In this document: positions 1 through 64,000 of the stretch, piece by piece
Layout: every line of letters starts with the position of its first letter
Numbering within the stretch: the stretch's first letter is position 1
Assembly (NCBI RefSeq): GCF_041154505.1
Contig: NZ_AP028672.1
Location: forward strand, 2,059,001-2,123,000
Source of the DNA: Acidovorax sp. A79
Lineage (GTDB): Bacteria > Pseudomonadota > Gammaproteobacteria > Burkholderiales > Burkholderiaceae_C
DNA length: 64,000 nt
Reading direction: 5' to 3'
Translations under genes and position numbers: made by a program
The notes under the pieces: generated by a model
Seen by the model: only the letters and a program-made list of their open reading frames with translations
What the model was told of the DNA's origin: nothing
Database searches by the model: none

Positions 1-394
1 ACAGCGCGCCCAGCGCCAGCCCGCCAGGGGAGTACAGCGGCACTCCCGCATAGAACCGCACGCCGGCGAATCCGGTGACCAGCGGGTTGTCATAGAAACG
101 CGCATCCCGGCTCGCGTCCGGCACCACCATGACCTCATTCCTGGCGATGGCGTGCGCACAGAACGATACGTCCCGCCGCATGTCCACGCGCTGGCCTTCG
201 AACCCTGTGCTGGCCGCGAAGAACACATGGTCGTCGCCAATGAGGTTCACGGCCGCAACGGGCATGCCGAAGATCCTGGCCGCGATCTGGACGACCGCGT
301 CAAGGCTTGGCAAAGGGCGATCACCATCAAGTCCGTAGTCGGAAAGCGCCTGAAGGCGGGCTGCTTCCGACTCGAGAATGGGGGGACACTTCAA
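1..394 (-). CDS. GAF-domain protein, 3' end outside window
   Basis: The first 131 codons of a minus-strand gene run off the left edge. The frame reads as a GAF sensor domain from about residue 25. It contains a SFCAHAI motif near residue 78 and VVPDASRDARFYDNP just after it, the pattern of GAF domains that open bacterial hybrid signalling proteins such as GGDEF, histidine kinase or PAS proteins. No ATG fits. A TTG codon at 392-394 lies 8 bases after a GGAGG ribosome site (403-407) and gives a sensible N-terminus (LKCPPILESEAARLQAL). The output domain is beyond the window, so the enzymatic role is unknown. Confidence 0.7.
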   Translation of the reverse strand, partial: MKCPPILESEAARLQALSDYGLDGDRPLPSLDAVVQIAARIFGMPVAAVNLIGDDHVFFAASTGFEGQRVDMRRDVSFCAHAIARNEVMVVPDASRDARFYDNPLVTGFAGVRFYAGVPLYSPGGLALGAL

Positions 395-589
395 TGCAAC
401 ATCCTCCAAAAAGACGCCGCCCGCCGCTACGCGCAACGGTGCTTGCCAGTGGCTTGCCGGCGGGAACGGCACCTCAATATCGTCAAATCTCCACCTGGCC
501 GCAAGTTTTTTTGGCACCCCTGGTCCTGCGGGCCAAGGGTTGCGAGCACCGCGCAGGGATGGGGCTTTCGCCGCGGCCTGCGGGCGGGC

Positions 590-1402
590 CTAGGACACGA
601 ACCGCTTGAGCGCCTCTTCAAACGCGGGCACGTCCGCCCCCACATGCGTGGTGTTGTACTCGGCCTTGTGCATCACCAGGCCCGGCAGGCTCTGCGAGGC
701 CATCTGATTGAAGAGGGGGATGCTGACCAACGGGTGATTGCCGCCGCTCGCACCCGCCAGGAACAGCGTTGTGGGCAGGGGTTTGCCGTCGATCTGCTTT
801 TCAAACGCCAGCACGCCGGCGGGGCTGGTGTGCTCGCCCACGCTGCATTCGGTCGAAAGGTAGTGTGAAAAGCTGGGCGCCACGCCTGCGCGGGCCTCCA
901 GTATGAGTGCCGCCACCACAAAGTAGCCCCCATGGGACAAGCCTGAGAGGGCCCTGCGCCTGGGGTCGGCGCGGTACTGGCGCTCCACGGCGGGCACCAG
1001 TTCCTTCACGATGAAGTCGAGGTACCTGGCCGCACCGGGCATGAGGAAGTCGATGCCCCGCCATGCAGTGCCCCCAATGCCCACCAGGATGGCCTGCGTA
1101 CCCAGCCGCTGCATCACCGCCTTGAACGTGTCAAAGCGCGAGATATTGGGCCCTCCGTACTGCGCATCGCCCTCGGTCGCATAGATGACGGGCAGCGTGG
1201 TTGTGCCCGTGGCATAGGCCTGCGGCAAAAAGACCTGGATGGGGTACGTGCTGCCATTGAAAGCCGACTTCATGGTCGAGTTGATCACCTGTCCCACCTC
1301 TGGCGGCGCCTCGCCGTCGCCCGAGCCTCCACCGCATGCCGCCAACGTGGCCGCGACCGCAATGAGCGCCGCGCGGCGCGTCTGCTGGAATTCTGTGTGC
1401 AC
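590..1402 (-). CDS. Secreted lipoprotein esterase of the alpha/beta-hydrolase fold
   Basis: A 270-residue protein that begins with a lipoprotein signal (two arginines, hydrophobic run, LAAC lipobox with Cys23), so it should be membrane-anchored. A G-L-S-H-G nucleophile elbow puts the catalytic serine at residue 156, and a histidine at about residue 253 (TTHVG) can complete the triad. The layout matches the putative esterase / esterase-D-like family that acts on small acyl esters or peptidyl esters such as siderophores; the substrate is not evident. I chose the GTG at 1400-1402 because GGAGGAG lies 7 bases upstream; the frame stays open 11 codons further but without such a site. No operon partner is obvious. 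Confidence 0.8.
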   Translation of the reverse strand: MHTEFQQTRRAALIAVAATLAACGGGSGDGEAPPEVGQVINSTMKSAFNGSTYPIQVFLPQAYATGTTTLPVIYATEGDAQYGGPNISRFDTFKAVMQRLGTQAILVGIGGTAWRGIDFLMPGAARYLDFIVKELVPAVERQYRADPRRRALSGLSHGGYFVVAALILEARAGVAPSFSHYLSTECSVGEHTSPAGVLAFEKQIDGKPLPTTLFLAGASGGNHPLVSIPLFNQMASQSLPGLVMHKAEYNTTHVGADVPAFEEALKRFVS

Positions 1403-1655
1403 GTTCTGTCTCCTCCTGTCGGGGCATTGTGACATCCGGGTTCGCGGCGCGCAGGGGCTCTACCGGAGGCGGAATGATTGTTCTCAATACTGGAACAGTT
1501 AGTTCGCGACCAGGTGGTTTTTCTTTGGATACCCCAGGCGTACAGTTCAACCCATCGATGAGCCGAACCCGCAAGGCGACTCACCGAACCCGGTTCAGAA
1601 ATGGTTTTTGTCCCGGCTTTTTTGAGACGCTTTTTTAACTTCAAGGATTTTCATC

Positions 1656-1949
1656 ATGAACACGACCGCACGTTTCCTCTCCATCGCCGCTGTGGCTGCT
1701 TTCGCTTCTTTCGGTGCCCAGGCCGATGAAGCCGATGCTTCGCAGTTCGCCACCAAGTTCGAAACCAACCGCACCCGCGCCGAAGTGCAAGCCGAAGCCG
1801 CCACCGTGGCACAGACCCGCTCCATCGAACCCGCCGGTTCGCGTGTGGTGACCTACAAGTCCACCGCCGACCGCGCCGCAGTGCGTGCCCAGGCCGCTGA
1901 AGCCGTGCGCACAGGCCAGATCCCTTCGGGCGAATTCAGCGCCATGTAA
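1656..1949 (+). CDS. DUF4148 family small exported protein
   Basis: A 97-residue protein with a clear signal peptide (hydrophobic SIAAVAAFASFG, cleavage around AQA-DEAD). The mature part carries two related segments, TRAEVQAEA and DRAAVRAQAAEAVRTGQIPSGE, the hallmark of DUF4148 proteins, which are abundant in Burkholderiales and have no assigned function. AAGGA precedes the ATG by 8 bases. It is a single-gene unit closed by the terminator just downstream. Confidence 0.85.
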   Translation: MNTTARFLSIAAVAAFASFGAQADEADASQFATKFETNRTRAEVQAEAATVAQTRSIEPAGSRVVTYKSTADRAAVRAQAAEAVRTGQIPSGEFSAM

Positions 1950-2056
1950 TTGAATTGACGCAGTTGCGGGCCTTCCCATGGTGGCGGCACTTTGCATTTG
2001 CGGGTGCTGCTGCCATGGGGAGTGTTAACTGAACCGCAGGGGCGGGCAGGCAGATC

Positions 2057-2083
2057 GGGCTCCCTTTGGGAGCCCTTTTTGTT
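2057..2083 (+). terminator. Rho-independent terminator of the DUF4148 gene
   Basis: A perfect 8-bp stem GGGCTCCC / GGGAGCCC with a TTT loop is followed by a run of T residues. It lies about 110 bases after the stop codon of the DUF4148 gene. Confidence 0.85.
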
Positions 2084-2239
2084 GGCACCAGGAGAAAGCG
2101 CGAGATGACGAAGGCCACGCGTTTTTCCCGGCATGGGGGAGACCCTGGAGATCCAGCGCTGGGGCGGCGGCCTTGCAAGCCACCACCGCCGGCTTAAACT
2201 GCCTGCCTCGCACAGCCGCCATCCGTTGCCGTCAATCCC

Positions 2240-3211
2240 ATGCAGCAAACGCCCGACCTTCCCCAGCGCCTGCGAATTTCCTCTCGCGACTACACGGGGC
2301 GCGACAAGGCCGAGGCGCTGCGCGAGCTGTTTGGCCGCGCGCTGATGCGCGTGGACCTGTGGCCCTGCGAAGGTGCCGCCCCGCTGGACTTCACCGTTAC
2401 CCTGATGCCCCTCGGGGCAGGGGCCGCCTATGCGCACAGCGCGCACACGCCTGCGCATTTCGAACACAAGCCCGCGCACCTGGGGGCCGGGGCGGACGAC
2501 CTCTTGCTCACCACCACCCAGGACGGCTGCGCCATCCGCACCACAGGCGGCGACCTGGAGATACCGGCGGGTGGCTTCGTCCTGCACTCGAAGGCCCGCG
2601 CGCACGAGTTCATCCATCTCTGGGGCGGGCAGACCTCCAGCCTCCAGTTGCCCCGGGCCGCCCTGGCGCAGCAGGTGGCGCGGCTCGAAGAAGCACCGCT
2701 GCGGCTGCTGCGTTCCGACATGCCCGAGCCCGCCCTGGCCATGGGCTATGCGCAACTGCTGGCCGGCAGCCCCGCGCTCTCCGAACCCCTGCTGCAATCG
2801 GCCCGCTCGCACTTGCAGGAGCTGATGGCCAGCATGCTCACGCCTGCAGGGCAAGGCACGCAGCCTCCCGGGAGCGACGCGGTGGACGTGCCGCGCCTGG
2901 CGCTCATCCAGCGCGACATCCTGGCGCGCATCGCCCAGCCCGAACTGAGCCTGGCGCAGATCGCCCGCCTGCACCACCTCACGCCACGCCAGGTGCAGCG
3001 CCTGTTCGCGCGCGAGGGCACCTGCTTTTCGGACTTCGTGCGCGGCGCCCGGCTGGAGCGCGTGCGCGCCGCGCTGGCCGACCCCGGCCAGCGCCACCGC
3101 CGCGTGCTGCAGATCGTGCTGGACAACGGCTTCGACGACTTCTCCGCCTTCAGCCGGGCCTTCCGGCGGCGCTTCGGCATGACGCCCACCGACGTGCGCG
3201 CAACGGCCTGA
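2240..3211 (+). CDS. AraC-family transcriptional regulator
   Basis: A 323-residue protein. The C-terminal ~100 residues form the double helix-turn-helix of AraC/XylS regulators: LSLAQIARLHHLTPRQVQRLF is the first HTH, and DNGFDDFSAFSRAFRRRFGMTP is the second with the family signature. The N-terminal ~200 residues look like an AraC-binding-like sensor domain; its ligand is unknown. The ATG has only a weak ribosome site. It stands alone between the DUF4148 terminator and an IPTL-CTERM gene, so its target cannot be read from context. Confidence 0.85.
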   Translation: MQQTPDLPQRLRISSRDYTGRDKAEALRELFGRALMRVDLWPCEGAAPLDFTVTLMPLGAGAAYAHSAHTPAHFEHKPAHLGAGADDLLLTTTQDGCAIRTTGGDLEIPAGGFVLHSKARAHEFIHLWGGQTSSLQLPRAALAQQVARLEEAPLRLLRSDMPEPALAMGYAQLLAGSPALSEPLLQSARSHLQELMASMLTPAGQGTQPPGSDAVDVPRLALIQRDILARIAQPELSLAQIARLHHLTPRQVQRLFAREGTCFSDFVRGARLERVRAALADPGQRHRRVLQIVLDNGFDDFSAFSRAFRRRFGMTPTDVRATA

Positions 3212-3308
3212 CACGGCGTGCGCCACGGGCGCGCACATGTCGTTTTGAACAAGGCGATTGTCGTTGCCGGCAACGACGCGGCGCGGCGCATTCCCAAGAA
3301 TCGCCGGC

Positions 3309-4232
3309 ATGACCGCTTTCATACCTGCCCGGCTCCTCGCCACCCTCGCCCTGCTCGCCGCCACCAGCGCGCAGGCCGCCATTCCTCCATCGCAGCGCCA
3401 GTACCTGATGGACTTCTACTTCGCCACCAATGGCCCCAATTGGCTCAACAACAGTGGCTGGGGCGGTGTGCCGGGCACCGAGTGCAACTGGGCGGGCATC
3501 GCCTGCGACGCGGGCGAGACCACGGTCACCGGCATGACATTCGTCTCCAACGCCATGTCCAGCACCCCACCCGGCACGCCGCTGCCTGACTGGGCGGCGC
3601 TGCCGGACCTCACGTCCATCAGCCTCACCGGCGGCGGCCTGACCGGCCCCGTGCCGCCCATCGCGGGGCTGACCCAGCTGGCGTTCTTCAACGTGGGAAA
3701 CAACCAGTTCACGGGCCCGCTGCCCGACCCCTCGGGCCTGCAGCACCTCACGCGCTACATCACCGCGATGAATGCCTTCACCGGCCCGCTGCCACCGCTC
3801 ACCGGCCTGCCCGCCCTGGAATGGTTCCTCGTGCGCGACAACCAGCTCACCGGCGCCATCCCGCCGCTCGCCGGCATGCCTGCGCTGCAAATCCTGTCCG
3901 TGCAGAAGAACCAGCTCACCGGGCCCATCCCCGCACTGCCTCCCGGCCTGCAGGTCCTGGTGGTGGACCAGAACCAGCTCACCGGCCCCCTGCCCACGGC
4001 GCCCAACTCGCTGCTCACGGGCCAGTCCATCCTGTGCCCCAATCCACTCCCCCCGTCGGCCAGCACCGACTGGGACGCCGCCACCGGAGAGACACCCTGG
4101 CACGCGCAGTGCAACGGCGCGCCCCCGGGGCCGGCCACCCCCGTGCCCACGCTGGGCCAATGGGCGCTGGCGCTGCTGTCGCTGGCCGCCGCCACGCTGG
4201 GCCTGCGGGCATTGCGGCGCAGGCAGGTTTGA
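3309..4232 (+). CDS. Leucine-rich-repeat secreted protein with IPTL-CTERM tail
   Basis: A 307-residue protein. A signal peptide ends near AQAA. A plant-type LRR cap-like segment (NGPNWLNNSGW, then TECNWAGIACD) is followed by about six LRR units ending in TGPLP or TGPIP. The last ~28 residues are an IPTL-CTERM sorting signal: VPTLGQWALALLSL, a hydrophobic helix and RRRQV. Proteins with this tail are thought to be processed by exosortase XrtH and displayed at the cell surface; no exosortase is in this window. I prefer the ATG at 3309, directly in front of the signal peptide. It is probably a surface binding or adhesion protein. Confidence 0.85.
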   Translation: MTAFIPARLLATLALLAATSAQAAIPPSQRQYLMDFYFATNGPNWLNNSGWGGVPGTECNWAGIACDAGETTVTGMTFVSNAMSSTPPGTPLPDWAALPDLTSISLTGGGLTGPVPPIAGLTQLAFFNVGNNQFTGPLPDPSGLQHLTRYITAMNAFTGPLPPLTGLPALEWFLVRDNQLTGAIPPLAGMPALQILSVQKNQLTGPIPALPPGLQVLVVDQNQLTGPLPTAPNSLLTGQSILCPNPLPPSASTDWDAATGETPWHAQCNGAPPGPATPVPTLGQWALALLSLAAATLGLRALRRRQV

Positions 4233-4235
4233 GGC

Positions 4236-4289
4236 TTTTTGGCCTCCAGCGCTTTCCACACAAGCGCAAGCAGCTATAAAAATTGAAGC
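4236..4289. repeat. Dispersed palindromic repeat, copy A
   Basis: The core GGCCTCCAGCGCTTT...AAGCGCAAGCAGCTAT recurs at 11538-11598, 14445-14495 and 47862-47913. The AGCGCTT / AAGCGC pair can form a hairpin. It lies directly after the stop codon of the LRR gene, where it could act as a terminator. I recall similar elements scattered through Comamonadaceae genomes. Confidence 0.75.
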
Positions 4290-4347
4290 ACCACCATTGG
4301 CGCCGCGGGCCATCACACCCGCCCGCCATCCAGCCCGAGGAACCTCC

Positions 4348-5025
4348 ATGCGCCATCTCCGCAACCACCGCAGCAGGCTCGCCACCGCCTTCCTGGCCTG
4401 CGCCATCGGCCTCCCGGGCGCCGCCCAGGCCGCGCCCTTCGCCACGACCTACACCGGGACCATCTCGACCACCGACTTCCCCGAGATCATCAGCGGCCAG
4501 AGCTACAGCGTCACCTTCGTGTTCGACAACGGCGGCAACTCCGCCTCCAACCAGGCATGGACCGGGGCGCACCTGAGGTGCACCTTCTGGCGCATGAACG
4601 ACGCGCGCAACGTGGGCTTCGTGCAGGACCTTGCCATCTCCGCGCCCACGCTGGCCTTGGGCAGCGCCACCACCGATGGCGCCGGCGTGCTGACCGGCAT
4701 GTTCACCGAGATCAATGGTGACCCGGCGGGCGCATCGTTCAGCAGCACGGGCATCACGCACACCGTGCCGGCGCACTGGTTCGCCAACGGCATCAACAAC
4801 GTGTTCTCCGATGCCGCCCAGAACCGCAGCGTGCACGACGCTTCGGGGGGCGTGCAGACGCAGCAGCTTTCACGCTGGAGCCCGCCACAGCCCTTCAGCA
4901 GCCCCTGCACGCCGGCCCTTCTGGCGCCCAGCGCCACGCCGGTGCCCGCGCTGGGCAGCACGGGGTGGGTGCTGCTGTCCGCGTTGCTGGCGGGCCTGGG
5001 AGTGGTGCGCCGCCGCAGGGCATGA
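4348..5025 (+). CDS. Secreted protein with IPTL-CTERM-like tail, function unknown
   Basis: A 225-residue protein with a signal peptide (AFLACAIGLPGAAQA) and a beta-rich body without a motif I can name; the start FATTYTGTISTTDFPEIISG resembles exported PEP-CTERM-type proteins. The C-terminus reads VPALGSTGWVLLSALLAGLGVVRRRRA, a divergent IPTL-CTERM signal (proline-rich turn, hydrophobic helix, basic end). A GAGG site lies 7 bases before the ATG. It follows another IPTL-CTERM gene, separated by a repeat element, so the two may be transcribed separately. Confidence 0.75.
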   Translation: MRHLRNHRSRLATAFLACAIGLPGAAQAAPFATTYTGTISTTDFPEIISGQSYSVTFVFDNGGNSASNQAWTGAHLRCTFWRMNDARNVGFVQDLAISAPTLALGSATTDGAGVLTGMFTEINGDPAGASFSSTGITHTVPAHWFANGINNVFSDAAQNRSVHDASGGVQTQQLSRWSPPQPFSSPCTPALLAPSATPVPALGSTGWVLLSALLAGLGVVRRRRA

Positions 5026-5103
5026 GGCGCGGCAGAAGGCACCGCATGCCGGGTCTTAGTGGGGAGAGCCCCCGAAGCATCCTGGCGACAGGCGCCCTGG
5101 CCC

Positions 5104-5475
5104 TCACCGGGCCAGGTAGAAATCCATGGGGATGAGCTCGATGGCCCATCCGCCCTCTTCGCCCAGCGTGGCCGCCGGGTGCATGGAGGCGATGCGCAGC
5201 GCCTCCTCACGGCTGTCCGCCTCGATGATGAAGAGGCCGCCGACCACTTCCTTCGACTCCGTGTACGGCCCGTCACTGACGTGCGTCTTGCCGCCGAGCG
5301 GGCGAAGCGTTGCCCAGTTGTCCAGGTCGCCAAGCGACGCGGACACCAGGACCTTGCCGGTAGCGCGCATCTTCTCGTCCAGCGGGGGGCACTGGCGCAC
5401 CAGCGCCTGGACGTCGTCCGGCGCCATCGCGGCGAATTTTTCGGGGGTGAAGTAGGCGAGGCCGAGATATTTCAT
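5104..5475 (-). CDS. YCII-related / DGPF-domain protein
   Basis: A 123-residue protein carrying the YCII / DGPF signature (SDGPYTESKEVVGGLFIIEA) with a downstream EEALRIASMHP segment and a C-terminal ELIPMDF. This small ferredoxin-like fold family is often found beside sigma factors or in small-molecule metabolism, but its activity is generally unknown. The ATG at 5473-5475 starts exactly at the family's usual N-terminus (MKYLGLAYFTPEKF). The frame stays open far upstream, antisense to the next gene, which I regard as chance. Confidence 0.8.
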   Translation of the reverse strand: MKYLGLAYFTPEKFAAMAPDDVQALVRQCPPLDEKMRATGKVLVSASLGDLDNWATLRPLGGKTHVSDGPYTESKEVVGGLFIIEADSREEALRIASMHPAATLGEEGGWAIELIPMDFYLAR

Positions 5476-5601
5476 ACGGAGGTGCTTTGAGGGTGGTGAT
5501 GCACTGACGACGAAGCTGACGGTCGCAAATCGACCATGTGCTGAAAAAAATGTGCGGGATCCCATAATGCCCCCTTCCCGACTTGCATTCCCCCTCACCC
5601 C

Positions 5602-6675
5602 ATGAATTCGCGGCCATCCTCCCCAGCCCTCACGGCCGCATCCCGGCAGCGGTTGTGGCAGGAGCTGGACATGCTCTGCGGCCTGGGCCTCGGCCTCGCG
5701 CCCGTGGCCCCCGAGGTGTGCGCCGTGCTGCGCATGCTGGTGGGTGCCGATGCGGCGGCCCTGTTCTGGATGGACGGGCAGGGCCTGCCGGAAGGCTTCC
5801 ACCACGAGGATTCCCCTGCATCGGCGCAAGACCTGTTCCTCAACGAGTTCCAGCAACTGTTCGTGGGCCCCCACGAAACCAATGTGCTCGCCCTCGCCCG
5901 GCCCGATGGTCCGCGCGTCGGCAGGCTGATGGCGCCGGATGCCCGCTATTTCCGCTCCAACTCCTACAACCTCCTCGTGCGCGCCAGCGGCCACCACCAC
6001 ACGCTGGACCTGCGGGTGGAAGCGCAAGGCCGCACCCGTGCCATTGCCGCGCTGTTCCGCGCCCCAGGCAAGGGCTTCGGCGACGCAGAGGCCGCGCTGC
6101 TGGAGCGCGCATCGGCCAGCCTCGCGCGGGCCTTCCCGCACACGCCCCCTGCCCGCCCCTGGGACACCGGCCTGAACAGCCCGGTGGGCCATGTGCTGTT
6201 CGACGCGGCCAACCAGCAGCCGCAGCTCGCCGACACCACCGCCATCCAGTTGCTGCGGCAAGCCAATCTTCTCGGGCTGGGCGTGCACGGCACGGCGGCA
6301 ACGGCGGTACTGCACGATCTCCCCCGGCGCCTGGGCAAGCCCCCGCAGGGCGCCGAGCGCATTCCCATGCCGGGTGGCTGGTTGGCGGCCGACGCCCATA
6401 CCCTGCACCCCATGGCGGGCGGGGCACAACAACTCTTGGTCACCCTGCAGCTGCTGCGCCCGCGCGGCATCGGCGTGGTGCGCCGCGTGTTCGAACTGCC
6501 GCTGAGCCCGCTGCAGCGCGAAATTGCCCTGCTGGCCGGCCTGGGCCATGCACGCACGGACTGCACCGAGCGCACGGGCGTGGGCAGCGCCGCGCTGAAG
6601 AAGCACTTGCGCACCATTTTTGCAGCCACCGGCACCAGCGGCTGGGACGACCTGGGCCACACCCTGCGCACCTGA
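5602..6675 (+). CDS. LuxR-type HTH protein with N-terminal sensor region
   Basis: A 357-residue protein. The C-terminal ~60 residues (LSPLQREIALLAGLGHARTD, then VGSAALKKHLRTIF) match the LuxR/GerE helix-turn-helix layout. The first ~200 residues are a GAF-like sensor region without a recognisable ligand motif. It lies tail to tail with a second LuxR-type gene of similar architecture (6716-7969) and near the kelch/IPTL-CTERM genes. The LuxR assignment rests on the HTH only. Confidence 0.7.
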   Translation: MNSRPSSPALTAASRQRLWQELDMLCGLGLGLAPVAPEVCAVLRMLVGADAAALFWMDGQGLPEGFHHEDSPASAQDLFLNEFQQLFVGPHETNVLALARPDGPRVGRLMAPDARYFRSNSYNLLVRASGHHHTLDLRVEAQGRTRAIAALFRAPGKGFGDAEAALLERASASLARAFPHTPPARPWDTGLNSPVGHVLFDAANQQPQLADTTAIQLLRQANLLGLGVHGTAATAVLHDLPRRLGKPPQGAERIPMPGGWLAADAHTLHPMAGGAQQLLVTLQLLRPRGIGVVRRVFELPLSPLQREIALLAGLGHARTDCTERTGVGSAALKKHLRTIFAATGTSGWDDLGHTLRT

Positions 6676-6715
6676 CTCCACGCCCCCCGGGGCGGCACAT
6701 GTCCCGCTTCGCCAT

Positions 6716-7969
6716 TCAGGGCGCTGTGGTCCGCGCCCCCGCTGCCACCGCCCCATCGGCGGCCTGCCCCGGCGCCAGCAGCATGAGCCGCGCCCCCAGC
6801 GCCACCAGGTCCTGCTGGCGCTGGGTGCGGGTCTTGAGCAGAAGGGTGCTCATCTGCGTGCGCACGGTGCGGATGCGCACGCCGCGCGCGTCGGCAAAGT
6901 CTTGCGGGGTCTGGCCGCGCATCAGCGCCAGCAGCAGGGCGCCCTCGGCCGGGCTCAGCCGGTAGGCCTGGCACACCAGGGCAGCGGCGGCCGCCGCGTC
7001 CAGCGTGCGCTCCATCAGCACCCAGGCCACGCCGGGGGCCGCGTGGTTCAGGCCCAGCGCCGCCAGATCGCCCACGGCCAACGAGACCAGCAGCAGCCCG
7101 CCCGGCAACTCGGCGCAGCCGCTTTCACCATGCAGTGACTGCGTGAACAGCGCGCCCAGCGCAGCGTCCGCCTGCCGCACATTGGCAATGCCCGTGAGCA
7201 GCTTGCGCAGGCTGCCGTGCCCGGGGCTCGCGGCAAGGTGCCGCGCGCGGGCGTTGGCGTGCAGCAGGCGCCCGCCCGTGCCGAAGAACAGCATGCCCAT
7301 GGGCAGGCGCTCCATCAGTGCCTCCAGCCCCTGCGTGCGCGTGCGCAGGGACAACATCTCGCGGTGCAGGAAGGCGGCGTGTTGCAAGGCGCCGAACTCC
7401 GCATGGAAGCGCCGTGCCTGCTCGGCCGTGAAGCCCTCGTCGTCGCGCAGGCGATAGACCGACGCGAACAGGTGGCCCCCCGGGTGCCGCGCATTCCACC
7501 CGCCGCCGAACATGCGCGTGCCGATGTCGTGCGGGCGCAGGAAGTCGTTGTAGAACGCCGTCTGCCGAAAGCGCCGTGCCGCAGGGGCGGGCGCATCCGT
7601 CACCACCGAGATGCCGCCCGGACCGGCCTGGGCGTAGCCCGCCATGGCGGCATCCCACAGCGGGTCCTGCTCGCGGTACAGCGCGGCGTAGCGCAGCGTG
7701 GCCTCGGCCGTCACACCCCGGCCCACCAGCGCGGGCGCGCCCTCGGCCGAGGGGGTGTGCAGCCAGTAGCCCGGGTCCGGCTGTTCGGCAAAGCGCGGGC
7801 CCCATTGCGCCAGTTGCTCCGGCCCGCTGGCCAGCACGAACCAGCCTATCTGGTCCGCGCCCAGGCTGGTGGCATAGCCGTGCAGCGCCTCGCCCCAGCG
7901 CGCCTCGTCGGCCACGGTGCCCAGCAGTTCGGTCAATGCGTGATGCAAGCGTGTTTCCTTTTTTCTCAT
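6716..7969 (-). CDS. LuxR-type transcriptional regulator
   Basis: A 417-residue protein with a C-terminal LuxR/GerE HTH (LSPAEGALLLALMRGQTPQDFADARGV followed by IRTVRTQMSTLLLKT). Its long N-terminal region resembles regulators that pair two sensor-like segments with an HTH. It is convergent with the LuxR-type gene at 5602 and divergent from the large kelch/IPTL-CTERM gene at 8231; the 260-bp gap between them could hold promoters for both. That makes it a plausible, unproven, regulator of the surface-protein island. Confidence 0.75.
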   Translation of the reverse strand: MRKKETRLHHALTELLGTVADEARWGEALHGYATSLGADQIGWFVLASGPEQLAQWGPRFAEQPDPGYWLHTPSAEGAPALVGRGVTAEATLRYAALYREQDPLWDAAMAGYAQAGPGGISVVTDAPAPAARRFRQTAFYNDFLRPHDIGTRMFGGGWNARHPGGHLFASVYRLRDDEGFTAEQARRFHAEFGALQHAAFLHREMLSLRTRTQGLEALMERLPMGMLFFGTGGRLLHANARARHLAASPGHGSLRKLLTGIANVRQADAALGALFTQSLHGESGCAELPGGLLLVSLAVGDLAALGLNHAAPGVAWVLMERTLDAAAAAALVCQAYRLSPAEGALLLALMRGQTPQDFADARGVRIRTVRTQMSTLLLKTRTQRQQDLVALGARLMLLAPGQAADGAVAAGARTTAP

Positions 7970-8230
7970 CGCCGGGCCGCCCCAGGCTCAAAAGCCGCTC
8001 ACTGGGGGCTGCGCCCCACGCGCGGCGGGAAAGCGTGGGGCCACGCCTATCCCGGCGGCGCCGATTGTGCGGGGCCGCCGCGGCGCGCGCCATTCCCCCT
8101 CGGGATACCCCACGCCACTTGCGCGACGATTTGCCAACAAATGCACGCGCATCGGTCAGGTGACCGATAGGCAGAAAGCACGGGCGTTCCAAGAATCGCG
8201 GGCTTCTGCTTGCTCTCAGGAGACCCCCCA

Positions 8231-11128
8231 ATGACCACCCCCGCATGGGCCGACACGGCCCGTCGCGTTCTGCACGCCGCCGCGCTGTGCCTGGGCGTTG
8301 CCAGCACCGCGCATGCCGCGGGCTGGCAGGCTGCCGGCAGCTTCACCGGTGCGCGCTACCAGCACACCGCCACACAATTGGCCGATGGCCGCGTGCTCCT
8401 CGCCGGGGGGCGCGGCGGCGGCGTGCTGGCCAGCACGCAGCTTTACGACACCGCCACGGGCCGCTGGACCAGCGGCCCCGCCCTGCCCGGCCCGCGCGCG
8501 GGCCACACGGCCACGCCGCTCCTGGACGGCACGGTGCTGATCGCGGGCGGAGAGGGCGGCACCGGCGCATCGGTGCGCGAGGCCGCCACCTTCGACCCGC
8601 AGGCCGGCGCCGTCAGCGCCACCGCCGGCACCATGGCGCTGCGCCGTCGCCAGCACACCGCCACGCTGCTGCCCGACGGCCGCGTGCTCGTGGCCGGTGG
8701 CCGGGGCACCGCCGGGCAAGACGGCCTGCAGTCCGCCGAAATCTATGACCCCGCCACCCGCACCTGGGACAGCACCGGCTCCATGCCCGGCATGGGCGCG
8801 CGCCAGCACACGGCCACGCTGCTCGCCGACGGCCGCGTGCTCGTGGCGGGCGGCATCGACAACGGCGACAGCGTCACCAACACCGCCGCACTCTGGAGCC
8901 CCGCCACCGGCACCTGGACCGCCGCCGCGCCGCTGCCGGCGCGCCGCGTGAACCACACGGCCACCCTGCTGCCCGATGGCCGCGTGTTCGTGGCCGGCGG
9001 CAACGACGGCGGCGGCGCGCTGGGCGACACCCTGCTGTACGACCCCTCCGCCAACACCTGGACGGCCAGCGGCGCCCTGCAGGTTGCGCGCACCCAGCAC
9101 AGCGCCGCGCTGCTGCCCGACGGGCGCGTGCTGCTGGCGGGCGGCGCGGACGACGCCGGTGGCACGCCCATGGCGGCGGTGGAAATCTTCAGCCCCGCTG
9201 CGGGCCTGGGCAGCGTCTATGCCCCCATGGCGCAGGCACGCGGCCAGCACAGCGCGCTGCTGCTGCACACGGGCGAGGTTCTGGTGGCGGGCGGCGAGGG
9301 CGCGGGGGGCGGCGCGTTGGCGAACGTCGAACTATTGCAGCTCAACACCCTGGCCGCGCGCCACACCGCAAGCCTGGCCGCGGCGCGCCAGCTCCACACC
9401 GCCTCACGGGTGTCGAGCAATGGCGAGGTGCTGATCGCAGGCGGCACCGTGGGCAACAGCAGCACGGTCAGCAATACCGCGCTGCGCTACAGCCCCAGCA
9501 CCGCGCAGTGGAGCAGTACCACGGCCATGCACGATGCCCGTGTCGAACACACGCAAACCCTGCTGCCCAACGACCGCTTTGTGCTCGTGGCGGGCGGCTA
9601 CAACGGCTCCGTCGCCCTGGACAGCGCCGAAATTTACGACGCGAACACGGCGAGCTGGACGCGCACCTCGCCCCTGCTGCGCCCCCGCGCCGCCCACGCC
9701 GCCACCGTACTACCCAGTGGCGACGTGCTCATCGCGGGCGGCACGGGCTACGGCGCCGCCAGCAGCGCAGAGGTCTATCGCGCTGCCACCCTCCAATGGC
9801 AGGCCACGGGAGACATGATCCAGCCCCGCGACCGGCATCACACCGCTACGCGGCTGCCTGATGGCCGCGTCCTGGTGACCGGGGGGCGCAACGCAGGTAG
9901 CATCCATAGCAGCGCCGAGTTGTACACGCCCGCCACCGGCACCTGGGCGCCCGCCTCCGCAATGACTCACATGCGCGCCGGGCACGCCGCCACGCTGCTG
10001 CCGGATGGGCGTGTGCTAGTGGCTGGCGGCAGTGGCAGTACCGCGGCCTCGGGCACCAGCGCTGAAATCTTCGATCCCGCCACCAACACCTGGCAGGCCA
10101 CGGGCAACCTGCTGACGGGCCGTGTCTATCACCGCGCCGCTGCACTGCCCAATGGCCGCGTGCTCGTCACCGGCGGCTCGAGCACCACGGCCCCCTTCGG
10201 CCCCGTCGCCAGCGCCGAGCTGTACGACCCTGCCACCGGCACTTGGCAGGCCGTGGACGCCATGCCGCAGGCGCGCACCGACCACACCGCCACCTTGCTG
10301 GCCAACGGCGAAGTGCTCATCACCGGTGGCATCAACGCCGGCGGCCCCATCGCCACCACCTTGCTTTACGGCAACCCCAGCGCCGTGGCGGATGCCCGTC
10401 GCCCCCGCATCACGTCCTACCCGGGCCGGATGTCCCGCAGTGACACGCCAGAGTTGTCGGGTCTGCGCATGGTAGGCGCCGTCGAAGCCAGCAGCGGCGG
10501 CACCGGCCAATCGGCCACGCAAGTGCCGCTGGTGCGCCTGCAAGGCGAAGACGGCGGCGCCGTGGTGTGGCTGCCCATCGCACGCATCCGCCCCAATGGC
10601 GGCAGCGAAACCGTCGTCGTCACCGGCCTTCTGCCAGCGAGCATGGCGCCCGGCCTGTACCGCGCCACGGTGTTCGTCAACGGTCTGGCGTCCGATTCGG
10701 TGCCCATCGAAGTGATGCCGGCAGGCGCGCCCAACGCGCCCACCAACGTGACCGCCACGCCCGGCAACGCGCAGGTCACCGTGCGCTGGCAGGCGCCCGT
10801 GGGCGGCACCGCGCCCACGTCGTACACCGTCACCGCCCAGCCCGGCGGCGCCAGTTGCACCGTGCAGCACCCCGCCACCACCTGCACCGTGACGGGCCTC
10901 ACCAACGGCGTCACCTACACCTTCACCGTGACGGCCAACAATGCGGGCGGCAGCGCATCGGCCCCGCCCCTGAGCGGCGTGGTGCCCGCGCCAGGGCCGG
11001 TGGTCGATCCGGGCGGCGCGCAGGCCATCCCCACGTTGAGCGAATGGGGCGTGCTGCTGCTCGCCGCGCTGATGCTGCTGGCCGGTGCCTGGCGCACGCG
11101 CCGGGGGCTGCCCGGGCACGCGGGGTGA
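8231..11128 (+). CDS. Kelch-repeat surface protein with FN3 domain and IPTL-CTERM tail (paralogue 1)
   Basis: A 965-residue secreted protein with a signal peptide ending near AHAAGW. Fourteen kelch-type units follow, each built on HTATLLPDGRVLVAGG plus AEIYDPATxTW; this predicts about two beta-propellers, as in galactose-oxidase-like proteins. Then comes an Ig/IPT-like segment, a fibronectin type III domain (about residues 840-920) and an IPTL-CTERM signal (IPTLSEWGVLLLAALMLLAG, basic end). No copper-ligand motif of galactose oxidase is apparent, so a binding or adhesive role is more likely than catalysis. I prefer the ATG at 8231, preceded by AGGAGA, over a TTG seven codons upstream. A paralogue lies at 11611. 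Confidence 0.85.
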   Translation: MTTPAWADTARRVLHAAALCLGVASTAHAAGWQAAGSFTGARYQHTATQLADGRVLLAGGRGGGVLASTQLYDTATGRWTSGPALPGPRAGHTATPLLDGTVLIAGGEGGTGASVREAATFDPQAGAVSATAGTMALRRRQHTATLLPDGRVLVAGGRGTAGQDGLQSAEIYDPATRTWDSTGSMPGMGARQHTATLLADGRVLVAGGIDNGDSVTNTAALWSPATGTWTAAAPLPARRVNHTATLLPDGRVFVAGGNDGGGALGDTLLYDPSANTWTASGALQVARTQHSAALLPDGRVLLAGGADDAGGTPMAAVEIFSPAAGLGSVYAPMAQARGQHSALLLHTGEVLVAGGEGAGGGALANVELLQLNTLAARHTASLAAARQLHTASRVSSNGEVLIAGGTVGNSSTVSNTALRYSPSTAQWSSTTAMHDARVEHTQTLLPNDRFVLVAGGYNGSVALDSAEIYDANTASWTRTSPLLRPRAAHAATVLPSGDVLIAGGTGYGAASSAEVYRAATLQWQATGDMIQPRDRHHTATRLPDGRVLVTGGRNAGSIHSSAELYTPATGTWAPASAMTHMRAGHAATLLPDGRVLVAGGSGSTAASGTSAEIFDPATNTWQATGNLLTGRVYHRAAALPNGRVLVTGGSSTTAPFGPVASAELYDPATGTWQAVDAMPQARTDHTATLLANGEVLITGGINAGGPIATTLLYGNPSAVADARRPRITSYPGRMSRSDTPELSGLRMVGAVEASSGGTGQSATQVPLVRLQGEDGGAVVWLPIARIRPNGGSETVVVTGLLPASMAPGLYRATVFVNGLASDSVPIEVMPAGAPNAPTNVTATPGNAQVTVRWQAPVGGTAPTSYTVTAQPGGASCTVQHPATTCTVTGLTNGVTYTFTVTANNAGGSASAPPLSGVVPAPGPVVDPGGAQAIPTLSEWGVLLLAALMLLAGAWRTRRGLPGHAG
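10841..11085 (+). repeat. Near-identical direct repeat shared by the two kelch genes (copy 1)
   Basis: About 245 bp encoding the end of the FN3 domain and most of the IPTL-CTERM signal match 14170-14414 almost base for base. The kelch parts of the two genes differ much more, which suggests gene conversion or recent exchange of the 3' ends. Confidence 0.8.
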
Positions 11129-11134
11129 CGCGCC

Positions 11135-11530
11135 ATGCAGGCTGCCACCCGCCTTTCACGCGCTACCCGGGGCGCCTTCCAGGCCGCCTGCGCTTGCCTG
11201 TGCACGGGGCTGAGCGGCTGCGTGGGTCTGCCCATCGCGCACACGCCGGCCACTGCCATGCTCACGCCCCTGTCCACCGCCATCGGCATGGGGATGGGCC
11301 TGCAGATGGGCATGGCCTTGTCACAGACCGCGTCCATCGAGCGCGCCGCCGACATCACGCCCGACGAGCAGGCGCATTTCGAGTCGCTGGACTGCGCGGG
11401 CCTGCGCGCCATGGCAGCCCACTACACGCCCTCCGGCACGGGCGTGCCAGCCGCCAATACCTACGCCATGCAGGCAGTGGGCGCGCGGCTCGCGCTGCTG
11501 TCGCGGCTGCAGGGCGTCAAGGGCTGCTGA
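11135..11530 (+). CDS. Small lipoprotein, function unknown
   Basis: A 131-residue protein with a lipoprotein-like signal (ACLCTGLSGCVG). A glycine/methionine-rich segment (IGMGMGLQMGMAL) follows, then a hydrophilic part containing DITPDEQAHFESLDCAGLRAMA. I do not recognise the family. It starts 6 bases after the stop of the first kelch gene, so it is probably co-transcribed with it, and it is followed by a palindromic repeat. It could be an outer-membrane accessory of the surface proteins, but nothing in the sequence proves this. Confidence 0.7.
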   Translation: MQAATRLSRATRGAFQAACACLCTGLSGCVGLPIAHTPATAMLTPLSTAIGMGMGLQMGMALSQTASIERAADITPDEQAHFESLDCAGLRAMAAHYTPSGTGVPAANTYAMQAVGARLALLSRLQGVKGC

Positions 11531-11537
11531 CTACACG

Positions 11538-11598
11538 CAAAAACGGCCTCTAGCGCTTACCCATAAAGCGCAAGAAGCTACCAAACAAATAGCAAAAG
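11538..11598. repeat. Dispersed palindromic repeat, copy B
   Basis: Reads CGGCCTCTAGCGCTT...AAGCGCAAGAAGCTA and matches copy A in order and spacing. It fills the gap between the lipoprotein gene and the second kelch gene. Confidence 0.7.
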
Positions 11599-11610
11599 GG
11601 AAGCATCCAC

Positions 11611-14445
11611 ATGACCAACACCGCATGGGCCGACACGGCCCGGCGCCTGGTGCACACCGCCGCGCTGTGCCTGGGCCTGGCCAGCACCGCGCAGGCGGCA
11701 GGCTGGCAAAGCGCAGGCATCGTCAACGGCGCACGCAACCAGCACACCGCCACCGAGCTGCCCGACGGGCACGTGCTCGTCACCGGCGGCTTTGACGGCA
11801 CTGCCGCCATCGCCACCACCGGCATCCTCGACCCCGTTACCGGCAACTGGTCGGACGGCCCCAACCTGCCCGGCGGCAACCGCATGGGCCACACGGCCAC
11901 GCCGCTGCGCAACGGCCAGGTGCTGATCGCGGGCGGCAGCAATGGCACCAGTGCGCTGGCCACCGCCCTCCTCTTCGACGCGCAGACCGGCCAATTCACC
12001 ACCACGGGCAACCTCCCCACCTGGCGCAGCCAGCACACCGCCACACTGCTGCAAGACGGGCGCGTGTTCGTCATGGGTGGCGACCAGAACGGCGGGGCCG
12101 TGAGCTACGCCGAAATCTACAACCCCGCCACGCGCACCTGGACGCAGAACGCCGCCACCTTGAGCGGCGGACGCCGTAACCACACCGCCACCCTACTGCC
12201 CGATGGCCGCGTGCTGGTGGCCGGCGGCGAAAACGCCACGGGCGCGCTGGACAGCATGTACATCTGGAACCCCGCCAACGGCCAGTGGACGGCTGGCCCT
12301 GCCCTGCCCGGCGGCCCGCGCTGGCAGCACACCGCCACGCTGCTGCCCAACGGCAACGTGCTGTTTGCCGGCGGCCGGGGCGCTGGCGGCACCTACAAGC
12401 CCCTGGCCGACGTGTACAACACCAACACCGGCACCTGGGCCGCCAGCATCGCCCACGCCCCGCGCGCACGCCACGCCGCCACGCTGCTGCCCGATGGCCG
12501 GGTGCTGATCACCGGCGGCGACGACGCGGCGGGCTTTGTGGCCGCGTCCGAGGTCTATACCCCCGCCAGCGGCTTTGCCGCCTACCCCGCGCTGATTTGG
12601 CCGCGCCGCCAGCACACTGCTGTGCTGCTGCACACCGGCACCGTGCTGGCGGTGGGGGGCACCGGCCCAGCGGGTGTGATGCCCTGGGCCGAAACCACGC
12701 ACCCTGCCACCTTCACCCAGCGGCCCACGGCCACGCTGCCCGAAAACCGCGCGCGCCACGCCGCCACGCTGATGCCAAGCGGCAACGTGCTGGTCGCAGG
12801 CGGCACCACCGCCAGCACCGGCACCGCCAGCGCGCTGCGCTACCGGCCCGAATCGGCCTCGGCATCATCCACTTGGCTGGGCACCGCCCCCATGAGCCAA
12901 GTGCGCAACTTCGGCCACACGCAAACTCTGCTGCCCGACGGGCGTGTGCTGACCGCCGGGGGCTGGGGACCGGGCGTGGCCCTGAACACCGCCGAGATCT
13001 ACGACGAAGCCACCGACGCCTGGACGGGCGCGCCCCCCATGCAGCGAGCGCGTTTTGGCCACACCGCTACCTTGCTGCCCGGCGGCAGCGTGCTGGTGGC
13101 CGGTGGCAGCAGCAGCACCCCGCTGCCCATGGCCTACGCCGAAACCTACGACAACGCCAGCCACCAGTGGCAGGCCACAGGCAGCATGAGCACCCCCCGC
13201 AGCGGCCACACCGCCACCGTGCTGCCCGATGGCCGGTTGATGGTGACGGGCGGCACGGACAGCAACGGCACCACCCCGCAGGCCAGCGTGGAGTTCTACA
13301 CCCCCGCCACGCGCCAATGGACGCCCGGCCCCGCAATGGACACGCCCCGCAGCGGCCACAAAGCCATTGCACTGCTGGACGGCCGCGTGCTGGTGCTGCA
13401 CGGCGACCTGAGCAGCGCGCAAATCTACGACCCCGCCGCCAACGCCTGGAGCGGCGCCGCCCTGCCCCAGGCCCCGCGCAGCGCCTACACCGCCACGCTG
13501 CTGCCCGATGGCCGCGTGTTCGTCGCGGGCGGCTACGTCTTGGTGGGCGGCAACCCTGTCAACAGCACCCGCACCGAGCTGTACGACCCCGTGCGCAACA
13601 CCTGGGAAGATGGCCAAAGCCTGGACGCCGCTTGCAGCAGCCACACCGCCACGCTGCTCGCCACGGGCCGCGTGCTGGTGGCAGGCTGCGGCGCCAGCCT
13701 GTTCGACGACCCCGTGCAGCCGGGCCGCGCCCCCGCCATCACCGGCGCCAGCCCCGCCACGCTGGCGGCGGGCGATACGCTGACATTGAGCGGCCTGCGC
13801 TTGACCGGCGACAGCGAAGGCAGCGGCGGCGGCACCAGCCAGTCGGCCAGCCATGCGCCCATGGTGTCGGTTCAGCACGCGGATGGCGGCCCGGCGCTGT
13901 GGCTGACGGCACAAGAATCCAGCGCCACCGGCTTCACCTCGCGCGCCATTGCGGCGGGCACGCCGCTCCGGCCTGGCCTGTACCGCGTCACGCTGTACGT
14001 GAACGGCCTCCCGTCCAACAGCCTCCTGCTCAACGGCCCGCCCTCGGCCGTGGGCGCACCCAACGCCCCCACCGACGTCACCGCCACACCCGGCAACGCG
14101 CAAGTCACCGTGCGCTGGCAGGCGCCGGTGGGCGGCACGCCGCCCGCGAGCTATACGGTGACGGCTCAGCCCGGCGGCGCCAGTTGCACCGTGCAGCACC
14201 CCGCCACCACCTGCACCGTGACGGGCCTCACCAACGGCGTCACCTACACCTTCACCGTCACGGCCAACAACACGGGCGGCAGCGCATCGGCCCCGCCCAC
14301 GGGCGGCGTGGCGCCCGCGCCCGGGCCGGTGGTCGATCCGGGCGGCGCGCAGGCCATTCCCACGTTGAGCGAATGGGGCGTGCTGCTGCTCGCCGCGCTG
14401 ATGCTGCTGGCCGGCCTGCGCGCACGCCGATTTGTTGTTGTTTAA
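11611..14445 (+). CDS. Kelch-repeat surface protein with FN3 domain and IPTL-CTERM tail (paralogue 2)
   Basis: A 944-residue paralogue of the gene at 8231. Both open with a WADTARRxxHxAALCLG signal region and both carry fourteen kelch-type HTATLLPDGRVLVAGG units, an Ig/IPT-like segment (ITGASPATLAAGDTLTLSG), an FN3 domain and the same IPTL-CTERM tail. Divergence is concentrated in the propeller loops, whereas the last ~80 codons are almost identical in DNA. This points to duplication followed by selection for different ligands, with conversion at the 3' end. The tail predicts exosortase processing and surface display. It is separated from its upstream neighbour by a repeat element. Confidence 0.85.
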   Translation: MTNTAWADTARRLVHTAALCLGLASTAQAAGWQSAGIVNGARNQHTATELPDGHVLVTGGFDGTAAIATTGILDPVTGNWSDGPNLPGGNRMGHTATPLRNGQVLIAGGSNGTSALATALLFDAQTGQFTTTGNLPTWRSQHTATLLQDGRVFVMGGDQNGGAVSYAEIYNPATRTWTQNAATLSGGRRNHTATLLPDGRVLVAGGENATGALDSMYIWNPANGQWTAGPALPGGPRWQHTATLLPNGNVLFAGGRGAGGTYKPLADVYNTNTGTWAASIAHAPRARHAATLLPDGRVLITGGDDAAGFVAASEVYTPASGFAAYPALIWPRRQHTAVLLHTGTVLAVGGTGPAGVMPWAETTHPATFTQRPTATLPENRARHAATLMPSGNVLVAGGTTASTGTASALRYRPESASASSTWLGTAPMSQVRNFGHTQTLLPDGRVLTAGGWGPGVALNTAEIYDEATDAWTGAPPMQRARFGHTATLLPGGSVLVAGGSSSTPLPMAYAETYDNASHQWQATGSMSTPRSGHTATVLPDGRLMVTGGTDSNGTTPQASVEFYTPATRQWTPGPAMDTPRSGHKAIALLDGRVLVLHGDLSSAQIYDPAANAWSGAALPQAPRSAYTATLLPDGRVFVAGGYVLVGGNPVNSTRTELYDPVRNTWEDGQSLDAACSSHTATLLATGRVLVAGCGASLFDDPVQPGRAPAITGASPATLAAGDTLTLSGLRLTGDSEGSGGGTSQSASHAPMVSVQHADGGPALWLTAQESSATGFTSRAIAAGTPLRPGLYRVTLYVNGLPSNSLLLNGPPSAVGAPNAPTDVTATPGNAQVTVRWQAPVGGTPPASYTVTAQPGGASCTVQHPATTCTVTGLTNGVTYTFTVTANNTGGSASAPPTGGVAPAPGPVVDPGGAQAIPTLSEWGVLLLAALMLLAGLRARRFVVV
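14170..14414 (+). repeat. Near-identical direct repeat shared by the two kelch genes (copy 2)
   Basis: Partner of 10841-11085, offset by 3329 bp, with only scattered mismatches. Homologous recombination between the copies would delete one kelch gene and the lipoprotein gene. Confidence 0.8.
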
Positions 14446-14495
14446 CTATCAAAAAGAGAGCTGCCAGCGCTTTACAGAAAAGCGCTGGCGACCAA
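14445..14495. repeat. Dispersed palindromic repeat, copy C (inverted), hairpin
   Basis: Contains the hairpin GCCAGCGCTTT-acaga-AAAGCGCTGGC, in opposite orientation to copies A and B. It immediately follows the second kelch gene and precedes the chitinase-like gene, so it may end transcription of the kelch genes. Confidence 0.7.
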
Positions 14496-14502
14496 GAACA
14501 CC

Positions 14503-16860
14503 ATGAAAAACCTTACCTTCCACCCCTGGATCCCACGCGCCCTGGCCGCCTCGCTGCTGCTGGCCGGCACCCAGGCCTTCGCGCTGGAATGCGCTCCCGG
14601 CCAATGGCTGGCGGAGTACTTTCCCAACACCAAGCTGGCGGGCGCTGCCGTGCTGGAGCGCTGCGAGAGCGGCCCCATCGACTACTACTGGATGACCGAC
14701 AGCCCGGCCCCCAGGCTGCCGGTGGACAGCTTCTCCGCGCGCTGGACCGCAAGCCTGCCGTTCGCCGCGGGCGCCGCCAGGTTCACGACATACACCGACG
14801 ACGGCGTGCGCGTGTTCGTGGATGGCAAGCGCATCATCAACAACTGGACCGTGCACGGCATCACGATGGACACGGCGTCCGTGCGCCTGTCCGAGGGGCG
14901 CCACACCGTGCGCATGGAGTACTTCGAGGCGGGCGGCGAAGGACTCGCGCAGCTCTTCATCGACGGCACGGCGCCGAACACGCCACCGCCCCAGCCTCCA
15001 CGCATCCAGGCTTTCACGGCCCAGCCCGACGTGATCGAGGCGGGCAACAGCAGCATCCTCTCGTGGAGCACGGAGAACGCCACGGCCTGTACCGCCACGG
15101 GGGGCTGGAGCGGAGAACAGGCAGGCACCGGCGGCACCAGCGTGCGGCCCACCGTCACCACCACCTACGGACTGAGCTGCCGCAACGCGGCTGGCGCCAC
15201 CACGGCCGCATCGGCCACGGTGACCGTGCGCAAGGCACAGCAGCCCCCCACCATCGGCAGTTTCACTGCCACGCCCGCACGCATCATGGCGGGCCAGAGC
15301 ACCCAGCTGGCCTGGCAGGCCCACAACGCGACCACCTGCACGGCTTCGGGCGGCTGGAGCGGGCCGCGCGCGGCCGAGGGCAACGAACTGGTGCGCCCCG
15401 CAGCGAACGCTGCGTACACGCTGACCTGCACCAACACCGCGGGCCAAAGCGTGGCCGCCACCACCCAGGTGGCCGTGGAGGCCACCAATCCGCTGCCCCC
15501 CGTGGGCGGCGTGACGGCCGCCAGGACCAGCCGCGGGGTGAACGTGGGATGGAACCCCGCCGCCCAGAGCGGCAAATGGGTCAACGGCTACTACGCGGGC
15601 TGGTTCTGGGAAACCTACCCGCCCGAAGCCGTGGACATGGGCACCATGACGCACTTCGTCTTCGGCCGCTATGCGCCCGCGCTCGGTTCACTGCCCGGCG
15701 GCCGGGCGGGCGACCTGCTGGAGGGCGCCGGCTCGGGCCACCTGGCCAACGTGGAGGACGCGCTGATCGCCAAGGCCCACGCCGCGGGCGCCAAGGCGGT
15801 GATGATGGTGGGCGGAGACAGCGACGGGCCCGGTTTTGTTGCCGCCACCGCCAATGCCACGGTGCGCGCGCGCTTCATCAAGAACATCCTCGACAAGGCG
15901 GTGCAGAAAAACTACGACGGCGTGGACATCGACTGGGAAGAGAACCTCGACACGGTGGCTACCCGCGCCCAGGCCCTGGCGCTGCTGCGCGAGCTGCGCG
16001 CCGCCTCGGCGCTGCGTGCCCGCTACCAGGCGCCGAACGCGCCGCTGGAGCTGAGCTGGCCCGGCTTCTGGGTCAACAAGAACGACCCCGACATCACGCC
16101 CTGGCACGCGGAGGTGGCCGCCGCAGTCGATCGTTTCAATCTGATGACCTACAGCATGGCCGGCGACTGGGGCTGGCAGTCGTGGCACCACTCGCCGCTG
16201 TCCGGTGCGGGCGATCTGTACCCGACCTCGATTGAATCGACGGTGCAGGCCTATCTGGACATGGGCATCGCGCGCTCCAGGCTGGGCATCGGCATCGGCC
16301 TGTACGGTGCGTACTACAACCATCCCGTCACCGGTCCGCGCCAGAGCATGGACGGCATGCAAGGCTGGATGAACAACGGCGACTGGGAGAACAACTACCA
16401 GCGCCTGGTGAACGACAACGCCTTCAACCGCGCGGGCGCCACGTACCACTGGGACGACGTGGCCAAGCAAGGCTACATGACCTACTCGCCACCCTGGAAC
16501 CGCGGCACGAACACGCCGGTCACCTACCTGAGCTTCGAAGACGAGCGCTCCATCGCCGAGAAGGGCAAATGGGTGCGCGAGCAGGGCCTGGGCGGCACAC
16601 TGGTGTGGACCATCAACTATGGCTACCTGCCGCAGTCGAACAGCAATCCGCAGATGCAGGCCGTCAAGCAGGCCTTCATCGCGGACAGCGCCACGCGCTA
16701 CCGCGTCTACCGCGACGGCGTGGCGATTGCCACGGTGACCGGCTCGGGCTACACCGACGTCGCGCCGCCGCTCGGCAGCCACTACTACCAGGTCAGCGTG
16801 CTGGATGCCGCGGGCAACGAGGGGCCACTGTCCGCACCCGTGACGGTGCAGCTCCCCTGA
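14503..16860 (+). CDS. Secreted family-18 glycoside hydrolase (chitinase-like) with PA14 domain
   Basis: A 785-residue exported enzyme with a signal peptide ending near AFA-LEC. A PA14-like domain (about residues 25-160, TYTDDGVRVFVDGKRIINNW) is followed by two Ig-like modules with SWSTENATACTATGGWSG-type repeats. The GH18 barrel (about 350-730) has the catalytic D-x-x-D-x-D-x-E motif at 472-479 (DGVDIDWE; Glu479 is the acid), and the end is a short FN3-like tail. It should cleave chitin or other GlcNAc polymers outside the cell. Unlike its neighbours it has no IPTL-CTERM signal, so it is probably released. A palindromic repeat separates it from the kelch gene. Confidence 0.85.
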   Translation: MKNLTFHPWIPRALAASLLLAGTQAFALECAPGQWLAEYFPNTKLAGAAVLERCESGPIDYYWMTDSPAPRLPVDSFSARWTASLPFAAGAARFTTYTDDGVRVFVDGKRIINNWTVHGITMDTASVRLSEGRHTVRMEYFEAGGEGLAQLFIDGTAPNTPPPQPPRIQAFTAQPDVIEAGNSSILSWSTENATACTATGGWSGEQAGTGGTSVRPTVTTTYGLSCRNAAGATTAASATVTVRKAQQPPTIGSFTATPARIMAGQSTQLAWQAHNATTCTASGGWSGPRAAEGNELVRPAANAAYTLTCTNTAGQSVAATTQVAVEATNPLPPVGGVTAARTSRGVNVGWNPAAQSGKWVNGYYAGWFWETYPPEAVDMGTMTHFVFGRYAPALGSLPGGRAGDLLEGAGSGHLANVEDALIAKAHAAGAKAVMMVGGDSDGPGFVAATANATVRARFIKNILDKAVQKNYDGVDIDWEENLDTVATRAQALALLRELRAASALRARYQAPNAPLELSWPGFWVNKNDPDITPWHAEVAAAVDRFNLMTYSMAGDWGWQSWHHSPLSGAGDLYPTSIESTVQAYLDMGIARSRLGIGIGLYGAYYNHPVTGPRQSMDGMQGWMNNGDWENNYQRLVNDNAFNRAGATYHWDDVAKQGYMTYSPPWNRGTNTPVTYLSFEDERSIAEKGKWVREQGLGGTLVWTINYGYLPQSNSNPQMQAVKQAFIADSATRYRVYRDGVAIATVTGSGYTDVAPPLGSHYYQVSVLDAAGNEGPLSAPVTVQLP

Positions 16861-17028
16861 CGGCCGACAGCGAAGCGGGCGCACTCAGCGAGGGCAAGGG
16901 CGCCTGAGCGGCGCAAGGGGCCAGGGCTCGCCGTCCACGAAGCCAGCCCCGCCTTGGCCGGCGAAAGTGCGCTGGCGCACGCCGCACGCAAGATATGGGG
17001 ATCGGGGCTGCGGCCCAGCCTCCGAAAC

Positions 17029-17604
17029 TCAGGCTGCGTACGCCCGCAGCCTGAGGGCGCCCGCCATGGCCAGTGCGGCAGCAAGGAACATCACCATCCA
17101 TTCGGACAAGGTTGGCACAGGGGCGGGAACACTGGCCGCCATCACGGTGAGCGTTCCCGATGCGGCGGCGCCAGGCGGGGCATTGCTGGACGTGACTGGC
17201 GACGTCGTGTTGACGTGCGCGCCGATGACTGTCCCCCGAACACTGACGGTAATCGTGCAGGACTGGCCTCCGGCAAGCACGTTCGATCTGCTGGAAAAGG
17301 TCTCCGCGCCGGGGTTGATGGAGAACATGCCTCCCCCCGTCGCGAGCGTGCTGCATGTGCCGCCCGTTTGGGTGATGAGATCGATCCCCGCCGGCATGGT
17401 GTCACTGAATTGAACGTCGTTGAGCGCCACGGCAACGTTTGGATTCGTCACCGTGATCGTCGCGATGGAATTGCCGTTGGGCGCGACCACTGACGGGTTG
17501 AAGCTCTTGGCGATGACCGGTGCGACTTGCGCCGATGCGGTTGCTGCAAAGAGCGCACTGAAAAACAAAGCCGTGACGGCAAGACGCGGCGACTGGTGGT
17601 TCAT
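17029..17604 (-). CDS. DUF11-type secreted protein with IPTL-CTERM tail
   Basis: A 191-residue protein with a signal peptide ending ASA-QVAP. A single DUF11-like beta-sandwich follows (KSFNPSVVAPNGNSIATITV, NDVQFSDTMPAGI), as in repeat proteins of the surface. The IPTL-CTERM signal is VPTLSEWMVMFLAAALAMAGALRLRAYAA. It is transcribed away from the aromatic-degradation operon. It is a small relative of the large IPTL-CTERM protein at 51148 and is likely surface-anchored through exosortase. Confidence 0.85.
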   Translation of the reverse strand: MNHQSPRLAVTALFFSALFAATASAQVAPVIAKSFNPSVVAPNGNSIATITVTNPNVAVALNDVQFSDTMPAGIDLITQTGGTCSTLATGGGMFSINPGAETFSSRSNVLAGGQSCTITVSVRGTVIGAHVNTTSPVTSSNAPPGAAASGTLTVMAASVPAPVPTLSEWMVMFLAAALAMAGALRLRAYAA

Positions 17605-17780
17605 TGCACTCTTTCTGGGTTGTGTGGGTGATTATTGACCGCCGCGGCGCAGCAGCGCGCCGACACACGCGGTGGGAGCAGCTCCATGCGACCCGCGCCT
17701 GGCCCGGACACCGTCATGCTGCGCCGCCCTTGCTCACCTCCCACCCACAACAAGGCCCCCAGGCCGTGCCCGAAAGCAAT

Positions 17781-17846
17781 ATTCATATCGGTGATGTGAA
17801 ACATCACGCATGTTCCATTGACTGATATAGCTTGGCGGCGAATGAT
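17781..17846 (+). promoter_or_regulatory. Candidate NagR/NahR-box promoter of the oxygenase operon
   Basis: ATTCATATCGGTGAT at 17781-17795 fits the spacing of the NahR-type box (ATTCAnnnn-NN-TGAT). It overlaps a perfect inverted repeat GTGATGT-gaa-ACATCAC (17791-17807). A possible -35 TTGACT (17818-17823) and -10 AATGAT (17841-17846) lie 17 bp apart, which places the box about 65 bp before the predicted start of transcription, as expected for a LysR-type activator. Confidence 0.55.
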
Positions 17847-17912
17847 CCGTCCCCAGGCGCTGGAATGCAGCCCGCATCGGAACCACCGACCAGCACAACA
17901 AAGGAGACGCCC

Positions 17913-19175
17913 ATGCATGAATGCCCCGTCACCGTCTTTCCCCGGCAGATCCGCTGGGAGACGGACGGTACCAGCCGCATCCCGTTCCAGGCCTACACCG
18001 ACGAAGACCTGTACCGCAAAGAACTCGACCGGCTGTTCTACAACGGCCACTGGTGCTACGTGGGCCTGGAAGCCGAGATCCCCAACGCGGGCGATTTCAA
18101 GCGCACCGTCATCGGCGAACGCTCCGTGCTGCTGGTGCGTGACAAGGATGCTTCGATCCATGTGGTGGAAAACGTCTGCGCGCACCGCGGCATGGCGTTC
18201 TGCCGCGAGCGGCACGGCAACCGCGACAGCCTGACCTGCCCCTACCACCAGTGGAACTACACCTTGTCGGGCGACCTGCAGGGCGTGCCGTTCCGGCGCG
18301 GCGTCAAGCAGGATGGCAAGGTCAATGGCGGCATGCCGGCGGACTTCAATCCTGCCGAGCATGGCCTGACCAAGCTCAAGGTCGCCACGCGCGGTGGCGT
18401 CGTGTTCGCGTCATTCGACCATGGCGTGGAGCCGCTGGAGGACTTCCTGGGGCCCGCGATCCTGGGCTACTTCGACCGTCTGTTCGACGGCCGCAAGCTC
18501 ACGATCCTGGGCTACAACCGCCAGCGGATTCCAGGCAACTGGAAGCTGATGCAGGAGAACATCAAGGACCCCTACCACCCAGGCCTGCTGCACACCTGGT
18601 TCGTCACCTTCGGTCTCTGGCGCGCCGACAACAAGTCCCAGCTGCTGATGGACGCGCAGCATCGCCATGCGGCCATGGTGTCCACCCGCGGCGCGGCCGG
18701 CAAGGCGGCCGACGTGACCCAGGTGTCCAGCTTCAAGGCGGGCATGGAACTGAACGACCCGCGCTTTCTCGACATCGTGCACGAAGACTGGTGGGGTGCA
18801 CCGACGGCCGTGATGATGACCGTGTTTCCGAGCGTCATCTTCCAGCAGCAGGTCAACAGCGTGTCCACACGCCACATCCAGCCGGACGGCAAGGGCGCCT
18901 TCGATTTCGTCTGGACGCATTTCGGCTTCGAAGACGACAGCGAAGAGATGACGCAGCGCCGCCTGCGCCAGGCCAACCTCTTCGGCCCGGCGGGCTTTGT
19001 GTCGGCCGACGATGGCGAAGTCATCGAGTGGTCGCAGGAAGGCTTCGAGACCAAGCCCGCGCACCGCACGCTGGCCGAACTCGGTGGCCGGGAGGTCGGC
19101 GACACGGACCACATGGTCACGGAGACGCTGATCCGCGGCATGTACGAATACTGGCGCAAGGTGATGGAGGCGTGA
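17913..19175 (+). CDS. Rieske aromatic-ring oxygenase, large (alpha) subunit; probable salicylate 5-hydroxylase type
   Basis: A 420-residue oxygenase subunit. The Rieske [2Fe-2S] ligands are in CAHRGMAFC...CPYHQW (C-x-H ... C-x2-H). The mononuclear iron site is in the [13 protein letters not shown] segment (Asp/His/His). An AAGGAG site lies 6 bases before the ATG. It heads an operon with the small subunit, Rieske ferredoxin and reductase, and all the gentisate-pathway enzymes follow, so the product is most likely gentisate. The gene order alpha-beta-ferredoxin-reductase resembles the andAcAdAbAa layout of anthranilate dioxygenases. The substrate (salicylate, anthranilate or a substituted benzoate) is inferred from context only. 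Confidence 0.85.
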
Positions 19176-19177
19176 CC

Positions 19178-19651
19178 ATGGAGTTCCAGACCTACTACGA
19201 ACTGACGCAACTCTATGCCCGCTACGCAAGTGCACTCGACGCCGCCGATTGGGATGCCTGGCCGGAGTTCTTCATCGACGACTGCACCTACAAGCTGCAG
19301 CCGCGCGAGAACCACGAACGCGGTTTTCCACTCGCCACGCTGGCTTTCGACAGCAAGGGCATGCTGAAGGACCGCGTCTATGGCATCCGCGAGACGCTGT
19401 TCCACGACCCCTACTACCAGCGCCACGTGGTGGGTGCGCCGCTCGTCCACGAGGTCGGTGCCGATGGCCGCATCCACAGCGAGGCCAACTACGCGGTGCT
19501 GCGCACGCGCCTGTCCAAGGAGTCCACCGTTTTCAACGTGGGCCGTACGCTCGATGAGGTGGTGCGCACGCCCGAGGGCCTGAAGTTCGCTTCGCGCCTG
19601 GTCATCTACGACAGCGAGATGATCCCCAATTCGCTGATCTACCCCATCTGA
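19178..19651 (+). CDS. Aromatic-ring oxygenase, small (beta) subunit
   Basis: A 157-residue beta subunit of the ring-hydroxylating dioxygenase family (cone-shaped NTF2-like fold): [21 protein letters not shown] near the start, then [19 protein letters not shown] and a C-terminal [13 protein letters not shown]. It starts two bases after the alpha-subunit stop with GGAGG in front, so the two are translated together. Beta subunits are structural and support the alpha hexamer. Strong context, no oddities. Confidence 0.85.
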
Positions 19652-19660
19652 GGAACTGCC

Positions 19661-19975
19661 ATGACCACGAACTGGATTGACGCCGCCGCGCGGGACGACG
19701 TGCCGCAGGATGACGTGATGGGCCTGGCCGTTGCAGGACGGGACATCGCACTGTATGACGTGGACGGCGAGGTCTTCGCCACCGACAACGTCTGCACCCA
19801 CGGCCATGCACGGCTGTGCGACGGCTTCCTGGACGGGCACGAGATCGAATGCCCGCTGCACCAGGGCAAGTTCGACGTGCGCTCCGGCCAGCCCACCTGC
19901 GCGCCGGTGACCGAGCCCCTGCGCAGCTACCCCGTCAAGATCGAGGGCGGCCGCGTCTGGCTGGCCTTCGACTGA
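19661..19975 (+). CDS. Rieske-type ferredoxin component
   Basis: A 104-residue ferredoxin with Rieske ligands [11 protein letters not shown]...CPLHQGKF (C-x-H and C-x2-H). It carries electrons from the reductase to the oxygenase alpha subunit. It lies 9 bases behind the beta-subunit gene in the same operon. Rieske ferredoxins of this size are the standard partner of three-component dioxygenases. Confidence 0.88.
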
Positions 19976-20002
19976 GCGCCACCGCCCTCACAAGGAAAGC
20001 CC

Positions 20003-21280
20003 ATGACTGCCAAGCGACCAGAGGTTGCGGCCGCCGCATTGCCGGATGAAGGCGCGGCCGCCCGCCCGATCCACACCATCGTGATCGTCGGCACCGGCCA
20101 GGCCGGTGGCTGGGCCGCGCAGACGCTGCGCCGCGAAGGCTTCACAGGCCGCATCGTGCTGATCGGTGACGAGGTCCACCCGCCGCACGAGCGGCCACCG
20201 CTGTCCAAGGCGGTGTTGTCTGGCGCCGCACAGCCCGAGACGACGCGCCTGATGAAGCCCGAGGCCTTCGACGCCCTGGGTGCGCAATGGCGGCCCGGGG
20301 TGCAGGCGCGCCGCATTGACCGCGCCGCCAGGCAGGTGCTGCTGTCCGATGGCGAAGCGGTGCCCTACGACAAGCTCATCCTGTGCACCGGAGGGCGGGC
20401 CCGCCGACTCGCTGTGCCCGGGGCCGACCAGGTGCCGCTGCACACGCTGCGCACCGTCGAAGATGCGATGGCGCTGGCGCCCGCGCTTATGCCCGGCCGT
20501 CGCGTGGTGGTGGTGGGCGGCGGCTGGATCGGTCTGGAGGTGGCGGCCACGGCACGCCAGCGGGGCGCTGACGTCGTGGTCGTCGAGACGCAGGGCCGCC
20601 TGTGCGAACGCACCGTACCGGCCGCGATATCGGAGTACCTGCTGGCGCTGCATCACTCTCAGGGAACCCGCGTTGTGCTGGGCGCTGGAGTCCTAGGCTT
20701 TGCGCGCGCGGCGGATGGCCGCTCGGAAGTGCGGCTCGCTGATGGCAGCGTGCTCGTGGCCGACACCATCGTGCTGGGCATCGGCCTGGTGCCCAACGAC
20801 GAACTGGCGCGCGAGGCGGGCCTGGCCTGCGAAGGCGGCGTGCTGGTCGATGCCCGGTGCCGCACGTCCGACCCCGACATCCTGGCCGCTGGCGACGTGG
20901 CCGTGGCTCTCAACCCCTGGGCCGGGCGCAGGCTGCGGCTCGAGTCGTGGCAGAACGCGCAGGACCAGGGCATCGCTGCCGCGCGCTCGGCCCTGGGCCA
21001 CGCGGTGGACTACCAGCCGCTGCCCTGGTTCTGGTCCGACCAGTACGGCATGAATCTGCAGATCTACGGCGTGCCGACGCCCGCGCACCGTGTGGTGCAG
21101 CGCGGCGACCAGGCCAGCGGCGGCTTCGTGCTGTTCTACCTGGCCGGCGACGTGGTCCAGGCCGCCATCGGCCCCAATGCGGCGCGCGACCTGCGCTTCG
21201 CGCGCCGGCTGATCGAGCAGCGCAGGCCGGTCAATGTTGAGCGCCTGGCGGACCTGGGCACGCCGATGTCCAAGCTGTGA
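20003..21280 (+). CDS. FAD-dependent ferredoxin reductase (oxygenase component)
   Basis: A 425-residue flavoprotein of the pyridine-nucleotide-disulfide-reductase-like group that serves dioxygenases. The FAD-binding GTGQAGG is near residue 32, and the NAD-binding VVGGGWIGLEVAATARQRG is around residue 170. The second FAD motif is in DPDILAAGDVAV. It passes electrons from NADH to the Rieske ferredoxin encoded directly upstream. A second, unrelated reductase (24960-25946) is also encoded in this locus. Confidence 0.88.
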   Translation: MTAKRPEVAAAALPDEGAAARPIHTIVIVGTGQAGGWAAQTLRREGFTGRIVLIGDEVHPPHERPPLSKAVLSGAAQPETTRLMKPEAFDALGAQWRPGVQARRIDRAARQVLLSDGEAVPYDKLILCTGGRARRLAVPGADQVPLHTLRTVEDAMALAPALMPGRRVVVVGGGWIGLEVAATARQRGADVVVVETQGRLCERTVPAAISEYLLALHHSQGTRVVLGAGVLGFARAADGRSEVRLADGSVLVADTIVLGIGLVPNDELAREAGLACEGGVLVDARCRTSDPDILAAGDVAVALNPWAGRRLRLESWQNAQDQGIAAARSALGHAVDYQPLPWFWSDQYGMNLQIYGVPTPAHRVVQRGDQASGGFVLFYLAGDVVQAAIGPNAARDLRFARRLIEQRRPVNVERLADLGTPMSKL

Positions 21281-21352
21281 ATCAGGCGCCCGTTGCTTAC
21301 TGCCCAAGGCCTGAACCCACCCCACCACCACTTTCAAAAAAGGGAAACCCCG

Positions 21353-22060
21353 ATGACCTCCACCACCTATCTCTGGAATCCACCGCCGGTCTATGCGCTG
21401 CCGGTGCGTGGCCGAAGCGAGCGCCTGCCCATCCAGCGGCTGTTTTTTGTCGGCCGCAACTACCACGCGCATGCGGTCGAGATGGGGCGCCCGGTCGACA
21501 AGTCGGTCGAGGTGCCGTTCTACTTCACCAAGGCACCGTCCACACTGGTCGAGTCCGGTGCCACCGTGGCCTACCCGCCGGGCACCCAGGACTACCACCA
21601 CGAAATGGAACTGGTGGTGGCCATCGGCGCGCCCGGCTTTCGCGTGCCCGAGGCCGAGGCTCCGCGCCTCATCTATGGCTATGCCTGCGGCCTGGACATG
21701 ACGCGCCGCGACCTGCAGCTGGTGGCGCGCGAGAAAGGCCGGCCCTGGGACCTGGGCAAGGACGTGGAGCAGTCCTCCGTGGTCTCGGAGATCGTGCCGA
21801 TGCAGCAGGCCGTCCTGAGCCAGGGCGAGCTGGCGATGTCGGTCAACGGGAAGGTACGCCAGAAGTCCGACCTGTCCAAGCTGATCTGGAACATCCCCGA
21901 GCTGATCGCCGACCTGTCCAGGTTCTACCACCTGCTGCCCGGCGACCTGATCTTCACCGGCACGCCCGAAGGCGTGGGCCCGGTGCAGCCAGGTGACCGC
22001 ATCGACGGCCAGATCGACGGCGTGGGCAGCATCGTGCTCCACGTCGGCCCTGCGGAGTGA
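21353..22060 (+). CDS. Fumarylpyruvate hydrolase (FAH family, NagK-like)
   Basis: A 235-residue member of the fumarylacetoacetate-hydrolase family: FVGRNYHAHAVEMG, FYFTKAPSTLV, the metal-binding E-x-E segment in HHEMELVVAIG, and GDLIFTGTPEGVGPV. It should cleave fumarylpyruvate to fumarate and pyruvate, the last step of the gentisate route. Within the operon it sits between the oxygenase genes and gentisate dioxygenase. I chose the ATG at 21353 because it gives the family's usual N-terminus and follows AGGGAAA; the upstream open frame is not conserved-looking. Confidence 0.85.
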   Translation: MTSTTYLWNPPPVYALPVRGRSERLPIQRLFFVGRNYHAHAVEMGRPVDKSVEVPFYFTKAPSTLVESGATVAYPPGTQDYHHEMELVVAIGAPGFRVPEAEAPRLIYGYACGLDMTRRDLQLVAREKGRPWDLGKDVEQSSVVSEIVPMQQAVLSQGELAMSVNGKVRQKSDLSKLIWNIPELIADLSRFYHLLPGDLIFTGTPEGVGPVQPGDRIDGQIDGVGSIVLHVGPAE

Positions 22061-22091
22061 CACAACGATGAATCAAGGAGACAAACCCACC

Positions 22092-23216
22092 ATGACCACC
22101 GACCTGACGCCTTCCCCCGTGCGGCTGCATGCCGTGGCGGGGCGGGGCCAGCCCGACCCCACGCCCGCGCTGGAGGAGCTCTACCGAGGCTTCGAGCAGG
22201 AACTGCTGGTGCCGCTCTGGACCGAGATCGGCGACCTGATGCCCCGGCAACCCCAATCCAAGGCCGTGCCACACCTGTGGCGCTGGGACCGGCTGAAGGC
22301 ACTGGCCGCGCAGGCCGGCGAGATCGTGCCCGTGGGCCGCGGTGGCGAGCGCCGCGCGATCGCGCTGGCCAACCCGGCGCTGGGCGGCCGTCCGTTCGCC
22401 ACGCCCACGCTGTGGGCCGCCATCCAGTACCTGATGCCGGGTGAAGATGCTCCCGAGCACCGGCACACGCAGCACGCCTTCCGCTTCGTGGTGGAGGGCG
22501 AGGGCGTCTGGACGGTGGTCAATGGCGATGCGGTGCGCATGTCGCGCGGCGACTTCCTGCCGCAGGCAGGGTGGAACTGGCACGCCCACCACAACGCCGC
22601 CACCGAGCCCATGGCCTGGATCGATGGCCTGGACATTCCGTTCTCGTACTACACCGAGAGCCAGTTCTTCGAGGTCGGGCGCGAGCGGATTTCGCCCGCC
22701 GAGCGCACCACGGCGGAGCGTTCGTACTCCGAAAGGCTCTGGGGCCACCCCGGCTTGCGCCCCGTCTCGATGGCGGGAGCGCAGCCCGCCACCCCGCTCC
22801 TGGCCTACCGCTGGGTGGACACCGACGGCGCGCTGGCCGATCAGCTCGCCCTGGAGGCCGAAGGCCAGGCCGGCACGCTGAGCCCGGGGCATGCGGCGGT
22901 GCGCTTTACCAACCCTGCCACCGGCGGCGATGTGCTGCCGACGATGCGCACCGAGATGCACCGCGTGCGCGCGGGCGGCGCGACGCGCGTCCATCGCGAG
23001 GTGGGCTCGTCCGTGTTCCAGGTGTTCGACGGCAGTGGCTCCGTGACCGTGGGAGAGCGCACCTGGCACGTGGCGCGTGGCGACTTGTTCGTGGTGCCGT
23101 CGTGGCAGCCGTTCTCGGCCCAGGCATCCGCCTCGGGTGCGCTCGACCTTTTCCGTTTCAGCGACGCGCCGATTTTCGAGGCGCTGCACGCCCACCGCGC
23201 CCAGACCACCGGTTGA
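22092..23216 (+). CDS. Gentisate 1,2-dioxygenase (bicupin)
   Basis: A 374-residue two-cupin protein. The first cupin has the iron ligands HRHTQHAFRFVVEGEG (H-x-H, Glu) and a later WHAHH. The second cupin (VHREVGSSVFQVFDGSG) lacks the full metal set, typical of gentisate dioxygenases. It opens the gentisate ring to maleylpyruvate with Fe(II) and O2. The ATG at 22092 follows AAGGAG by 11 bases; a start at 22068 is possible. It fits exactly between the oxygenase and the maleylpyruvate isomerase. 1-Hydroxy-2-naphthoate or 5-aminosalicylate dioxygenases are close relatives, so the precise substrate is not certain. Confidence 0.85.
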   Translation: MTTDLTPSPVRLHAVAGRGQPDPTPALEELYRGFEQELLVPLWTEIGDLMPRQPQSKAVPHLWRWDRLKALAAQAGEIVPVGRGGERRAIALANPALGGRPFATPTLWAAIQYLMPGEDAPEHRHTQHAFRFVVEGEGVWTVVNGDAVRMSRGDFLPQAGWNWHAHHNAATEPMAWIDGLDIPFSYYTESQFFEVGRERISPAERTTAERSYSERLWGHPGLRPVSMAGAQPATPLLAYRWVDTDGALADQLALEAEGQAGTLSPGHAAVRFTNPATGGDVLPTMRTEMHRVRAGGATRVHREVGSSVFQVFDGSGSVTVGERTWHVARGDLFVVPSWQPFSAQASASGALDLFRFSDAPIFEALHAHRAQTTG

Positions 23217-23313
23217 GCCGGAGGCCTCCGGCCTGCATGCCGCGCTTGCCCACCCCACCGATCAGCCACGAAACAACAGGCCGATTCCGACCCAATGACA
23301 AGGAGACATAGCC

Positions 23314-24315
23314 ATGATCACAGCCATCCGTACTTCCATTGCCCGCACGGCCGCTGCGCTTTGCGCCTGGGCCCTGCTGACCGCTGCGGGCTTGCCCGGC
23401 GCAGCGGCGCAGACATACCCCGCCAAGCCCGTGCGGTCCGTCGCGCCGTATTCCCCGGGCAGCGGCCCGGACGCGGTGATGCGCATCCTCAGTGAAAGGT
23501 TGTCGCGCCAGTGGGGCCAGCAACTGGTCATCGACAACAAGCCGGGCGCCAACGGTTTCATCGCCATCGGTGACGCCAAACGCGCAGCGCCTGACGGCTA
23601 CACCGTGCTGCAGGTGGACAACACCCACATGGCCCTGCAGCCGCATGTGTTCAAGCAGCTGCCGTACGACCCGCTGAAGGACTTCGAGCCGGTGGCACCG
23701 GTGTACTTCACCAACTTCTTCGTGGTGGTGGCGGCCAATTCGCCCTGGAAAGACGTGGGCGACCTGATCCGGGCGGCCAAGGCGGCACCCGGCGAGATCA
23801 CCTATGGATCATGGGGCATCGGCAGCGTGGCCCATGTCGGCGCGGCAATGCTCGAAGCCGCGACCGATACGAAGATGATGCACGTGCCCTACAAGGACAT
23901 GGGGAACGTCTACACCTCCGTCGCCACCGGTGACATCAAGTGGGCGTTCGGCACGGCGGCGACGGCCGGACCGATGTACCAGGCCAAGAAGGTGAAGTTC
24001 CTGGCGCTCGCCGCACCCAAGCGTCTGGCGGGCTTCACCGATATCCCGACCGTCGGCGAGGCGGGCGGGCCGGCGGGGTTCGAGGTGAAGACCTGGGTGG
24101 GTTTGTTCGCTCCTGTCGGCACACCGAAGGCGTCGATCGAGAAGATCAATGCCGATGTGGGCAAGGTGCTCGCGACCGCCGAGGTCAGGGAACGCCTGGC
24201 GACGTTCGGATTCGAGCCCTACATTGGCCCGCCGAGCGAGCTGATCCGCGCCATCGAACGCGATTCGCGCACGTTCGGTGATGTCGTCAAGCGCGCCAAG
24301 ATCGCTCTGGACTGA
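23314..24315 (+). CDS. Bug/TctC-family periplasmic solute-binding protein
   Basis: A 333-residue tripartite-tricarboxylate-transporter receptor: signal peptide ending AAA-QTYP, then YPAKPVRSVAPYSPG, QLVIDNKPGANG and AAPDGYTVLQVDNTH, the standard Bug motifs. It binds a carboxylated ligand in the periplasm. Its place inside the aromatic operon suggests the pathway substrate or a close analogue. No TctA/TctB membrane genes are nearby, which is common for Bug proteins; it may work with a shared transporter or as a sensor. Confidence 0.88.
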   Translation: MITAIRTSIARTAAALCAWALLTAAGLPGAAAQTYPAKPVRSVAPYSPGSGPDAVMRILSERLSRQWGQQLVIDNKPGANGFIAIGDAKRAAPDGYTVLQVDNTHMALQPHVFKQLPYDPLKDFEPVAPVYFTNFFVVVAANSPWKDVGDLIRAAKAAPGEITYGSWGIGSVAHVGAAMLEAATDTKMMHVPYKDMGNVYTSVATGDIKWAFGTAATAGPMYQAKKVKFLALAAPKRLAGFTDIPTVGEAGGPAGFEVKTWVGLFAPVGTPKASIEKINADVGKVLATAEVRERLATFGFEPYIGPPSELIRAIERDSRTFGDVVKRAKIALD

Positions 24316-24317
24316 CC

Positions 24318-24956
24318 ATGAAGCTCTACACCTTCTTCCGCAGTGGAACGTCCCACCGCCTGCGCATCGCGCTGAACCTGAAAGGCCTTTCGTACGAGCA
24401 GGTCGCGGTCGATCTGCGGCGCGAGGAGCATCTGGCGCAGGCCTTCAAGGCGATCAATCCACAGCAGTTCGTGCCGGTCCTGGAGACGGACGACCGCCTG
24501 ATGACCCAGTCGCCGGCGATCATCGAATGGCTCGAAGAGCGCCATCCGAGTCCGCCGCTGCTCCCCACCGATGCCGCAGAGCGTGCCCAGGTGCGCGCAC
24601 TCGCGGCCATCGTGGGCTGCGATATCCACCCGGTCAACAACCGGCGCATCCTGGAAGCCTTGCGCCACCGTTTTGGCGCGGACGAGGCAGCCGTGAACGA
24701 TTGGTGCGGCACCTGGATCGGCGCGGGCTTCGACGCCATCGAAACACTGCTCGCGAGCGACCGGCGGCGTGGCGACTTCTGCTTTGGCAAGCACCCTACG
24801 CTGGCCGATGTCTACCTGGTGCCGCAGGTGGAGAGCGCGCGCCGCTTCAAGGTCGACCTGGCGCGCTGGCCGCGGGTGCAGGCGGTGGACCTGGCCTGCG
24901 GGCAACTGGACGCATTCCGGCAAGCCGCGCCCAGTGCGCAGCCCGATGCGGGCTGA
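24318..24956 (+). CDS. Maleylpyruvate isomerase, zeta-class GST fold (NagL/MaiA-like)
   Basis: A 212-residue zeta-class glutathione-S-transferase. The thioredoxin-fold start LYTFFRSGTSHRLRIALN holds the catalytic serine region. ETDDRLMTQSPAIIEWLE follows, and the helical domain carries GCDIHPVNNRRILEAL, typical of maleylpyruvate/maleylacetoacetate isomerases. In the gentisate pathway it isomerises maleylpyruvate to fumarylpyruvate, the substrate of the hydrolase at 21353. It starts 2 bases after the Bug receptor gene and is the last gene of the operon. Confidence 0.87.
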   Translation: MKLYTFFRSGTSHRLRIALNLKGLSYEQVAVDLRREEHLAQAFKAINPQQFVPVLETDDRLMTQSPAIIEWLEERHPSPPLLPTDAAERAQVRALAAIVGCDIHPVNNRRILEALRHRFGADEAAVNDWCGTWIGAGFDAIETLLASDRRRGDFCFGKHPTLADVYLVPQVESARRFKVDLARWPRVQAVDLACGQLDAFRQAAPSAQPDAG

Positions 24957-24959
24957 ACC

Positions 24960-25946
24960 TCAGTCGCCCTGCATGTAAAAGGCCTCGGCATGGATGTGGG
25001 CCGGCTCCATGCCCTTGCCCAGCGCCACCAGCGTGGTCGTCTCCACCATCGGCGGTGAGCCGCACAGATACGCATGCCAGCCGCGCAGGCTGGCGTGGTC
25101 CTGTTCGATGGCCTGGGTCACCAGCCCGCGCCGCTGCGCCGCAGGGTCCGCGCCCGAGGCCACCACCACATGCAGCTGCAGCGCAGGGTGTGCGTGGCGC
25201 AGCTGGTCCAGCCAGGTGAGGCCGTACAGCTCGCGTGGCGAGCGCACTCCGAAGTACAGGTGAATGGGGTTGCGCATGCCGGCGGCCACGGCGCCACGCA
25301 CCACCGAAAGCACCGGTGCCAGCCCCGTGCCCCCCGCCACGCACAGTATCGGCCCGGTGTGCTGCTGGCGCAGATAGGCTGCACCCAACGGCCCGCTGAC
25401 CTTGACGGCATCCCCTGCCTTCAGTTGATCCACGATGTAGCCGCTGACCCGGCCCCTGGGCATCAGCTGCACGTGGAACTCCAGCAGCTCTTCGCTCGGC
25501 AAGCTCGCCATGGAATAAGGACGCACGTGGGCCGGCGTGAAAGCGATCTGCGCGTACTGGCCCGGTGAGAATGCGATCGGCTTGGTGACCTTGAGCAGCA
25601 GGCGCCGGATGTCGACCGCCAATGGCTCGATGGCCGCGACAGTGGCCTTGGCCACACGCGCCCGGTGCACCACGGCCTCCTCGGGCGCCGGCACTTCGAT
25701 CGTGCAGGCCTCGGTCACATAGGTCTGGCAGGCCAGCACGGCACCGTCCATGCCGTCCAGCGGGCGCTGCTGCTCACGCCCCCCATCGAACACCTCGCCA
25801 TCGAGCACCCGGCAGCGGCAGATACCGCAGCGGCCGGAGAGGCAGGAGTAGGACATCGGAACCTGCGCCGCGCGCAGGGCGTCGAGCAGATTCACGCCCG
25901 GTGCGGCACGGATCACGCGGTTAAGCGGCTGAACAAGAATGTCCAT
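24960..25946 (-). CDS. Ferredoxin-FNR fusion reductase (NagAa-like)
   Basis: A 328-residue reductase. The N-terminal plant-type [2Fe-2S] ferredoxin has CLSGRCGICRC...C (C-x4-C-x2-C, distal Cys in LACQTYV). It is fused to an FAD domain (RPYSMAS) and an NAD domain (CVAGGTGLAPVLSVV, YLCGSPPMV). This is the class that feeds naphthalene dioxygenase and salicylate 5-hydroxylase in nag clusters. It is convergent with the main operon and divergent from the LysR gene. Since the operon already encodes a FAD reductase, the oxygenase may have two electron routes, or this enzyme may serve another oxygenase. Confidence 0.88.
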   Translation of the reverse strand: MDILVQPLNRVIRAAPGVNLLDALRAAQVPMSYSCLSGRCGICRCRVLDGEVFDGGREQQRPLDGMDGAVLACQTYVTEACTIEVPAPEEAVVHRARVAKATVAAIEPLAVDIRRLLLKVTKPIAFSPGQYAQIAFTPAHVRPYSMASLPSEELLEFHVQLMPRGRVSGYIVDQLKAGDAVKVSGPLGAAYLRQQHTGPILCVAGGTGLAPVLSVVRGAVAAGMRNPIHLYFGVRSPRELYGLTWLDQLRHAHPALQLHVVVASGADPAAQRRGLVTQAIEQDHASLRGWHAYLCGSPPMVETTTLVALGKGMEPAHIHAEAFYMQGD

Positions 25947-25966
25947 GGCGGGCGGGCTGCGAGATC

Positions 25967-25990
25967 ATTCATGCGATTGTGCATAAGAAT
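25967..25990 (+). promoter_or_regulatory. Candidate LysR (NagR-like) operator between reductase and regulator genes
   Basis: ATTCATGCGATTGTG fits the NahR-type box spacing and is part of an imperfect inverted repeat (ATTCATGC ... GCATAAGAAT; ATGC-gattgt-GCAT is perfect). It lies in the 97-bp gap between two divergent genes and resembles the box at 17781, so one regulator could serve both sites. Confidence 0.5.
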
Positions 25991-26043
25991 CATCGGCTGC
26001 AATACCATTGCCGCTTCATATCACCCGCACTGATGGAGTGGCG

Positions 26044-26973
26044 ATGGAGTTATCTGACATCGATCTGAACCTGCTGGTCTTGTTTCAGCAACTCATGGTC
26101 GAGCGGCGCGTGTCCAAGGTGGCCGACAACATGGGCCTCACCCAGCCTGCCGTCAGCAATGCGCTGGCCAAGCTGCGCCGAATCTTCGGCGACGAGTTGT
26201 TCCTGCGCACGTCGGGCGGCATGGTGCCCACGCCCTTTGCCGAACAACTCGGCGAACCGGTCGGATACGCGCTGGGCATGATCCACAGTGGACTGAACCA
26301 GCGCATGCAGTTCACGCCGGCCACGCTCAAGCGCACCATCACCATCGGCATGACGGACATTGGAGAGATCGTCTTCCTTCCAGCGCTGCTGGAGCGCCTG
26401 GGGCGGGAAGCGCCCGGTGTGACGCTGAATACCGTGCGCAACAACGCGACCAATCTGCGCGACGATATGGAGTCTGGCAAGGTGGACCTGGCCATCGGCC
26501 TGCTGCCCCAACTCAAGGCGGGCTTCTTCCAGCGGCGGCTGTTTCGCCAGCGCTATGTGTGCCTGTTCCGCAAGGGCCACACGCTGGACCGGCCGAAGCT
26601 GCTGCTCGCCGACTACAAGGCGGCGGAGCACCTGGTGATCGTCGCCGCGGGCACGGGGCATGGCAAAGTCGACGAGTTGATCCAGAAGGCCGGCATCGAC
26701 CGCCTTGTGCGGCTGAGCGTGCCGCACTTTGTCAGTGTGGGCCACATCCTGCAAGGCACGGCGCTGGTGGCGACGGTGCCCGAGCTCCTGGCACTCAAGC
26801 TGGTCGAGCCCTTCGGGCTGACATTGCGCACGCACCCGGTCAAGTTGCCCGAGGCACCGATCAGTGTGTTCTGGCATGCCAAGGTGCATCGCGAACCAGT
26901 GAACCAGTGGCTGCGTGGCATGGTGTTCGAGTTGTTCGGCGGCGATCGCGCTGATGGCAGCGGGTCGCCGTGA
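26044..26973 (+). CDS. LysR-family regulator of the NahR/NagR type
   Basis: A 309-residue LysR protein. The N-terminus MELSDIDLNLLVLFQQLM and the HTH VADNMGLTQPAVSNALAKLR...FLRTSGGMVPTP resemble NahR/NagR, activators that respond to salicylate. The ligand domain follows (TLKRTITIGMTDIGEIVFLP). It is divergent from the NagAa-like reductase gene, and NahR-type boxes are found in this gap and before the oxygenase operon, so it is very likely the pathway activator. I chose the ATG at 26044, which gives the family N-terminus. Confidence 0.88.
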   Translation: MELSDIDLNLLVLFQQLMVERRVSKVADNMGLTQPAVSNALAKLRRIFGDELFLRTSGGMVPTPFAEQLGEPVGYALGMIHSGLNQRMQFTPATLKRTITIGMTDIGEIVFLPALLERLGREAPGVTLNTVRNNATNLRDDMESGKVDLAIGLLPQLKAGFFQRRLFRQRYVCLFRKGHTLDRPKLLLADYKAAEHLVIVAAGTGHGKVDELIQKAGIDRLVRLSVPHFVSVGHILQGTALVATVPELLALKLVEPFGLTLRTHPVKLPEAPISVFWHAKVHREPVNQWLRGMVFELFGGDRADGSGSP

Positions 26974-27046
26974 CCGCCGACAGTCTGGGGCCGTCCGCCA
27001 GCTCGCTCTTGAACCGACGCCGCCATCCAGAGCTCCCATCGCAGAC

Positions 27047-27082
27047 AAAAAAGAGGGGCGCAGACATCCGTCCACGCCCCTC
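27047..27082 (-). terminator. Rho-independent terminator of the EF-G gene
   Basis: On the minus strand an 8-bp stem GAGGGGCG / CGCCCCTC with a 14-base loop is followed by six T residues. It lies about 50 bases after the stop codon of the EF-G gene. Confidence 0.85.
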
Positions 27083-27132
27083 CCATCTTGCGGTGCCAGG
27101 CCATCGATTCCGGCCTATCGCGCTGATTCAAT

Positions 27133-29166
27133 TCACGGCACCAACGCAGCCATCTCCCCCGCAGGCACCACCCCATAGTGGTCCAGCTGCATCGAGTACT
27201 GCGCGCGGCCCGAAGACAAGGCGCGCAGGCTGCCGATGTAGCCGAACATCTCTTTCAGCGGTACCTCGGCCTCGACCGTGGCGGCGTTGCCGCGCTGGCC
27301 CTGGCCGCGCACGATGCCGCGACGGCGGTTCAGGTCGCCAATGCTGTCGCCCAGGTACTCGGCCGGGGTGATGACCTCCACGGCCATCACGGGCTCCAGC
27401 ACCTGGGGTGCCGCTTTCGCAAAACCTTCGCGGAAGGCGGCCATGGCCGCCAGCTCGAAGGCCAGCGTGGACGAGTCGCGCTCGTGGAAGCTGCCGTCCA
27501 CCAGCGTGGCCGCGAAGTCCACGGCGGGGAAGCCGGCCACCACGCCCGTGAGGGCGGCGCGGCGGATGCCGGCCTCCACCCCAGGGATGAACTCGCGCGG
27601 CACGGCGCCGCCGACGATGCGGTTGTCAAAGCGGATGCCTTCGCCCCTGGGCAGGGGTTCGAGCAGCAACCTCACCTCGGCGAACTGGCCGGGGCCGCCC
27701 GATTGCTTCTTGTGCACATGGTGTACCTCCACACTCTTCGAAATGGTTTCACGGTAGGCCACCTGGGGGCGGCCGACCGACACGTTGACGCCGTGGCGTG
27801 CGCGCAGCTTCTCGATCGAGACCTCGAGCTGCAGCTCGCCCATGCCGGACAGAATGGTCTGGCCGGATTCGGCATCGTGCTGCAGGCGCAGGCTCGGGTC
27901 TTCGCGCAGCAGGGACTGCAGGGCCTTGGACAGGCCTTGCTGGTCCGCGCTCGCCTTGGGCTCGATGGCCACATGGATCACCGGCTCGGGCACGCTGATC
28001 TGCTCCAGCACCACGGGGTGGGCCGGGTCGCTCAGCGTGTGCCCCGTCAGCGTGTCCTTGAGGCCCACGACGGCGGCGATGTCGCCCGCCACCAGCTCGT
28101 CGCGCTCGATGTGCTTGTCGGCATGCACTTCGTACAGGCGCGACACGCGCTCGGTCTTGCCCGTGCTGGTGTTGAGCACCACGTCGCCCCGGCCCAGACG
28201 GCCGCTGTACACGCGCACGAACACCTTGGCGCCGTGGTCGTCGGTGACGACCTTGAACGCCAGGGCCTTGAACGGGTCCGCAGCGGTCTCGCCGCCTTCG
28301 CGCACGATGTCGTCCGGAGAGGGCAAGTAGTCCACCACGGCGTCGAGCAAAGGCTCCACGCCGCGGTTCTTGAAGGCCGAGCCGGCCAGCGCGGGCACGA
28401 AGGCGCCGGCCAGCACGCCCTTGCGGATGGCGGCACGCAGCACATCCACAGCGATCTCTTCGCCGTTCACGTAGGCCTGCAGCGCGGCTTCGTCCTGCTC
28501 CACGGCGGCCTCTACCAGGCGGGCGCGTGCGCGCACGGCTTGCTCGAGCAGCTCGGCGGGCACGTCGGCTTCGCGGTAGGGCGCACTCGCGTCGTCCTTG
28601 TCCCAGATGCGGGCGCGCAGGCTCAGCAAGTCCACCACGCCGCGGAAGTCGCCTTCCGCACCGATGGGGATCTGCAGCGGCACCACGCGCACGCCCAGGC
28701 GCTCTTCCATCATGGCCACCACGCGGTGGAAGTCGGCGCCCACGCGGTCGAGCTTGTTGATGAAGGCGATGCGCGGCACGCGGTACTTGTCGGCTAGGCG
28801 CCAGTTGGTCTCGGTCTGCGGCTCCACACCGGCCACGCCGTCGAACACGACGACCGCACCGTCGAGCACGCGCAGCGAGCGGTTCACCTCGATGTTGAAA
28901 TCGATGTGGCCGGGCGTGTCGATCAGGTTGAGCTGCGTGCCCTTCCAGTGCACGGTGACGGCCGCGCTGTTGATGGTGATGCCGCGCTGTTGCTCCTGCG
29001 GATCGAAGTCCATGTGCGCCGTGCCGTCGTGCACTTCGCCGATGCGATGGCTCTCGCCCGTGTAGAACAGGATGCGTTCGGTGGTCGTGGTCTTGCCCGC
29101 GTCGACGTGGGCAATGACGCCGAGGTTGCGCAGATGGGCATTGCTGGTGTTGCGTGAATTTCTCAT
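27133..29166 (-). CDS. fusA: Elongation factor G, second-type paralogue
   Basis: A 677-residue translational GTPase with all G motifs: [36 protein letters not shown] domains II-V follow, including [16 protein letters not shown] and [17 protein letters not shown]. It should promote ribosome translocation. It is somewhat shorter than the usual ~700 residues and is not in a ribosomal-protein operon (no rpsL/rpsG/tuf beside it), so it is probably a second EF-G, which in other bacteria can be specialised or stress-linked. Upstream on the same strand is an unusual leader region (29266-29523). Confidence 0.9.
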
Positions 29167-29399
29167 GGCGAATCTTTCAATCTCTTGCGGTTGCGCCCGG
29201 CTCTGCGAGCAGCTGCCGCCTGGTTGGCTATCTGCCAGCCCAGGCGAGATGGATTCGCCTTCAGGCTAGCGTTGAATGGGTGTTGTGCTGTCGCCGAAGC
29301 CCGGGCGCACGGAACTCAAGCTCCGGCGGCCGGGAATCGTGGCAATCAACTTGTCGTAGGTACGCATAGATTGGGTGGTGAGAAAGTCTGAAAAAACAA

Positions 29400-29438
29400 A
29401 AACCCCGGAGGTGGAGCCTGCCGGGGTTTTATGGACCG
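29400..29438 (-). terminator. Strong Rho-independent terminator in the EF-G leader region
   Basis: On the minus strand AAAACCCCGG - loop - CCGGGGTTTT is extended inside by AGG/CCT pairs and followed by TTTTTGTTTTTT. It begins about 40 bases after a 14-codon reading frame and lies ~235 bases before the EF-G start, the arrangement of a transcription attenuator. Alternatively it simply ends a short transcript. Confidence 0.75.
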
Positions 29439-29478
29439 GAAGGCGCACAGCCCTCCGACACGCGATCGAGGGGCGCAA

Positions 29479-29523
29479 CTAGGGGGCGAACGATGCCTTG
29501 ATCACGTTGGTGAGAATTTTCAT
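29479..29523 (-). CDS. Possible 14-aa leader peptide (MKILTNVIKASFAP)
   Basis: ATG AAA ATT CTC ... CCC TAG encodes 14 residues. AGGAGG lies upstream on the same strand at a long spacing (13 bases). The frame is followed directly by the strong terminator at 29400-29438 and then by the EF-G gene. No known leader motif (runs of one amino acid) is visible, so attenuation is only an inference. A further 33-codon frame (29266-29367, starting MRTYDKLIATIPGRR) follows the terminator but has no ribosome site. Confidence 0.4.
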   Translation of the reverse strand: MKILTNVIKASFAP

Positions 29524-29872
29524 AAGAGCGAATTATCCTCCTCGCACAAAAAGCTTGCAAGCGACCTGGCTGCCTGCCTGCGCCTGCCGCCTCCGGCTCG
29601 GGCAAAGAACTGGCTGTTGTCTGGCCGCACGGCGTTCGAAACCTGCGCATAGCAGGGCCGAATCGACATTGCAGGCACAGCGGGCGGCAGGACGGCGCAA
29701 CTGAATCTTGCGTGCATGCCTGTCACTGCATCGAAGGTGGATGACCGCTGTAGGCCACACAGCGACTGCCGTCACGCGCGATTTTCCAACGGATGGGTGC
29801 CATCGGCGACAACAGTCACTGCCTGATCAAAACTCGGCGATGAACGGCCAGCAGGGGCATGGGCAGCACGCC

Positions 29873-31525
29873 TCATTCTCCTGTGCGCCGCCACACCAGC
29901 CCCAGCGCCTTGACTTTCTGCCAGGCACTGGCGCGTTCGTCCGAAAGCACGTCCAGAAAGTCCGACAGGCGTTTGGACTTGACCATGGTGTAAACCGTCA
30001 GCAAGGTGGTCAAGGCAAACACGACGGCAAAAATCCCCAGCTTGCGGCCCGGGGGAGCATCGGCCTCGGCCAGCAAATTCATGCCCAGGAAGCCCGTGGT
30101 CACGGTGCCGATCAGGCCAAAGATGGTCACGACCGTCAGCCTGACGACGGTGTTGGCCTGGCGGCGCAGGCTGTCCGCGTCCAGGTACTGGTTCATTTCG
30201 CCAATGCGCTCCTTGACCTCCGTGTACAGCGGGTCCAGCCCGAGGTGGTTGGCGCACATGCGGAACAGGGCACGCACCTGGGCCTGTTCGGACACCTCGT
30301 GGAACCAGTAGCGGTGCGTGAAGCGCAGAAAGCCGGCAAAGCTGTCACGGATCGTGCGCTTGAAGCGGCGCACGCTGGCGGCGTCGGCAATGTCCAGGTT
30401 TTTCAGTGCCTCGGCCAGCCGGTCCGAGAACATCAGCAGCGCCGCTTTCTGAAAATGCGCGATCAGGAACAACAAGAAATGCTGGTGCCGGAACTGCGCC
30501 AGCACCCCCCGGTCGCGGCAGACAAAAAACGGGCTGTGGGCATCGCCCAGCACCAGCAGCGAATGGCCGCTGCAAAGATACCGCGTGTTGGGAGCCGCGC
30601 CACTGTGGCTCCAGAATCGGTCGTAACAAAACCGATTTTCGAAGTCGGCCAGATGCTCTTCGGCATAGGGCAGGCTGGCGTCGTCGCTGGAGGTGGCCGC
30701 CCCGGTCACCAGGCCGAGGCGAACGAAGTCGCTGCGGCTCAGTGCGCGCGGGTTGTCCAACGCCAGAAAGGCCAGTTGCGGCATGCGGTAGTACTCGATC
30801 TGGCGGTAGCGCAGAGGCCCACTGCGCTCGGAATGGTCGCTCACCAGGGGCTCCAGCAGCCAGGCCCAGTGGGCCGCGATGCGCGGAGCACGGTGGCTGC
30901 TGACATGGGCCATGAAGAGGTCACGCTGGTTGGCATCGGACTGGGCCAGCACCTGCCCGGCGGCGTCCAGCCACTCGGCGCTGTACAGGCAGTGCTGCGC
31001 ATGGCCGTTGGCGTCCCAGCCGGCGGGGTAGCCGCGGCCAAAGCGGTACAGCAGCTCCTGTGCCTGGGCCAGCGCCAGGTCGCGGGCGCTGACCTCGACA
31101 TTGAGCAGCACCAGATCCAGGTCGAGGAAAAAGTAAAGGTCCACATGGACGATGTCGAGCGTGATCGGCGGCGCACCGGGGTGCAGCACCGCCCGCACGG
31201 CACTGACGTCGCTGCGCCGGAACACCCGCATCGGTGAACCTGCGGCGCTGCTGCCTTTCTGGCTGCGCCCCTCGCCGTACAGGAAGCGCTGCACGTAGGG
31301 CAAGAAGGTCACGAACTCGTTGTAGTGGCGCTCGTGAAAACGATCGCTGTCGCCCGTGAATTCATCCACCACCTCGCGCCAGGGCGACGCCTCGCCCATG
31401 TCCGCCAGCACCTGCCAGGGCTTGGCGTGCCGCCCCTCGGAGCCACGCACCGGCATCAGTCGCAAGGGCCACAACAGGACCTGGCGGAACTCTCGCACGC
31501 AGGCAGGATGGGACTCAACGGACAT
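29873..31525 (-). CDS. CorA-like membrane protein with long N-terminal region
   Basis: A 550-residue protein. The C-terminal third has the CorA layout: long helices, LYTEVKERIGEMNQYLDAD, then two membrane helices with the GMN signature at about 481-483 (GFLGMNLLAEADAP). The N-terminal ~350 residues are longer than in classical CorA (~320 aa in total) and contain ITLDIVHVDLYFFLDLDLVLLN. It is probably a divalent-cation channel of a divergent CorA group. AAAGG lies 8 bases before the ATG at 31525; the frame is open 26 codons further upstream. A classical CorA is encoded at 43598. Confidence 0.8.
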   Translation of the reverse strand: MSVESHPACVREFRQVLLWPLRLMPVRGSEGRHAKPWQVLADMGEASPWREVVDEFTGDSDRFHERHYNEFVTFLPYVQRFLYGEGRSQKGSSAAGSPMRVFRRSDVSAVRAVLHPGAPPITLDIVHVDLYFFLDLDLVLLNVEVSARDLALAQAQELLYRFGRGYPAGWDANGHAQHCLYSAEWLDAAGQVLAQSDANQRDLFMAHVSSHRAPRIAAHWAWLLEPLVSDHSERSGPLRYRQIEYYRMPQLAFLALDNPRALSRSDFVRLGLVTGAATSSDDASLPYAEEHLADFENRFCYDRFWSHSGAAPNTRYLCSGHSLLVLGDAHSPFFVCRDRGVLAQFRHQHFLLFLIAHFQKAALLMFSDRLAEALKNLDIADAASVRRFKRTIRDSFAGFLRFTHRYWFHEVSEQAQVRALFRMCANHLGLDPLYTEVKERIGEMNQYLDADSLRRQANTVVRLTVVTIFGLIGTVTTGFLGMNLLAEADAPPGRKLGIFAVVFALTTLLTVYTMVKSKRLSDFLDVLSDERASAWQKVKALGLVWRRTGE

Positions 31526-31811
31526 GGGGTGGCCTTTCGTCTGGTTCGTGATGCCGAGCAAAACACTTGCGGCGTGGGCACCGTGCGCCGACTGGCGGTT
31601 CATTCAGCCGACATGGCGTGGGCGCCAGCGCCCATTTCACGTGGTGCAGCCAGAAAATCAATCCCGGATTTCCTCGCGACCTGCCGAAAACCGGGCTTCG
31701 GAAACCATGCTAACCAAAACAGCGGAGGATGGGTCCATCGCATCGGCGATCGGCCCATTTCCGAGCAGGTCCGCCGTCCGCAAAAAAACCGTCAAATGTT
31801 CCCGCGTCGAA

Positions 31812-33344
31812 CTACCCAGGCGTCACCGCGTCAGGTTGCAAACGAGACGCGCTGCCACGCTGCGCAGTGGATGTGAATCGGCGTTCCACCTGCAGCAGGA
31901 AGTGCGAGAGCAAAGTGGAATACAGCTTGTCGCCCAATGCCGCATCTTCCATGCCAACATCGAGATTGGGGTTGTCGTTGATCTCGATGACATAGACACC
32001 AGAAGCCGTGGCCTTGATGTCCACCCCATAAAATCCATTGCCAACCAGGCGCGCGGAGTTGACGGCTGCCGCCAGCACCTCTGTGGGCACGTCTTGCAGC
32101 GGTACACCCTGAACCCGCCCCTCCGTGTACTTGCCATTTGCTGTGTGCTGCAGTATCTGCCAGTGCCCATTGCACATGAAGTACTTCGCCGCGAAGACCG
32201 CTTGCCCCGCCAGAACCCCGACGCGCCAGTCAAAGTCTGTGTACATGTACTCCTGCAGCAGGATGATTTCCGATTCCCTGAGCATGCCTTTCGCAATGTC
32301 CTGGAGATGCTCAAAGCTCTCCGCCTTCTTGACACTGCGGCTGAACGCACCATCCGGTACTTTCACCACCACGGGGTAGTCCAGCGTGTGCTCCATGCCG
32401 GCCAGCGTGCGCCGGCTGGCCATGCGCGTCACCGGTGTGGCAATGGCATGCTCGCGCAGAAGCTCCGCCAAAAAGGCTTTGTTCGTGCAGCGCAGGATGG
32501 ACACGGGGTCGTCTATGACCGGCATGCCCTCGGCGACAGCCTTTCTCGCAAACTGAAAGGTATGGTGCGTCACCGCGGTGGTTTCCCGAATGAACAGCGC
32601 ATCGAACTGGGTCAGGCGGGAGAAGTCCTTCTTCTCGATAAGCTCCACCGCAATTCCCATGTCCTGCCCCACATCAACCAACTTCTTGAGCGTCCTGAGA
32701 CTGGACGGAGGAAGCGGGTCATCCGGATCGTGCAGGACCGCGAGGTCCATCCGGGGCAGTGGCATGGCGACCATGGGGCGCCAGCTGCGCCGCGTGTACT
32801 GGCGGAGCGCTCGAACAAGGACCTCATCGCGCGCAGGCTCGACATCGCGAAGGTCCAACGCCTGTATTCCGCCGAGCTGCCAGTTTGCGGACTGCTCCTG
32901 CCGTTCGAGGGTGATCTCCATCAATGGACAACGGAACAGTTCAAAGCTCTTTCGAGCCAGCGGCGCCAGCACGGGGTCCTCCATGACCCCGAAGAACACA
33001 TGCAAGGTCAGCGTATTCACGGAGCCGGGGATTTCCTTCAGCGGACCGACCAGCCTATTGAGCTGCACGAACGCTTCATCAGGCTGCATTCGCTTGCGCT
33101 GAAGGCTGAGTATGGTGTCCACGCTGGGGGTGACCCGGTCGCCACGCGCCTCCGCCAGCAGGGAGCAGTAGTAGCCCATGCTGAGGTAGCCATAAGTCCG
33201 GCAAAGGTTCGTGACCTTGCGAAAACGCCCCCGGGCATCCGGCTCCTCCGCGACGAATTGATCGGCGGTGATGACTCTGATCTCGGGCTCGCTCCATCGA
33301 AAGTCTGCGAGCTTCTCCACCACGATCACATGTTCTGAAGACAA
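31812..33344 (-). CDS. RimK-like ATP-grasp ligase with RLAN N-terminal domain
   Basis: A 510-residue protein. The N-terminal ~230 residues match the RimK-like ATP-grasp N-terminal (RLAN) domain (TNLCRTYGYLSMGYYCSLLAEARG). The C-terminal half is an ATP-grasp fold with a conserved YPVVVKVPDGAFSRSVKKAE lysine segment and the Mg-binding EINDNP motif at 454-459. ATP-grasp enzymes of this type join an amino acid or peptide to a carboxylate. I start it at TTG 33344, 2 bases after the stop of the upstream gene with GGAAAG before it; no ATG fits. It is the last gene of an operon with the GNAT/C39 protein, a 40-aa peptide and an unknown protein. The substrate is not known. Confidence 0.85.
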   Translation of the reverse strand: MSSEHVIVVEKLADFRWSEPEIRVITADQFVAEEPDARGRFRKVTNLCRTYGYLSMGYYCSLLAEARGDRVTPSVDTILSLQRKRMQPDEAFVQLNRLVGPLKEIPGSVNTLTLHVFFGVMEDPVLAPLARKSFELFRCPLMEITLERQEQSANWQLGGIQALDLRDVEPARDEVLVRALRQYTRRSWRPMVAMPLPRMDLAVLHDPDDPLPPSSLRTLKKLVDVGQDMGIAVELIEKKDFSRLTQFDALFIRETTAVTHHTFQFARKAVAEGMPVIDDPVSILRCTNKAFLAELLREHAIATPVTRMASRRTLAGMEHTLDYPVVVKVPDGAFSRSVKKAESFEHLQDIAKGMLRESEIILLQEYMYTDFDWRVGVLAGQAVFAAKYFMCNGHWQILQHTANGKYTEGRVQGVPLQDVPTEVLAAAVNSARLVGNGFYGVDIKATASGVYVIEINDNPNLDVGMEDAALGDKLYSTLLSHFLLQVERRFTSTAQRGSASRLQPDAVTPG

Positions 33345-33345
33345 T

Positions 33346-34458
33346 TTATTTCTTTCCGGAGATGACGACCGCGGCAGTGCGCCTGCGGCGCCCGTATTTG
33401 GCGATCTTCTTGAATTCACCAAAGCTGATGGACACTCCGCCATCCGGGTCACTGGAACGCGCCATAGGGTCCAGAAGGCGAAAAACCGCGCCGTCAAAGC
33501 CGGTGATTACCACCCAATGTGGCGTTTTCTCCCGGTGAAGCCGCCACAGACTGATGAGGACAATGGGCAGGCTTCCCATGCGCAATTGCTCAATCACGCT
33601 TTCTGGAGAGACGGGCCGGGCATGGACAGGAACACGGTGAGCCTCCAGTTCCAACCGGAAGTCGTTTTCCACCAGCTGGATGACGTCTTTCTTGAGAGGG
33701 TCGCGCACACTGTCCATGAAGAGTGATGCGCCAGCCGCTGCATAGACCGACACGTCAAAGCCGCGGCGCAATGCCGCATGCGCAAGTCCGAAAGGACCAC
33801 ACCCACCATGGCCCGCCGCCATAAAGACCGTTGTGGCCTCACGCCATAGGCGGATTTCGGCGGCTTGATTGACAGGGATGGACGGGTCCACGGCAGACAT
33901 GGCCATCAGCAATGCGCAGGGCCCACAGGTGAAATCCAGCGTCTGGGCGTAGTGCCGCACCCGAGAGGCGTTCCCTTCTCGCGCCCGCGCGTCGTCGAAG
34001 AGGTCCTTCTGAAAGCACAAAGCGGCTTCGCCATCGCCGTAGTAGGCAAGCTTGCGGCCCATCCCCACGAATCCATGGCGAAGGAACAAGCGGTGTGCGC
34101 AGACATTGGAAGTCCTGCTCTCCAGCCTCAAAACCGCGCACCCGGCTTCTCGCGCGTCCCTGATCGCCGCGGTCAAAAGTTCAGCGGCTATGCCGGAACC
34201 CCGTACGGCAGACGCCACAGCGATCGAGTACAGGCGAGCTACAGAGGATCCCTTGCGGCGCAATACCACGCAGGCCCCCTCCAAGACTTCGCTCGATCTG
34301 CACACGAGAACGCGGGCCGACGGGCTGGCCAGCATGCGTTGCCAACTTCTGAACGAGATTCTGTCGTTCTCGAAAGCCGCGCGCTCCAGCCGATCGAGCG
34401 CGGCCAGATCGCCACGGTTCGCCGGCTCCACCTTGCTCCGATGGGAAGACGGCTTCAT
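33346..34458 (-). CDS. GNAT acetyltransferase / peptidase C39-like fusion protein
   Basis: A 370-residue two-domain protein. Residues 10-150 form a GNAT acetyltransferase with the acetyl-CoA loop in VRGSGIAAELL (about 85-95). Residues 165-365 form a C39-like papain-fold domain: Cys178 in LDFTCGPCALLMA, His314 in TPHWVVITG and Asp330 in LLDPMA form a complete triad. C39 domains normally cut Gly-Gly leader peptides; here the domain is cytosolic and has no ABC transporter. The gene overlaps the upstream 40-aa membrane-peptide gene (ATGA) and the ATP-grasp gene follows immediately, so the proteins very likely act together on a peptide. Confidence 0.85.
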   Translation of the reverse strand: MKPSSHRSKVEPANRGDLAALDRLERAAFENDRISFRSWQRMLASPSARVLVCRSSEVLEGACVVLRRKGSSVARLYSIAVASAVRGSGIAAELLTAAIRDAREAGCAVLRLESRTSNVCAHRLFLRHGFVGMGRKLAYYGDGEAALCFQKDLFDDARAREGNASRVRHYAQTLDFTCGPCALLMAMSAVDPSIPVNQAAEIRLWREATTVFMAAGHGGCGPFGLAHAALRRGFDVSVYAAAGASLFMDSVRDPLKKDVIQLVENDFRLELEAHRVPVHARPVSPESVIEQLRMGSLPIVLISLWRLHREKTPHWVVITGFDGAVFRLLDPMARSSDPDGGVSISFGEFKKIAKYGRRRRTAAVVISGKK

Positions 34459-34577
34459 CGAAGACCGCGCCCGGATTTGCGCGCGCCCCGGTCAGATAGC
34501 TTCAATGCCATCCACGCGACGCCGATCGGAACCAGCAGTACCAGCAGCGCCAGCGACACATGCACCCAGTCATCCAT
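34455..34577 (-). CDS. 40-aa single-span membrane peptide, translationally coupled
   Basis: A 40-codon gene: MDDWVHVSLALLVLLVPIGV gives one membrane helix, and the tail SDRGARKSGRGLR is strongly basic. GGAAGG lies 8 bases before the ATG. Its TGA overlaps the ATG of the GNAT/C39 gene (ATGA), the classic sign of translational coupling. Topology by the positive-inside rule puts the basic tail in the cytoplasm, where the acetyltransferase, protease-fold and ligase domains would meet it. It may be the substrate, an anchor or a regulator of these enzymes. I do not recognise a family. Confidence 0.65.
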   Translation of the reverse strand: MDDWVHVSLALLVLLVPIGVAWMALKLSDRGARKSGRGLR

Positions 34578-34658
34578 GGATCGACCTTCCGGGATCGCAA
34601 CGCCTGCGATCCGACAGCCACGCTCCCATGGATGGGGCCCACTGGATGCGGAGCGATG

Positions 34659-35006
34659 TCAATGGCACGGGAATTCCTCAGCACCAGCGACTTTCACCAC
34701 GCGGCCAAACTCGGCGTGCGGCAACACGCGCATCACGCAGCACACGGTGTGCAATACATCCTTGCGTTGCACAAGCAAGCTGAGACTTGCCCGCTCGCGG
34801 GGCCTGTCCAGACACATTCGGTACCCCCGCAACCGGGCGCCCAGAGCCGAATGAAGTGTCTTTCGCAAGTCCTGTGCGTCGGTGCATGAAGCGACCAGGG
34901 GCAGTGCCACCAGAGAGGCCGGACCGTCGCACTCCCCGGGGAAGGGCAGCATGGCCACCCGGTGCAGGCTGATCCCTGCGTATGTTTGCAGCATGTCTTT
35001 CGCCAC
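34659..35006 (-). CDS. Hypothetical protein, first gene of the ATP-grasp operon
   Basis: A 115-residue protein without a domain I can name; it contains YAGISLHRVAMLPFPGECDG and a C-terminal KDVLHTVCCVMRVLPHAEFG, with no signal peptide or membrane helix. Codon third positions are GC-rich as in the neighbouring genes, supporting real coding. A GTG start at 35006 has AAGG 7 bases upstream; an ATG four codons later is the alternative. It lies 81 bases before the 40-aa peptide gene on the same strand and so probably opens the operon. Function unknown. Confidence 0.55.
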   Translation of the reverse strand: MAKDMLQTYAGISLHRVAMLPFPGECDGPASLVALPLVASCTDAQDLRKTLHSALGARLRGYRMCLDRPRERASLSLLVQRKDVLHTVCCVMRVLPHAEFGRVVKVAGAEEFPCH

Positions 35007-35053
35007 GGGGCCACCTTCAAAAAAAGGGGTAGTGGCATCTATTGAACATGCAC

Positions 35054-35071
35054 CCAGTCTAGAAAGACTGG
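35054..35071. repeat. Short perfect inverted repeat upstream of the ATP-grasp operon
   Basis: CCAGTCT-agaa-AGACTGG, in the 190-bp gap between the ATP-grasp operon start and the end of kdpE. It could be an operator for the operon or the end of the kdp transcript; no T-run follows on either strand. Confidence 0.5.
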
Positions 35072-35197
35072 TGTAAATCGTTCGTAAAAACTGGGGTTCG
35101 AGCCGTCAATTCGTTGTCAAATTCCGCGGCCACATCACGCGACGAGGGAAACGCGCCGGGCGCACCGCTGCAGCCCTGGAGTTCATCGCTTGTGGAG

Positions 35198-35902
35198 TCA
35201 CACCGCGAGTCGGTACCCCACTCCCGATTCAGTCAGCAAGTGACGAGGCTGCGCCGGATCTGCCTCGAGCTTCTGCCTGAGATGCCCCATGTAGATGCGC
35301 AGGTAGTGGCTCTGGTCCGACCGCATCGGCCCCCACACTTCGCGGAGCAGCTGTTTCTGGGTGATGACCCGTCCCGAATTGGCGACCAGCACCGACAGCA
35401 TGCGGTACTCGGTCGGCGTCAGGTGGACTTCAACCCCGCCCTTGCGTACCAGCCGAGCGCTGCGGTCCACCTCCACGTCGCCAAAATGAAACGCTGGCTC
35501 CACCCCATCCACGGTGAGCCCATTTCCTGTCGCCGCACGCGGACGGCGAAGATTGGCACGCACGCGCGCCAGAAGCTCCCCCGTACCAAAGGGCTTGGTG
35601 AGATAGTCATCCGCTCCAGCATCGAGTGCGGAGACCTTGTCGGCCTCATCGGTGCGCGCAGACAGGACGATGATCGGCACGGCGGACCAGCCCCGCACGT
35701 CGCGGATCAGGTCAATGCCATCGCCGTCAGGCAACCCCAGGTCCAGCACCAGCAGATCGGGCTGGCGGGTACCCGCCGCAGACAGTCCTTCGCGCACCGT
35801 CGCGGCTTCATGAACCTGCCATCCTTCTGCTTCGAGCGCACTGCGAACGAAGCGCCGGATCTGCGGCTCATCCTCAACCACCAGCACGGTACGTATTTGC
35901 AT
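35198..35902 (-). CDS. kdpE: KdpE response regulator
   Basis: A 234-residue OmpR/PhoB-type regulator. The receiver domain has TVLVVEDEPQIRRF, the phospho-acceptor Asp in LLVLDLGLPDGDG and the conserved Lys in YLTKPFG. The winged-helix output domain has LTPTEYRMLSVLVANSGRVITQKQLLREVWG. With KdpD it activates kdp transcription under potassium limitation. The ATG at 35902 lies inside the end of kdpD (29-base overlap), so the two are coupled. Confidence 0.92.
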   Translation of the reverse strand: MQIRTVLVVEDEPQIRRFVRSALEAEGWQVHEAATVREGLSAAGTRQPDLLVLDLGLPDGDGIDLIRDVRGWSAVPIIVLSARTDEADKVSALDAGADDYLTKPFGTGELLARVRANLRRPRAATGNGLTVDGVEPAFHFGDVEVDRSARLVRKGGVEVHLTPTEYRMLSVLVANSGRVITQKQLLREVWGPMRSDQSHYLRIYMGHLRQKLEADPAQPRHLLTESGVGYRLAV

Positions 35903-38669
35903 CGTATCCCGGGGCGGCAACGCCCCGCTCCATATCTTCCAAATCGGGATCGGGGGGAGGCTCTCGGCGCGGGAGCGTGATGGTGAATTCCGCCCCGCCC
36001 CCGGTTGCGCTGGCAGCGGAGATCGTTCCGCCGTGCGCGTGCACCACCGCCTTGCAGATCGCCAACCCCAGGCCCACGCCCGGTGTCGCCGATTCAGCCT
36101 GTCCCCGGGTGAATTTCTCGAACAGCAGGTGTTCCCTGCCACGCACAGAGGGTGGCAGGCCAGGCCCGTGGTCCGTCACGGTCAACACCAGACTCCCTTC
36201 TGTCGCAAACGCCTTGATGACAACGGGCGGTGCGCCGTACTTGGCGGCATTCTCAAGCAAATTCACCAGCACGCGCTCAATGAGGACAGGATCGAACTCC
36301 ACCAGCGGCAAATGGGCGGGGATTTCCGTGCGAACGGTCAACTCCTTCAGCGCGGGCTTGGCGGCGCGTATCGAGGCGCCCACGACTTCCTCGACCGACT
36401 GCCAGTCACGCCGCAAGTGGACACTTTGTCCCGAAACATCACTTTCCAGCCTGGCCATGTCCAGCAGGTTGCTGACCAGCGCGTTGAGCTGGTGCGCCTG
36501 ATGCACGATGGCTTGTGCCACGGCATCGTGCTCCTCCGTCGGCAACCCCTTGAGCGATTCGGCCAGCGTGATCAGCGCCGTCAGCGGTGTTCTCACATCA
36601 TGGGAGACAGCGCCCAGCAAGGCATTGCGCAGCCGCTCGGACTCCATGTCCACCACCGCCTTTTGCGCGATGTGGACGTAGTGCACACGTTCGAGCGCGA
36701 TGGCGATCTGCCGGGCCAGGGTATCGAGTTGCTGAGCCTGCTCCGGAATCAGCAGCCACCTTGGGTGCGCGGGCTCCAGCGCCAGCACACCGCGCACCCT
36801 CATGGGCGCCTTGAGGGGGACATAGCGCCATGCCTGCGCCGCCAGAGTGCTCGTGGCCAGCCCCGCGCTCTGTCCTTGCCGCAAGGTCCAGTCGGCCACA
36901 CTTTTGTCAAATTCCTGCGGCAGATCATCGGGGTAGTGAAGGCGGTCCGACGCGTCCAATGCAACCACCACCGCCCTGCCGCCAAAATGCCCCTGCACAG
37001 CCGCCGCGCCGATCTCGATGACCTGGCTCGTCTCCAGGGCCGCCGACAGCTCGCGCGCAAGCTCGAACAGCGATTGGGCCCGGCGCTCCCGGCTGTTGGA
37101 CACTCCGGCCGCGAACCTGAGGCCGGCTGTGAGCTGCCCCACCAGAAGTCCCACCCCCAGCATCACGGCAAAAGTGACCACGTACTGCACGTCGCTGACC
37201 GCGAAAGACAGCCGCGGTGATACGAAGAAGAAATCGAAGGCCAGCACATTGAGCAGTGCGGCCATCGCCGCAGGCACGCGCCCGAATCGCATGGCGACCC
37301 CGACAACGCCGACCAGGTACAACATCACGATGTTGGTCAACTCCAGGACGCCGTGCAACAGAGTCGCCATCAACGTGACCGCAATGCTGGCACCGAGCGC
37401 CCAGAGGAAGCCCTGCCAGCGCGGGTGTGCGGCCTCGTCGGTTTCCCTGGCCTCAACGCCTACTTTGTGGCTCCAGAGTGCCTGCGGCAACCGCCTCGAA
37501 CTACCCGCGCGCGCCGTTTCCACGATATCAAGCGAGGGGGCAAGTCCCGCGATTTCCCGGCCCACCTCCCTGGTCGAAGGCCACTTCTGCCACCAGCGCC
37601 GCGGCGCAGGACGACCCAGGACCAGGGTGGCGCAATTGAGGTGAAGCGCCTGTGCAGCCAGGGCCGGCGCAACGTGGTCGCCCGTCAGCACCGCCGTCTC
37701 GGCGCCCAGCTCCTGCGCCAGTTGCAGCACGGCCAGAATCCTGTCGCGCTGCGGTGCGTCCAGCCTCTGCAGGCGCGGTGTCTCCACGTATGCGGCATGC
37801 CACTTCACATTGAGCTGCCCTGCCAGGCGCGCGGCCGCGCGCACGGTCTGCGCGGCATCTTCGTTCGGCCCGACACACGCCAGTATGCTGCCCGAGGTGT
37901 TCCAGGCGGCAGACACGCGCTCGCCGGGAGTGCCTGACTGTTCGATCCGCCATCCCAGGACGTCGTCCTCCACATGCTCAGCGGTGCGGCGCAGTGCGAT
38001 TTCGCGCAGGGCAATCAGGTTGCCCTTGCGGAAGAAGCTCTGGGCCGCACGCTCAGCCTGCTGGGGGACATACACCTTCCCTGCACTCAGGCGGGATATC
38101 AGTTCATCGGGGGTGGCGTCGACAAGCACCACTTCGTCCGCGTCGTCCAGCACGGTGTCGGGCACCGTCTCATGGACCCTGATCCCCGTGATCGCACCCA
38201 CGGTCCCATTGAGGCTCTCCAGATGCTGGACATTGAGCGCAGTCCACACATCGATGCCCGCGGCGAGCAGTTCCTGGACATCCTGCCAGCGCTTGGCATG
38301 GCGGGATCCCTGCACGTTGGAGTGGGCAAGCTCATCCACCAGGAGGATGGCCGGCTTGCGTGCAAGGGCCGCGTCCAGGTCAAACTCAAGGAGCAGCCGG
38401 CCACGGTACTCCACCTCCTTGAGGGGCAATGCATCCAATCCCGCGAGCAAGGCCGCCGTCTCGGCTCTGCCATGGGTTTCCACCACCCCGATCAGAACGT
38501 CGCGGCCAGCGCCACGCTCCCGCTGCGCCGCACTGAGCATGGCCCAGGTCTTGCCCACCCCTGCATTGGCGCCGAAGTAGATGCGCAGCTTGCCGCGCGT
38601 GGTCTGCTCCTCCTGCGCGCGCAGTTGCGCGATCAACGCATCGGGGTCTGGGCGCTGCATGTCAGCCAT
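35874..38669 (-). CDS. kdpD: KdpD potassium-sensing histidine kinase
   Basis: A 931-residue sensor kinase. The N-terminal KdpD domain has the P-loop FGANAGVGKTWAML and LLVDELAHSN. A USP-like domain follows, then four membrane helices (about residues 410-510, VTLMATLLHGVLELTNIVML). The GAF region precedes the kinase core with the phospho-acceptor His in GAVSHDVRTPLTAL and the N/G boxes VNLLENAAKYG and GVGLGLAI. It phosphorylates KdpE. It lies 59 bases after kdpC in the kdp operon and overlaps kdpE. Confidence 0.93.
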   Translation of the reverse strand: MADMQRPDPDALIAQLRAQEEQTTRGKLRIYFGANAGVGKTWAMLSAAQRERGAGRDVLIGVVETHGRAETAALLAGLDALPLKEVEYRGRLLLEFDLDAALARKPAILLVDELAHSNVQGSRHAKRWQDVQELLAAGIDVWTALNVQHLESLNGTVGAITGIRVHETVPDTVLDDADEVVLVDATPDELISRLSAGKVYVPQQAERAAQSFFRKGNLIALREIALRRTAEHVEDDVLGWRIEQSGTPGERVSAAWNTSGSILACVGPNEDAAQTVRAAARLAGQLNVKWHAAYVETPRLQRLDAPQRDRILAVLQLAQELGAETAVLTGDHVAPALAAQALHLNCATLVLGRPAPRRWWQKWPSTREVGREIAGLAPSLDIVETARAGSSRRLPQALWSHKVGVEARETDEAAHPRWQGFLWALGASIAVTLMATLLHGVLELTNIVMLYLVGVVGVAMRFGRVPAAMAALLNVLAFDFFFVSPRLSFAVSDVQYVVTFAVMLGVGLLVGQLTAGLRFAAGVSNSRERRAQSLFELARELSAALETSQVIEIGAAAVQGHFGGRAVVVALDASDRLHYPDDLPQEFDKSVADWTLRQGQSAGLATSTLAAQAWRYVPLKAPMRVRGVLALEPAHPRWLLIPEQAQQLDTLARQIAIALERVHYVHIAQKAVVDMESERLRNALLGAVSHDVRTPLTALITLAESLKGLPTEEHDAVAQAIVHQAHQLNALVSNLLDMARLESDVSGQSVHLRRDWQSVEEVVGASIRAAKPALKELTVRTEIPAHLPLVEFDPVLIERVLVNLLENAAKYGAPPVVIKAFATEGSLVLTVTDHGPGLPPSVRGREHLLFEKFTRGQAESATPGVGLGLAICKAVVHAHGGTISAASATGGGAEFTITLPRREPPPDPDLEDMERGVAAPGYDANTYRAGG

Positions 38670-38728
38670 GGCGTGCCTGGCTCCAAGCGGGCCCTATGGG
38701 CAAGAATGACAAAAGGCGGAATGCGGTG

Positions 38729-39301
38729 CTACCGTGCATCATTCAAGGCAAGATTCAGTGCCAGTACGTTCACCCTGGGTTCGCCAAGCAGGCCCAGGAT
38801 CGGCTTTTCGGTGAGCTTGTCGACAAGGGCATTCACGCTCGCCACGGGGACGTTGCGGGCCCGCGCCACGCGGGCGGCTTGGTACTGTGCCGCCGCGACG
38901 CTGATATGCGGATCCAGACCGCTGGCGGACGCCGTCACCAGGTCCACGGGCACCGGCGCCAGATTGCCGGGGTCGGCCGCGCGCAATGCCTCCACGCGGG
39001 CCTTGACCGCATCGTTCAACGCCGGATTGAGGGGCCCCTGGTTGGAGCCTCCCGACGCCACCGCGTTGTAGGGCATGGGCGCCGTGGCCGACGGACGCCC
39101 CCAGAAATGCGCGGGTTCCGTGAAATTCTGGCCGATCGACGAAGAGCCAACGGCCTGGCCATTGCGCTGCACAAGGCTTCCCGCAGCCTCGTGGGGGAAA
39201 ACGGCCTGCGCCGCTCCGGTAACGGCCAAGGGGTACAGCAAGCCCGTCAGCGCGCTGAGGGCTACAAACACGATAAGTGCTGGGCGAAGAATGTTTTTCA
39301 T
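38729..39301 (-). CDS. kdpC: KdpC subunit of potassium-transporting ATPase
   Basis: A 190-residue protein with one N-terminal membrane helix ([21 protein letters not shown]). The KdpC signatures follow: [21 protein letters not shown], then [19 protein letters not shown] near the end. It stabilises the KdpA/KdpB complex and assists ATP binding. It sits between kdpB and kdpD in the standard order. Confidence 0.93.
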
Positions 39302-39311
39302 GGAAGGTTCC

Positions 39312-41411
39312 TCAAATCAGCCCTACGGCCACCAGTATCCAGTCAATCAGCTTGATGCCGACAAACGGCACGATCAAACCTCCGAGGCCATAGATCGCGA
39401 GGTTGCGGCGCAGCAGGGCCGCCGCCCCCACAGGGCGATACCGCACCCCTCGCAATGCCAGGGGGATCAGGAAGACGATCACCAGCGCATTGAAGATCAC
39501 GGCCGACAAGATGGCAGACGACGGGCTCGCCAGTTGCATGACGTTGAGCGCGGAAAGCTGCGGATAGGTCGACACGAAAATGGCCGGAATGATGGCGAAA
39601 TACTTCGCCACGTCGTTCGCGATCGAGAACGTCGTGAGAGAGCCTCGCGTCATCAAGAGCGCCTTTCCAGTCTCAACGACCTCCAGGAGTTTTGTCGGGT
39701 TGGAGTCCAGGTCGACCATGTTGCCAGCTTCCTTGGCGGCTTGCGTTCCGCTCCCCATCGCCACGGCGACATCGGCCTGCGCCAGTGCCGGCGCATCGTT
39801 GGTGCCGTCACCGGTCATGGCCACCAGTCGTCCTTCCGACTGGTACTTGCGGATCAGCGCCAGTTTGTCCTCCGGGGTCGCCTCCGCCAGGAAGTCATCG
39901 ACCCCGGCCTCCGCGGCGATGAAGGCTGCCGTGAGTTTGTTGTCACCCGTGATCATGACGGTGCGGATGCCCATGCGGCGCAACTCGGCGAAGCGCTCCT
40001 TGATGCCGACCTTCACGACATCCTTGAGTTCCACAACACCGAGCACCTGACGCCCTTCCGTCACCACCAGGGGGGTGCTTCCCCGGTACGCCACCTGGTC
40101 GGCGGCGGCCGCCACTTCGTGTGGCATGGCGCCCCCCTGCGCTTCCACATGCCGCGCAATGGCTTGCACGGCTCCCTTGCGCAGCATGGTTGCGGGCTGC
40201 CCGGACGCTTCGACGGCAGGGAGGTCGACACCGCTCATCCGCGTCTGCGCAGTGAAAGGCACAAGCAGCACGCCCTGCGGATTCTCGTCGGGGGTGCCCG
40301 AACGGCGGGCCAGCTCGACGATGCTGCGCCCTTCAGGCGTCTCGTCCGCAAGCGATGCCAGCAAGGCTGCGCGGGCCAGGCGGCCAGGTGAAACCCCTGG
40401 AGCGGGCAGGAACGCACTGGCTTGGCGATTCCCGTGGGTAATGGTCCCGGTCTTGTCCAGCAGGAGCACATCGACATCTCCTGCGGCCTCCACGGCCCGC
40501 CCCGAGGTCGCAATCACGTTGGCCTGCATCATCCGGCTCATGCCAGCCACGCCAACGGCCGACAGCAGTCCACCGATGGTGGTCGGGATGAGGCACACCA
40601 GCAGGGCCACCAGGGCCGTCAGAGAGACGACAGTCCCAGCCGCTGAAGCCTGCACGCTGAAGATCGAAAAAGGCAGCAGGGTGACGGTGACCACCAGGAA
40701 CACAATCGTCAATGCCACCAACAAGATCGTCAAGGCGACCTCATTGGGCGTCTTTTGCCGCTTGGCGGCCTCCACCATTCCAATCATCCGGTCCAGGAAA
40801 GACTCGCCTGGATTCACGGACACGCGCACCACGAGCCAATCGGAAAGCACGCGGGTGCCGCCCGTCACGGCGGAGAAGTCCCCACCGGACTCGCGAACCA
40901 CCGGCGCAGATTCGCCGGTGATGGCACTTTCGTCGACAGAGGCTACGCCCTCGATCACTTCACCATCCAGCGGAATCACATCGCCCGCCTCCACCAGCAC
41001 CACGTCGCCGCGGCGCAAGTTGGTGGCCTGCTCCGGCAGGAACGCGGAACCATGGACCGGCTCCTTGAGTTTCTTGGCCCAGGTTTCCTTGCGCAATCCA
41101 CGCAAGGAGGCTGCCTGGGCCTTGCTGCGGCCTTCGGCCAACGCTTCGGCGAAGTTGGCGAACAGCACCGTAAACCAGAGCCAGACGGTGATGGCCAGCA
41201 CGAAGCCCGGGCGCACGCTCGCATCCGCCGGTGCGTTGAGGGCATGCAGCCACAGCAGCGTGGTGAAGATGCTGCCGATGTACACGATGAACATCACCGG
41301 GTTGCGCCATTGAACCAGCGGGCTGAGCTTGGCCAGCGCCCCCCAGAACGCTGTCCGGATCAGGACAGGATCCAGCAGAGAAGTAGAAGTATTCTTTTTA
41401 GTCATCGGCAA
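39312..41411 (-). CDS. kdpB: KdpB catalytic P-type ATPase subunit
   Basis: A 699-residue class IA P-type ATPase: TGESAPV in the actuator domain, the phosphorylation site DKTGT in [15 protein letters not shown], and [19 protein letters not shown] in the hinge. It drives K+ uptake with ATP together with KdpA and KdpC. The length is typical for KdpB. It starts 3 bases after the kdpA stop codon. Confidence 0.95.
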
Positions 41412-41414
41412 ACC

Positions 41415-43220
41415 TCACTTGGCCCAGAGCATCAGGTGCTCGACCATCGGACCCAAAGCCAGGGCAGGCACGTAGTTGAGAAGCCCCACCAGAAGCACGG
41501 TCCCCACGAGAAGAACCACGAACAGCGGCCCATGGGTGGGCATGGTGCCCGCCGTCACCGGCAGGCGCTTCTTCGCGGCCAGCGAACCAGCGATGGCCAG
41601 GACGGGCACGATCACTCCAAAGCGGCCAAACCACATTGCCAGCCCCAGCAGTACGTTGTAGAACGGCGTATTGGCAGACAGCCCCGCAAACGCGCTGCCG
41701 TTGTTGTTCGCGGCGGATGTCAATGCATAGAGGATTTCGGAGAACCCATGGGCGCCAGGGTTGGCAACGCCGGCCTGTCCTGCGCCCGCACTCACGGCAA
41801 CCGCGGTACCCACGAGCACCAGGATCGGCGTTACCAGAATGGCGACCGATGTGAGCTTCATTTCGCGCACCTCGATCTTCTTGCCCAAATACTCGGGCGT
41901 CCGGCCGATCATGAGACCCGCCATGAACACGGCAAGGATGGCGAATACCAGCATGCCATAGAGGCCGGTGCCCACGCCGCCAAACACGACCTCGCCCAGT
42001 TGCATGAGAACCAGAGGCACCATGCCTCCCAGAGGCGTGAACGAGTCATGCATCGCGTTCACGGCGCCACATGAGGCAGCGGTGGTCACGGCCGCGAAAA
42101 GCGCTGACGCGGTGATTCCGAACCGCACTTCCTTGCCCTCCATGTTCCCGCCCGATTGCAGGGTGCTGACGGATTGGTCCACCCCCAGCGCACTCCATTG
42201 CGGATTGCCGGCCTGTTCCGCCGCGACAGCGGCCACGACGGCCACGACGAACATCACCGTCATCGCCGCCAGGATCGCGACGCCCTGGCGCTGGTCGCCA
42301 ACAACACGGCCAAATGCGAAGCACAAGGCCGCGGGAATCAGAAAGATCGCCAGCATTTGCACGAAGTTCGTCAAGGCGGTGGGGTTCTCATAGGGATGGG
42401 CGGAGTTGGCGTTGAAGAACCCACCGCCGTTCGTGCCGAGCATCTTGATCGCCTCCTGCGAGGCCACCGGTCCCATGGCCAGCGTCTGGGTCTTGCTGGT
42501 CCTGCCCTCCATGACCGGTGCTCCGTCAGCACCTGTCACGGGCTGGCCTGCACCATCCAGCCTGGGCACTTCATAGGCCGTCTGCTCCAGGGTTGCGACC
42601 TCCTTGTAGGCGTCAAAATTCTGGATGACGCCCTGCCCGACCAGAACGAGCGCGATTACAAAGGAGGCCGGCACAAGCACCCAAGCCGTGATCCGGGTGA
42701 CGTCGGTCCAGAAGTTTCCGACATATCCCTGTCCGTCGGTGCGCCGGGCCGCAAAGCCGCGGGCCAACGCGAACGCCACGGCGATACCGGTGGCAGCTGA
42801 CAAGAAGTTCTGAACGGAAAGGCCAAGCATCTGCGTGAGATAGCTCATCGTGGATTCACCCGCGTAGCCCTGCCAGTTGGTATTGGCAACAAAACTGATG
42901 GCAGTGTTGAACGACGAGTCGCCGGACACCGCCCCCATTCCCTGGGGATTGAGCGGCAGCAGGTGCTGCAGGCGCTGCAGGCCATACACCGCCAATGCAC
43001 CGATGGCATTGAACGCCAACAGTGCCTGCGCATATCCGTGCCAGTGCATCGACTGATCGGGAGCCACCCCGGCCATCTTGTAGAGCGGTTTTTCGGCCAC
43101 ATGCATCCACCGAGGCAACCGGCCCTCACACAGGGCGGCCAGCCATTTGCCCAGTGGCCATGCCAGGACGCCAAGCGCAACCAGAAAGAGCCCGAGCAGG
43201 CTCCAGGCAGAGGTTTCCAT
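41415..43220 (-). CDS. kdpA: KdpA potassium-binding channel-like subunit
   Basis: A 601-residue polytopic membrane protein: [20 protein letters not shown] (selectivity-filter repeat), [26 protein letters not shown] and [17 protein letters not shown], the KdpA pore repeats. It selects K+ in the inner membrane. It lies 1 base after the kdpF stop codon; its ATG is followed by the expected short N-terminal segment ([19 protein letters not shown]). Confidence 0.95.
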
Positions 43221-43221
43221 G

Positions 43222-43320
43222 TCAGAACTCCTCCGCGCAGATCAGCGCGAACACGAGATAGGCCAGCAAGGCAATGGCCACAAGCGCGCCAAAGCCATAA
43301 AGCACTTCGAGGCCGATCAT
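43222..43320 (-). CDS. kdpF: KdpF small membrane subunit
   Basis: A 32-codon gene: [20 protein letters not shown] then [12 protein letters not shown], one membrane helix, as in KdpF, a 29-33 residue stabiliser of the Kdp complex. Its ATG overlaps the stop of the upstream small gene (ATGA), and it is followed one base later by kdpA. Confidence 0.85.
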
Positions 43321-43421
43321 GCGCGCTCACCCTTGGCCGGGCCGAATTTGCCCAGCAAAACCACGGCCTCGGCCATGGCCACCCACAGAGCCGCCAATGC
43401 GGCTATCCAGATCATGTCCAT
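43317..43421 (-). CDS. 34-aa membrane peptide, first gene of the kdp operon
   Basis: A 34-codon gene encoding MDMIWIAALAALWVAMAEAV and a basic tail [10 protein letters not shown], so a single membrane helix with a cytoplasmic basic end. GGAG lies 6 bases before the ATG. Its TGA overlaps the kdpF ATG, so it is translated as part of the kdp operon. It is not KdpF, which follows intact. It may be an additional small subunit or a regulator of the Kdp complex; that role is inferred from position only. Confidence 0.6.
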   Translation of the reverse strand: MDMIWIAALAALWVAMAEAVVLLGKFGPAKGERA

Positions 43422-43464
43422 CGACAACTCCTGCATCAAAACGTGTGTTTGATTCTCAGGATGT

Positions 43465-43518
43465 CGCTGTAAAAAGTGTGCACAGACTGGGGAGGTCGCC
43501 GTAAAAACGGCGTAAAAA
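43465..43518 (-). promoter_or_regulatory. Candidate KdpE operator: three TTTTTAC(A/G)(C/G)CG repeats
   Basis: On the minus strand TTTTTACGCCG (43508-43518) and TTTTTACGGCG (43497-43507) are directly adjacent, an 11-bp period. A third copy TTTTTACAGCG lies at 43465-43475, about 50 bases before the operon's first start codon. T-rich direct repeats in front of kdp genes are typical for KdpE. The outer copy overlaps the T-run of the corA terminator. Confidence 0.45.
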
Positions 43519-43537
43519 TGCGGCCCTTGCGAGGGCC
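43510..43537 (-). terminator. Terminator of the corA gene
   Basis: The minus-strand stem GGCCCT-cgca-AGGGCC is followed by GCATTTTTAC. It lies about 60 bases after the corA stop and ahead of the kdp promoter region. Confidence 0.65.
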
Positions 43538-43597
43538 ACCGATCTACCGGCGCCTGGCTGCTGGAACCCGCGCCCCGGACGGCTCCGCACCTGTTAT

Positions 43598-44575
43598 CTA
43601 GAGCCAGCCCGCCTTGCGAAAGCGATAGTAGAGATAGCAACAGGTGGTGGCGATGAGGGCGATCGCAGTGGCGTATCCGTAGCGCCACTTGAGCTCCGGC
43701 ATGTGCTCGAAATTCATGCCCCAGATTCCCGCGAACGCCGTGCACACGGCAAACAGACTGGCCCACGCAGCCAGGCGCTTGACGACCTCGCCATCCTCGA
43801 TGGTGACCATGGACAGATTGACATGGATTGCCGTCCCGATCGTGTCGCGAATGGAGTCGATGGAGGTGTTGATCCGGCCAAGGTGGTCCACCACATCGCG
43901 GAAATACTCCTGAGAGCCAGCACAGATTTGTGGCACCCGGCCACCGTGCAGCTTGGCCGCACCTTCCAGCAATGGGGCAACGGCGTGCTTGAGCAGGGTA
44001 AGGCGCTGCTTGAGTTCATAGAGCCGCCGGATACTGGTCCGCGCGACACCCTTGGTGAATATCTGTTGCTCGATCGTTTCAAGCTCCACCTCGAGGGCAT
44101 CGATGATCGGGAAGTAGCGATCGACCACCGCGTCCATCAGCGCATACAGCACAAATCCCGGCCCGCTGCGCAAGAGTTCAGGCTCTCTCTCACAACGCTC
44201 CCGCACATCCCAGAAGCCTCGCTCACTGCGGTTGCGCACCGACACCACATAGTTACTGCCCACGAACACATTGAGTTCGCCCAGCCTCGTGACGGTCTCG
44301 TGGTCCCCACCCGACTCCAGGAGATGAAGAACCACAAAAAGAGAAGGCCCGTATTCCTCGACTTTGGGCCGCTGATGGCCATGGCGGGCATCTTCCACCG
44401 CCAAGGGATGCAGGCCGAACTCCTTTTGCAACTCGTCAAGTTCTTCCGGGGTGGGGTCATGCAATGCCACCCACACGAAGCACCCGGGGAGCGATATGTG
44501 CTCACGGATCTCACGGACAGGAATGTCGGCGAGCTTGGTGCCATCCTCATACACGACGCAGTTGATCAACATCAC
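43598..44575 (-). CDS. corA: CorA magnesium/cobalt transporter
   Basis: A 325-residue CorA. The cytoplasmic alpha/beta domain contains RPKVEEYGPSLFVVLHLL, the long stalk helix includes VDHLGRINTSIDSIRDTIG, and two membrane helices flank the GMN signature at about 286-288 (IWGMNFEHMPELKW). It forms a pentameric channel for Mg2+. The size is standard. It lies upstream of the kdp operon on the same strand but is separated by a terminator, and it is divergent from the porin at 44755. Confidence 0.9.
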   Translation of the reverse strand: MMLINCVVYEDGTKLADIPVREIREHISLPGCFVWVALHDPTPEELDELQKEFGLHPLAVEDARHGHQRPKVEEYGPSLFVVLHLLESGGDHETVTRLGELNVFVGSNYVVSVRNRSERGFWDVRERCEREPELLRSGPGFVLYALMDAVVDRYFPIIDALEVELETIEQQIFTKGVARTSIRRLYELKQRLTLLKHAVAPLLEGAAKLHGGRVPQICAGSQEYFRDVVDHLGRINTSIDSIRDTIGTAIHVNLSMVTIEDGEVVKRLAAWASLFAVCTAFAGIWGMNFEHMPELKWRYGYATAIALIATTCCYLYYRFRKAGWL

Positions 44576-44754
44576 AGCACCTCACGCAACACTGGATGCC
44601 GGCGATGTTGCCAGCGCGTCACGGTGTGTGGTTGGCGATTCGTGGCGTCCGTCGGCGCTCGGCAACATTTACGGCTTTGCCCGCATTCTTTACGAACTTT
44701 ATATGCACGTTTTCCTACGCTTGCACCTTCGTTTGTTTCCGCAGGATTTCCTCC

Positions 44755-45465
44755 ATGGCCTTCTCATGCTCCAAAGTGCTCGCCACTGCGCTCTTCGCCA
44801 CCCTTCCCGTGCTGGCCAGCGCCCAGCTCACCGGCAACGTCAGCCTGACCACCAACTACAAGTTCCGCGGCCAGGACCAGGACACCTCCAAGGCCAGGGC
44901 CGTCAAGCCGGCGCTGCAAGGCGGCTTTGACTATGCCTTTGGTGAATCCGGCTTCTATGTGGGCAACTGGAACTCCAGCGTGGACTGGCTGTCGGGCAAC
45001 TCGCTCGAATCCGATGTGTACGGGGGCTACAAGTTCAAGGCCGGCGACGCGGACCTGGACCTGGGCGTGCTGACCTACATCTACCCCGGCAACAGCAACG
45101 GCAACACCACCGAAGTCTATGGCGCGGCCACGTTCGGCCCCCTGACCGCCCGGTACTCGCACACACTGTCCAAGGACTACTTCGCCTACGCCGGCCCCGG
45201 CTTCAAGGGCCGCAACACCGGCTACCTGAACCTGGCATTCGCGCACGAAGTGGCCCCCAAGATCACGCTGAAGGCGTCCGTGGGTTTCACCCGCTTTGGT
45301 GGCGACATCACGGCCCCCAACTTCATGGACTACAGCGTGGGCGGTGCCTACGACTTCGGCTCGGGTGTGTCGCTGGGCGCTGCGGTGGCGGGCGCCAGCA
45401 AGAAAGAATTCTTCGGCCCCGTCAACAAGTCGCGCGTGATCGTCACGCTCACCAAAGTGCTTTGA
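44755..45465 (+). CDS. TorF-family outer-membrane porin-like protein
   Basis: A 236-residue exported protein: signal peptide ending ASA-QLTG, then a beta-barrel pattern opening with GNVSLTTNYKFRGQDQDTSK, the TorF-family signature. Alternating strands such as SVDWLSGNSLESDVYGGYKF follow, and the protein ends VIVTLTKVL. TorF proteins are putative outer-membrane porins of unknown specificity. The ATG at 44755 gives a proper signal peptide; an in-frame upstream extension does not. Confidence 0.83.
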   Translation: MAFSCSKVLATALFATLPVLASAQLTGNVSLTTNYKFRGQDQDTSKARAVKPALQGGFDYAFGESGFYVGNWNSSVDWLSGNSLESDVYGGYKFKAGDADLDLGVLTYIYPGNSNGNTTEVYGAATFGPLTARYSHTLSKDYFAYAGPGFKGRNTGYLNLAFAHEVAPKITLKASVGFTRFGGDITAPNFMDYSVGGAYDFGSGVSLGAAVAGASKKEFFGPVNKSRVIVTLTKVL

Positions 45466-45517
45466 CTTCCTGAGCGGCATCGCGGCCCAGCGCCTGCCGT
45501 TGCCGCGGACGGACGGT

Positions 45518-45561
45518 ACCGGCGAGGACCCACCGCCGCGCCACAAGCAGTCCTCGCCGGT
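45518..45561. terminator. Hairpin between convergent porin and TonB-receptor genes
   Basis: Perfect 12-bp arms ACCGGCGAGGAC and GTCCTCGCCGGT, 20 bases apart, lie between two genes that end toward each other. It probably serves as a bidirectional terminator, although no strong T-run is present. Confidence 0.5.
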
Positions 45562-45621
45562 GCTTTCGAAAGTCAGGCCACGCTGAAAGGCGCCATACCT
45601 TCGGCGGGCCTGTCCCCAGCA

Positions 45622-47754
45622 TCAGAACGACACGGTCGCAGACACTTTGAAGGTGCGCGGTGCGCCTGGCATCACGAAGCCGTCACCGAAGATGCCGATC
45701 CAGTACTTCTTGTCGGCCACGTTTTCCACGCTGGCGTTGAAACGCACGGGCATGCTGCCGAACCTGGTGGCGTAGCTGGCATTCAGGTCCAGGCGGTTCC
45801 AGGAGGGCACGCGCAGCTTGTTGCCCGAATCCGCCCACTGCGAGCTGGTATGGACCACGCGGCCGCCCACCTTCAGACCTTGCACGGGCGTTTGCCAATC
45901 CAGGCCGATGCGCGCGCGCAGCTCAGGCGTGCCGTAGGTATCGCGGCCGGTGTTGCGCTGCTCGGATTCGATGTGGGTAACGCCGCCCAGCAGCGACAGG
46001 TCTTTGGTCAACATGCCGTACATGCTCCACTCCAGGCCGCGCAGCCGCTGCTCGCCGTCATCGACCATGCGGTTGGCACTGTTGGTGACGAAGGAGGGGC
46101 GCTTGATCTCATAGGCGCTGACGGTGTGCGTGAGCGCACCCGTCTGCAGCTTCACGCCCAGTTCGAACTGCTTGGTCTGCTTCGGTGGCAGGGCCTCACC
46201 CGTGTTGGCGTAGCCCACTCCAACAATCTGGCCGGGCTCCAGGCCTTCGGTGTAATTGCCAAAGAGCGAGAGGGAATCCCCCCAGGGCCGTACCACGGCG
46301 GCGAGCATGGGGGAGAAACGGCTTTCGCTGTATTTTTGCAGCGGCATCTTCACGGTCTGGTGGCGCCCGCCCACTGTCAGCAGCACGGTTTCATGGGCAA
46401 AGGCCATGGTGTCGGCGACGGCCAGCGAGCGGTAGTCGTTCACGGTGGTGTAGCCGGTCCACTTGGGCGCTGCGGGAAAGGTGGGCGCGACGGGGTTGTA
46501 CATGTTGGTGGTGTAGCAGTAGTTGCAGGCGGTGTTGACCGTGCCTTCCTTGTGCTTGAGGACATTGGCCGAAAGCTGCAGGCGGTGCTTGACGCTGCCG
46601 GTGTCGAACTTGCCGATCACGCCCGTCTCGGCCGTGCGGCGCTCGGATTCGGTGTGGACGTTGTAGATCGCGCCGCGCGTGGTGCCGTCCGCGCCGGTGA
46701 CGAAGGCGCGCGTGCCGAACAGCAGGCCGTTGCCCTCGGCCTCGGAGCCGCCCAGCGCGAAGTACCCTTGCCAGTCGGGCGTGAAGTCGACCTCGGCGCG
46801 GGCCAGCGCGCCGCTGTTGTCGTACTGCCCGTGCGTGCCGCGGAACATGTTGGTGTCGCCCTCGGGCGGCGCCAGCAGGCGGCCCACGCCGGGGATCTGG
46901 GCGTTGCCCAGGAAGTTGAACATGCCCGGGCTGCCGCCCTCGATCTTGGTGACGCTGCTGTACACGTCCAGCGAGAAGCGCGCGCGGTCGCCCAGGTAGT
47001 CCAGCGCCAGAGCCCCCACGCGGCGGGTCTGGTCCTCCTCCTTGGCGCCCATCTCGCCGCTGCCATAGACGCCGTTGAAGCGGATACCCAGGCGCTTTTC
47101 ATCGCCGAAGCGCTTGCCCACGTCGGCATGGCCCTGCAGGTATGAATGCGTGGCGTAGGTCATCGTCAGGTCGGCGATGGGCTGCGCCAGTGCGCGCTTG
47201 GTGACCATGTTGACGGTGCCGGCCACGCTGTTGTTGGGCGGCATGCCCGAGAGCAGCACGTTCGGGCCGCGCAGCACCTCGATGCGTTCGAACATCTCCA
47301 CCGGCACCGCATTGGCCGGGGCGATGCCGTACAGGCCGTTGGTGGCGATGTCCATCGCGCTCATGTCCAGGCCGCGCAGGTTGAAGTTCTGCAGCAGGTG
47401 GTTCTTGTTGGTGATGAAGACGACCGACGAGTCGTTCTCCAGCACGTCCTGCAGCGTGAGGGCCGACCAGTCCTCGGCCAGCTCGCGCGTGTAGGCGTTG
47501 ACATGCACGGGCGCCTCCAGGATGGACGTGGCGCCCAGGATGCCCAGGCGCGCGCCCGATGCGGCCTTGTGGCCGGGCGCGCGGGTCGGCAGGTCTTCAC
47601 GTTCGTACTTGCTGCGCACATTGACTTGCTCCAGCGTGGCGGTGGCCGTGCCGCCGTCCGCGGTCTGCCCTGCGACGGAGGCGCTGAAAGCCAGCAGCGC
47701 CAGAGCGATGGGAGTAAGCCGGCCGGTGCGGCCAAAGGATGCTTTGTTGGACAT
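45622..47754 (-). CDS. TonB-dependent siderophore receptor
   Basis: A 710-residue outer-membrane receptor: signal peptide (ALALLAFSASVAGQ), plug domain at about 75-190 (ALTLQDVLENDSSVVF, RGLDMSAMDIATNG, EVLRGPNVLLSGMPPNNSVAG) and a C-terminal barrel ending SATVSF with the typical terminal Phe. It imports a ferric siderophore using TonB energy. A Fur box lies just upstream of the ATG. The neighbouring PepSY operon is on the same strand, so this is an iron-uptake locus. The siderophore is not identifiable. Confidence 0.9.
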   Translation of the reverse strand: MSNKASFGRTGRLTPIALALLAFSASVAGQTADGGTATATLEQVNVRSKYEREDLPTRAPGHKAASGARLGILGATSILEAPVHVNAYTRELAEDWSALTLQDVLENDSSVVFITNKNHLLQNFNLRGLDMSAMDIATNGLYGIAPANAVPVEMFERIEVLRGPNVLLSGMPPNNSVAGTVNMVTKRALAQPIADLTMTYATHSYLQGHADVGKRFGDEKRLGIRFNGVYGSGEMGAKEEDQTRRVGALALDYLGDRARFSLDVYSSVTKIEGGSPGMFNFLGNAQIPGVGRLLAPPEGDTNMFRGTHGQYDNSGALARAEVDFTPDWQGYFALGGSEAEGNGLLFGTRAFVTGADGTTRGAIYNVHTESERRTAETGVIGKFDTGSVKHRLQLSANVLKHKEGTVNTACNYCYTTNMYNPVAPTFPAAPKWTGYTTVNDYRSLAVADTMAFAHETVLLTVGGRHQTVKMPLQKYSESRFSPMLAAVVRPWGDSLSLFGNYTEGLEPGQIVGVGYANTGEALPPKQTKQFELGVKLQTGALTHTVSAYEIKRPSFVTNSANRMVDDGEQRLRGLEWSMYGMLTKDLSLLGGVTHIESEQRNTGRDTYGTPELRARIGLDWQTPVQGLKVGGRVVHTSSQWADSGNKLRVPSWNRLDLNASYATRFGSMPVRFNASVENVADKKYWIGIFGDGFVMPGAPRTFKVSATVSF

Positions 47755-47778
47755 TGCTTCTTGCCGTTATTTGATGCG

Positions 47779-47797
47779 AATGAAAATAATTCTCATT
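47779..47797 (-). promoter_or_regulatory. Fur box upstream of the TonB receptor
   Basis: The minus strand reads AATGAGAATTATTTTCATT, close to the classical Fur 19-mer with dyad symmetry, 25-43 bases before the receptor ATG. It indicates iron repression. Confidence 0.8.
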
Positions 47798-47861
47798 ATA
47801 TTTCATGTTGTAACCGACACCCCGCTGGCGACTGAGTACGGTAGGCCTGTTTCTGGAAGTC

Positions 47862-47913
47862 AAATTGGCCTCCAGCGCTTATGCAGCAAGCGCAGGCAGC
47901 TATGAAAATGAAG
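47862..47913. repeat. Dispersed palindromic repeat, copy D
   Basis: AAATTGGCCTCCAGCGCTT...AAGCGCAGGCAGCTATGAAAATGAAG, same order as copy A. It lies between the end of the PepSY operon and the Fur box, where it may stop read-through into the receptor gene. Confidence 0.75.
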
Positions 47914-47928
47914 TGTTGCGCATGCACA

Positions 47929-49461
47929 TCAGGCAGCCACGCCGACCGGATGCACCTTGGCGCGCTGGCGCCAACCCAGCCATCCGAAGAACAGTGCCAG
48001 CAGCAGGCAGGTCAGGCCCAGCAGTACCCCGTCCGGACTGGGGTCCAGCACGGCGGCCACGGGTACCAGCGCATTGCAGATCGCCGTGAACCACAACAGG
48101 CCGGGCGCAGCGCGTTCCGTGCCGCGCCAGATCGCCCAGGCGATGCAGGCGAGAAACAGCGTGTAGTACACACCCTGGTGGAGCATGTCGATGTCGCCCA
48201 CCCTCGGCGCGAACCAGTGCGCCAGGGCAAGCGTCGCGGGTAGCGCCGCAGCGCAGCCCAGGCACACACCCTGCGTGAGCGCGGACACGACACGCACATG
48301 GCGCGGCCGCCTCATGGGCTGCCCGTCTTGCGGTTTGCGCGCGCGCTGGGTCCGCGTCTCTATCCACAGCAAATTCCCGGTGTAGAACAGCAGCGCACCC
48401 GACAGCCCCAGCAGCAGGTACAGGATGCGCACCGTGTCGCCACCATAGCTGCCGAAGTGCAGCGCGAACAGGCTGCTGAGGAGCGCCGTCGACGCATAGC
48501 CGCTGGCACCCGGCAGATAGTTGCGATCGTAGATTTCGCCGCTGCCCAGGTTCACGAAAGCCAGGCCGTAGCGCGAGGCGCGCTGGAAGTGCCGTTCATC
48601 CACGCCCCCCACCAGCCCCACGGGGCCGCTGGGGAGCATCACGTAGTCCAGGCCCAGGGGCGCAAAGCCCGGCGCCTGCTCCTGTACGCGGCGCATGATC
48701 TCGCTCGGAGGCAGCCAGTCTGCGCGCGCCACCTGCGGCGGCTTGACACTGTCGCGCGCGACGGTGGCGCGCAGGCCTTCCTGATAGACGAACTTGTCCT
48801 GCGCCAGGTAGACCATGTCGTGCAGCCCGAACACGGCGGCGCTCAGCGCGATGACAAGGTGAAACGGCAGGCTGGCCACGCCCAGCAGGTTGTGCACATC
48901 CAGCCACATGCGCTTGAGGTTGGATCCCAGGCGCAGATAAAACAAGTCCTTCACCAGCGAAGGCAGCAGCACCACGATGCCTGACACCAGGGCCAGCGCA
49001 TAGGCCAGAGACACGAGGCCGATCAGCGGCTCGGCCAATTCCAGCGGAATGGGCAGGCCACCCTTTCGATGCAGGTAGTCCACAAAATTGCCGCTGGTGT
49101 CGTCCTCGCGCGGCATGGAGTGCATGCGGTGCAATTGACCATCGTTGCCCAGTTGCCACCACACCGCGTCCTGGCCGCGCACCATGTGCGCAAGCGCGGG
49201 CTGGGTGTGGTCCGCACTGGGCCAGCGCAAACGCACGCGGCCCGTGAAGTCCGGGTTCGCGTCGAGGAAGACTTTGGCCAGCGCGTCGCCGTCATTGCTG
49301 ATCGCACGGGATACGGCGGCCGGTGGCTGGGTCCAGCGGGTGATCTCGGCTTCCAGCATCGAGAACGCGCCAGCGTAGAAGGCGACGTACAACACCAGCC
49401 CGCAGAGGATGCCAACCCAGGTGTGAACCGCCAGGTAGTCGCGAACGGTCTGCGCCTTCAT
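47929..49461 (-). CDS. PepSY-associated membrane protein, iron-uptake locus
   Basis: A 510-residue protein of the PepSY-TM group. The first helix starts at HTWVGILCGLVLYVAFYAGAF and about five further membrane helices follow; a large periplasmic part contains the PepSY-like segments. Proteins of this group accompany siderophore receptors and are thought to reduce or release iron at the inner membrane. The ATG at 49461 follows GGAAGG and overlaps the stop of the preceding small gene by 4 bases. It is the last gene of a three-gene operon. Confidence 0.82.
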   Translation of the reverse strand: MKAQTVRDYLAVHTWVGILCGLVLYVAFYAGAFSMLEAEITRWTQPPAAVSRAISNDGDALAKVFLDANPDFTGRVRLRWPSADHTQPALAHMVRGQDAVWWQLGNDGQLHRMHSMPREDDTSGNFVDYLHRKGGLPIPLELAEPLIGLVSLAYALALVSGIVVLLPSLVKDLFYLRLGSNLKRMWLDVHNLLGVASLPFHLVIALSAAVFGLHDMVYLAQDKFVYQEGLRATVARDSVKPPQVARADWLPPSEIMRRVQEQAPGFAPLGLDYVMLPSGPVGLVGGVDERHFQRASRYGLAFVNLGSGEIYDRNYLPGASGYASTALLSSLFALHFGSYGGDTVRILYLLLGLSGALLFYTGNLLWIETRTQRARKPQDGQPMRRPRHVRVVSALTQGVCLGCAAALPATLALAHWFAPRVGDIDMLHQGVYYTLFLACIAWAIWRGTERAAPGLLWFTAICNALVPVAAVLDPSPDGVLLGLTCLLLALFFGWLGWRQRAKVHPVGVAA

Positions 49462-49748
49462 TGCAATACCTTCCAGGCGGTGAAAGCAGCTGCATTGGCC
49501 AGCAGGAAGACTGCCAGGCATTGCCGACGGCTTCGGGCCAGGAATGCCGCGCACGGCACGGCCGCCCACAGCAGGACCGCCAGCCACATGGCAATTTGGT
49601 CGCGTACCGGCACATGGCTTGGCAAGAGCCCGCCGTACATCAGCAGCCAACTGAGCCACAGTGCCAATGGAAAGCCAAGAAGAAAACCCGTCAATCCCTT
49701 GAAGAGCAGATGACGGGGCGCTGCGTCGGGATCTTTCCGACGACTCAT
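49458..49748 (-). CDS. Small membrane protein, DUF3649-like
   Basis: A 96-residue protein with about three membrane helices (LTGFLLGFPLALWLSWLLMYGG; IAMWLAVLLWAAVPCAAFLA; LAVFLLANAAAFTAWKVL). It overlaps both neighbours by 4 bases (ATGA), a tight translational operon. I believe it belongs to the small DUF3649-type proteins found next to PepSY proteins in iron-uptake loci; this is from memory of such clusters and not certain. Confidence 0.7.
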   Translation of the reverse strand: MSRRKDPDAAPRHLLFKGLTGFLLGFPLALWLSWLLMYGGLLPSHVPVRDQIAMWLAVLLWAAVPCAAFLARSRRQCLAVFLLANAAAFTAWKVLQ

Positions 49749-50008
49749 CGCACAGCTCTTTTGGATGCGCCACGGCGCCTGGCCTGGCAGTAGCTCAGGC
49801 AGGGTATCGCCAGCATGGCCACCCCCAACACAAAGGCGATGGACACGGCCAGCCCCATGCCGCTGGCGTGGATGCCACCTACAGCGACCAGCGCCGCCGC
49901 CACTCCCAGCGCTGCGTACGGCCACCTCTGGTGCGGCCCGTCCGCACGGGGGGTGGCGCGCAGAACCAGCCAGCCACACGCAAAGGTCAGAAGAATACCG
50001 ATCAACAT
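49745..50008 (-). CDS. Small membrane protein, DUF3325-like
   Basis: An 87-residue protein with three membrane helices (MLIGILLTFACGWLVLRATP; YAALGVAAALVAVGGI; LAVSIAFVLGVAMLAIPCLSY). It is the first gene of the operon with the 96-aa protein and the PepSY protein, and a Fur-like box precedes it. The DUF3325 assignment rests on size, helix pattern and context. It probably assists iron uptake in the inner membrane. Confidence 0.7.
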   Translation of the reverse strand: MLIGILLTFACGWLVLRATPRADGPHQRWPYAALGVAAALVAVGGIHASGMGLAVSIAFVLGVAMLAIPCLSYCQARRRGASKRAVR

Positions 50009-50012
50009 GTAT

Positions 50013-50033
50013 GCAATTGAGAATAAGAATTGC
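50013..50033 (-). promoter_or_regulatory. Fur-like box upstream of the PepSY operon
   Basis: A 21-bp near-palindrome with GCAATT / AATTGC ends and GAGAAT/AAGAAT hexamers in the middle, directly before the first gene of the operon. It resembles the Fur box at 47779 in composition and position. Confidence 0.65.
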
Positions 50034-50468
50034 TACCAATGTTAATCGGTCCCCGTGAACGCCCTGAACAGGGTGCCACCACAGGGCGCTTTTCAACCCG
50101 AAAACCCGTGCCCATGCCGTGTTCATCGCCCCCGCACGCAGCTCTGCGAGAGGTCCAGCCACAAGGCTTGATCACCTTCCGCGTGAATGAACCTGGCAGC
50201 GCACGCCACGCCACCGAATGGAAGGCCGTATGAGGAAGGGGGCCGGTATCGAGCACATCCGACGGTTGCCCCCGTTTGCTTCAGTGCAAAGGACTTCATC
50301 TGCGGCATGGGGGGCGCCGCACTGCCGGGGATACCGAAGTGCAATACGTCCGTTCACAGGTGGGGCTCGCCGCACGTAGCGCAGGCATGGCCCCCATCGA
50401 TCAGGCCGTGATCGAGATTGCAAACAATAGTCAATTCTCGGATTTTTGATTTATGGCGAGTTACCGTA

Positions 50469-50530
50469 TGTGACATGAGTATTGGGCAGCTGGAGCAATT
50501 TGCCCCAACGTCCTATTTCGCCATGTCACA
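50469..50530 (+). repeat. Nested inverted repeat, possible structured RNA or site
   Basis: Outer arms TGTGACATG (50469-50477) and CATGTCACA (50522-50530) are perfect. Inside them TTGGGCA and TGCCCCAA can pair with one bulge. The whole forms a long two-part hairpin. Confidence 0.5.
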
Positions 50531-51008
50531 AAAATCGCTCGCCCCACTGATTGCACGGTTGCCTTTGCATGGGCACCTATGCGGAGCCTTGCTTGACAGC
50601 ACATGACGGCTTGAAATCGCCGTGCGTGGCGGCCTGAAGAGCTGCATCGCAGGAAGGCGCACTTGCAGTCCGCGCATCAAACCGCTGATGAGCGAAATGC
50701 CGGCGGCAATTTACTCGAGACCGTGCCGAGGGGGATGACTCGGCAGTGAAGTCCGCGTCCTGGCGTTCGGATGCAGTCGCACCTGCGCTGCACAGCGTCC
50801 AATCGGCGCGCTGTCGCACTTGTCGGCCACGGGTTGGGCCTGGAGGGCTGACCGGGAAACCCCGGAGGCGCCGGTTAGTTATCTGCAGATTGGCTAGTCC
50901 ATTGGCGTTGGCACGACCGTGCGTCGTTTTCGGCGTATCGAATCTCGACGTGATTTCCGCACTGCCGTAACGCGCTGAATGTCCTTTGTGTGATGCCGCA
51001 GGCACTGC

Positions 51009-51038
51009 GCCCACTTTGGACAGTGGGCTGGATTTTTT
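51009..51038 (+). terminator. Rho-independent terminator without an evident upstream gene
   Basis: The perfect 7-bp stem GCCCACT-ttggac-AGTGGGC is followed by TGGA and six T residues on the plus strand. No protein gene precedes it on this strand within 1 kb, which hints at an untranslated transcript. Confidence 0.6.
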
Positions 51039-51147
51039 CGCTGGGCCCCTCGTTTCATGACGCGGACCCACGATCCGAAAGTTGTTTGTTGTATGTCTGC
51101 TCACTGCTTCACCGTTCTGAGCAGCGTTTAAATCCAAAGAGGGAATC

Positions 51148-53970
51148 GTGTTGAAAAGAACAAATGGTTGGAGAACCATGCATGCCTTGGTTCACAAGTT
51201 CCTGCGCGGCGTGGCCGCGATAGGTGTTGGGGGGATGCTTCTGGCAGCGCATCCGGCGCACGCCGAATTCGTCAATGGCGGGTTTGAGGGCGGCACGTTT
51301 GGCAGCGAATGGATCAAAACGACTCTGCAGAACAACGGCGTGCCCACAGTTAGTACGCACACCATCAACCCCAAATCCATCAAGGATCTGAATCTTCGGG
51401 CCAATGCTGGTGACGCAGGATATGACCCCAATCTCTATACCACCACGGGGACGGCACCAGACGCCACGGACCTGTCCGTGGTGCTGGATGCAGGTGGCGC
51501 GGGCGCTCGCAGCCAACAGGATCATCTGCTCACTGGCGCCATCCCCGCTGCCTCCTTGCGCTGGCCCTTTGCTGGCAACAACAGTGCTTTGGTGAATCTG
51601 AATCCACTTGGATCTACCCAGGCAACGCGTCATATTGCCCGAAGTGGCAGCCCGACCCTGGGGAACCCGCCCGTGCAGTACACGAGCCATGCTTCCCGTG
51701 CCAGCTCCATTCGGCAACGCGCCCAAGTGACGGCTGCCGATGTGGACGCAGATGGCAAGGTACACGTTCGCTTCGCCATGACGCCCGTGCTTGACAACCC
51801 AGGATTGATCAAAGTGCTGGGCGGCACCGTGAGTGCTGCTTCCGGCTCCCCCATCGTCACAGGCACGGGGACCAATTTCACGGCCACGGTGAGCCCTGGA
51901 AACTATGTGCGTCTTGGCACGAACAATACGGATCGTCAGGTACTTTCCGTTGACAGTGACACGCAAATTACGCTGACCAGCAACGCCATCAACGTGACAA
52001 ATGGTGCGGTATATGTTTCCAGCGTTTCCGGTGGGCATTTCTCCGAAGAACAGCCCTACTTTGCGGTCGAAGTGCGCAAGATCACGTCGGCCGTGGATTC
52101 CACCCCTGTTCCTGTGCCTGGTGCCCCCGCGAGCTCCCCTGGCCAGTTGTTCTTCACCTTCAACTTCTCCAACCAGCCAGGGACCGTGTGGCATGACACC
52201 ACGAACAACACCCGGAACTACGCCTATTCGGAATTCATCACTTTTGACATAGCCCCCGGCAATGCCAAACTGCAGGTGGGCGACTGGATCGAGCTTGAAC
52301 TGGTGGCGGCGGGTTGCTCTCCTGGCGGGCACGAAGGCCATGTGCATGTGGACAGCTTTAGCTTCAGGCTCCCCGACGTGTTGTGGGTGAGCGTCTCTGG
52401 CCCCGTGTCTGTCAGCAGCGCCAATGGCACTCAGATCACCTACACCTATACCTACACCAACAAGACCAGCGACCCAGTGAGCAACGCCACTGTGACGCCG
52501 GTGATGCCGCAAGACAATTCGGCCGTCCCTCAGAACGTGACCTACGTGTCTTCCAGTGGAGGAAACTGCACGCCGGCTTCTGGTGGCGCCACTGCCACAC
52601 CGCCAACGCCAGGCGGCTCCCTGAGTTGCAACGTGGGTACGTTGGCGCCGGGGCAGTCGGGGTCTTTTACTGTCACCGTAGTTGTTCCCGATGGGGCAAT
52701 AGGGCCCATCAACAACGGGAACTACACCATCGCGGGTGACGCGGTCGATCCGCTGCCCGGCCCCATGTGGAAAACGGATCTGGTCAGCCCTTCGACGCTC
52801 AGCGACATGGACGTGGATGCGGTGACTCTGAACCTGCCACCGACTGCCAATGTAGGCACGCTTTACACCGGCTCGTATACCTGCACCAACAAGGGGGCTG
52901 CTGCCGCGGATGTTGCAACATGCGATGCCGCAAATCTGCCCGCAGGCGTGGGCGTCTCGGCATGTACCGTGAGCCCTGCCAATACGCCCTGGACCCAGCC
53001 AGGTACCGTGCCTTCCGGAGAGACTGTGACATGTCAAGTTTCTGGAACACCCACCACAACGGGTAGCGTGACCGTGCATGTGACCACCGGGGCCGACAAC
53101 GATCCGAATACGCTGAACAATGAACGTACCGCCATCATCGCCATCGCTGGTGTCCTACCTACGCCTGACATGGCGATCGACTTGGCAGGTATTCCGCCCT
53201 CAGGGACAGTTGGTGTGCCCTACAGCGGTAGCTTCACGTGCCAGAACATCGGTGCCGCCACGGCGCTCACCGGCACCACCTGCGCCGTGGGAGGGCTCCC
53301 GGCAGGGGTGAACCAAGGGACCTGCAGCATCAGCACAGGCGGCGCCTGGATCGCCGGAAACGCCGTACCTGCGGGGGCCTTCGTCACCTGTACGGTGAGC
53401 GGCACGCCAACCAGCTCTGGTGGGTTGACCGTGAACGGCTCCACCGGCGCCACGGGCGACATCAATGTCGGCAACAACACAGCATCGAAGCCTGTGTCTA
53501 TGACGACGGCCCCGGATGTACTGGTGGATGTGAGCGGGTTGCCTGCCACCGCAAGAGTGGGTGTCTCTTACACAGGGAGCTACACCTGCACCAACGCTGG
53601 TTCTGCCGATGCGGTGGCCGGCACGAGTTGCTCTGTCGCCGGTCTGCCTCCGGGCCTGTCCACGAGCTCCTGCACGGTCAGCCCTGGGGCCTCGGCATGG
53701 GTCGCAGGGAACGCCATTCCCCAAGGCCAGACGGTGACATGCCAGGTGAGCGGCACCCCCACGACCTTGGGGACGGCTACCGCCAACGGCACAACGGGTG
53801 CAGCAGGCGACGGTGATACATCCAACAATACGCAGTCGCGCGTCATCGCCGTAGAAGCGGCCAATGCTCCGGCATCGATTCCCACGCTCTCGGAATGGGG
53901 ACTTGTCATGCTGTCCAGCTTGATGGTCATGATGGGCCTGATCCGTCGCAAGCGCGTGCTCGTCCCGTAG
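51148..53970 (+). CDS. Large secreted repeat protein with IPTL-CTERM tail
   Basis: A ~940-residue surface protein. After a signal peptide (GVAAIGVGGMLLAAHPAHA-EF) comes a ~380-residue globular part beginning FVNGGFEGG. A DUF11-like domain follows (VSGPVSVSSANGTQITYTY), then three similar ~110-residue modules, each with GxxYTGSYTCxNxG, CxVSP and VTCQVSGTPTTxG, where paired cysteines suggest disulfides. The IPTL-CTERM tail is IPTLSEWGLVMLSSLMVMMG, then RRKRV. Exosortase processing is predicted. The start is uncertain: GTG 51148, TTG 51151 (GAGGG 7 bases before) or ATG 51178. Confidence 0.82.
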   Translation: MLKRTNGWRTMHALVHKFLRGVAAIGVGGMLLAAHPAHAEFVNGGFEGGTFGSEWIKTTLQNNGVPTVSTHTINPKSIKDLNLRANAGDAGYDPNLYTTTGTAPDATDLSVVLDAGGAGARSQQDHLLTGAIPAASLRWPFAGNNSALVNLNPLGSTQATRHIARSGSPTLGNPPVQYTSHASRASSIRQRAQVTAADVDADGKVHVRFAMTPVLDNPGLIKVLGGTVSAASGSPIVTGTGTNFTATVSPGNYVRLGTNNTDRQVLSVDSDTQITLTSNAINVTNGAVYVSSVSGGHFSEEQPYFAVEVRKITSAVDSTPVPVPGAPASSPGQLFFTFNFSNQPGTVWHDTTNNTRNYAYSEFITFDIAPGNAKLQVGDWIELELVAAGCSPGGHEGHVHVDSFSFRLPDVLWVSVSGPVSVSSANGTQITYTYTYTNKTSDPVSNATVTPVMPQDNSAVPQNVTYVSSSGGNCTPASGGATATPPTPGGSLSCNVGTLAPGQSGSFTVTVVVPDGAIGPINNGNYTIAGDAVDPLPGPMWKTDLVSPSTLSDMDVDAVTLNLPPTANVGTLYTGSYTCTNKGAAAADVATCDAANLPAGVGVSACTVSPANTPWTQPGTVPSGETVTCQVSGTPTTTGSVTVHVTTGADNDPNTLNNERTAIIAIAGVLPTPDMAIDLAGIPPSGTVGVPYSGSFTCQNIGAATALTGTTCAVGGLPAGVNQGTCSISTGGAWIAGNAVPAGAFVTCTVSGTPTSSGGLTVNGSTGATGDINVGNNTASKPVSMTTAPDVLVDVSGLPATARVGVSYTGSYTCTNAGSADAVAGTSCSVAGLPPGLSTSSCTVSPGASAWVAGNAIPQGQTVTCQVSGTPTTLGTATANGTTGAAGDGDTSNNTQSRVIAVEAANAPASIPTLSEWGLVMLSSLMVMMGLIRRKRVLVP

Positions 53971-53991
53971 TAAATGGATTCGTTAGGCGGT

Positions 53992-54033
53992 CGTCATGGT
54001 GTCCACCAATCGATACCGGTGGACACCATGACG
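53992..54033. terminator. Perfect 16-bp inverted repeat after the IPTL-CTERM gene
   Basis: Arms CGTCATGGTGTCCACC (53992-54007) and its exact complement (54018-54033) with a 10-base loop lie 21 bases behind the stop codon. It probably ends or protects the transcript, though no T-run follows. The remaining ~280 bp to the next gene show nothing I recognise. Confidence 0.6.
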
Positions 54034-54314
54034 CGTTCAAGCTGCAATTCCTTTTCAATTGCGAAATATGTCGCCCAACTGCGCGTCCTCACTTCGGTCG
54101 GCTGCGCGGACGTCCGCTGTTGCCACGGCAGGCACGGTGCGAACCCGACAAGCAATGCGCGCAGACTGCATAGGAGCGCGCCAAGCAGTCACACGGGCGC
54201 GCTGCCGGTGGATGCCCGTCAGCTGAGGCATATGCGCGTGAACGCAACGCGCGGGCACGCCATCCGGTTGCGTCCATTGCAGCGGCTTTTCATGGTGGCG
54301 CTGCCAGGGCCAGA

Positions 54315-54956
54315 TCAAGGCGCAGCGGACAGCAGTTCGCGAGGAGGCTGCCAGCCCGGCAGTTGCTGGATTCGACGCAGCCAGGCACGCACGTGTGGCG
54401 GAACGTCGAGCCGCACGTCATCCGCCCAGAACAGGTAGCCGCAGAGCGCGCAATCAGCCACCGACAGTTGCTCGTCGAGGATGAATGCGCGTCCGTCGCT
54501 CAGCTCGGCCTCAAGCCGCGCTATGTCGCGCTGATAGCGCGCCAGCAGCCATTCCGGTGTGCCGCCGGGATACTCCTGCGGGGCAAACTGGCGGGCAAAA
54601 CGAACATGTGGCAGCGACAGGCCGAGACGATTGGCCTCCCAGAACAGCCATTCGCGCACACGCGCCATGCGCTGCGGGCTCTCGCCACCCAGGCGCTGCA
54701 GGCGCTCTGCCAGCAGGCACAGAATGGCGTTGGACTGCACGAAACTCTCCGCTCCCCACACCAGGAGCGGTACCTCATTGAAACGCGCCAGGCTGCGAAA
54801 TGGCTCTGGTCGTTGTTCAGGCGGCACAAAGATGTCGATATGGACATAGTCATGCTCAACCTGCCCAAACACCAATGCCAGGCGCACCTTGTTGCTATGG
54901 CCAGATTCACGGTTGCCGTAGAGGGTGATGCCGGTTGGTGTGAGCGGGGGCGTCAT
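54315..54956 (-). CDS. Glutathione S-transferase family protein
   Basis: A 213-residue GST. The thioredoxin-like start is ITLYGNRESGHSNKVRLALV, followed by EVPLLVWGAESFVQSNAIL (cis-Pro and Ser/Asn of the glutathione site). The C-terminal helical domain has the N-capping LSVADCALCGYL. A detoxifying role is likely, substrate unknown. I prefer the ATG at 54956 (AGGA before it); the frame has upstream starts that would add 23 polar residues. It stands alone, left of the copper island. Confidence 0.82.
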   Translation of the reverse strand: MTPPLTPTGITLYGNRESGHSNKVRLALVFGQVEHDYVHIDIFVPPEQRPEPFRSLARFNEVPLLVWGAESFVQSNAILCLLAERLQRLGGESPQRMARVREWLFWEANRLGLSLPHVRFARQFAPQEYPGGTPEWLLARYQRDIARLEAELSDGRAFILDEQLSVADCALCGYLFWADDVRLDVPPHVRAWLRRIQQLPGWQPPRELLSAAP

Positions 54957-55344
54957 ATCGGGTTCCTGGGAGGTATCCATCTGGGAGTCATTCTCTGTAG
55001 AGAGCATACGAGACGACCCCGTCATGCCGGATGCGGCATGTGGGCGCCGTCAGGACCACATGATTGGCCGTTCACCGCTCACCACTCATCGCAATTGGCA
55101 TTGAATGCGAGTCGGCAAAAAGCCGCGCAAGCGCATCGATCAACTCGGGCCCATGGCCCACCGAGCCCCCCGGAGCGGCACCGCAGACGGCTTCCATCAC
55201 CGTCGTGGTGCCCGCCAGACCGAAGCCGTCGGAAACGGGCCTGCGAGCACCGTGCATGCTGACAGGATGCCGGTTTCCTTGCTGCCTTGCGGAAATGCCG
55301 GCCAGGGACCTCACTCAGATCAACTCGGTGCCTGCGGGTCCATC
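54957..55344. other. Intergenic stretch, no confident gene
   Basis: The only candidate is an 80-codon minus-strand frame (55072-55314) containing SDGFGLAGTTTVMEAVCGAA and GHGPELIDALARLFADS. Its codon third positions are GC-rich, but I see no ribosome site or family, so I leave it unassigned. Confidence 0.35.
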
Positions 55345-57714
55345 TCAGCCCTTGCGAAGCCGCAGGGCGTTGGTGATCACCGAGGCAGAACTCAGGCTCA
55401 TCGCCAGGGCCGCGATCATCGGCGACAGCAGCCAGCCGGTGAAGGGATACAGCAGTCCTGCCGCAATCGGTATGCCCAGCGCGTTGTAGAGGAAGGCGAA
55501 CATGAGATTCTGCTTCATGTTGCCCACCGTCGCCTCGGACAGTTCCCGCGCTGTGGAAATACCCCGCAGATCGCCCTTGACCAAGGTGACCTGTGCGCTG
55601 TTCATCGCCACGTCGGTGCCGGTGCCCATCGCGATCCCCACATCCGCCTTGGCAAGGGCGGGTGCGTCGTTGATCCCGTCCCCCGCCATGGCGACAACAC
55701 GGCCTTCGGCCTGCAGCCGCGACACCAGGGCCAGCTTGTCCGCAGGCTTGACCTCGCCATGGACCTCATCAATCCCCAGCTTGGCCCCCACCGCCTTGGC
55801 GGTGGTCATCCCGTCGCCCGTGGCCATGACAATGCGCAGTCCCGCCGCATGCAAGGTCGCCAGCGCTTCCGGCGTGCTGGCCTTGATGGCATCCGAGACC
55901 GCCAGCAGGCCTTGAAGCTGGCCATCGGCCGCCAGGTACATCACGCTGGCGCCTGTGGCGCGCAAGGCCTCTGCCTGCGCAAGCAGCGGATCCGCAGAAA
56001 CCCCCACCTGCTCCATGAGGACCGTGTTTCCCAGGGCGATCTGGCGCCCGCCGACCCGTCCGCGTACGCCGATGCCCGACCCGGACTCGAAGTCCTCGGG
56101 CTTGTCCAGGGCCAGCCCCTTGGCGCGGGCCGCCTGGACAATGGCGTCGGCCAGCGGGTGCTCGCTGCCTTGGTCCAGGCTGGCCGCCAGGCGCAACACT
56201 TCGTCGTTGGATATGCCGGGCATGGCCACCACACGCTCGAAGGAGGGTTTGCCCTCTGTGAGCGTGCCAGTCTTGTCCACGATCAGCGTGTCCACCTTGC
56301 GCAGGTTCTCGATGGCTGCCGCGTCCCTGAACAGCACCCCACGGGTCGCCCCCCGGCCCGTGGCCACCATGATGGACATGGGTGTTGCCAGGCCCAACGC
56401 GCAGGGACACGCGATGATCAGCACGGCCACGGCATTGACCAGGCCATAGACCCACCGTGGCTCAGGACCGAACAGGCCCCACGCGAAGAGCGTGAGCAAC
56501 GCGATACCGACCACGGCCACCACGAAGTACCCCGCCACCTGGTCCGCCATGCGCTGCATGGGGGCCCGTGAGCGCTGTGCCTGGGCCACCATCTGAACGA
56601 TCTGGGACAGCATGGTGGCGGAGCCGACCCGCTCCGACCGGATCACGAGCGCTCCGTTGGTATTGAGCGTGGCACCGATGACTGCATCCCCGGGCCCTTT
56701 GACGATGGGCACCGGCTCGCCAGTGAGCATGGCTTCGTCCACGGCGCTGCTCCCCTCGACGACCACGCCATCCACCGGCACCTTCTCCCCGGGGCGCACG
56801 CGCAGCAGGTCACCCACATGGACGTGGGACAGCGGCACGTCGCTCTCCTGGCCGTTGGCGTCGATGCGCCGCGCCGTCTTGGGTGCCAGGCCCAACAGCG
56901 ATTTGATGGCGGCCGAGGTCTGGGAGCGCGCTTTCAGCTCCAGCATCTGGCCGAGGAGCGTGAGCGAGATGATGACCGCTGCAGCTTCGAAATACACCGC
57001 CACGCGCCCCATGGCCTGGAACGAGGCGGGAAACACCCCCGGCGCAACGGTCGCGACCACGCTGTAGACGAAAGCGGCACCGGTGCCCAGGCTGATCAGC
57101 GTCCACATGTTGGGGCTGCGGTTCACGACCGACTGCGCACCGCGCACGAAGAAGGGCCAGCCCGCCCACAGGACGATGGGTACCGTGAGGACCAGCTCAA
57201 TCCAGCTCTGAGTCGCCATCTCGAACCACTGCAACCGGTGCCCAAGCATCGCCAGGACAGCGACCACTACTGTGAGAGGCAGCGTCCACCAGAAGCGATG
57301 CCGGAAATCCACGAGTTCCGCGTTTTCTCCCTCATCCAGCGTGGGCAGCATGGGCTCCAGTGTCATGCCGCACCTGGGGCAGTTCCCGGGGTGGTCCTGC
57401 TGCACCTCCGGGTGCATGGGACAGGTGTAGATCGTGCCGGGTTGCGCCGCTGCGGGCTTGGGCTGAGGGGCACGGTCGCTCCGCGGCGTAGACAGGAATT
57501 TTTGCGGCGCTTCCACAAAGCGTGTTTTGCACTTGGCGCTGCAAAAGTAGTAGCGATGTCCTTCGTGCTCTGCCGAGTGATGCGACTGGTCCGTCACCTC
57601 CATGCCGCAGACTGGATCTTTCAACCCTGTTGATGGCGCAGGTGAATGCCCGTGATGGCCCTCATGATGCTGATGTCCGTGGCTTGCGTGATCGTGCGGT
57701 GCTGCAGCTGGCAT
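55345..57714 (-). CDS. Copper-translocating P1B-type ATPase with His-rich and YHS N-terminus
   Basis: A 789-residue P1B ATPase. The N-terminus is His-rich ([18 protein letters not shown]). A YHS domain ([21 protein letters not shown]) and a heavy-metal-binding motif ([15 protein letters not shown]) follow. The core has TGEPVPI, the CPC membrane motif ([12 protein letters not shown]), the phosphorylation site [10 protein letters not shown] and [22 protein letters not shown]. It lacks HMA domains, unlike the second ATPase at 59109. It exports copper (or silver) ions from the cytoplasm. GGGAGG precedes the ATG, and a CueR-type promoter lies at 57852-57882. Confidence 0.9.
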
Positions 57715-58070
57715 GGATGGCCTCCCTATCGATGTGTTGAAAGTCTGCCGAGGCTATTTTTTGTCCGATTCCTCTCCAGGCGCTGTGTGGTGGGTTCGTT
57801 GTTCATGGCGTTCTCCAAGAAGTCCTCAAGATGGTGCGAGACCTTGTTGCAACGTTAAGGCTTGACACGGTGGGAATGTCAAGCGCCCACAGCGGCCGCC
57901 CTTGAGATCCAGTTCATGGTGATCGATGAGGGCTGCAAGACGGTCGTCAGCGCCATGGAGCCTGCCAGGCAAGCCGGTGCGTGAGGCCGCGCCGCACAAG
58001 AAGGCCCTGCCACGGTCGGCCACCATCGCGGCACAAGGCGATGGTTCCATGGTCCCACCCGCGGCCTGGT
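57715..58070. other. Regulatory gap between copper ATPase and cueR
   Basis: Apart from the CueR-type promoter at 57852-57882 I see no gene. Short frames on both strands lack starts and families. Confidence 0.5.
57852..57882 (-). promoter_or_regulatory. CueR-type promoter of the YHS copper ATPase
   Basis: On the minus strand -35 TTGACA (57877-57882) and -10 TAACGT (57852-57857) are separated by 19 bp, the long spacer typical of MerR-family targets. The dyad TTCCCAC-c-GTGTCAA fills the spacer. Confidence 0.7.
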
Positions 58071-58631
58071 TCAGTGCCCCCCTCGATGTACGTGGACACC
58101 TCGCATCCACGTCATGAGATCCAGATGACTGTTCGTCGGCGCGTGGGTCGCTTCAAGGTGTGTTCTGGACGCCTTGGCTCCGCGCCGAGTGGGCTTGACG
58201 AAACTGGCGTTGTGGTTGGGCTTCGACGGACTGTCCGCCGCCAAGTTGTCCAGGATTGCGCAATGCGCATGGTCGTCGCCAGCGCACACAGAAACCAACT
58301 GCTCCAACGCCGATTTCATCTCGACAATCTCCCGCAGCTTCTCCTCCAGATCCGCCAGATGGCGCTCGGCAATCGCTTTCACCTGCCGACTGGTGCGGTG
58401 CGTGTCGCCCCATTGGCCGATCAACTCCGCAATCTGTGGCATGGAGAATCCGAGGCGGCGCGACTGCCGGATGAAACGCAGTACCGAAACTTCACGTTCA
58501 CCGTACTTTCGATAGCCAGACTCGCTGCGCTCGGCTTCTGGCAACAATCCTGTTTGCTCGTAGTGGCGGATCATCTTGGCCGATACGCCTGCCGCTTTGG
58601 CCGCGTCGCCGATGTTCATGAGTGTGGTCAT
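58071..58631 (-). CDS. cueR: CueR-type copper-responsive MerR regulator
   Basis: A 186-residue MerR-family protein. The N-terminal HTH is MNIGDAAKAAGVSAKMIRHY with QTGLLPEAERSESGYRKYG. A dimerisation helix and the metal-loop cysteines Cys116 and Cys124 (CAGDDHAHC, C-x7-C) follow, as in CueR. Its extension beyond ~135 residues is longer than in E. coli CueR and of unknown use. CAGGAG lies 5 bases before the ATG at 58631. It should sense Cu(I)/Ag(I) and activate the four 19-bp-spacer promoters around it. Confidence 0.88.
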   Translation of the reverse strand: MTTLMNIGDAAKAAGVSAKMIRHYEQTGLLPEAERSESGYRKYGEREVSVLRFIRQSRRLGFSMPQIAELIGQWGDTHRTSRQVKAIAERHLADLEEKLREIVEMKSALEQLVSVCAGDDHAHCAILDNLAADSPSKPNHNASFVKPTRRGAKASRTHLEATHAPTNSHLDLMTWMRGVHVHRGGH

Positions 58632-58668
58632 GGATGCTCCTGTGCAATGAAATAACCCGGTAGCCAGG

Positions 58669-58699
58669 ACTTTCCTCCTTGCCACCGTGTCAATGTCAA
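58669..58699 (-). promoter_or_regulatory. CueR-type promoter of cueR
   Basis: Minus strand: TTGACA (58694-58699), 19-bp spacer with the dyad TTGACAC-g-GTGGCAA, then GAAAGT (58669-58674). Its -10 hexamer is identical to that of the copA promoter at 59029. It suggests that cueR regulates itself. Confidence 0.65.
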
Positions 58700-58733
58700 G
58701 CTCCCCGGACGTTCCTTTTTTATCCGGACCGAA

Positions 58734-58925
58734 TCAGGCGGGTGGGTATCCGGCCTCGGTCAGTGCCTCGGCCAGTGTCTTGCGGTCTTCCGCGCTTTGC
58801 ACCGTGACCATCCGCCTGGACATGTCCACCCGCACCTTGCAGTCAGGGTCTGCCATCTGCAGCGTCTGGTTCACCATCCCCGCACAGTGTCCGCAGGTCA
58901 TGTCGGGAAGTTGGAATTCGTGCAT
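58734..58925 (-). CDS. copZ: CopZ-like copper chaperone (HMA domain)
   Basis: A 63-residue HMA-domain protein with the metal site MTCGHCAG (Cys11, Cys14) and the beta-alpha-beta pattern VNQTLQMADPDCKVRVDMS...LAEALTEAGYPPA. It shuttles Cu(I) to the ATPases. It is divergent from copA and lies upstream of cueR on the same strand, with its own CueR-type promoter at 58959-58989. Confidence 0.88.
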   Translation of the reverse strand: MHEFQLPDMTCGHCAGMVNQTLQMADPDCKVRVDMSRRMVTVQSAEDRKTLAEALTEAGYPPA

Positions 58926-58958
58926 TTTTCACCTCTGGGGAAAAGTTAAGAGGTGCCC

Positions 58959-58989
58959 AGTCTCCGGTTTGCCACAGGGGCAAGGTCAA
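58959..58989 (-). promoter_or_regulatory. CueR-type promoter of copZ
   Basis: Minus strand: TTGACC (58984-58989), 19-bp spacer with the dyad TTGCCCC-t-GTGGCAA, then GAGACT (58959-58964), ending 34 bases before the copZ start. Confidence 0.72.
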
Positions 58990-59028
58990 GTGGCCGGATG
59001 GTGGCCTGTCCAAGACATGCTGACTCGT

Positions 59029-59059
59029 TTGCGTCTCCCACCGTGGCAACCCTGAAAGT
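59029..59059 (+). promoter_or_regulatory. CueR-type promoter of copA
   Basis: Plus strand: TTGCGT (59029-59034), 19-bp spacer containing CTCCCAC-c-GTGGCAA, then GAAAGT (59054-59059), 50 bases before the copA ATG. The -35 is weaker than at the other three sites. Confidence 0.55.
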
Positions 59060-59108
59060 CCGGGCTGTGCCGGATACCGCCGGAGTTGAACACCACTTGG
59101 AGATTGCC

Positions 59109-61517
59109 ATGAATACCCCCGTGAATGAAGCGGCCTCGTCCGCCGCCCTGTCGAGCGCACACCTGAATCTCCCGATTCTGGGCATGACCTGCGGCTCCTG
59201 CGTTGGGCGGGTTGAAAAGGCACTGAAAGCCGTACCCGGTGTCCGCGAGGTGACCGTGAACATTGCCACGGAGCGCGCCACCGTGGTGGCCGCCGCCACG
59301 GTGGCAGTCACTGCTCTGGCTGCGGCCGTGCAAAAGGCGGGATACGCAGTGGCGGAGGAATCCATGGAGTTGTTGATCGGCGGGATGACGTGCGCTTCGT
59401 GCGTTGGACGTGTCGAAAAGGCGCTGAAGGCCGTGCTTGGCGTGAAGCATGCCGAAGTCAATCTGGCCACCGAGCGTGCGCAGATTCGTTTCGATGCAGG
59501 CTTGCCACCCGAACGTCTGGTAGCCGCCGTTGCAAAGGCGGGCTATGAGGCCCAGATGGTGGATGCGAGCACTCCGGCTGAACCCGCGAATCAGTCTGCG
59601 CCTTGGTGGCCGGTCGCGCTGGCGGGGGGCCTGTCCGTTCCTCTGGTGTTGCCCATGGTGGGCATGCTGTTCGGCCAGGACTGGACACTCAACGGCTGGA
59701 TTCAACTCGCCTTGGCCACGCCAGTGCAGTTCTGGCTGGGAGCGCGGTTTTACCGTGCCGGCTGGAAGGCGCTGCGTGCAGGGGCAGGAAACATGGATCT
59801 GCTGGTGGCGCTGGGTACGTCGGCCGGGTACGGCTTGAGCTTGTATCTGTTGTTCAAGCACGCCGAGCACGGCACCCCCCACCTGTATTTTGAAGCCTCC
59901 GCAGTCATCGTCACGCTAGTCCTTCTGGGGAAGTGGCTGGAGGCCCGGGCCAAGCGGCAAACCACTGAGGCCATCCGGGCGCTGCATGCGCTGCGCCCGG
60001 AGATTGCGCGCGTGCGCACTGATGCCGGTGACATCGATCTACCGCTTTCACGTGTGAAAGTAGGTGATACGGTGGTTGTTCGTCCAGGGGAAAGAGTCCC
60101 GGTGGATGGTGCTGTGATCGAAGGCGCCAGCCAGGTGGATGAGTCATTGATCACCGGGGAGAGCCTGCCCGTGGCGAAGCACGTCGGTGACAAGGTGACA
60201 GGGGGCGCAGTGAACGCGGAAGGCTTGCTGCTGGTGCGCACCACCGCCATTGGCGCTGAGTCAACCCTGTCGCGCATCGTGCGCATGGTGGAGTCGGCAC
60301 AGGCCAAGAAGGCTCCCATCCAGCGGATAGTGGATGAAGTGAGTGCGGTCTTTGTGCCCGTGGTGCTCGGCCTTGCTGCCATCACACTGATGGGCTGGGG
60401 CTTCGCCACTGGCCACTGGGAGCAGGCGATCCTCAATGCCGTCGCGGTACTTGTCATTGCGTGCCCTTGTGCGCTCGGCTTGGCGACTCCCACCGCGATC
60501 ATGGCGGGCACCGGTGTAGCAGCACGCCACGGTATTCTGATCAAGGATGCCGAAGCACTTGAAGTTGCCCACCGCATCGACACGGTGGCGTTCGACAAGA
60601 CCGGCACCCTGACAGAGGGCAAGCCCACCTTGACGGCAGCGATACCCGCCGAAGGCCACCGGGATCAGCTGTTGCCGTTTGCGGCCGCCATTCAGAACGG
60701 CAGCGAGCATCCGCTGGCGAAGGCGGTGATGGATGCAGCGCGCATCCAGGGCGTGATCGTGCCTCGGGCCACCGAGGTCACTGCCGTGTCTGGCAGAGGT
60801 ATGTCTGCTGTCGTCAAAGGACGCCAGATCCGCCTGGGAAGCACGCGTTACATGGATGAGCTAGGCGTCAACACGGCCAGCCTGACGGTGACCGCCGCAC
60901 AGATGCAGCACGAAGGCCGCACTGTGTCCTGGTTGGCCGACGTGACCGATGCGCCAGAAGTGGTGGGACTCTTGGCGTTTGGAGACACCGTCAAGCCCAG
61001 CTCCCAACAGGCCATTGCCCAACTGCACCGCCTGGGCATCCAGACCGTCCTGGTCACCGGGGACAACAAGGGAAGCGCAGGCGCGGTGGCCCGCGCCTTG
61101 GGCATCGATCAGGTTCGCGCCGATGTGCTGCCGGAAGGCAAGGCGGATATCGTGGCCCAGCTCAAGGCCGGTGGCAGACAGGTGGCGATGGTGGGTGACG
61201 GGATCAACGACGCGCCCGCTCTGGCGGCTGCAAACGTGGGAATTGCCATGTCCACGGGCACGGACGTGGCCATGCATGCGGCGGGGATCACGCTCATGCG
61301 CGGAGACCCTGCGCTGATCGCGGATGCCATCGATATCTCCCGGCGTACCTACGCAAAGATCCGTCAGAACCTGTTCTGGGCATTCGCGTACAACGTGGTC
61401 GGGATTCCCCTGGCGGCATTGGGACTGCTGAATCCCATGGTGGCCGGAGCTGCCATGGCCCTGAGCAGCGTGAGTGTGGTGACCAACGCTCTCATGCTAC
61501 GGTCCTGGAAGAAGTGA
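59109..61517 (+). CDS. copA: CopA copper-exporting P1B-type ATPase with two HMA domains
   Basis: An 802-residue ATPase. HMA domain 1 has LGMTCGSC (Cys28, Cys31) and HMA domain 2 has GGMTCASC (Cys95, Cys98). The core has TGESLPV, the membrane CPC motif ([16 protein letters not shown]), the phosphorylation site [11 protein letters not shown], an HP motif in [10 protein letters not shown] and [22 protein letters not shown]. It exports Cu(I). GGAG lies 6 bases before the ATG at 59109; the frame stays open upstream across the promoter. It is divergent from copZ-cueR. Confidence 0.93.
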
Positions 61518-61554
61518 GGAACGACCACGGCAGAAAAAGAACCGCAGGCGCTGA

Positions 61555-61680
61555 GCCACCCCACCCTCGGTGCCTGGCCACCAGATATCGATCTGCCCGG
61601 AGTTCTCCCAGGCATCGCCCCCTCATGCCGAGGTAGCGCATGGTCGATTCCAGCCTGGAGTGCCCTGCACCGACAAGTGA
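61555..61680 (-). pseudogene. Relic of a tyrosine-recombinase (integrase) C-terminus
   Basis: On the minus strand AGHSRLESTMRYLGM corresponds to the LGH..ETT.RYLG end of phage/transposon integrases, with the catalytic tyrosine. After a frameshift it continues DAWENSGQIDIW, matching the usual DALEIAEQTEI that follows in such proteins. No upstream integrase sequence remains. It lies directly at the edge of the copper genes. Confidence 0.6.
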
Positions 61681-61784
61681 CTACCTATCTCTCGCTCAGT
61701 TTAGATATGCGTCGTTTGAGAGCCCAAACAACGAAAGCACAACGATTGAAAACCTGCAGCAAGGCTCTTGAGCATCGTGGGACG

Positions 61785-63212
61785 CTAGGAGGAGCCCAAT
61801 TGCACCAGCGCGTTTTGGAGGGCTGTTCTGAACCTCGGGTCCATCACCGCCCCCACGTTATAGCGTGACCATGGCGAGGTCGCGGAGGTGTCAACGCTGA
61901 AAATCCTGCCCGGAGCCAACCGGATGTTGTGTGGGCGCAGCGAATCTGCAAGGGTCATCGAATCATCCACCCCGGGCATGGATACCCACAGGTAAAGGGA
62001 CTGGGCGTTCTTTGCGAAGATGTTCGCTCCTACAGATTCGAACAGCGCGCGCGCACCCTCCGTCGCTTCGCCCAGCCGACTGCGCAACCGGGTCAGGTGT
62101 CGTTGATAGTGGCCTTCGCTCAACATGACATCGACGGTCCGTTCGCAATACTCAGAACTGCTCACGTGGATCAGCGCTTTCAGATCGGCAAGGTCACTGG
62201 CCAAATCCGCGCCGCAAGCAATGAAGCCCACGCGCAGTGCGGCCGAGAACGATTTTGAGAAGCTGCCGATGTAGATCGTGCGCTCGAGTTGGTCCAGAGA
62301 AGCCAGGCGTGGCGACGAGGTCGGCTTGAAGTCCGCAAGCGGATCGTTCTCAACGATCAGCAGGTCGTATTTCTGTGCCAGCTGCAGAACGCGAAATGCC
62401 TTTGCCGCGGACAGGTCCGAGCCTGTCGGGTTGTGTGCGAGCGACTGCGTAAAGAAGAGCCTGGGCCGCTGGGTGATCAACAACTGCTCCAGGGCCTCCA
62501 GGTCCGGTCCATCGTGCAGGCGTGGCACGCCCAGCACCTCGGCGCTGGCCATCTTCAACTTGCCGAACAAAGGGTAGTAGCCAGGGTCATCCACCAGAAC
62601 CTTGCCGCCGGGCGGCACGAAGTAGCGAATAACGATGTCCATCGCCTCATTGGCACCGTGCATCAGTACGATCTGCCGCGGTTCGGCGCCGATCCCAAAG
62701 TCCGCGAGTTTGCGCACCAAATGCTCACGCAGCGGCGCGTACCCGAAGCGGCTGCCATAGCGGAACAGGGAGCCCAGCCCCGTGCGCACGACTTTCTGGT
62801 GGTACTTGTCCAGCCTCACATCCGAAAGCCATTCGACTGGCGGGAAGCCATCGGCGATTGCCAAGGCGCCCGGCTCGTTCTTGAGCTGCTCACGCATCAG
62901 CCAGACGATGTCCATGGCTCGCCCCAAGCTTCCCGCCTCGTCATCGGCCGCCCTGGAAGGCGGTTTGTCGACCACGAAGTACCCAGCACCGCGGCGGGGT
63001 TCAATCAGCCCACGCGAAACGAGCAATTCAAATGCGGTGACCACCGTGTTCTTGGCGTACTTGTGGAGTTCGGCCATCTCACGCAGCGAGGGCAATTTGT
63101 CGCCGACCTTGTAGGCACCGTCGCGGATCTGCCGCTCGATGTCGTCGGCGACCGCGACGGGCAAGGTAACCGATCTGGGGCGACGTGTCTGGGAGCTTCC
63201 TTCAACTGTCAT
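61785..63212 (-). CDS. MocR-type regulator (GntR HTH fused to aminotransferase domain)
   Basis: A 475-residue fusion. A GntR winged helix occupies residues 15-85 (LPSLREMAELHKYAKNTVVTAFELL, RRGAGYFV). A fold-type-I PLP domain follows, with NPTG in LAHNPTGSDLS and the PLP lysine in GSFSKSFSAALRVGF. MocR proteins sense PLP or amino-acid adducts and usually control a neighbouring gene. It is divergent from the HMG-CoA reductase gene with a 128-bp gap, so that gene is its likely target. Confidence 0.88.
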   Translation of the reverse strand: MTVEGSSQTRRPRSVTLPVAVADDIERQIRDGAYKVGDKLPSLREMAELHKYAKNTVVTAFELLVSRGLIEPRRGAGYFVVDKPPSRAADDEAGSLGRAMDIVWLMREQLKNEPGALAIADGFPPVEWLSDVRLDKYHQKVVRTGLGSLFRYGSRFGYAPLREHLVRKLADFGIGAEPRQIVLMHGANEAMDIVIRYFVPPGGKVLVDDPGYYPLFGKLKMASAEVLGVPRLHDGPDLEALEQLLITQRPRLFFTQSLAHNPTGSDLSAAKAFRVLQLAQKYDLLIVENDPLADFKPTSSPRLASLDQLERTIYIGSFSKSFSAALRVGFIACGADLASDLADLKALIHVSSSEYCERTVDVMLSEGHYQRHLTRLRSRLGEATEGARALFESVGANIFAKNAQSLYLWVSMPGVDDSMTLADSLRPHNIRLAPGRIFSVDTSATSPWSRYNVGAVMDPRFRTALQNALVQLGSS

Positions 63213-63340
63213 TGATCAACTATGACACATCGCCGGTCTTTGCCCGGAAAGCAAACTGTTTGGCAAAACTGTACCTTCACTATTTGGTACGGCGGTTTTA
63301 AAGTTTGCCCATACCGTATCCACCACCCAGTAGACACCCA

Positions 63341-64000
63341 ATGGTCGATTCACGACTCCCCAATTTCCGCTCACTCACCCCTGCGCAGCGCCTGGAACAT
63401 GTCGCACGCATCACCAACCTGTCCGAGGGAGACGTCGCGCTCATCAACCAGCCCGGCGCGCTCAGCGTCGAACGTGCCAACGGCATGGTGGAGAACGTCA
63501 TCGGAACATTCGAACTTCCGTTCGGCATCGGCGGCAACTTCCAGATCAACGGTCGCGATGTCCTGGTACCGATGGTGGTCGAAGAGCCGTCCGTCGTGGC
63601 GGCGGCCTCGTTCATGGCCAAGCTGGCCCGCGACTGTGGCGGCTTCGAAACCTCCAGCACGGGGCCGCTGATGCGTGCCCAGGTGCAGGTCATTGGCATC
63701 ACCGACCCCTATGGCGCCCGCCTGGCGCTCCTGAAGCATCGTGACGAGATCCTGGACGTCGCCAACAGCCGCGACAAGGTCCTCATCGGCCTGGGCGGCG
63801 GCTGCCGCGACATCGAGATCCACGTGTTCCCCGACACGGCCCGCGGTCCCATGGTCGTCATGCACCTGATCGTCGACGTGCGCGACGCGATGGGTGCCAA
63901 CACCGTCAACACCATGGCCGAATCGGTTTCGCCCCTGGTCGAGAAGCTCACGGGCGGCACCGTGCGGCTGCGCATCCTGTCCAACCTGGCCGACCTGCGT
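63341..64000 (+). CDS. Hydroxymethylglutaryl-CoA reductase, degradative (class II), 5' part
   Basis: The first 220 codons of a class II HMG-CoA reductase; the gene runs off the window. The catalytic-domain motif [21 protein letters not shown] carries the catalytic Glu, followed by [22 protein letters not shown]. Class II enzymes with NAD(P) can oxidise mevalonate for growth. A divergent MocR-type regulator and the absence of other isoprenoid genes fit a catabolic role. AAACCxxxx-type repeats in the gap may be its operators, but I could not fix their borders. Confidence 0.85.

Follow-up and report, generated by a model that had tools for sequence, protein, structure and literature searches.

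A kdp-linked membrane micropeptide family and an adjoining amidoligase pair in Acidovorax

A 40-aa single-pass membrane peptide (ORF40) encoded downstream of the kdp cluster of Acidovorax sp. A79 belongs to a family of membrane micropeptides linked to kdp, for which Pfam and NCBIfam yielded only weak helix matches, and is independent of the ATP-grasp ligase encoded in the same gene block. Our genomic comparisons suggest that the kdp cluster probably carries two add-on modules here: a putative Kdp accessory module formed by ORF40 and a second small, soluble protein (ORF115), and a separate amidoligase pair consisting of a GNAT/C39 fusion and an RLAN/ATP-grasp ligase. The micropeptide family and the second linked small protein adjoin a bacterial ion pump that is among the best studied. 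The orphan enzyme pair would gain a concrete condition, namely potassium limitation or osmotic stress.

Organization of the locus

The window (the whole analysed stretch of 64,000 nucleotides, in which all positions are given) contains the following block of four genes, all on the minus strand in its list of open reading frames:

34659..35006, minus strand: ORF115, 115 aa, GTG start; predicted beta-alpha-beta-beta-alpha-beta (ferredoxin-like) core; distant kdp-linked relatives
34455..34577, minus strand: ORF40, 40-aa single-pass membrane peptide of a P-x4-W family, basic C-terminal tail, ATG start; kdp-linked
33346..34458, minus strand: GNAT + DUF3335 (PF11814) C39-like papain-fold fusion, 370 aa; domain match
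31812..33344, minus strand: RLAN (PF14401) + RimK-like ATP-grasp ligase, 510 aa, TTG start; domain match

The database copy of the ligase (P0057) is likewise 510 aa long. As the original prediction had noted, the genes share one strand and the last three are tightly coupled: an ATGA overlap joins ORF40 to GNAT/C39, and a single base separates the GNAT/C39 stop from the ligase TTG. ORF115 and ORF40 are spaced by 81 bases. A promoter scan returned no promoter-like site, and terminator-like sites numbered 2 against 3.0 expected. The block was also said to have no transporter gene, which is true only within 31812..35006 because the kdpF-A-B-C-D-E series comes directly ahead of the block in the same orientation:

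35198..35902, minus strand: kdpE response regulator (Response_reg + Trans_reg_C)
35874..38669, minus strand: kdpD sensor kinase (PF02702)
38741..39289 (HMM match extent), minus strand: kdpC (PF02669; G000:C1:2097741-2098289)
39312..41411, minus strand: kdpB P-type ATPase (E1-E2 ATPase + hydrolase domains)
41415..43220, minus strand: kdpA (PF03814)
43222..43320, minus strand: canonical kdpF, 32 aa (PF09604 and TIGR02115 above cut-off)
43317..43421, minus strand: a further frame for a small membrane peptide of 34 aa, beginning MDMIWIAALAALW, directly before kdpF

ORF40 is a conserved peptide found at kdp loci

Among nine Acidovorax copies, ORF40 has a median dN/dS of 0.32 (range 0.09-2.03; 35 usable of 36 pairs), and the other two frames over it hold stops in all nine. 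These results rule out a chance frame and identify ORF40 as a real protein under purifying selection. In an alignment of 22 diverse ORF40-type peptides, only Pro17 and Trp22 are invariant. Half of these peptides (11/22) weakly match PF19865 (DUF6338; best E 0.0014), which we read as generic helix similarity, and no NCBIfam model matched ORF40 or the one relative searched. A database search with the single ORF40 sequence recovered only two clusters, and one with the 22-row alignment at least 55 at E <=0.1 among the best 7,994 candidates scored. No paper whose title or abstract start concerned an ORF40-type peptide appeared in our literature search, for which subscription papers were mostly outside reach.

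An ORF40 HMM run over 250 family genomes (E <=1e-3) found 16 places, 15 of them at kdp loci; the sixteenth, in G236, falls within a 1199-aa frame. Scanning of 89 KdpC-positive family genomes placed an ORF40-type peptide at kdp in 20, and 15 of these 20 are not among the 10 genomes found positive by the RLAN search. The peptide was not found at the other 69 scanned loci, many of them viewed only in part, and is therefore no general feature of Kdp. Its place at kdp also varies: it can sit ahead of kdpD, with kdpC or kdpB on its other side, follow kdpE, or diverge from kdpA.

ORF115 and the putative accessory module

Seven kdp loci carry ORF115-like genes, which immediately precede the peptide in five cases. 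Comparison of ORF115 with this kdp-linked family indicates a moderate link (hhalign E 1.1e-4, probability 57%), within a set of loci selected because they surround kdp or the enzyme pair. Together with the kdp linkage of the peptide, these relatives suggest a kdp accessory module made up of ORF115 and ORF40. In three loci (L020-L022), ORF115 instead adjoins the enzyme pair without kdp, which argues for a tie between ORF115 and the enzymes. ORF115 resembles CutA, DUF3240, PII and ACT-type ferredoxin-like proteins at the level of the fold only (identity <20%), and its structural model suggests a turn of about four residues between strands 2 and 3, with no T-loop of the PII kind apparent.

ORF115 and ORF40 could be made together with KdpFABC under the control of KdpDE. 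ORF40 might then be a membrane neighbour of the pump or of the KdpD sensor and stabilize or tune it, as has been proposed for KdpF, and ORF115 might be its cytosolic partner.

A known amidoligase pair beside or inside kdp

The two enzymes form a known and separate amidoligase pair that probably modifies peptides. A GNAT domain is fused to PF11814 with a papain-like triad, and the adjacent gene encodes the RLAN and RimK-like ATP-grasp domains. The catalytic residues that had appeared intact in the C39 domain and at the ATP-grasp metal site turn out to be widely conserved: Cys178 and His314 are present in 72/72 aligned GNAT/C39 proteins and Asp330 in 70/72 (Glu in two), and across 63 ligases E454, N456 and N458 each show conservation of at least 97%. 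The ligase is RimK-like, and RimK, LysX and ArgX are its best matches in both sequence and fold; it differs from them in its extra N-terminal RLAN domain, shares about 20% identity with them and scores below the NCBIfam cut-offs for RimK (TIGR00768, 70.2 versus 143.4 bits; NF007764, 32.6 versus 331).

Iyer et al. 2009 (reference 74 of PMC10318531) reportedly described a GNAT/DUF3335 and RLAN/ATP-grasp amidoligase pair with the same domains, order and adjacency as here, the difference being that the present pair lies beside or inside a kdp operon. The ligase is directly downstream of GNAT/C39 in 42 of 56 class-level loci. DUF3335 domains are described as often fused to GNATs (PMC10318531). The Rlo system of Pseudomonas aeruginosa, described in connection with hypo-osmotic stress, likewise has a RimK-like ATP-grasp gene and a peptidase gene in a small operon; it has a retropepsin and an inactive transglutaminase in place of GNAT/C39, and the available text on it contains no kdp link (PMC12239564). 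The literature we searched held no functional study of the GNAT/C39 and RLAN pair.

The pair occurs at kdp in three Burkholderiaceae lineages (Acidovorax, G039 and G072) and in three different arrangements. A class-wide link between pair and kdp was rejected: no kdp cluster lies within the flanks of any of the 56 class-level loci, where the matches were confined to response regulators, kinases or P-type ATPases of a general kind, at 26-37% identity, in five loci (L059, L074, L079, L092 and L105). The two modules may be neighbours by chance, the kdp end being a tolerated insertion site and the pair having no link to potassium physiology, an explanation we consider possible but rather unlikely. 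It would fit the kdp-free class-level flanks, the five further Burkholderiaceae lineages whose pair is not adjacent to kdp (L020/L022, L021, G067, G084 and G148) and a test on the tree of 63 ligases, in which 59 of 500 shuffled labels were equally low and kdp linkage is therefore not significantly clustered. Against it stand the recurrence of the association in three arrangements, one of which places the pair inside the operon (kdpABC-peptide-GNAT/C39-RLAN-kdpDE in G039), and the at least four changes of the kdp-linked label on the starred branches of the same tree.

If the reading of two add-on modules holds, the enzyme pair would be induced with Kdp and, when potassium is limiting or under osmotic stress, make or trim a peptide conjugate of the RimK type. 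The ligase might join an amino acid to a peptide or another small acceptor, the GNAT might cap an amine and the papain-like domain might trim or remove the product. A bolder version, which we regard as doubtful, is that Kdp in bacteria of the Comamonadaceae type combines an undescribed regulatory module, made of a P-x4-W membrane micropeptide and a ferredoxin-like protein, with a repeatedly recruited amidoligase pair, such that potassium limitation would drive an ATP-dependent ligation that modifies a Kdp component or makes an acylated peptide osmolyte replacing potassium glutamate.

By eye, DUF155/RMD1-like frames lie downstream of the pair in several Gamma loci, and a few have DUF2817-like frames on the upstream side; the one partial DUF155/RMD1-like and one DUF2817-like sequence scanned both fell below the cut-off. 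A CorA-like gene follows the ligase in the window (31603-29873) and was seen, among Acidovorax loci, only in the window species (L010 and L026).

The peptide dissociates from the ligase

A ligase with a coupled small peptide is tempting to read as a peptide-natural-product operon, a reading that we correct here as wrong. The original prediction was an operon that makes or modifies a small peptide, with ORF40 as its substrate, anchor or regulator. Its enzyme half is reasonable, and the role given to ORF40 is contradicted by the 15 genomes with the peptide but without an RLAN match, by the absence of ORF40-type peptides from all 56 class-level GNAT/C39 loci, and by G947, in which the peptide remains between kdpC and kdpD with the enzyme pair on a different contig. 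The peptide is also missing from the enzyme-pair loci L020-L023, L025 and G067. This dissociation argues against ORF40 as a ligase substrate, as does the C-terminal tail, the expected site of action of a RimK-like ligase, which is the least conserved part of the 22 peptides. Nor is ORF40 a precursor specific to the ligase locus, as in bacteriocin or graspetide-type RiPP systems, because it can be present where the ligase is not, and none of the 56 class-level loci of the ligase type carries it. The single-operon explanation is thus improbable, even with the ATGA coupling and a peptide directly upstream of GNAT/C39 wherever the pair adjoins kdp (3/3 lineages). The latter pattern makes a secondary tie possible, and ORF40 might have an enzyme-directed role at loci with both.

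It had further been proposed that ORF40 would be a chance frame if homologous loci consistently lacked it or its codons escaped purifying selection; most enzyme loci do lack it, yet the codons are under purifying selection, and the peptide is therefore real and goes with Kdp.

ORF40 is not the missing KdpF

KdpF has been described as a membrane peptide of 30 aa whose gene is transcribed together with kdpABC and which is presumed to stabilize the complex (PMC3618439). ORF40 is similar in size, has one helix and is likewise encoded at kdp, but a displaced or duplicated KdpF is very unlikely, since a canonical KdpF coexists in the window (43320-43222) and lacks the P-x4-W core, the 22 peptides gave no match to PF09604 at E <=1, TIGR02115 matched neither ORF40 nor the one relative searched, and ORF40 lies after kdpE rather than directly before kdpA. 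ORF40 and its relatives, which lie after kdpC, kdpB or kdpE or divergent from kdpA, also differ from KdpF in their invariant Pro and Trp and mostly basic tail. The 34-aa frame before kdpF, with no match in Pfam or NCBIfam, is the end of a longer frame (43317-43766), and similar frames occur in relatives.

A four-gene block beside the kdp cluster

The four genes share the minus strand, as originally predicted, and follow on that same strand a potassium-pump cluster in the order kdpF-kdpA-kdpB-kdpC-kdpD-kdpE. The original prediction recognized the block and missed the kdp cluster that adjoins it.

43320-43222, minus strand: canonical KdpF
35006-34659, minus strand: ORF115
34577-34455, minus strand: ORF40, a 40-aa single-pass membrane peptide
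34458-33346, minus strand: GNAT/C39 protein (DUF3335, PF11814)
33344-31812, minus strand: RLAN/ATP-grasp ligase

The domains assigned to the enzyme pair (GNAT plus DUF3335; RLAN plus RimK-like ATP-grasp) were borne out, as were the intact C39 residues (Cys178 and His314 each in 72/72 and Asp330 in 70/72 aligned GNAT/C39 proteins) and the ATP-grasp metal site EINDNP, conserved among the aligned ligases. Alignment rows were open frames of >330 aa (GNAT/C39) or >440 aa (ligase), with the near copies L010, L026 and L027 omitted from both and the L022 ligase, aligned in two pieces, kept outside the 63-ligase set. The ligase start is best taken as TTG at 33344, 1 base past the GNAT stop, giving 510 aa, the length also of its database copy P0057. 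Its fold is nearest to RimK, LysX and ArgX, enzymes that attach amino acids to an acceptor, either a peptide or an amino acid.

A second small membrane peptide frame (window 43317-43421, minus strand) adjoins the kdpF position upstream of kdpA; it has no model match in Pfam and NCBIfam scans, and similar frames of 27-37 aa (MD-x-x-W/Y-I type) lie near kdpF in loci L198, L202, L264, L199 and L204. Flanking the whole cluster are a clear CorA transporter before kdpF (43598-44575, minus strand) and, beyond the ligase, a CorA-like protein (29873-31603, minus strand) whose match is below cut-off; in L023 a CorA gene also follows the enzyme pair. Some kdp loci carry a TorF-like porin between the peptide and kdpD (one confirmed).

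The peptide accompanies kdp, not the ligase

The 40-aa frame is a true coding gene. Among nine distinct Acidovorax copies the median dN/dS is 0.32 (range 0.09-2.03; 35 of 36 pairs usable), and both alternative frames are interrupted by stops in 9/9 copies. For ORF115 dN/dS is 0.45 (64 usable pairs, 12 sequences). Scans of Pfam and NCBIfam at E 0.1 matched neither protein.

The peptide occurs in nine of 13 Acidovorax loci, with kdpE and kdpD upstream in all nine; peptide and kdp genes alike are absent within the flanks of L020, L021 and L022 (4 kb, 4 kb and about 1.3 kb, respectively), and L017 begins at a contig edge, which leaves it out of the comparison. In another genus (G039, locus L024) kdpA-kdpB-kdpC are followed in turn by a 39-aa peptide whose frame overlaps the start of GNAT, then GNAT/C39, RLAN, an ORF115-like gene, kdpD and kdpE.

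With E up to 0.1, an HMM of 11 peptides matched 80 of 250 family genomes, in many cases weakly and inside long frames. At E up to 1e-3 it found 16 places in the same genomes, 15 of them kdp loci and the sixteenth (G236) inside a 1199-aa frame whose locus was not fetched. The G004 match (E 0.004) is also at kdp. A G013 match (E 0.001), at a place without kdp, was rejected as false. KdpC is found in 91/230 family genomes, and the peptide stands at kdp in 20 of the 89 scanned KdpC-bearing genomes (G008 and a fragment in G163 left out; weakest peptide accepted, G210, E 8e-5), a lower bound, as 30 loci were viewed only 1.5 kb each side of kdpC and 40 further ones mostly downstream of it.

Family genomes with the peptide at kdp (G000, window genome)
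G000, G085, G187, G039, G072, G122, G132, G215, G162, G071
G177, G190, G120, G004, G099, G194, G210, G226, G175, G136

The proposed coupling of peptide to ligase fails. Fifteen of these 20 genomes lie outside the ten with an RLAN match, and the peptide is in none of the 56 strong class-level GNAT/C39 loci, the window's own excluded (best HMM E 1.1, 13,368 frames). G947 has the enzyme pair and ORF115 on contig C15 without the peptide, which sits between kdpC and kdpD on C56; in G919, too, the two are apart, the pair on C23 and kdp on C13. From this dissociation in G947 and G919 we conclude that the peptide goes with kdp, not with the ligase. Of the two signs of a chance frame named beforehand, homologous loci without the small ORF were found (56/56 at class level) and codons without purifying selection were not (dN/dS 0.32). 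In G919 (L315/L308) the peptide gene, again between kdpC and kdpD, has a frame that seems interrupted. One of the 56 class-level loci, L095, has a short hydrophobic frame ahead of GNAT that is unrelated to the peptide.

Across 22 diverse peptides the sole invariant residues are Pro17 and Trp22 (window numbering); the tails are variable and mostly basic. Searched against 5.8 billion proteins, their alignment matched at least 55 at E up to 0.1 (7,994 candidates scored). None of these 55 bears a more specific name than 'hypothetical protein' or uncharacterized, and several belong to genera like Rhodoferax, Polaromonas and Alicycliphilus. The KdpF model is missing among the Pfam matches of the 22 at E up to 1; DUF6338 is matched weakly by 11 of them (best E 0.0014). 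The locus is real and modestly surprising: it combines a kdp-linked micropeptide family without a model in the libraries searched with an already known amidoligase pair, here placed beside it.

Possible roles at the potassium pump

KdpFABC is described as a potassium pump controlled by KdpDE (PMC11018627), and KdpF as a membrane peptide of 30 aa that is co-transcribed with kdpABC and presumed to stabilise the complex (PMC3618439). Because of its position and architecture, ORF40 may act on KdpFABC or on KdpD, and ORF115, on the same grounds, could be its soluble partner. By analogy, the RimK-like ligase would join amino acids to an acceptor, with the GNAT capping and C39 trimming; gene order alone suggests that this ligation might be tied to potassium stress.

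Distribution of the enzyme pair

DUF3335 is present in 6/250 family genomes, 1/300 order-level genomes (the window's own) and 62/369 class-level genomes (59 above cut-off), and RLAN in 10/250 family and 56/299 phylum-level genomes. Within the window's genus, GNAT/C39 is matched below E 1e-100 in 15/47 genomes; in one of these the gene is broken by a stop (G926:C1:140146-141283). The ligase lies directly 3' of the GNAT/C39 gene in 42/56 class-level loci; some of the remaining 14 have contig ends or the ligase on the opposite strand.

The pair adjoins kdp in three family lineages: Acidovorax, G039 and G072. In G072 the GNAT stands alone, C39 being absent, and the arrangement is divergent from kdpABC. 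No kdp genes adjoin the pair in G947, G919, G148, G084 and G067, which have them on other contigs, nor do any within the 4 kb checked at L021; around the distant RLAN genes of G097 and G198, the 15-16 kb retrieved contain neither a GNAT nor a kdp match. A maximum-likelihood tree of 63 ligases gathers the pairs of the Burkholderiaceae into a single starred clade (17 rows), with the two distant RLANs outside it. The kdp-linked label needs at least 4 changes on starred branches and is not significantly clustered (59/500 shuffles as low). The pair has repeatedly gained or lost its kdp linkage.

DUF155/RMD1-like frames, recognized by eye, follow GNAT/C39 or the pair in the class-level loci L060, L065, L080, L089 and L109, and DUF2817-like frames precede GNAT/C39 in L061, L104 and L105, where the ligase is on the opposite strand; one partial sequence of each kind was scanned and fell below cut-off. 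In G072 (L193/L263) and G067 (L260), the partner of the RLAN ligase is a stand-alone GNAT with no C39 match; some lineages can therefore do without the papain-like domain.
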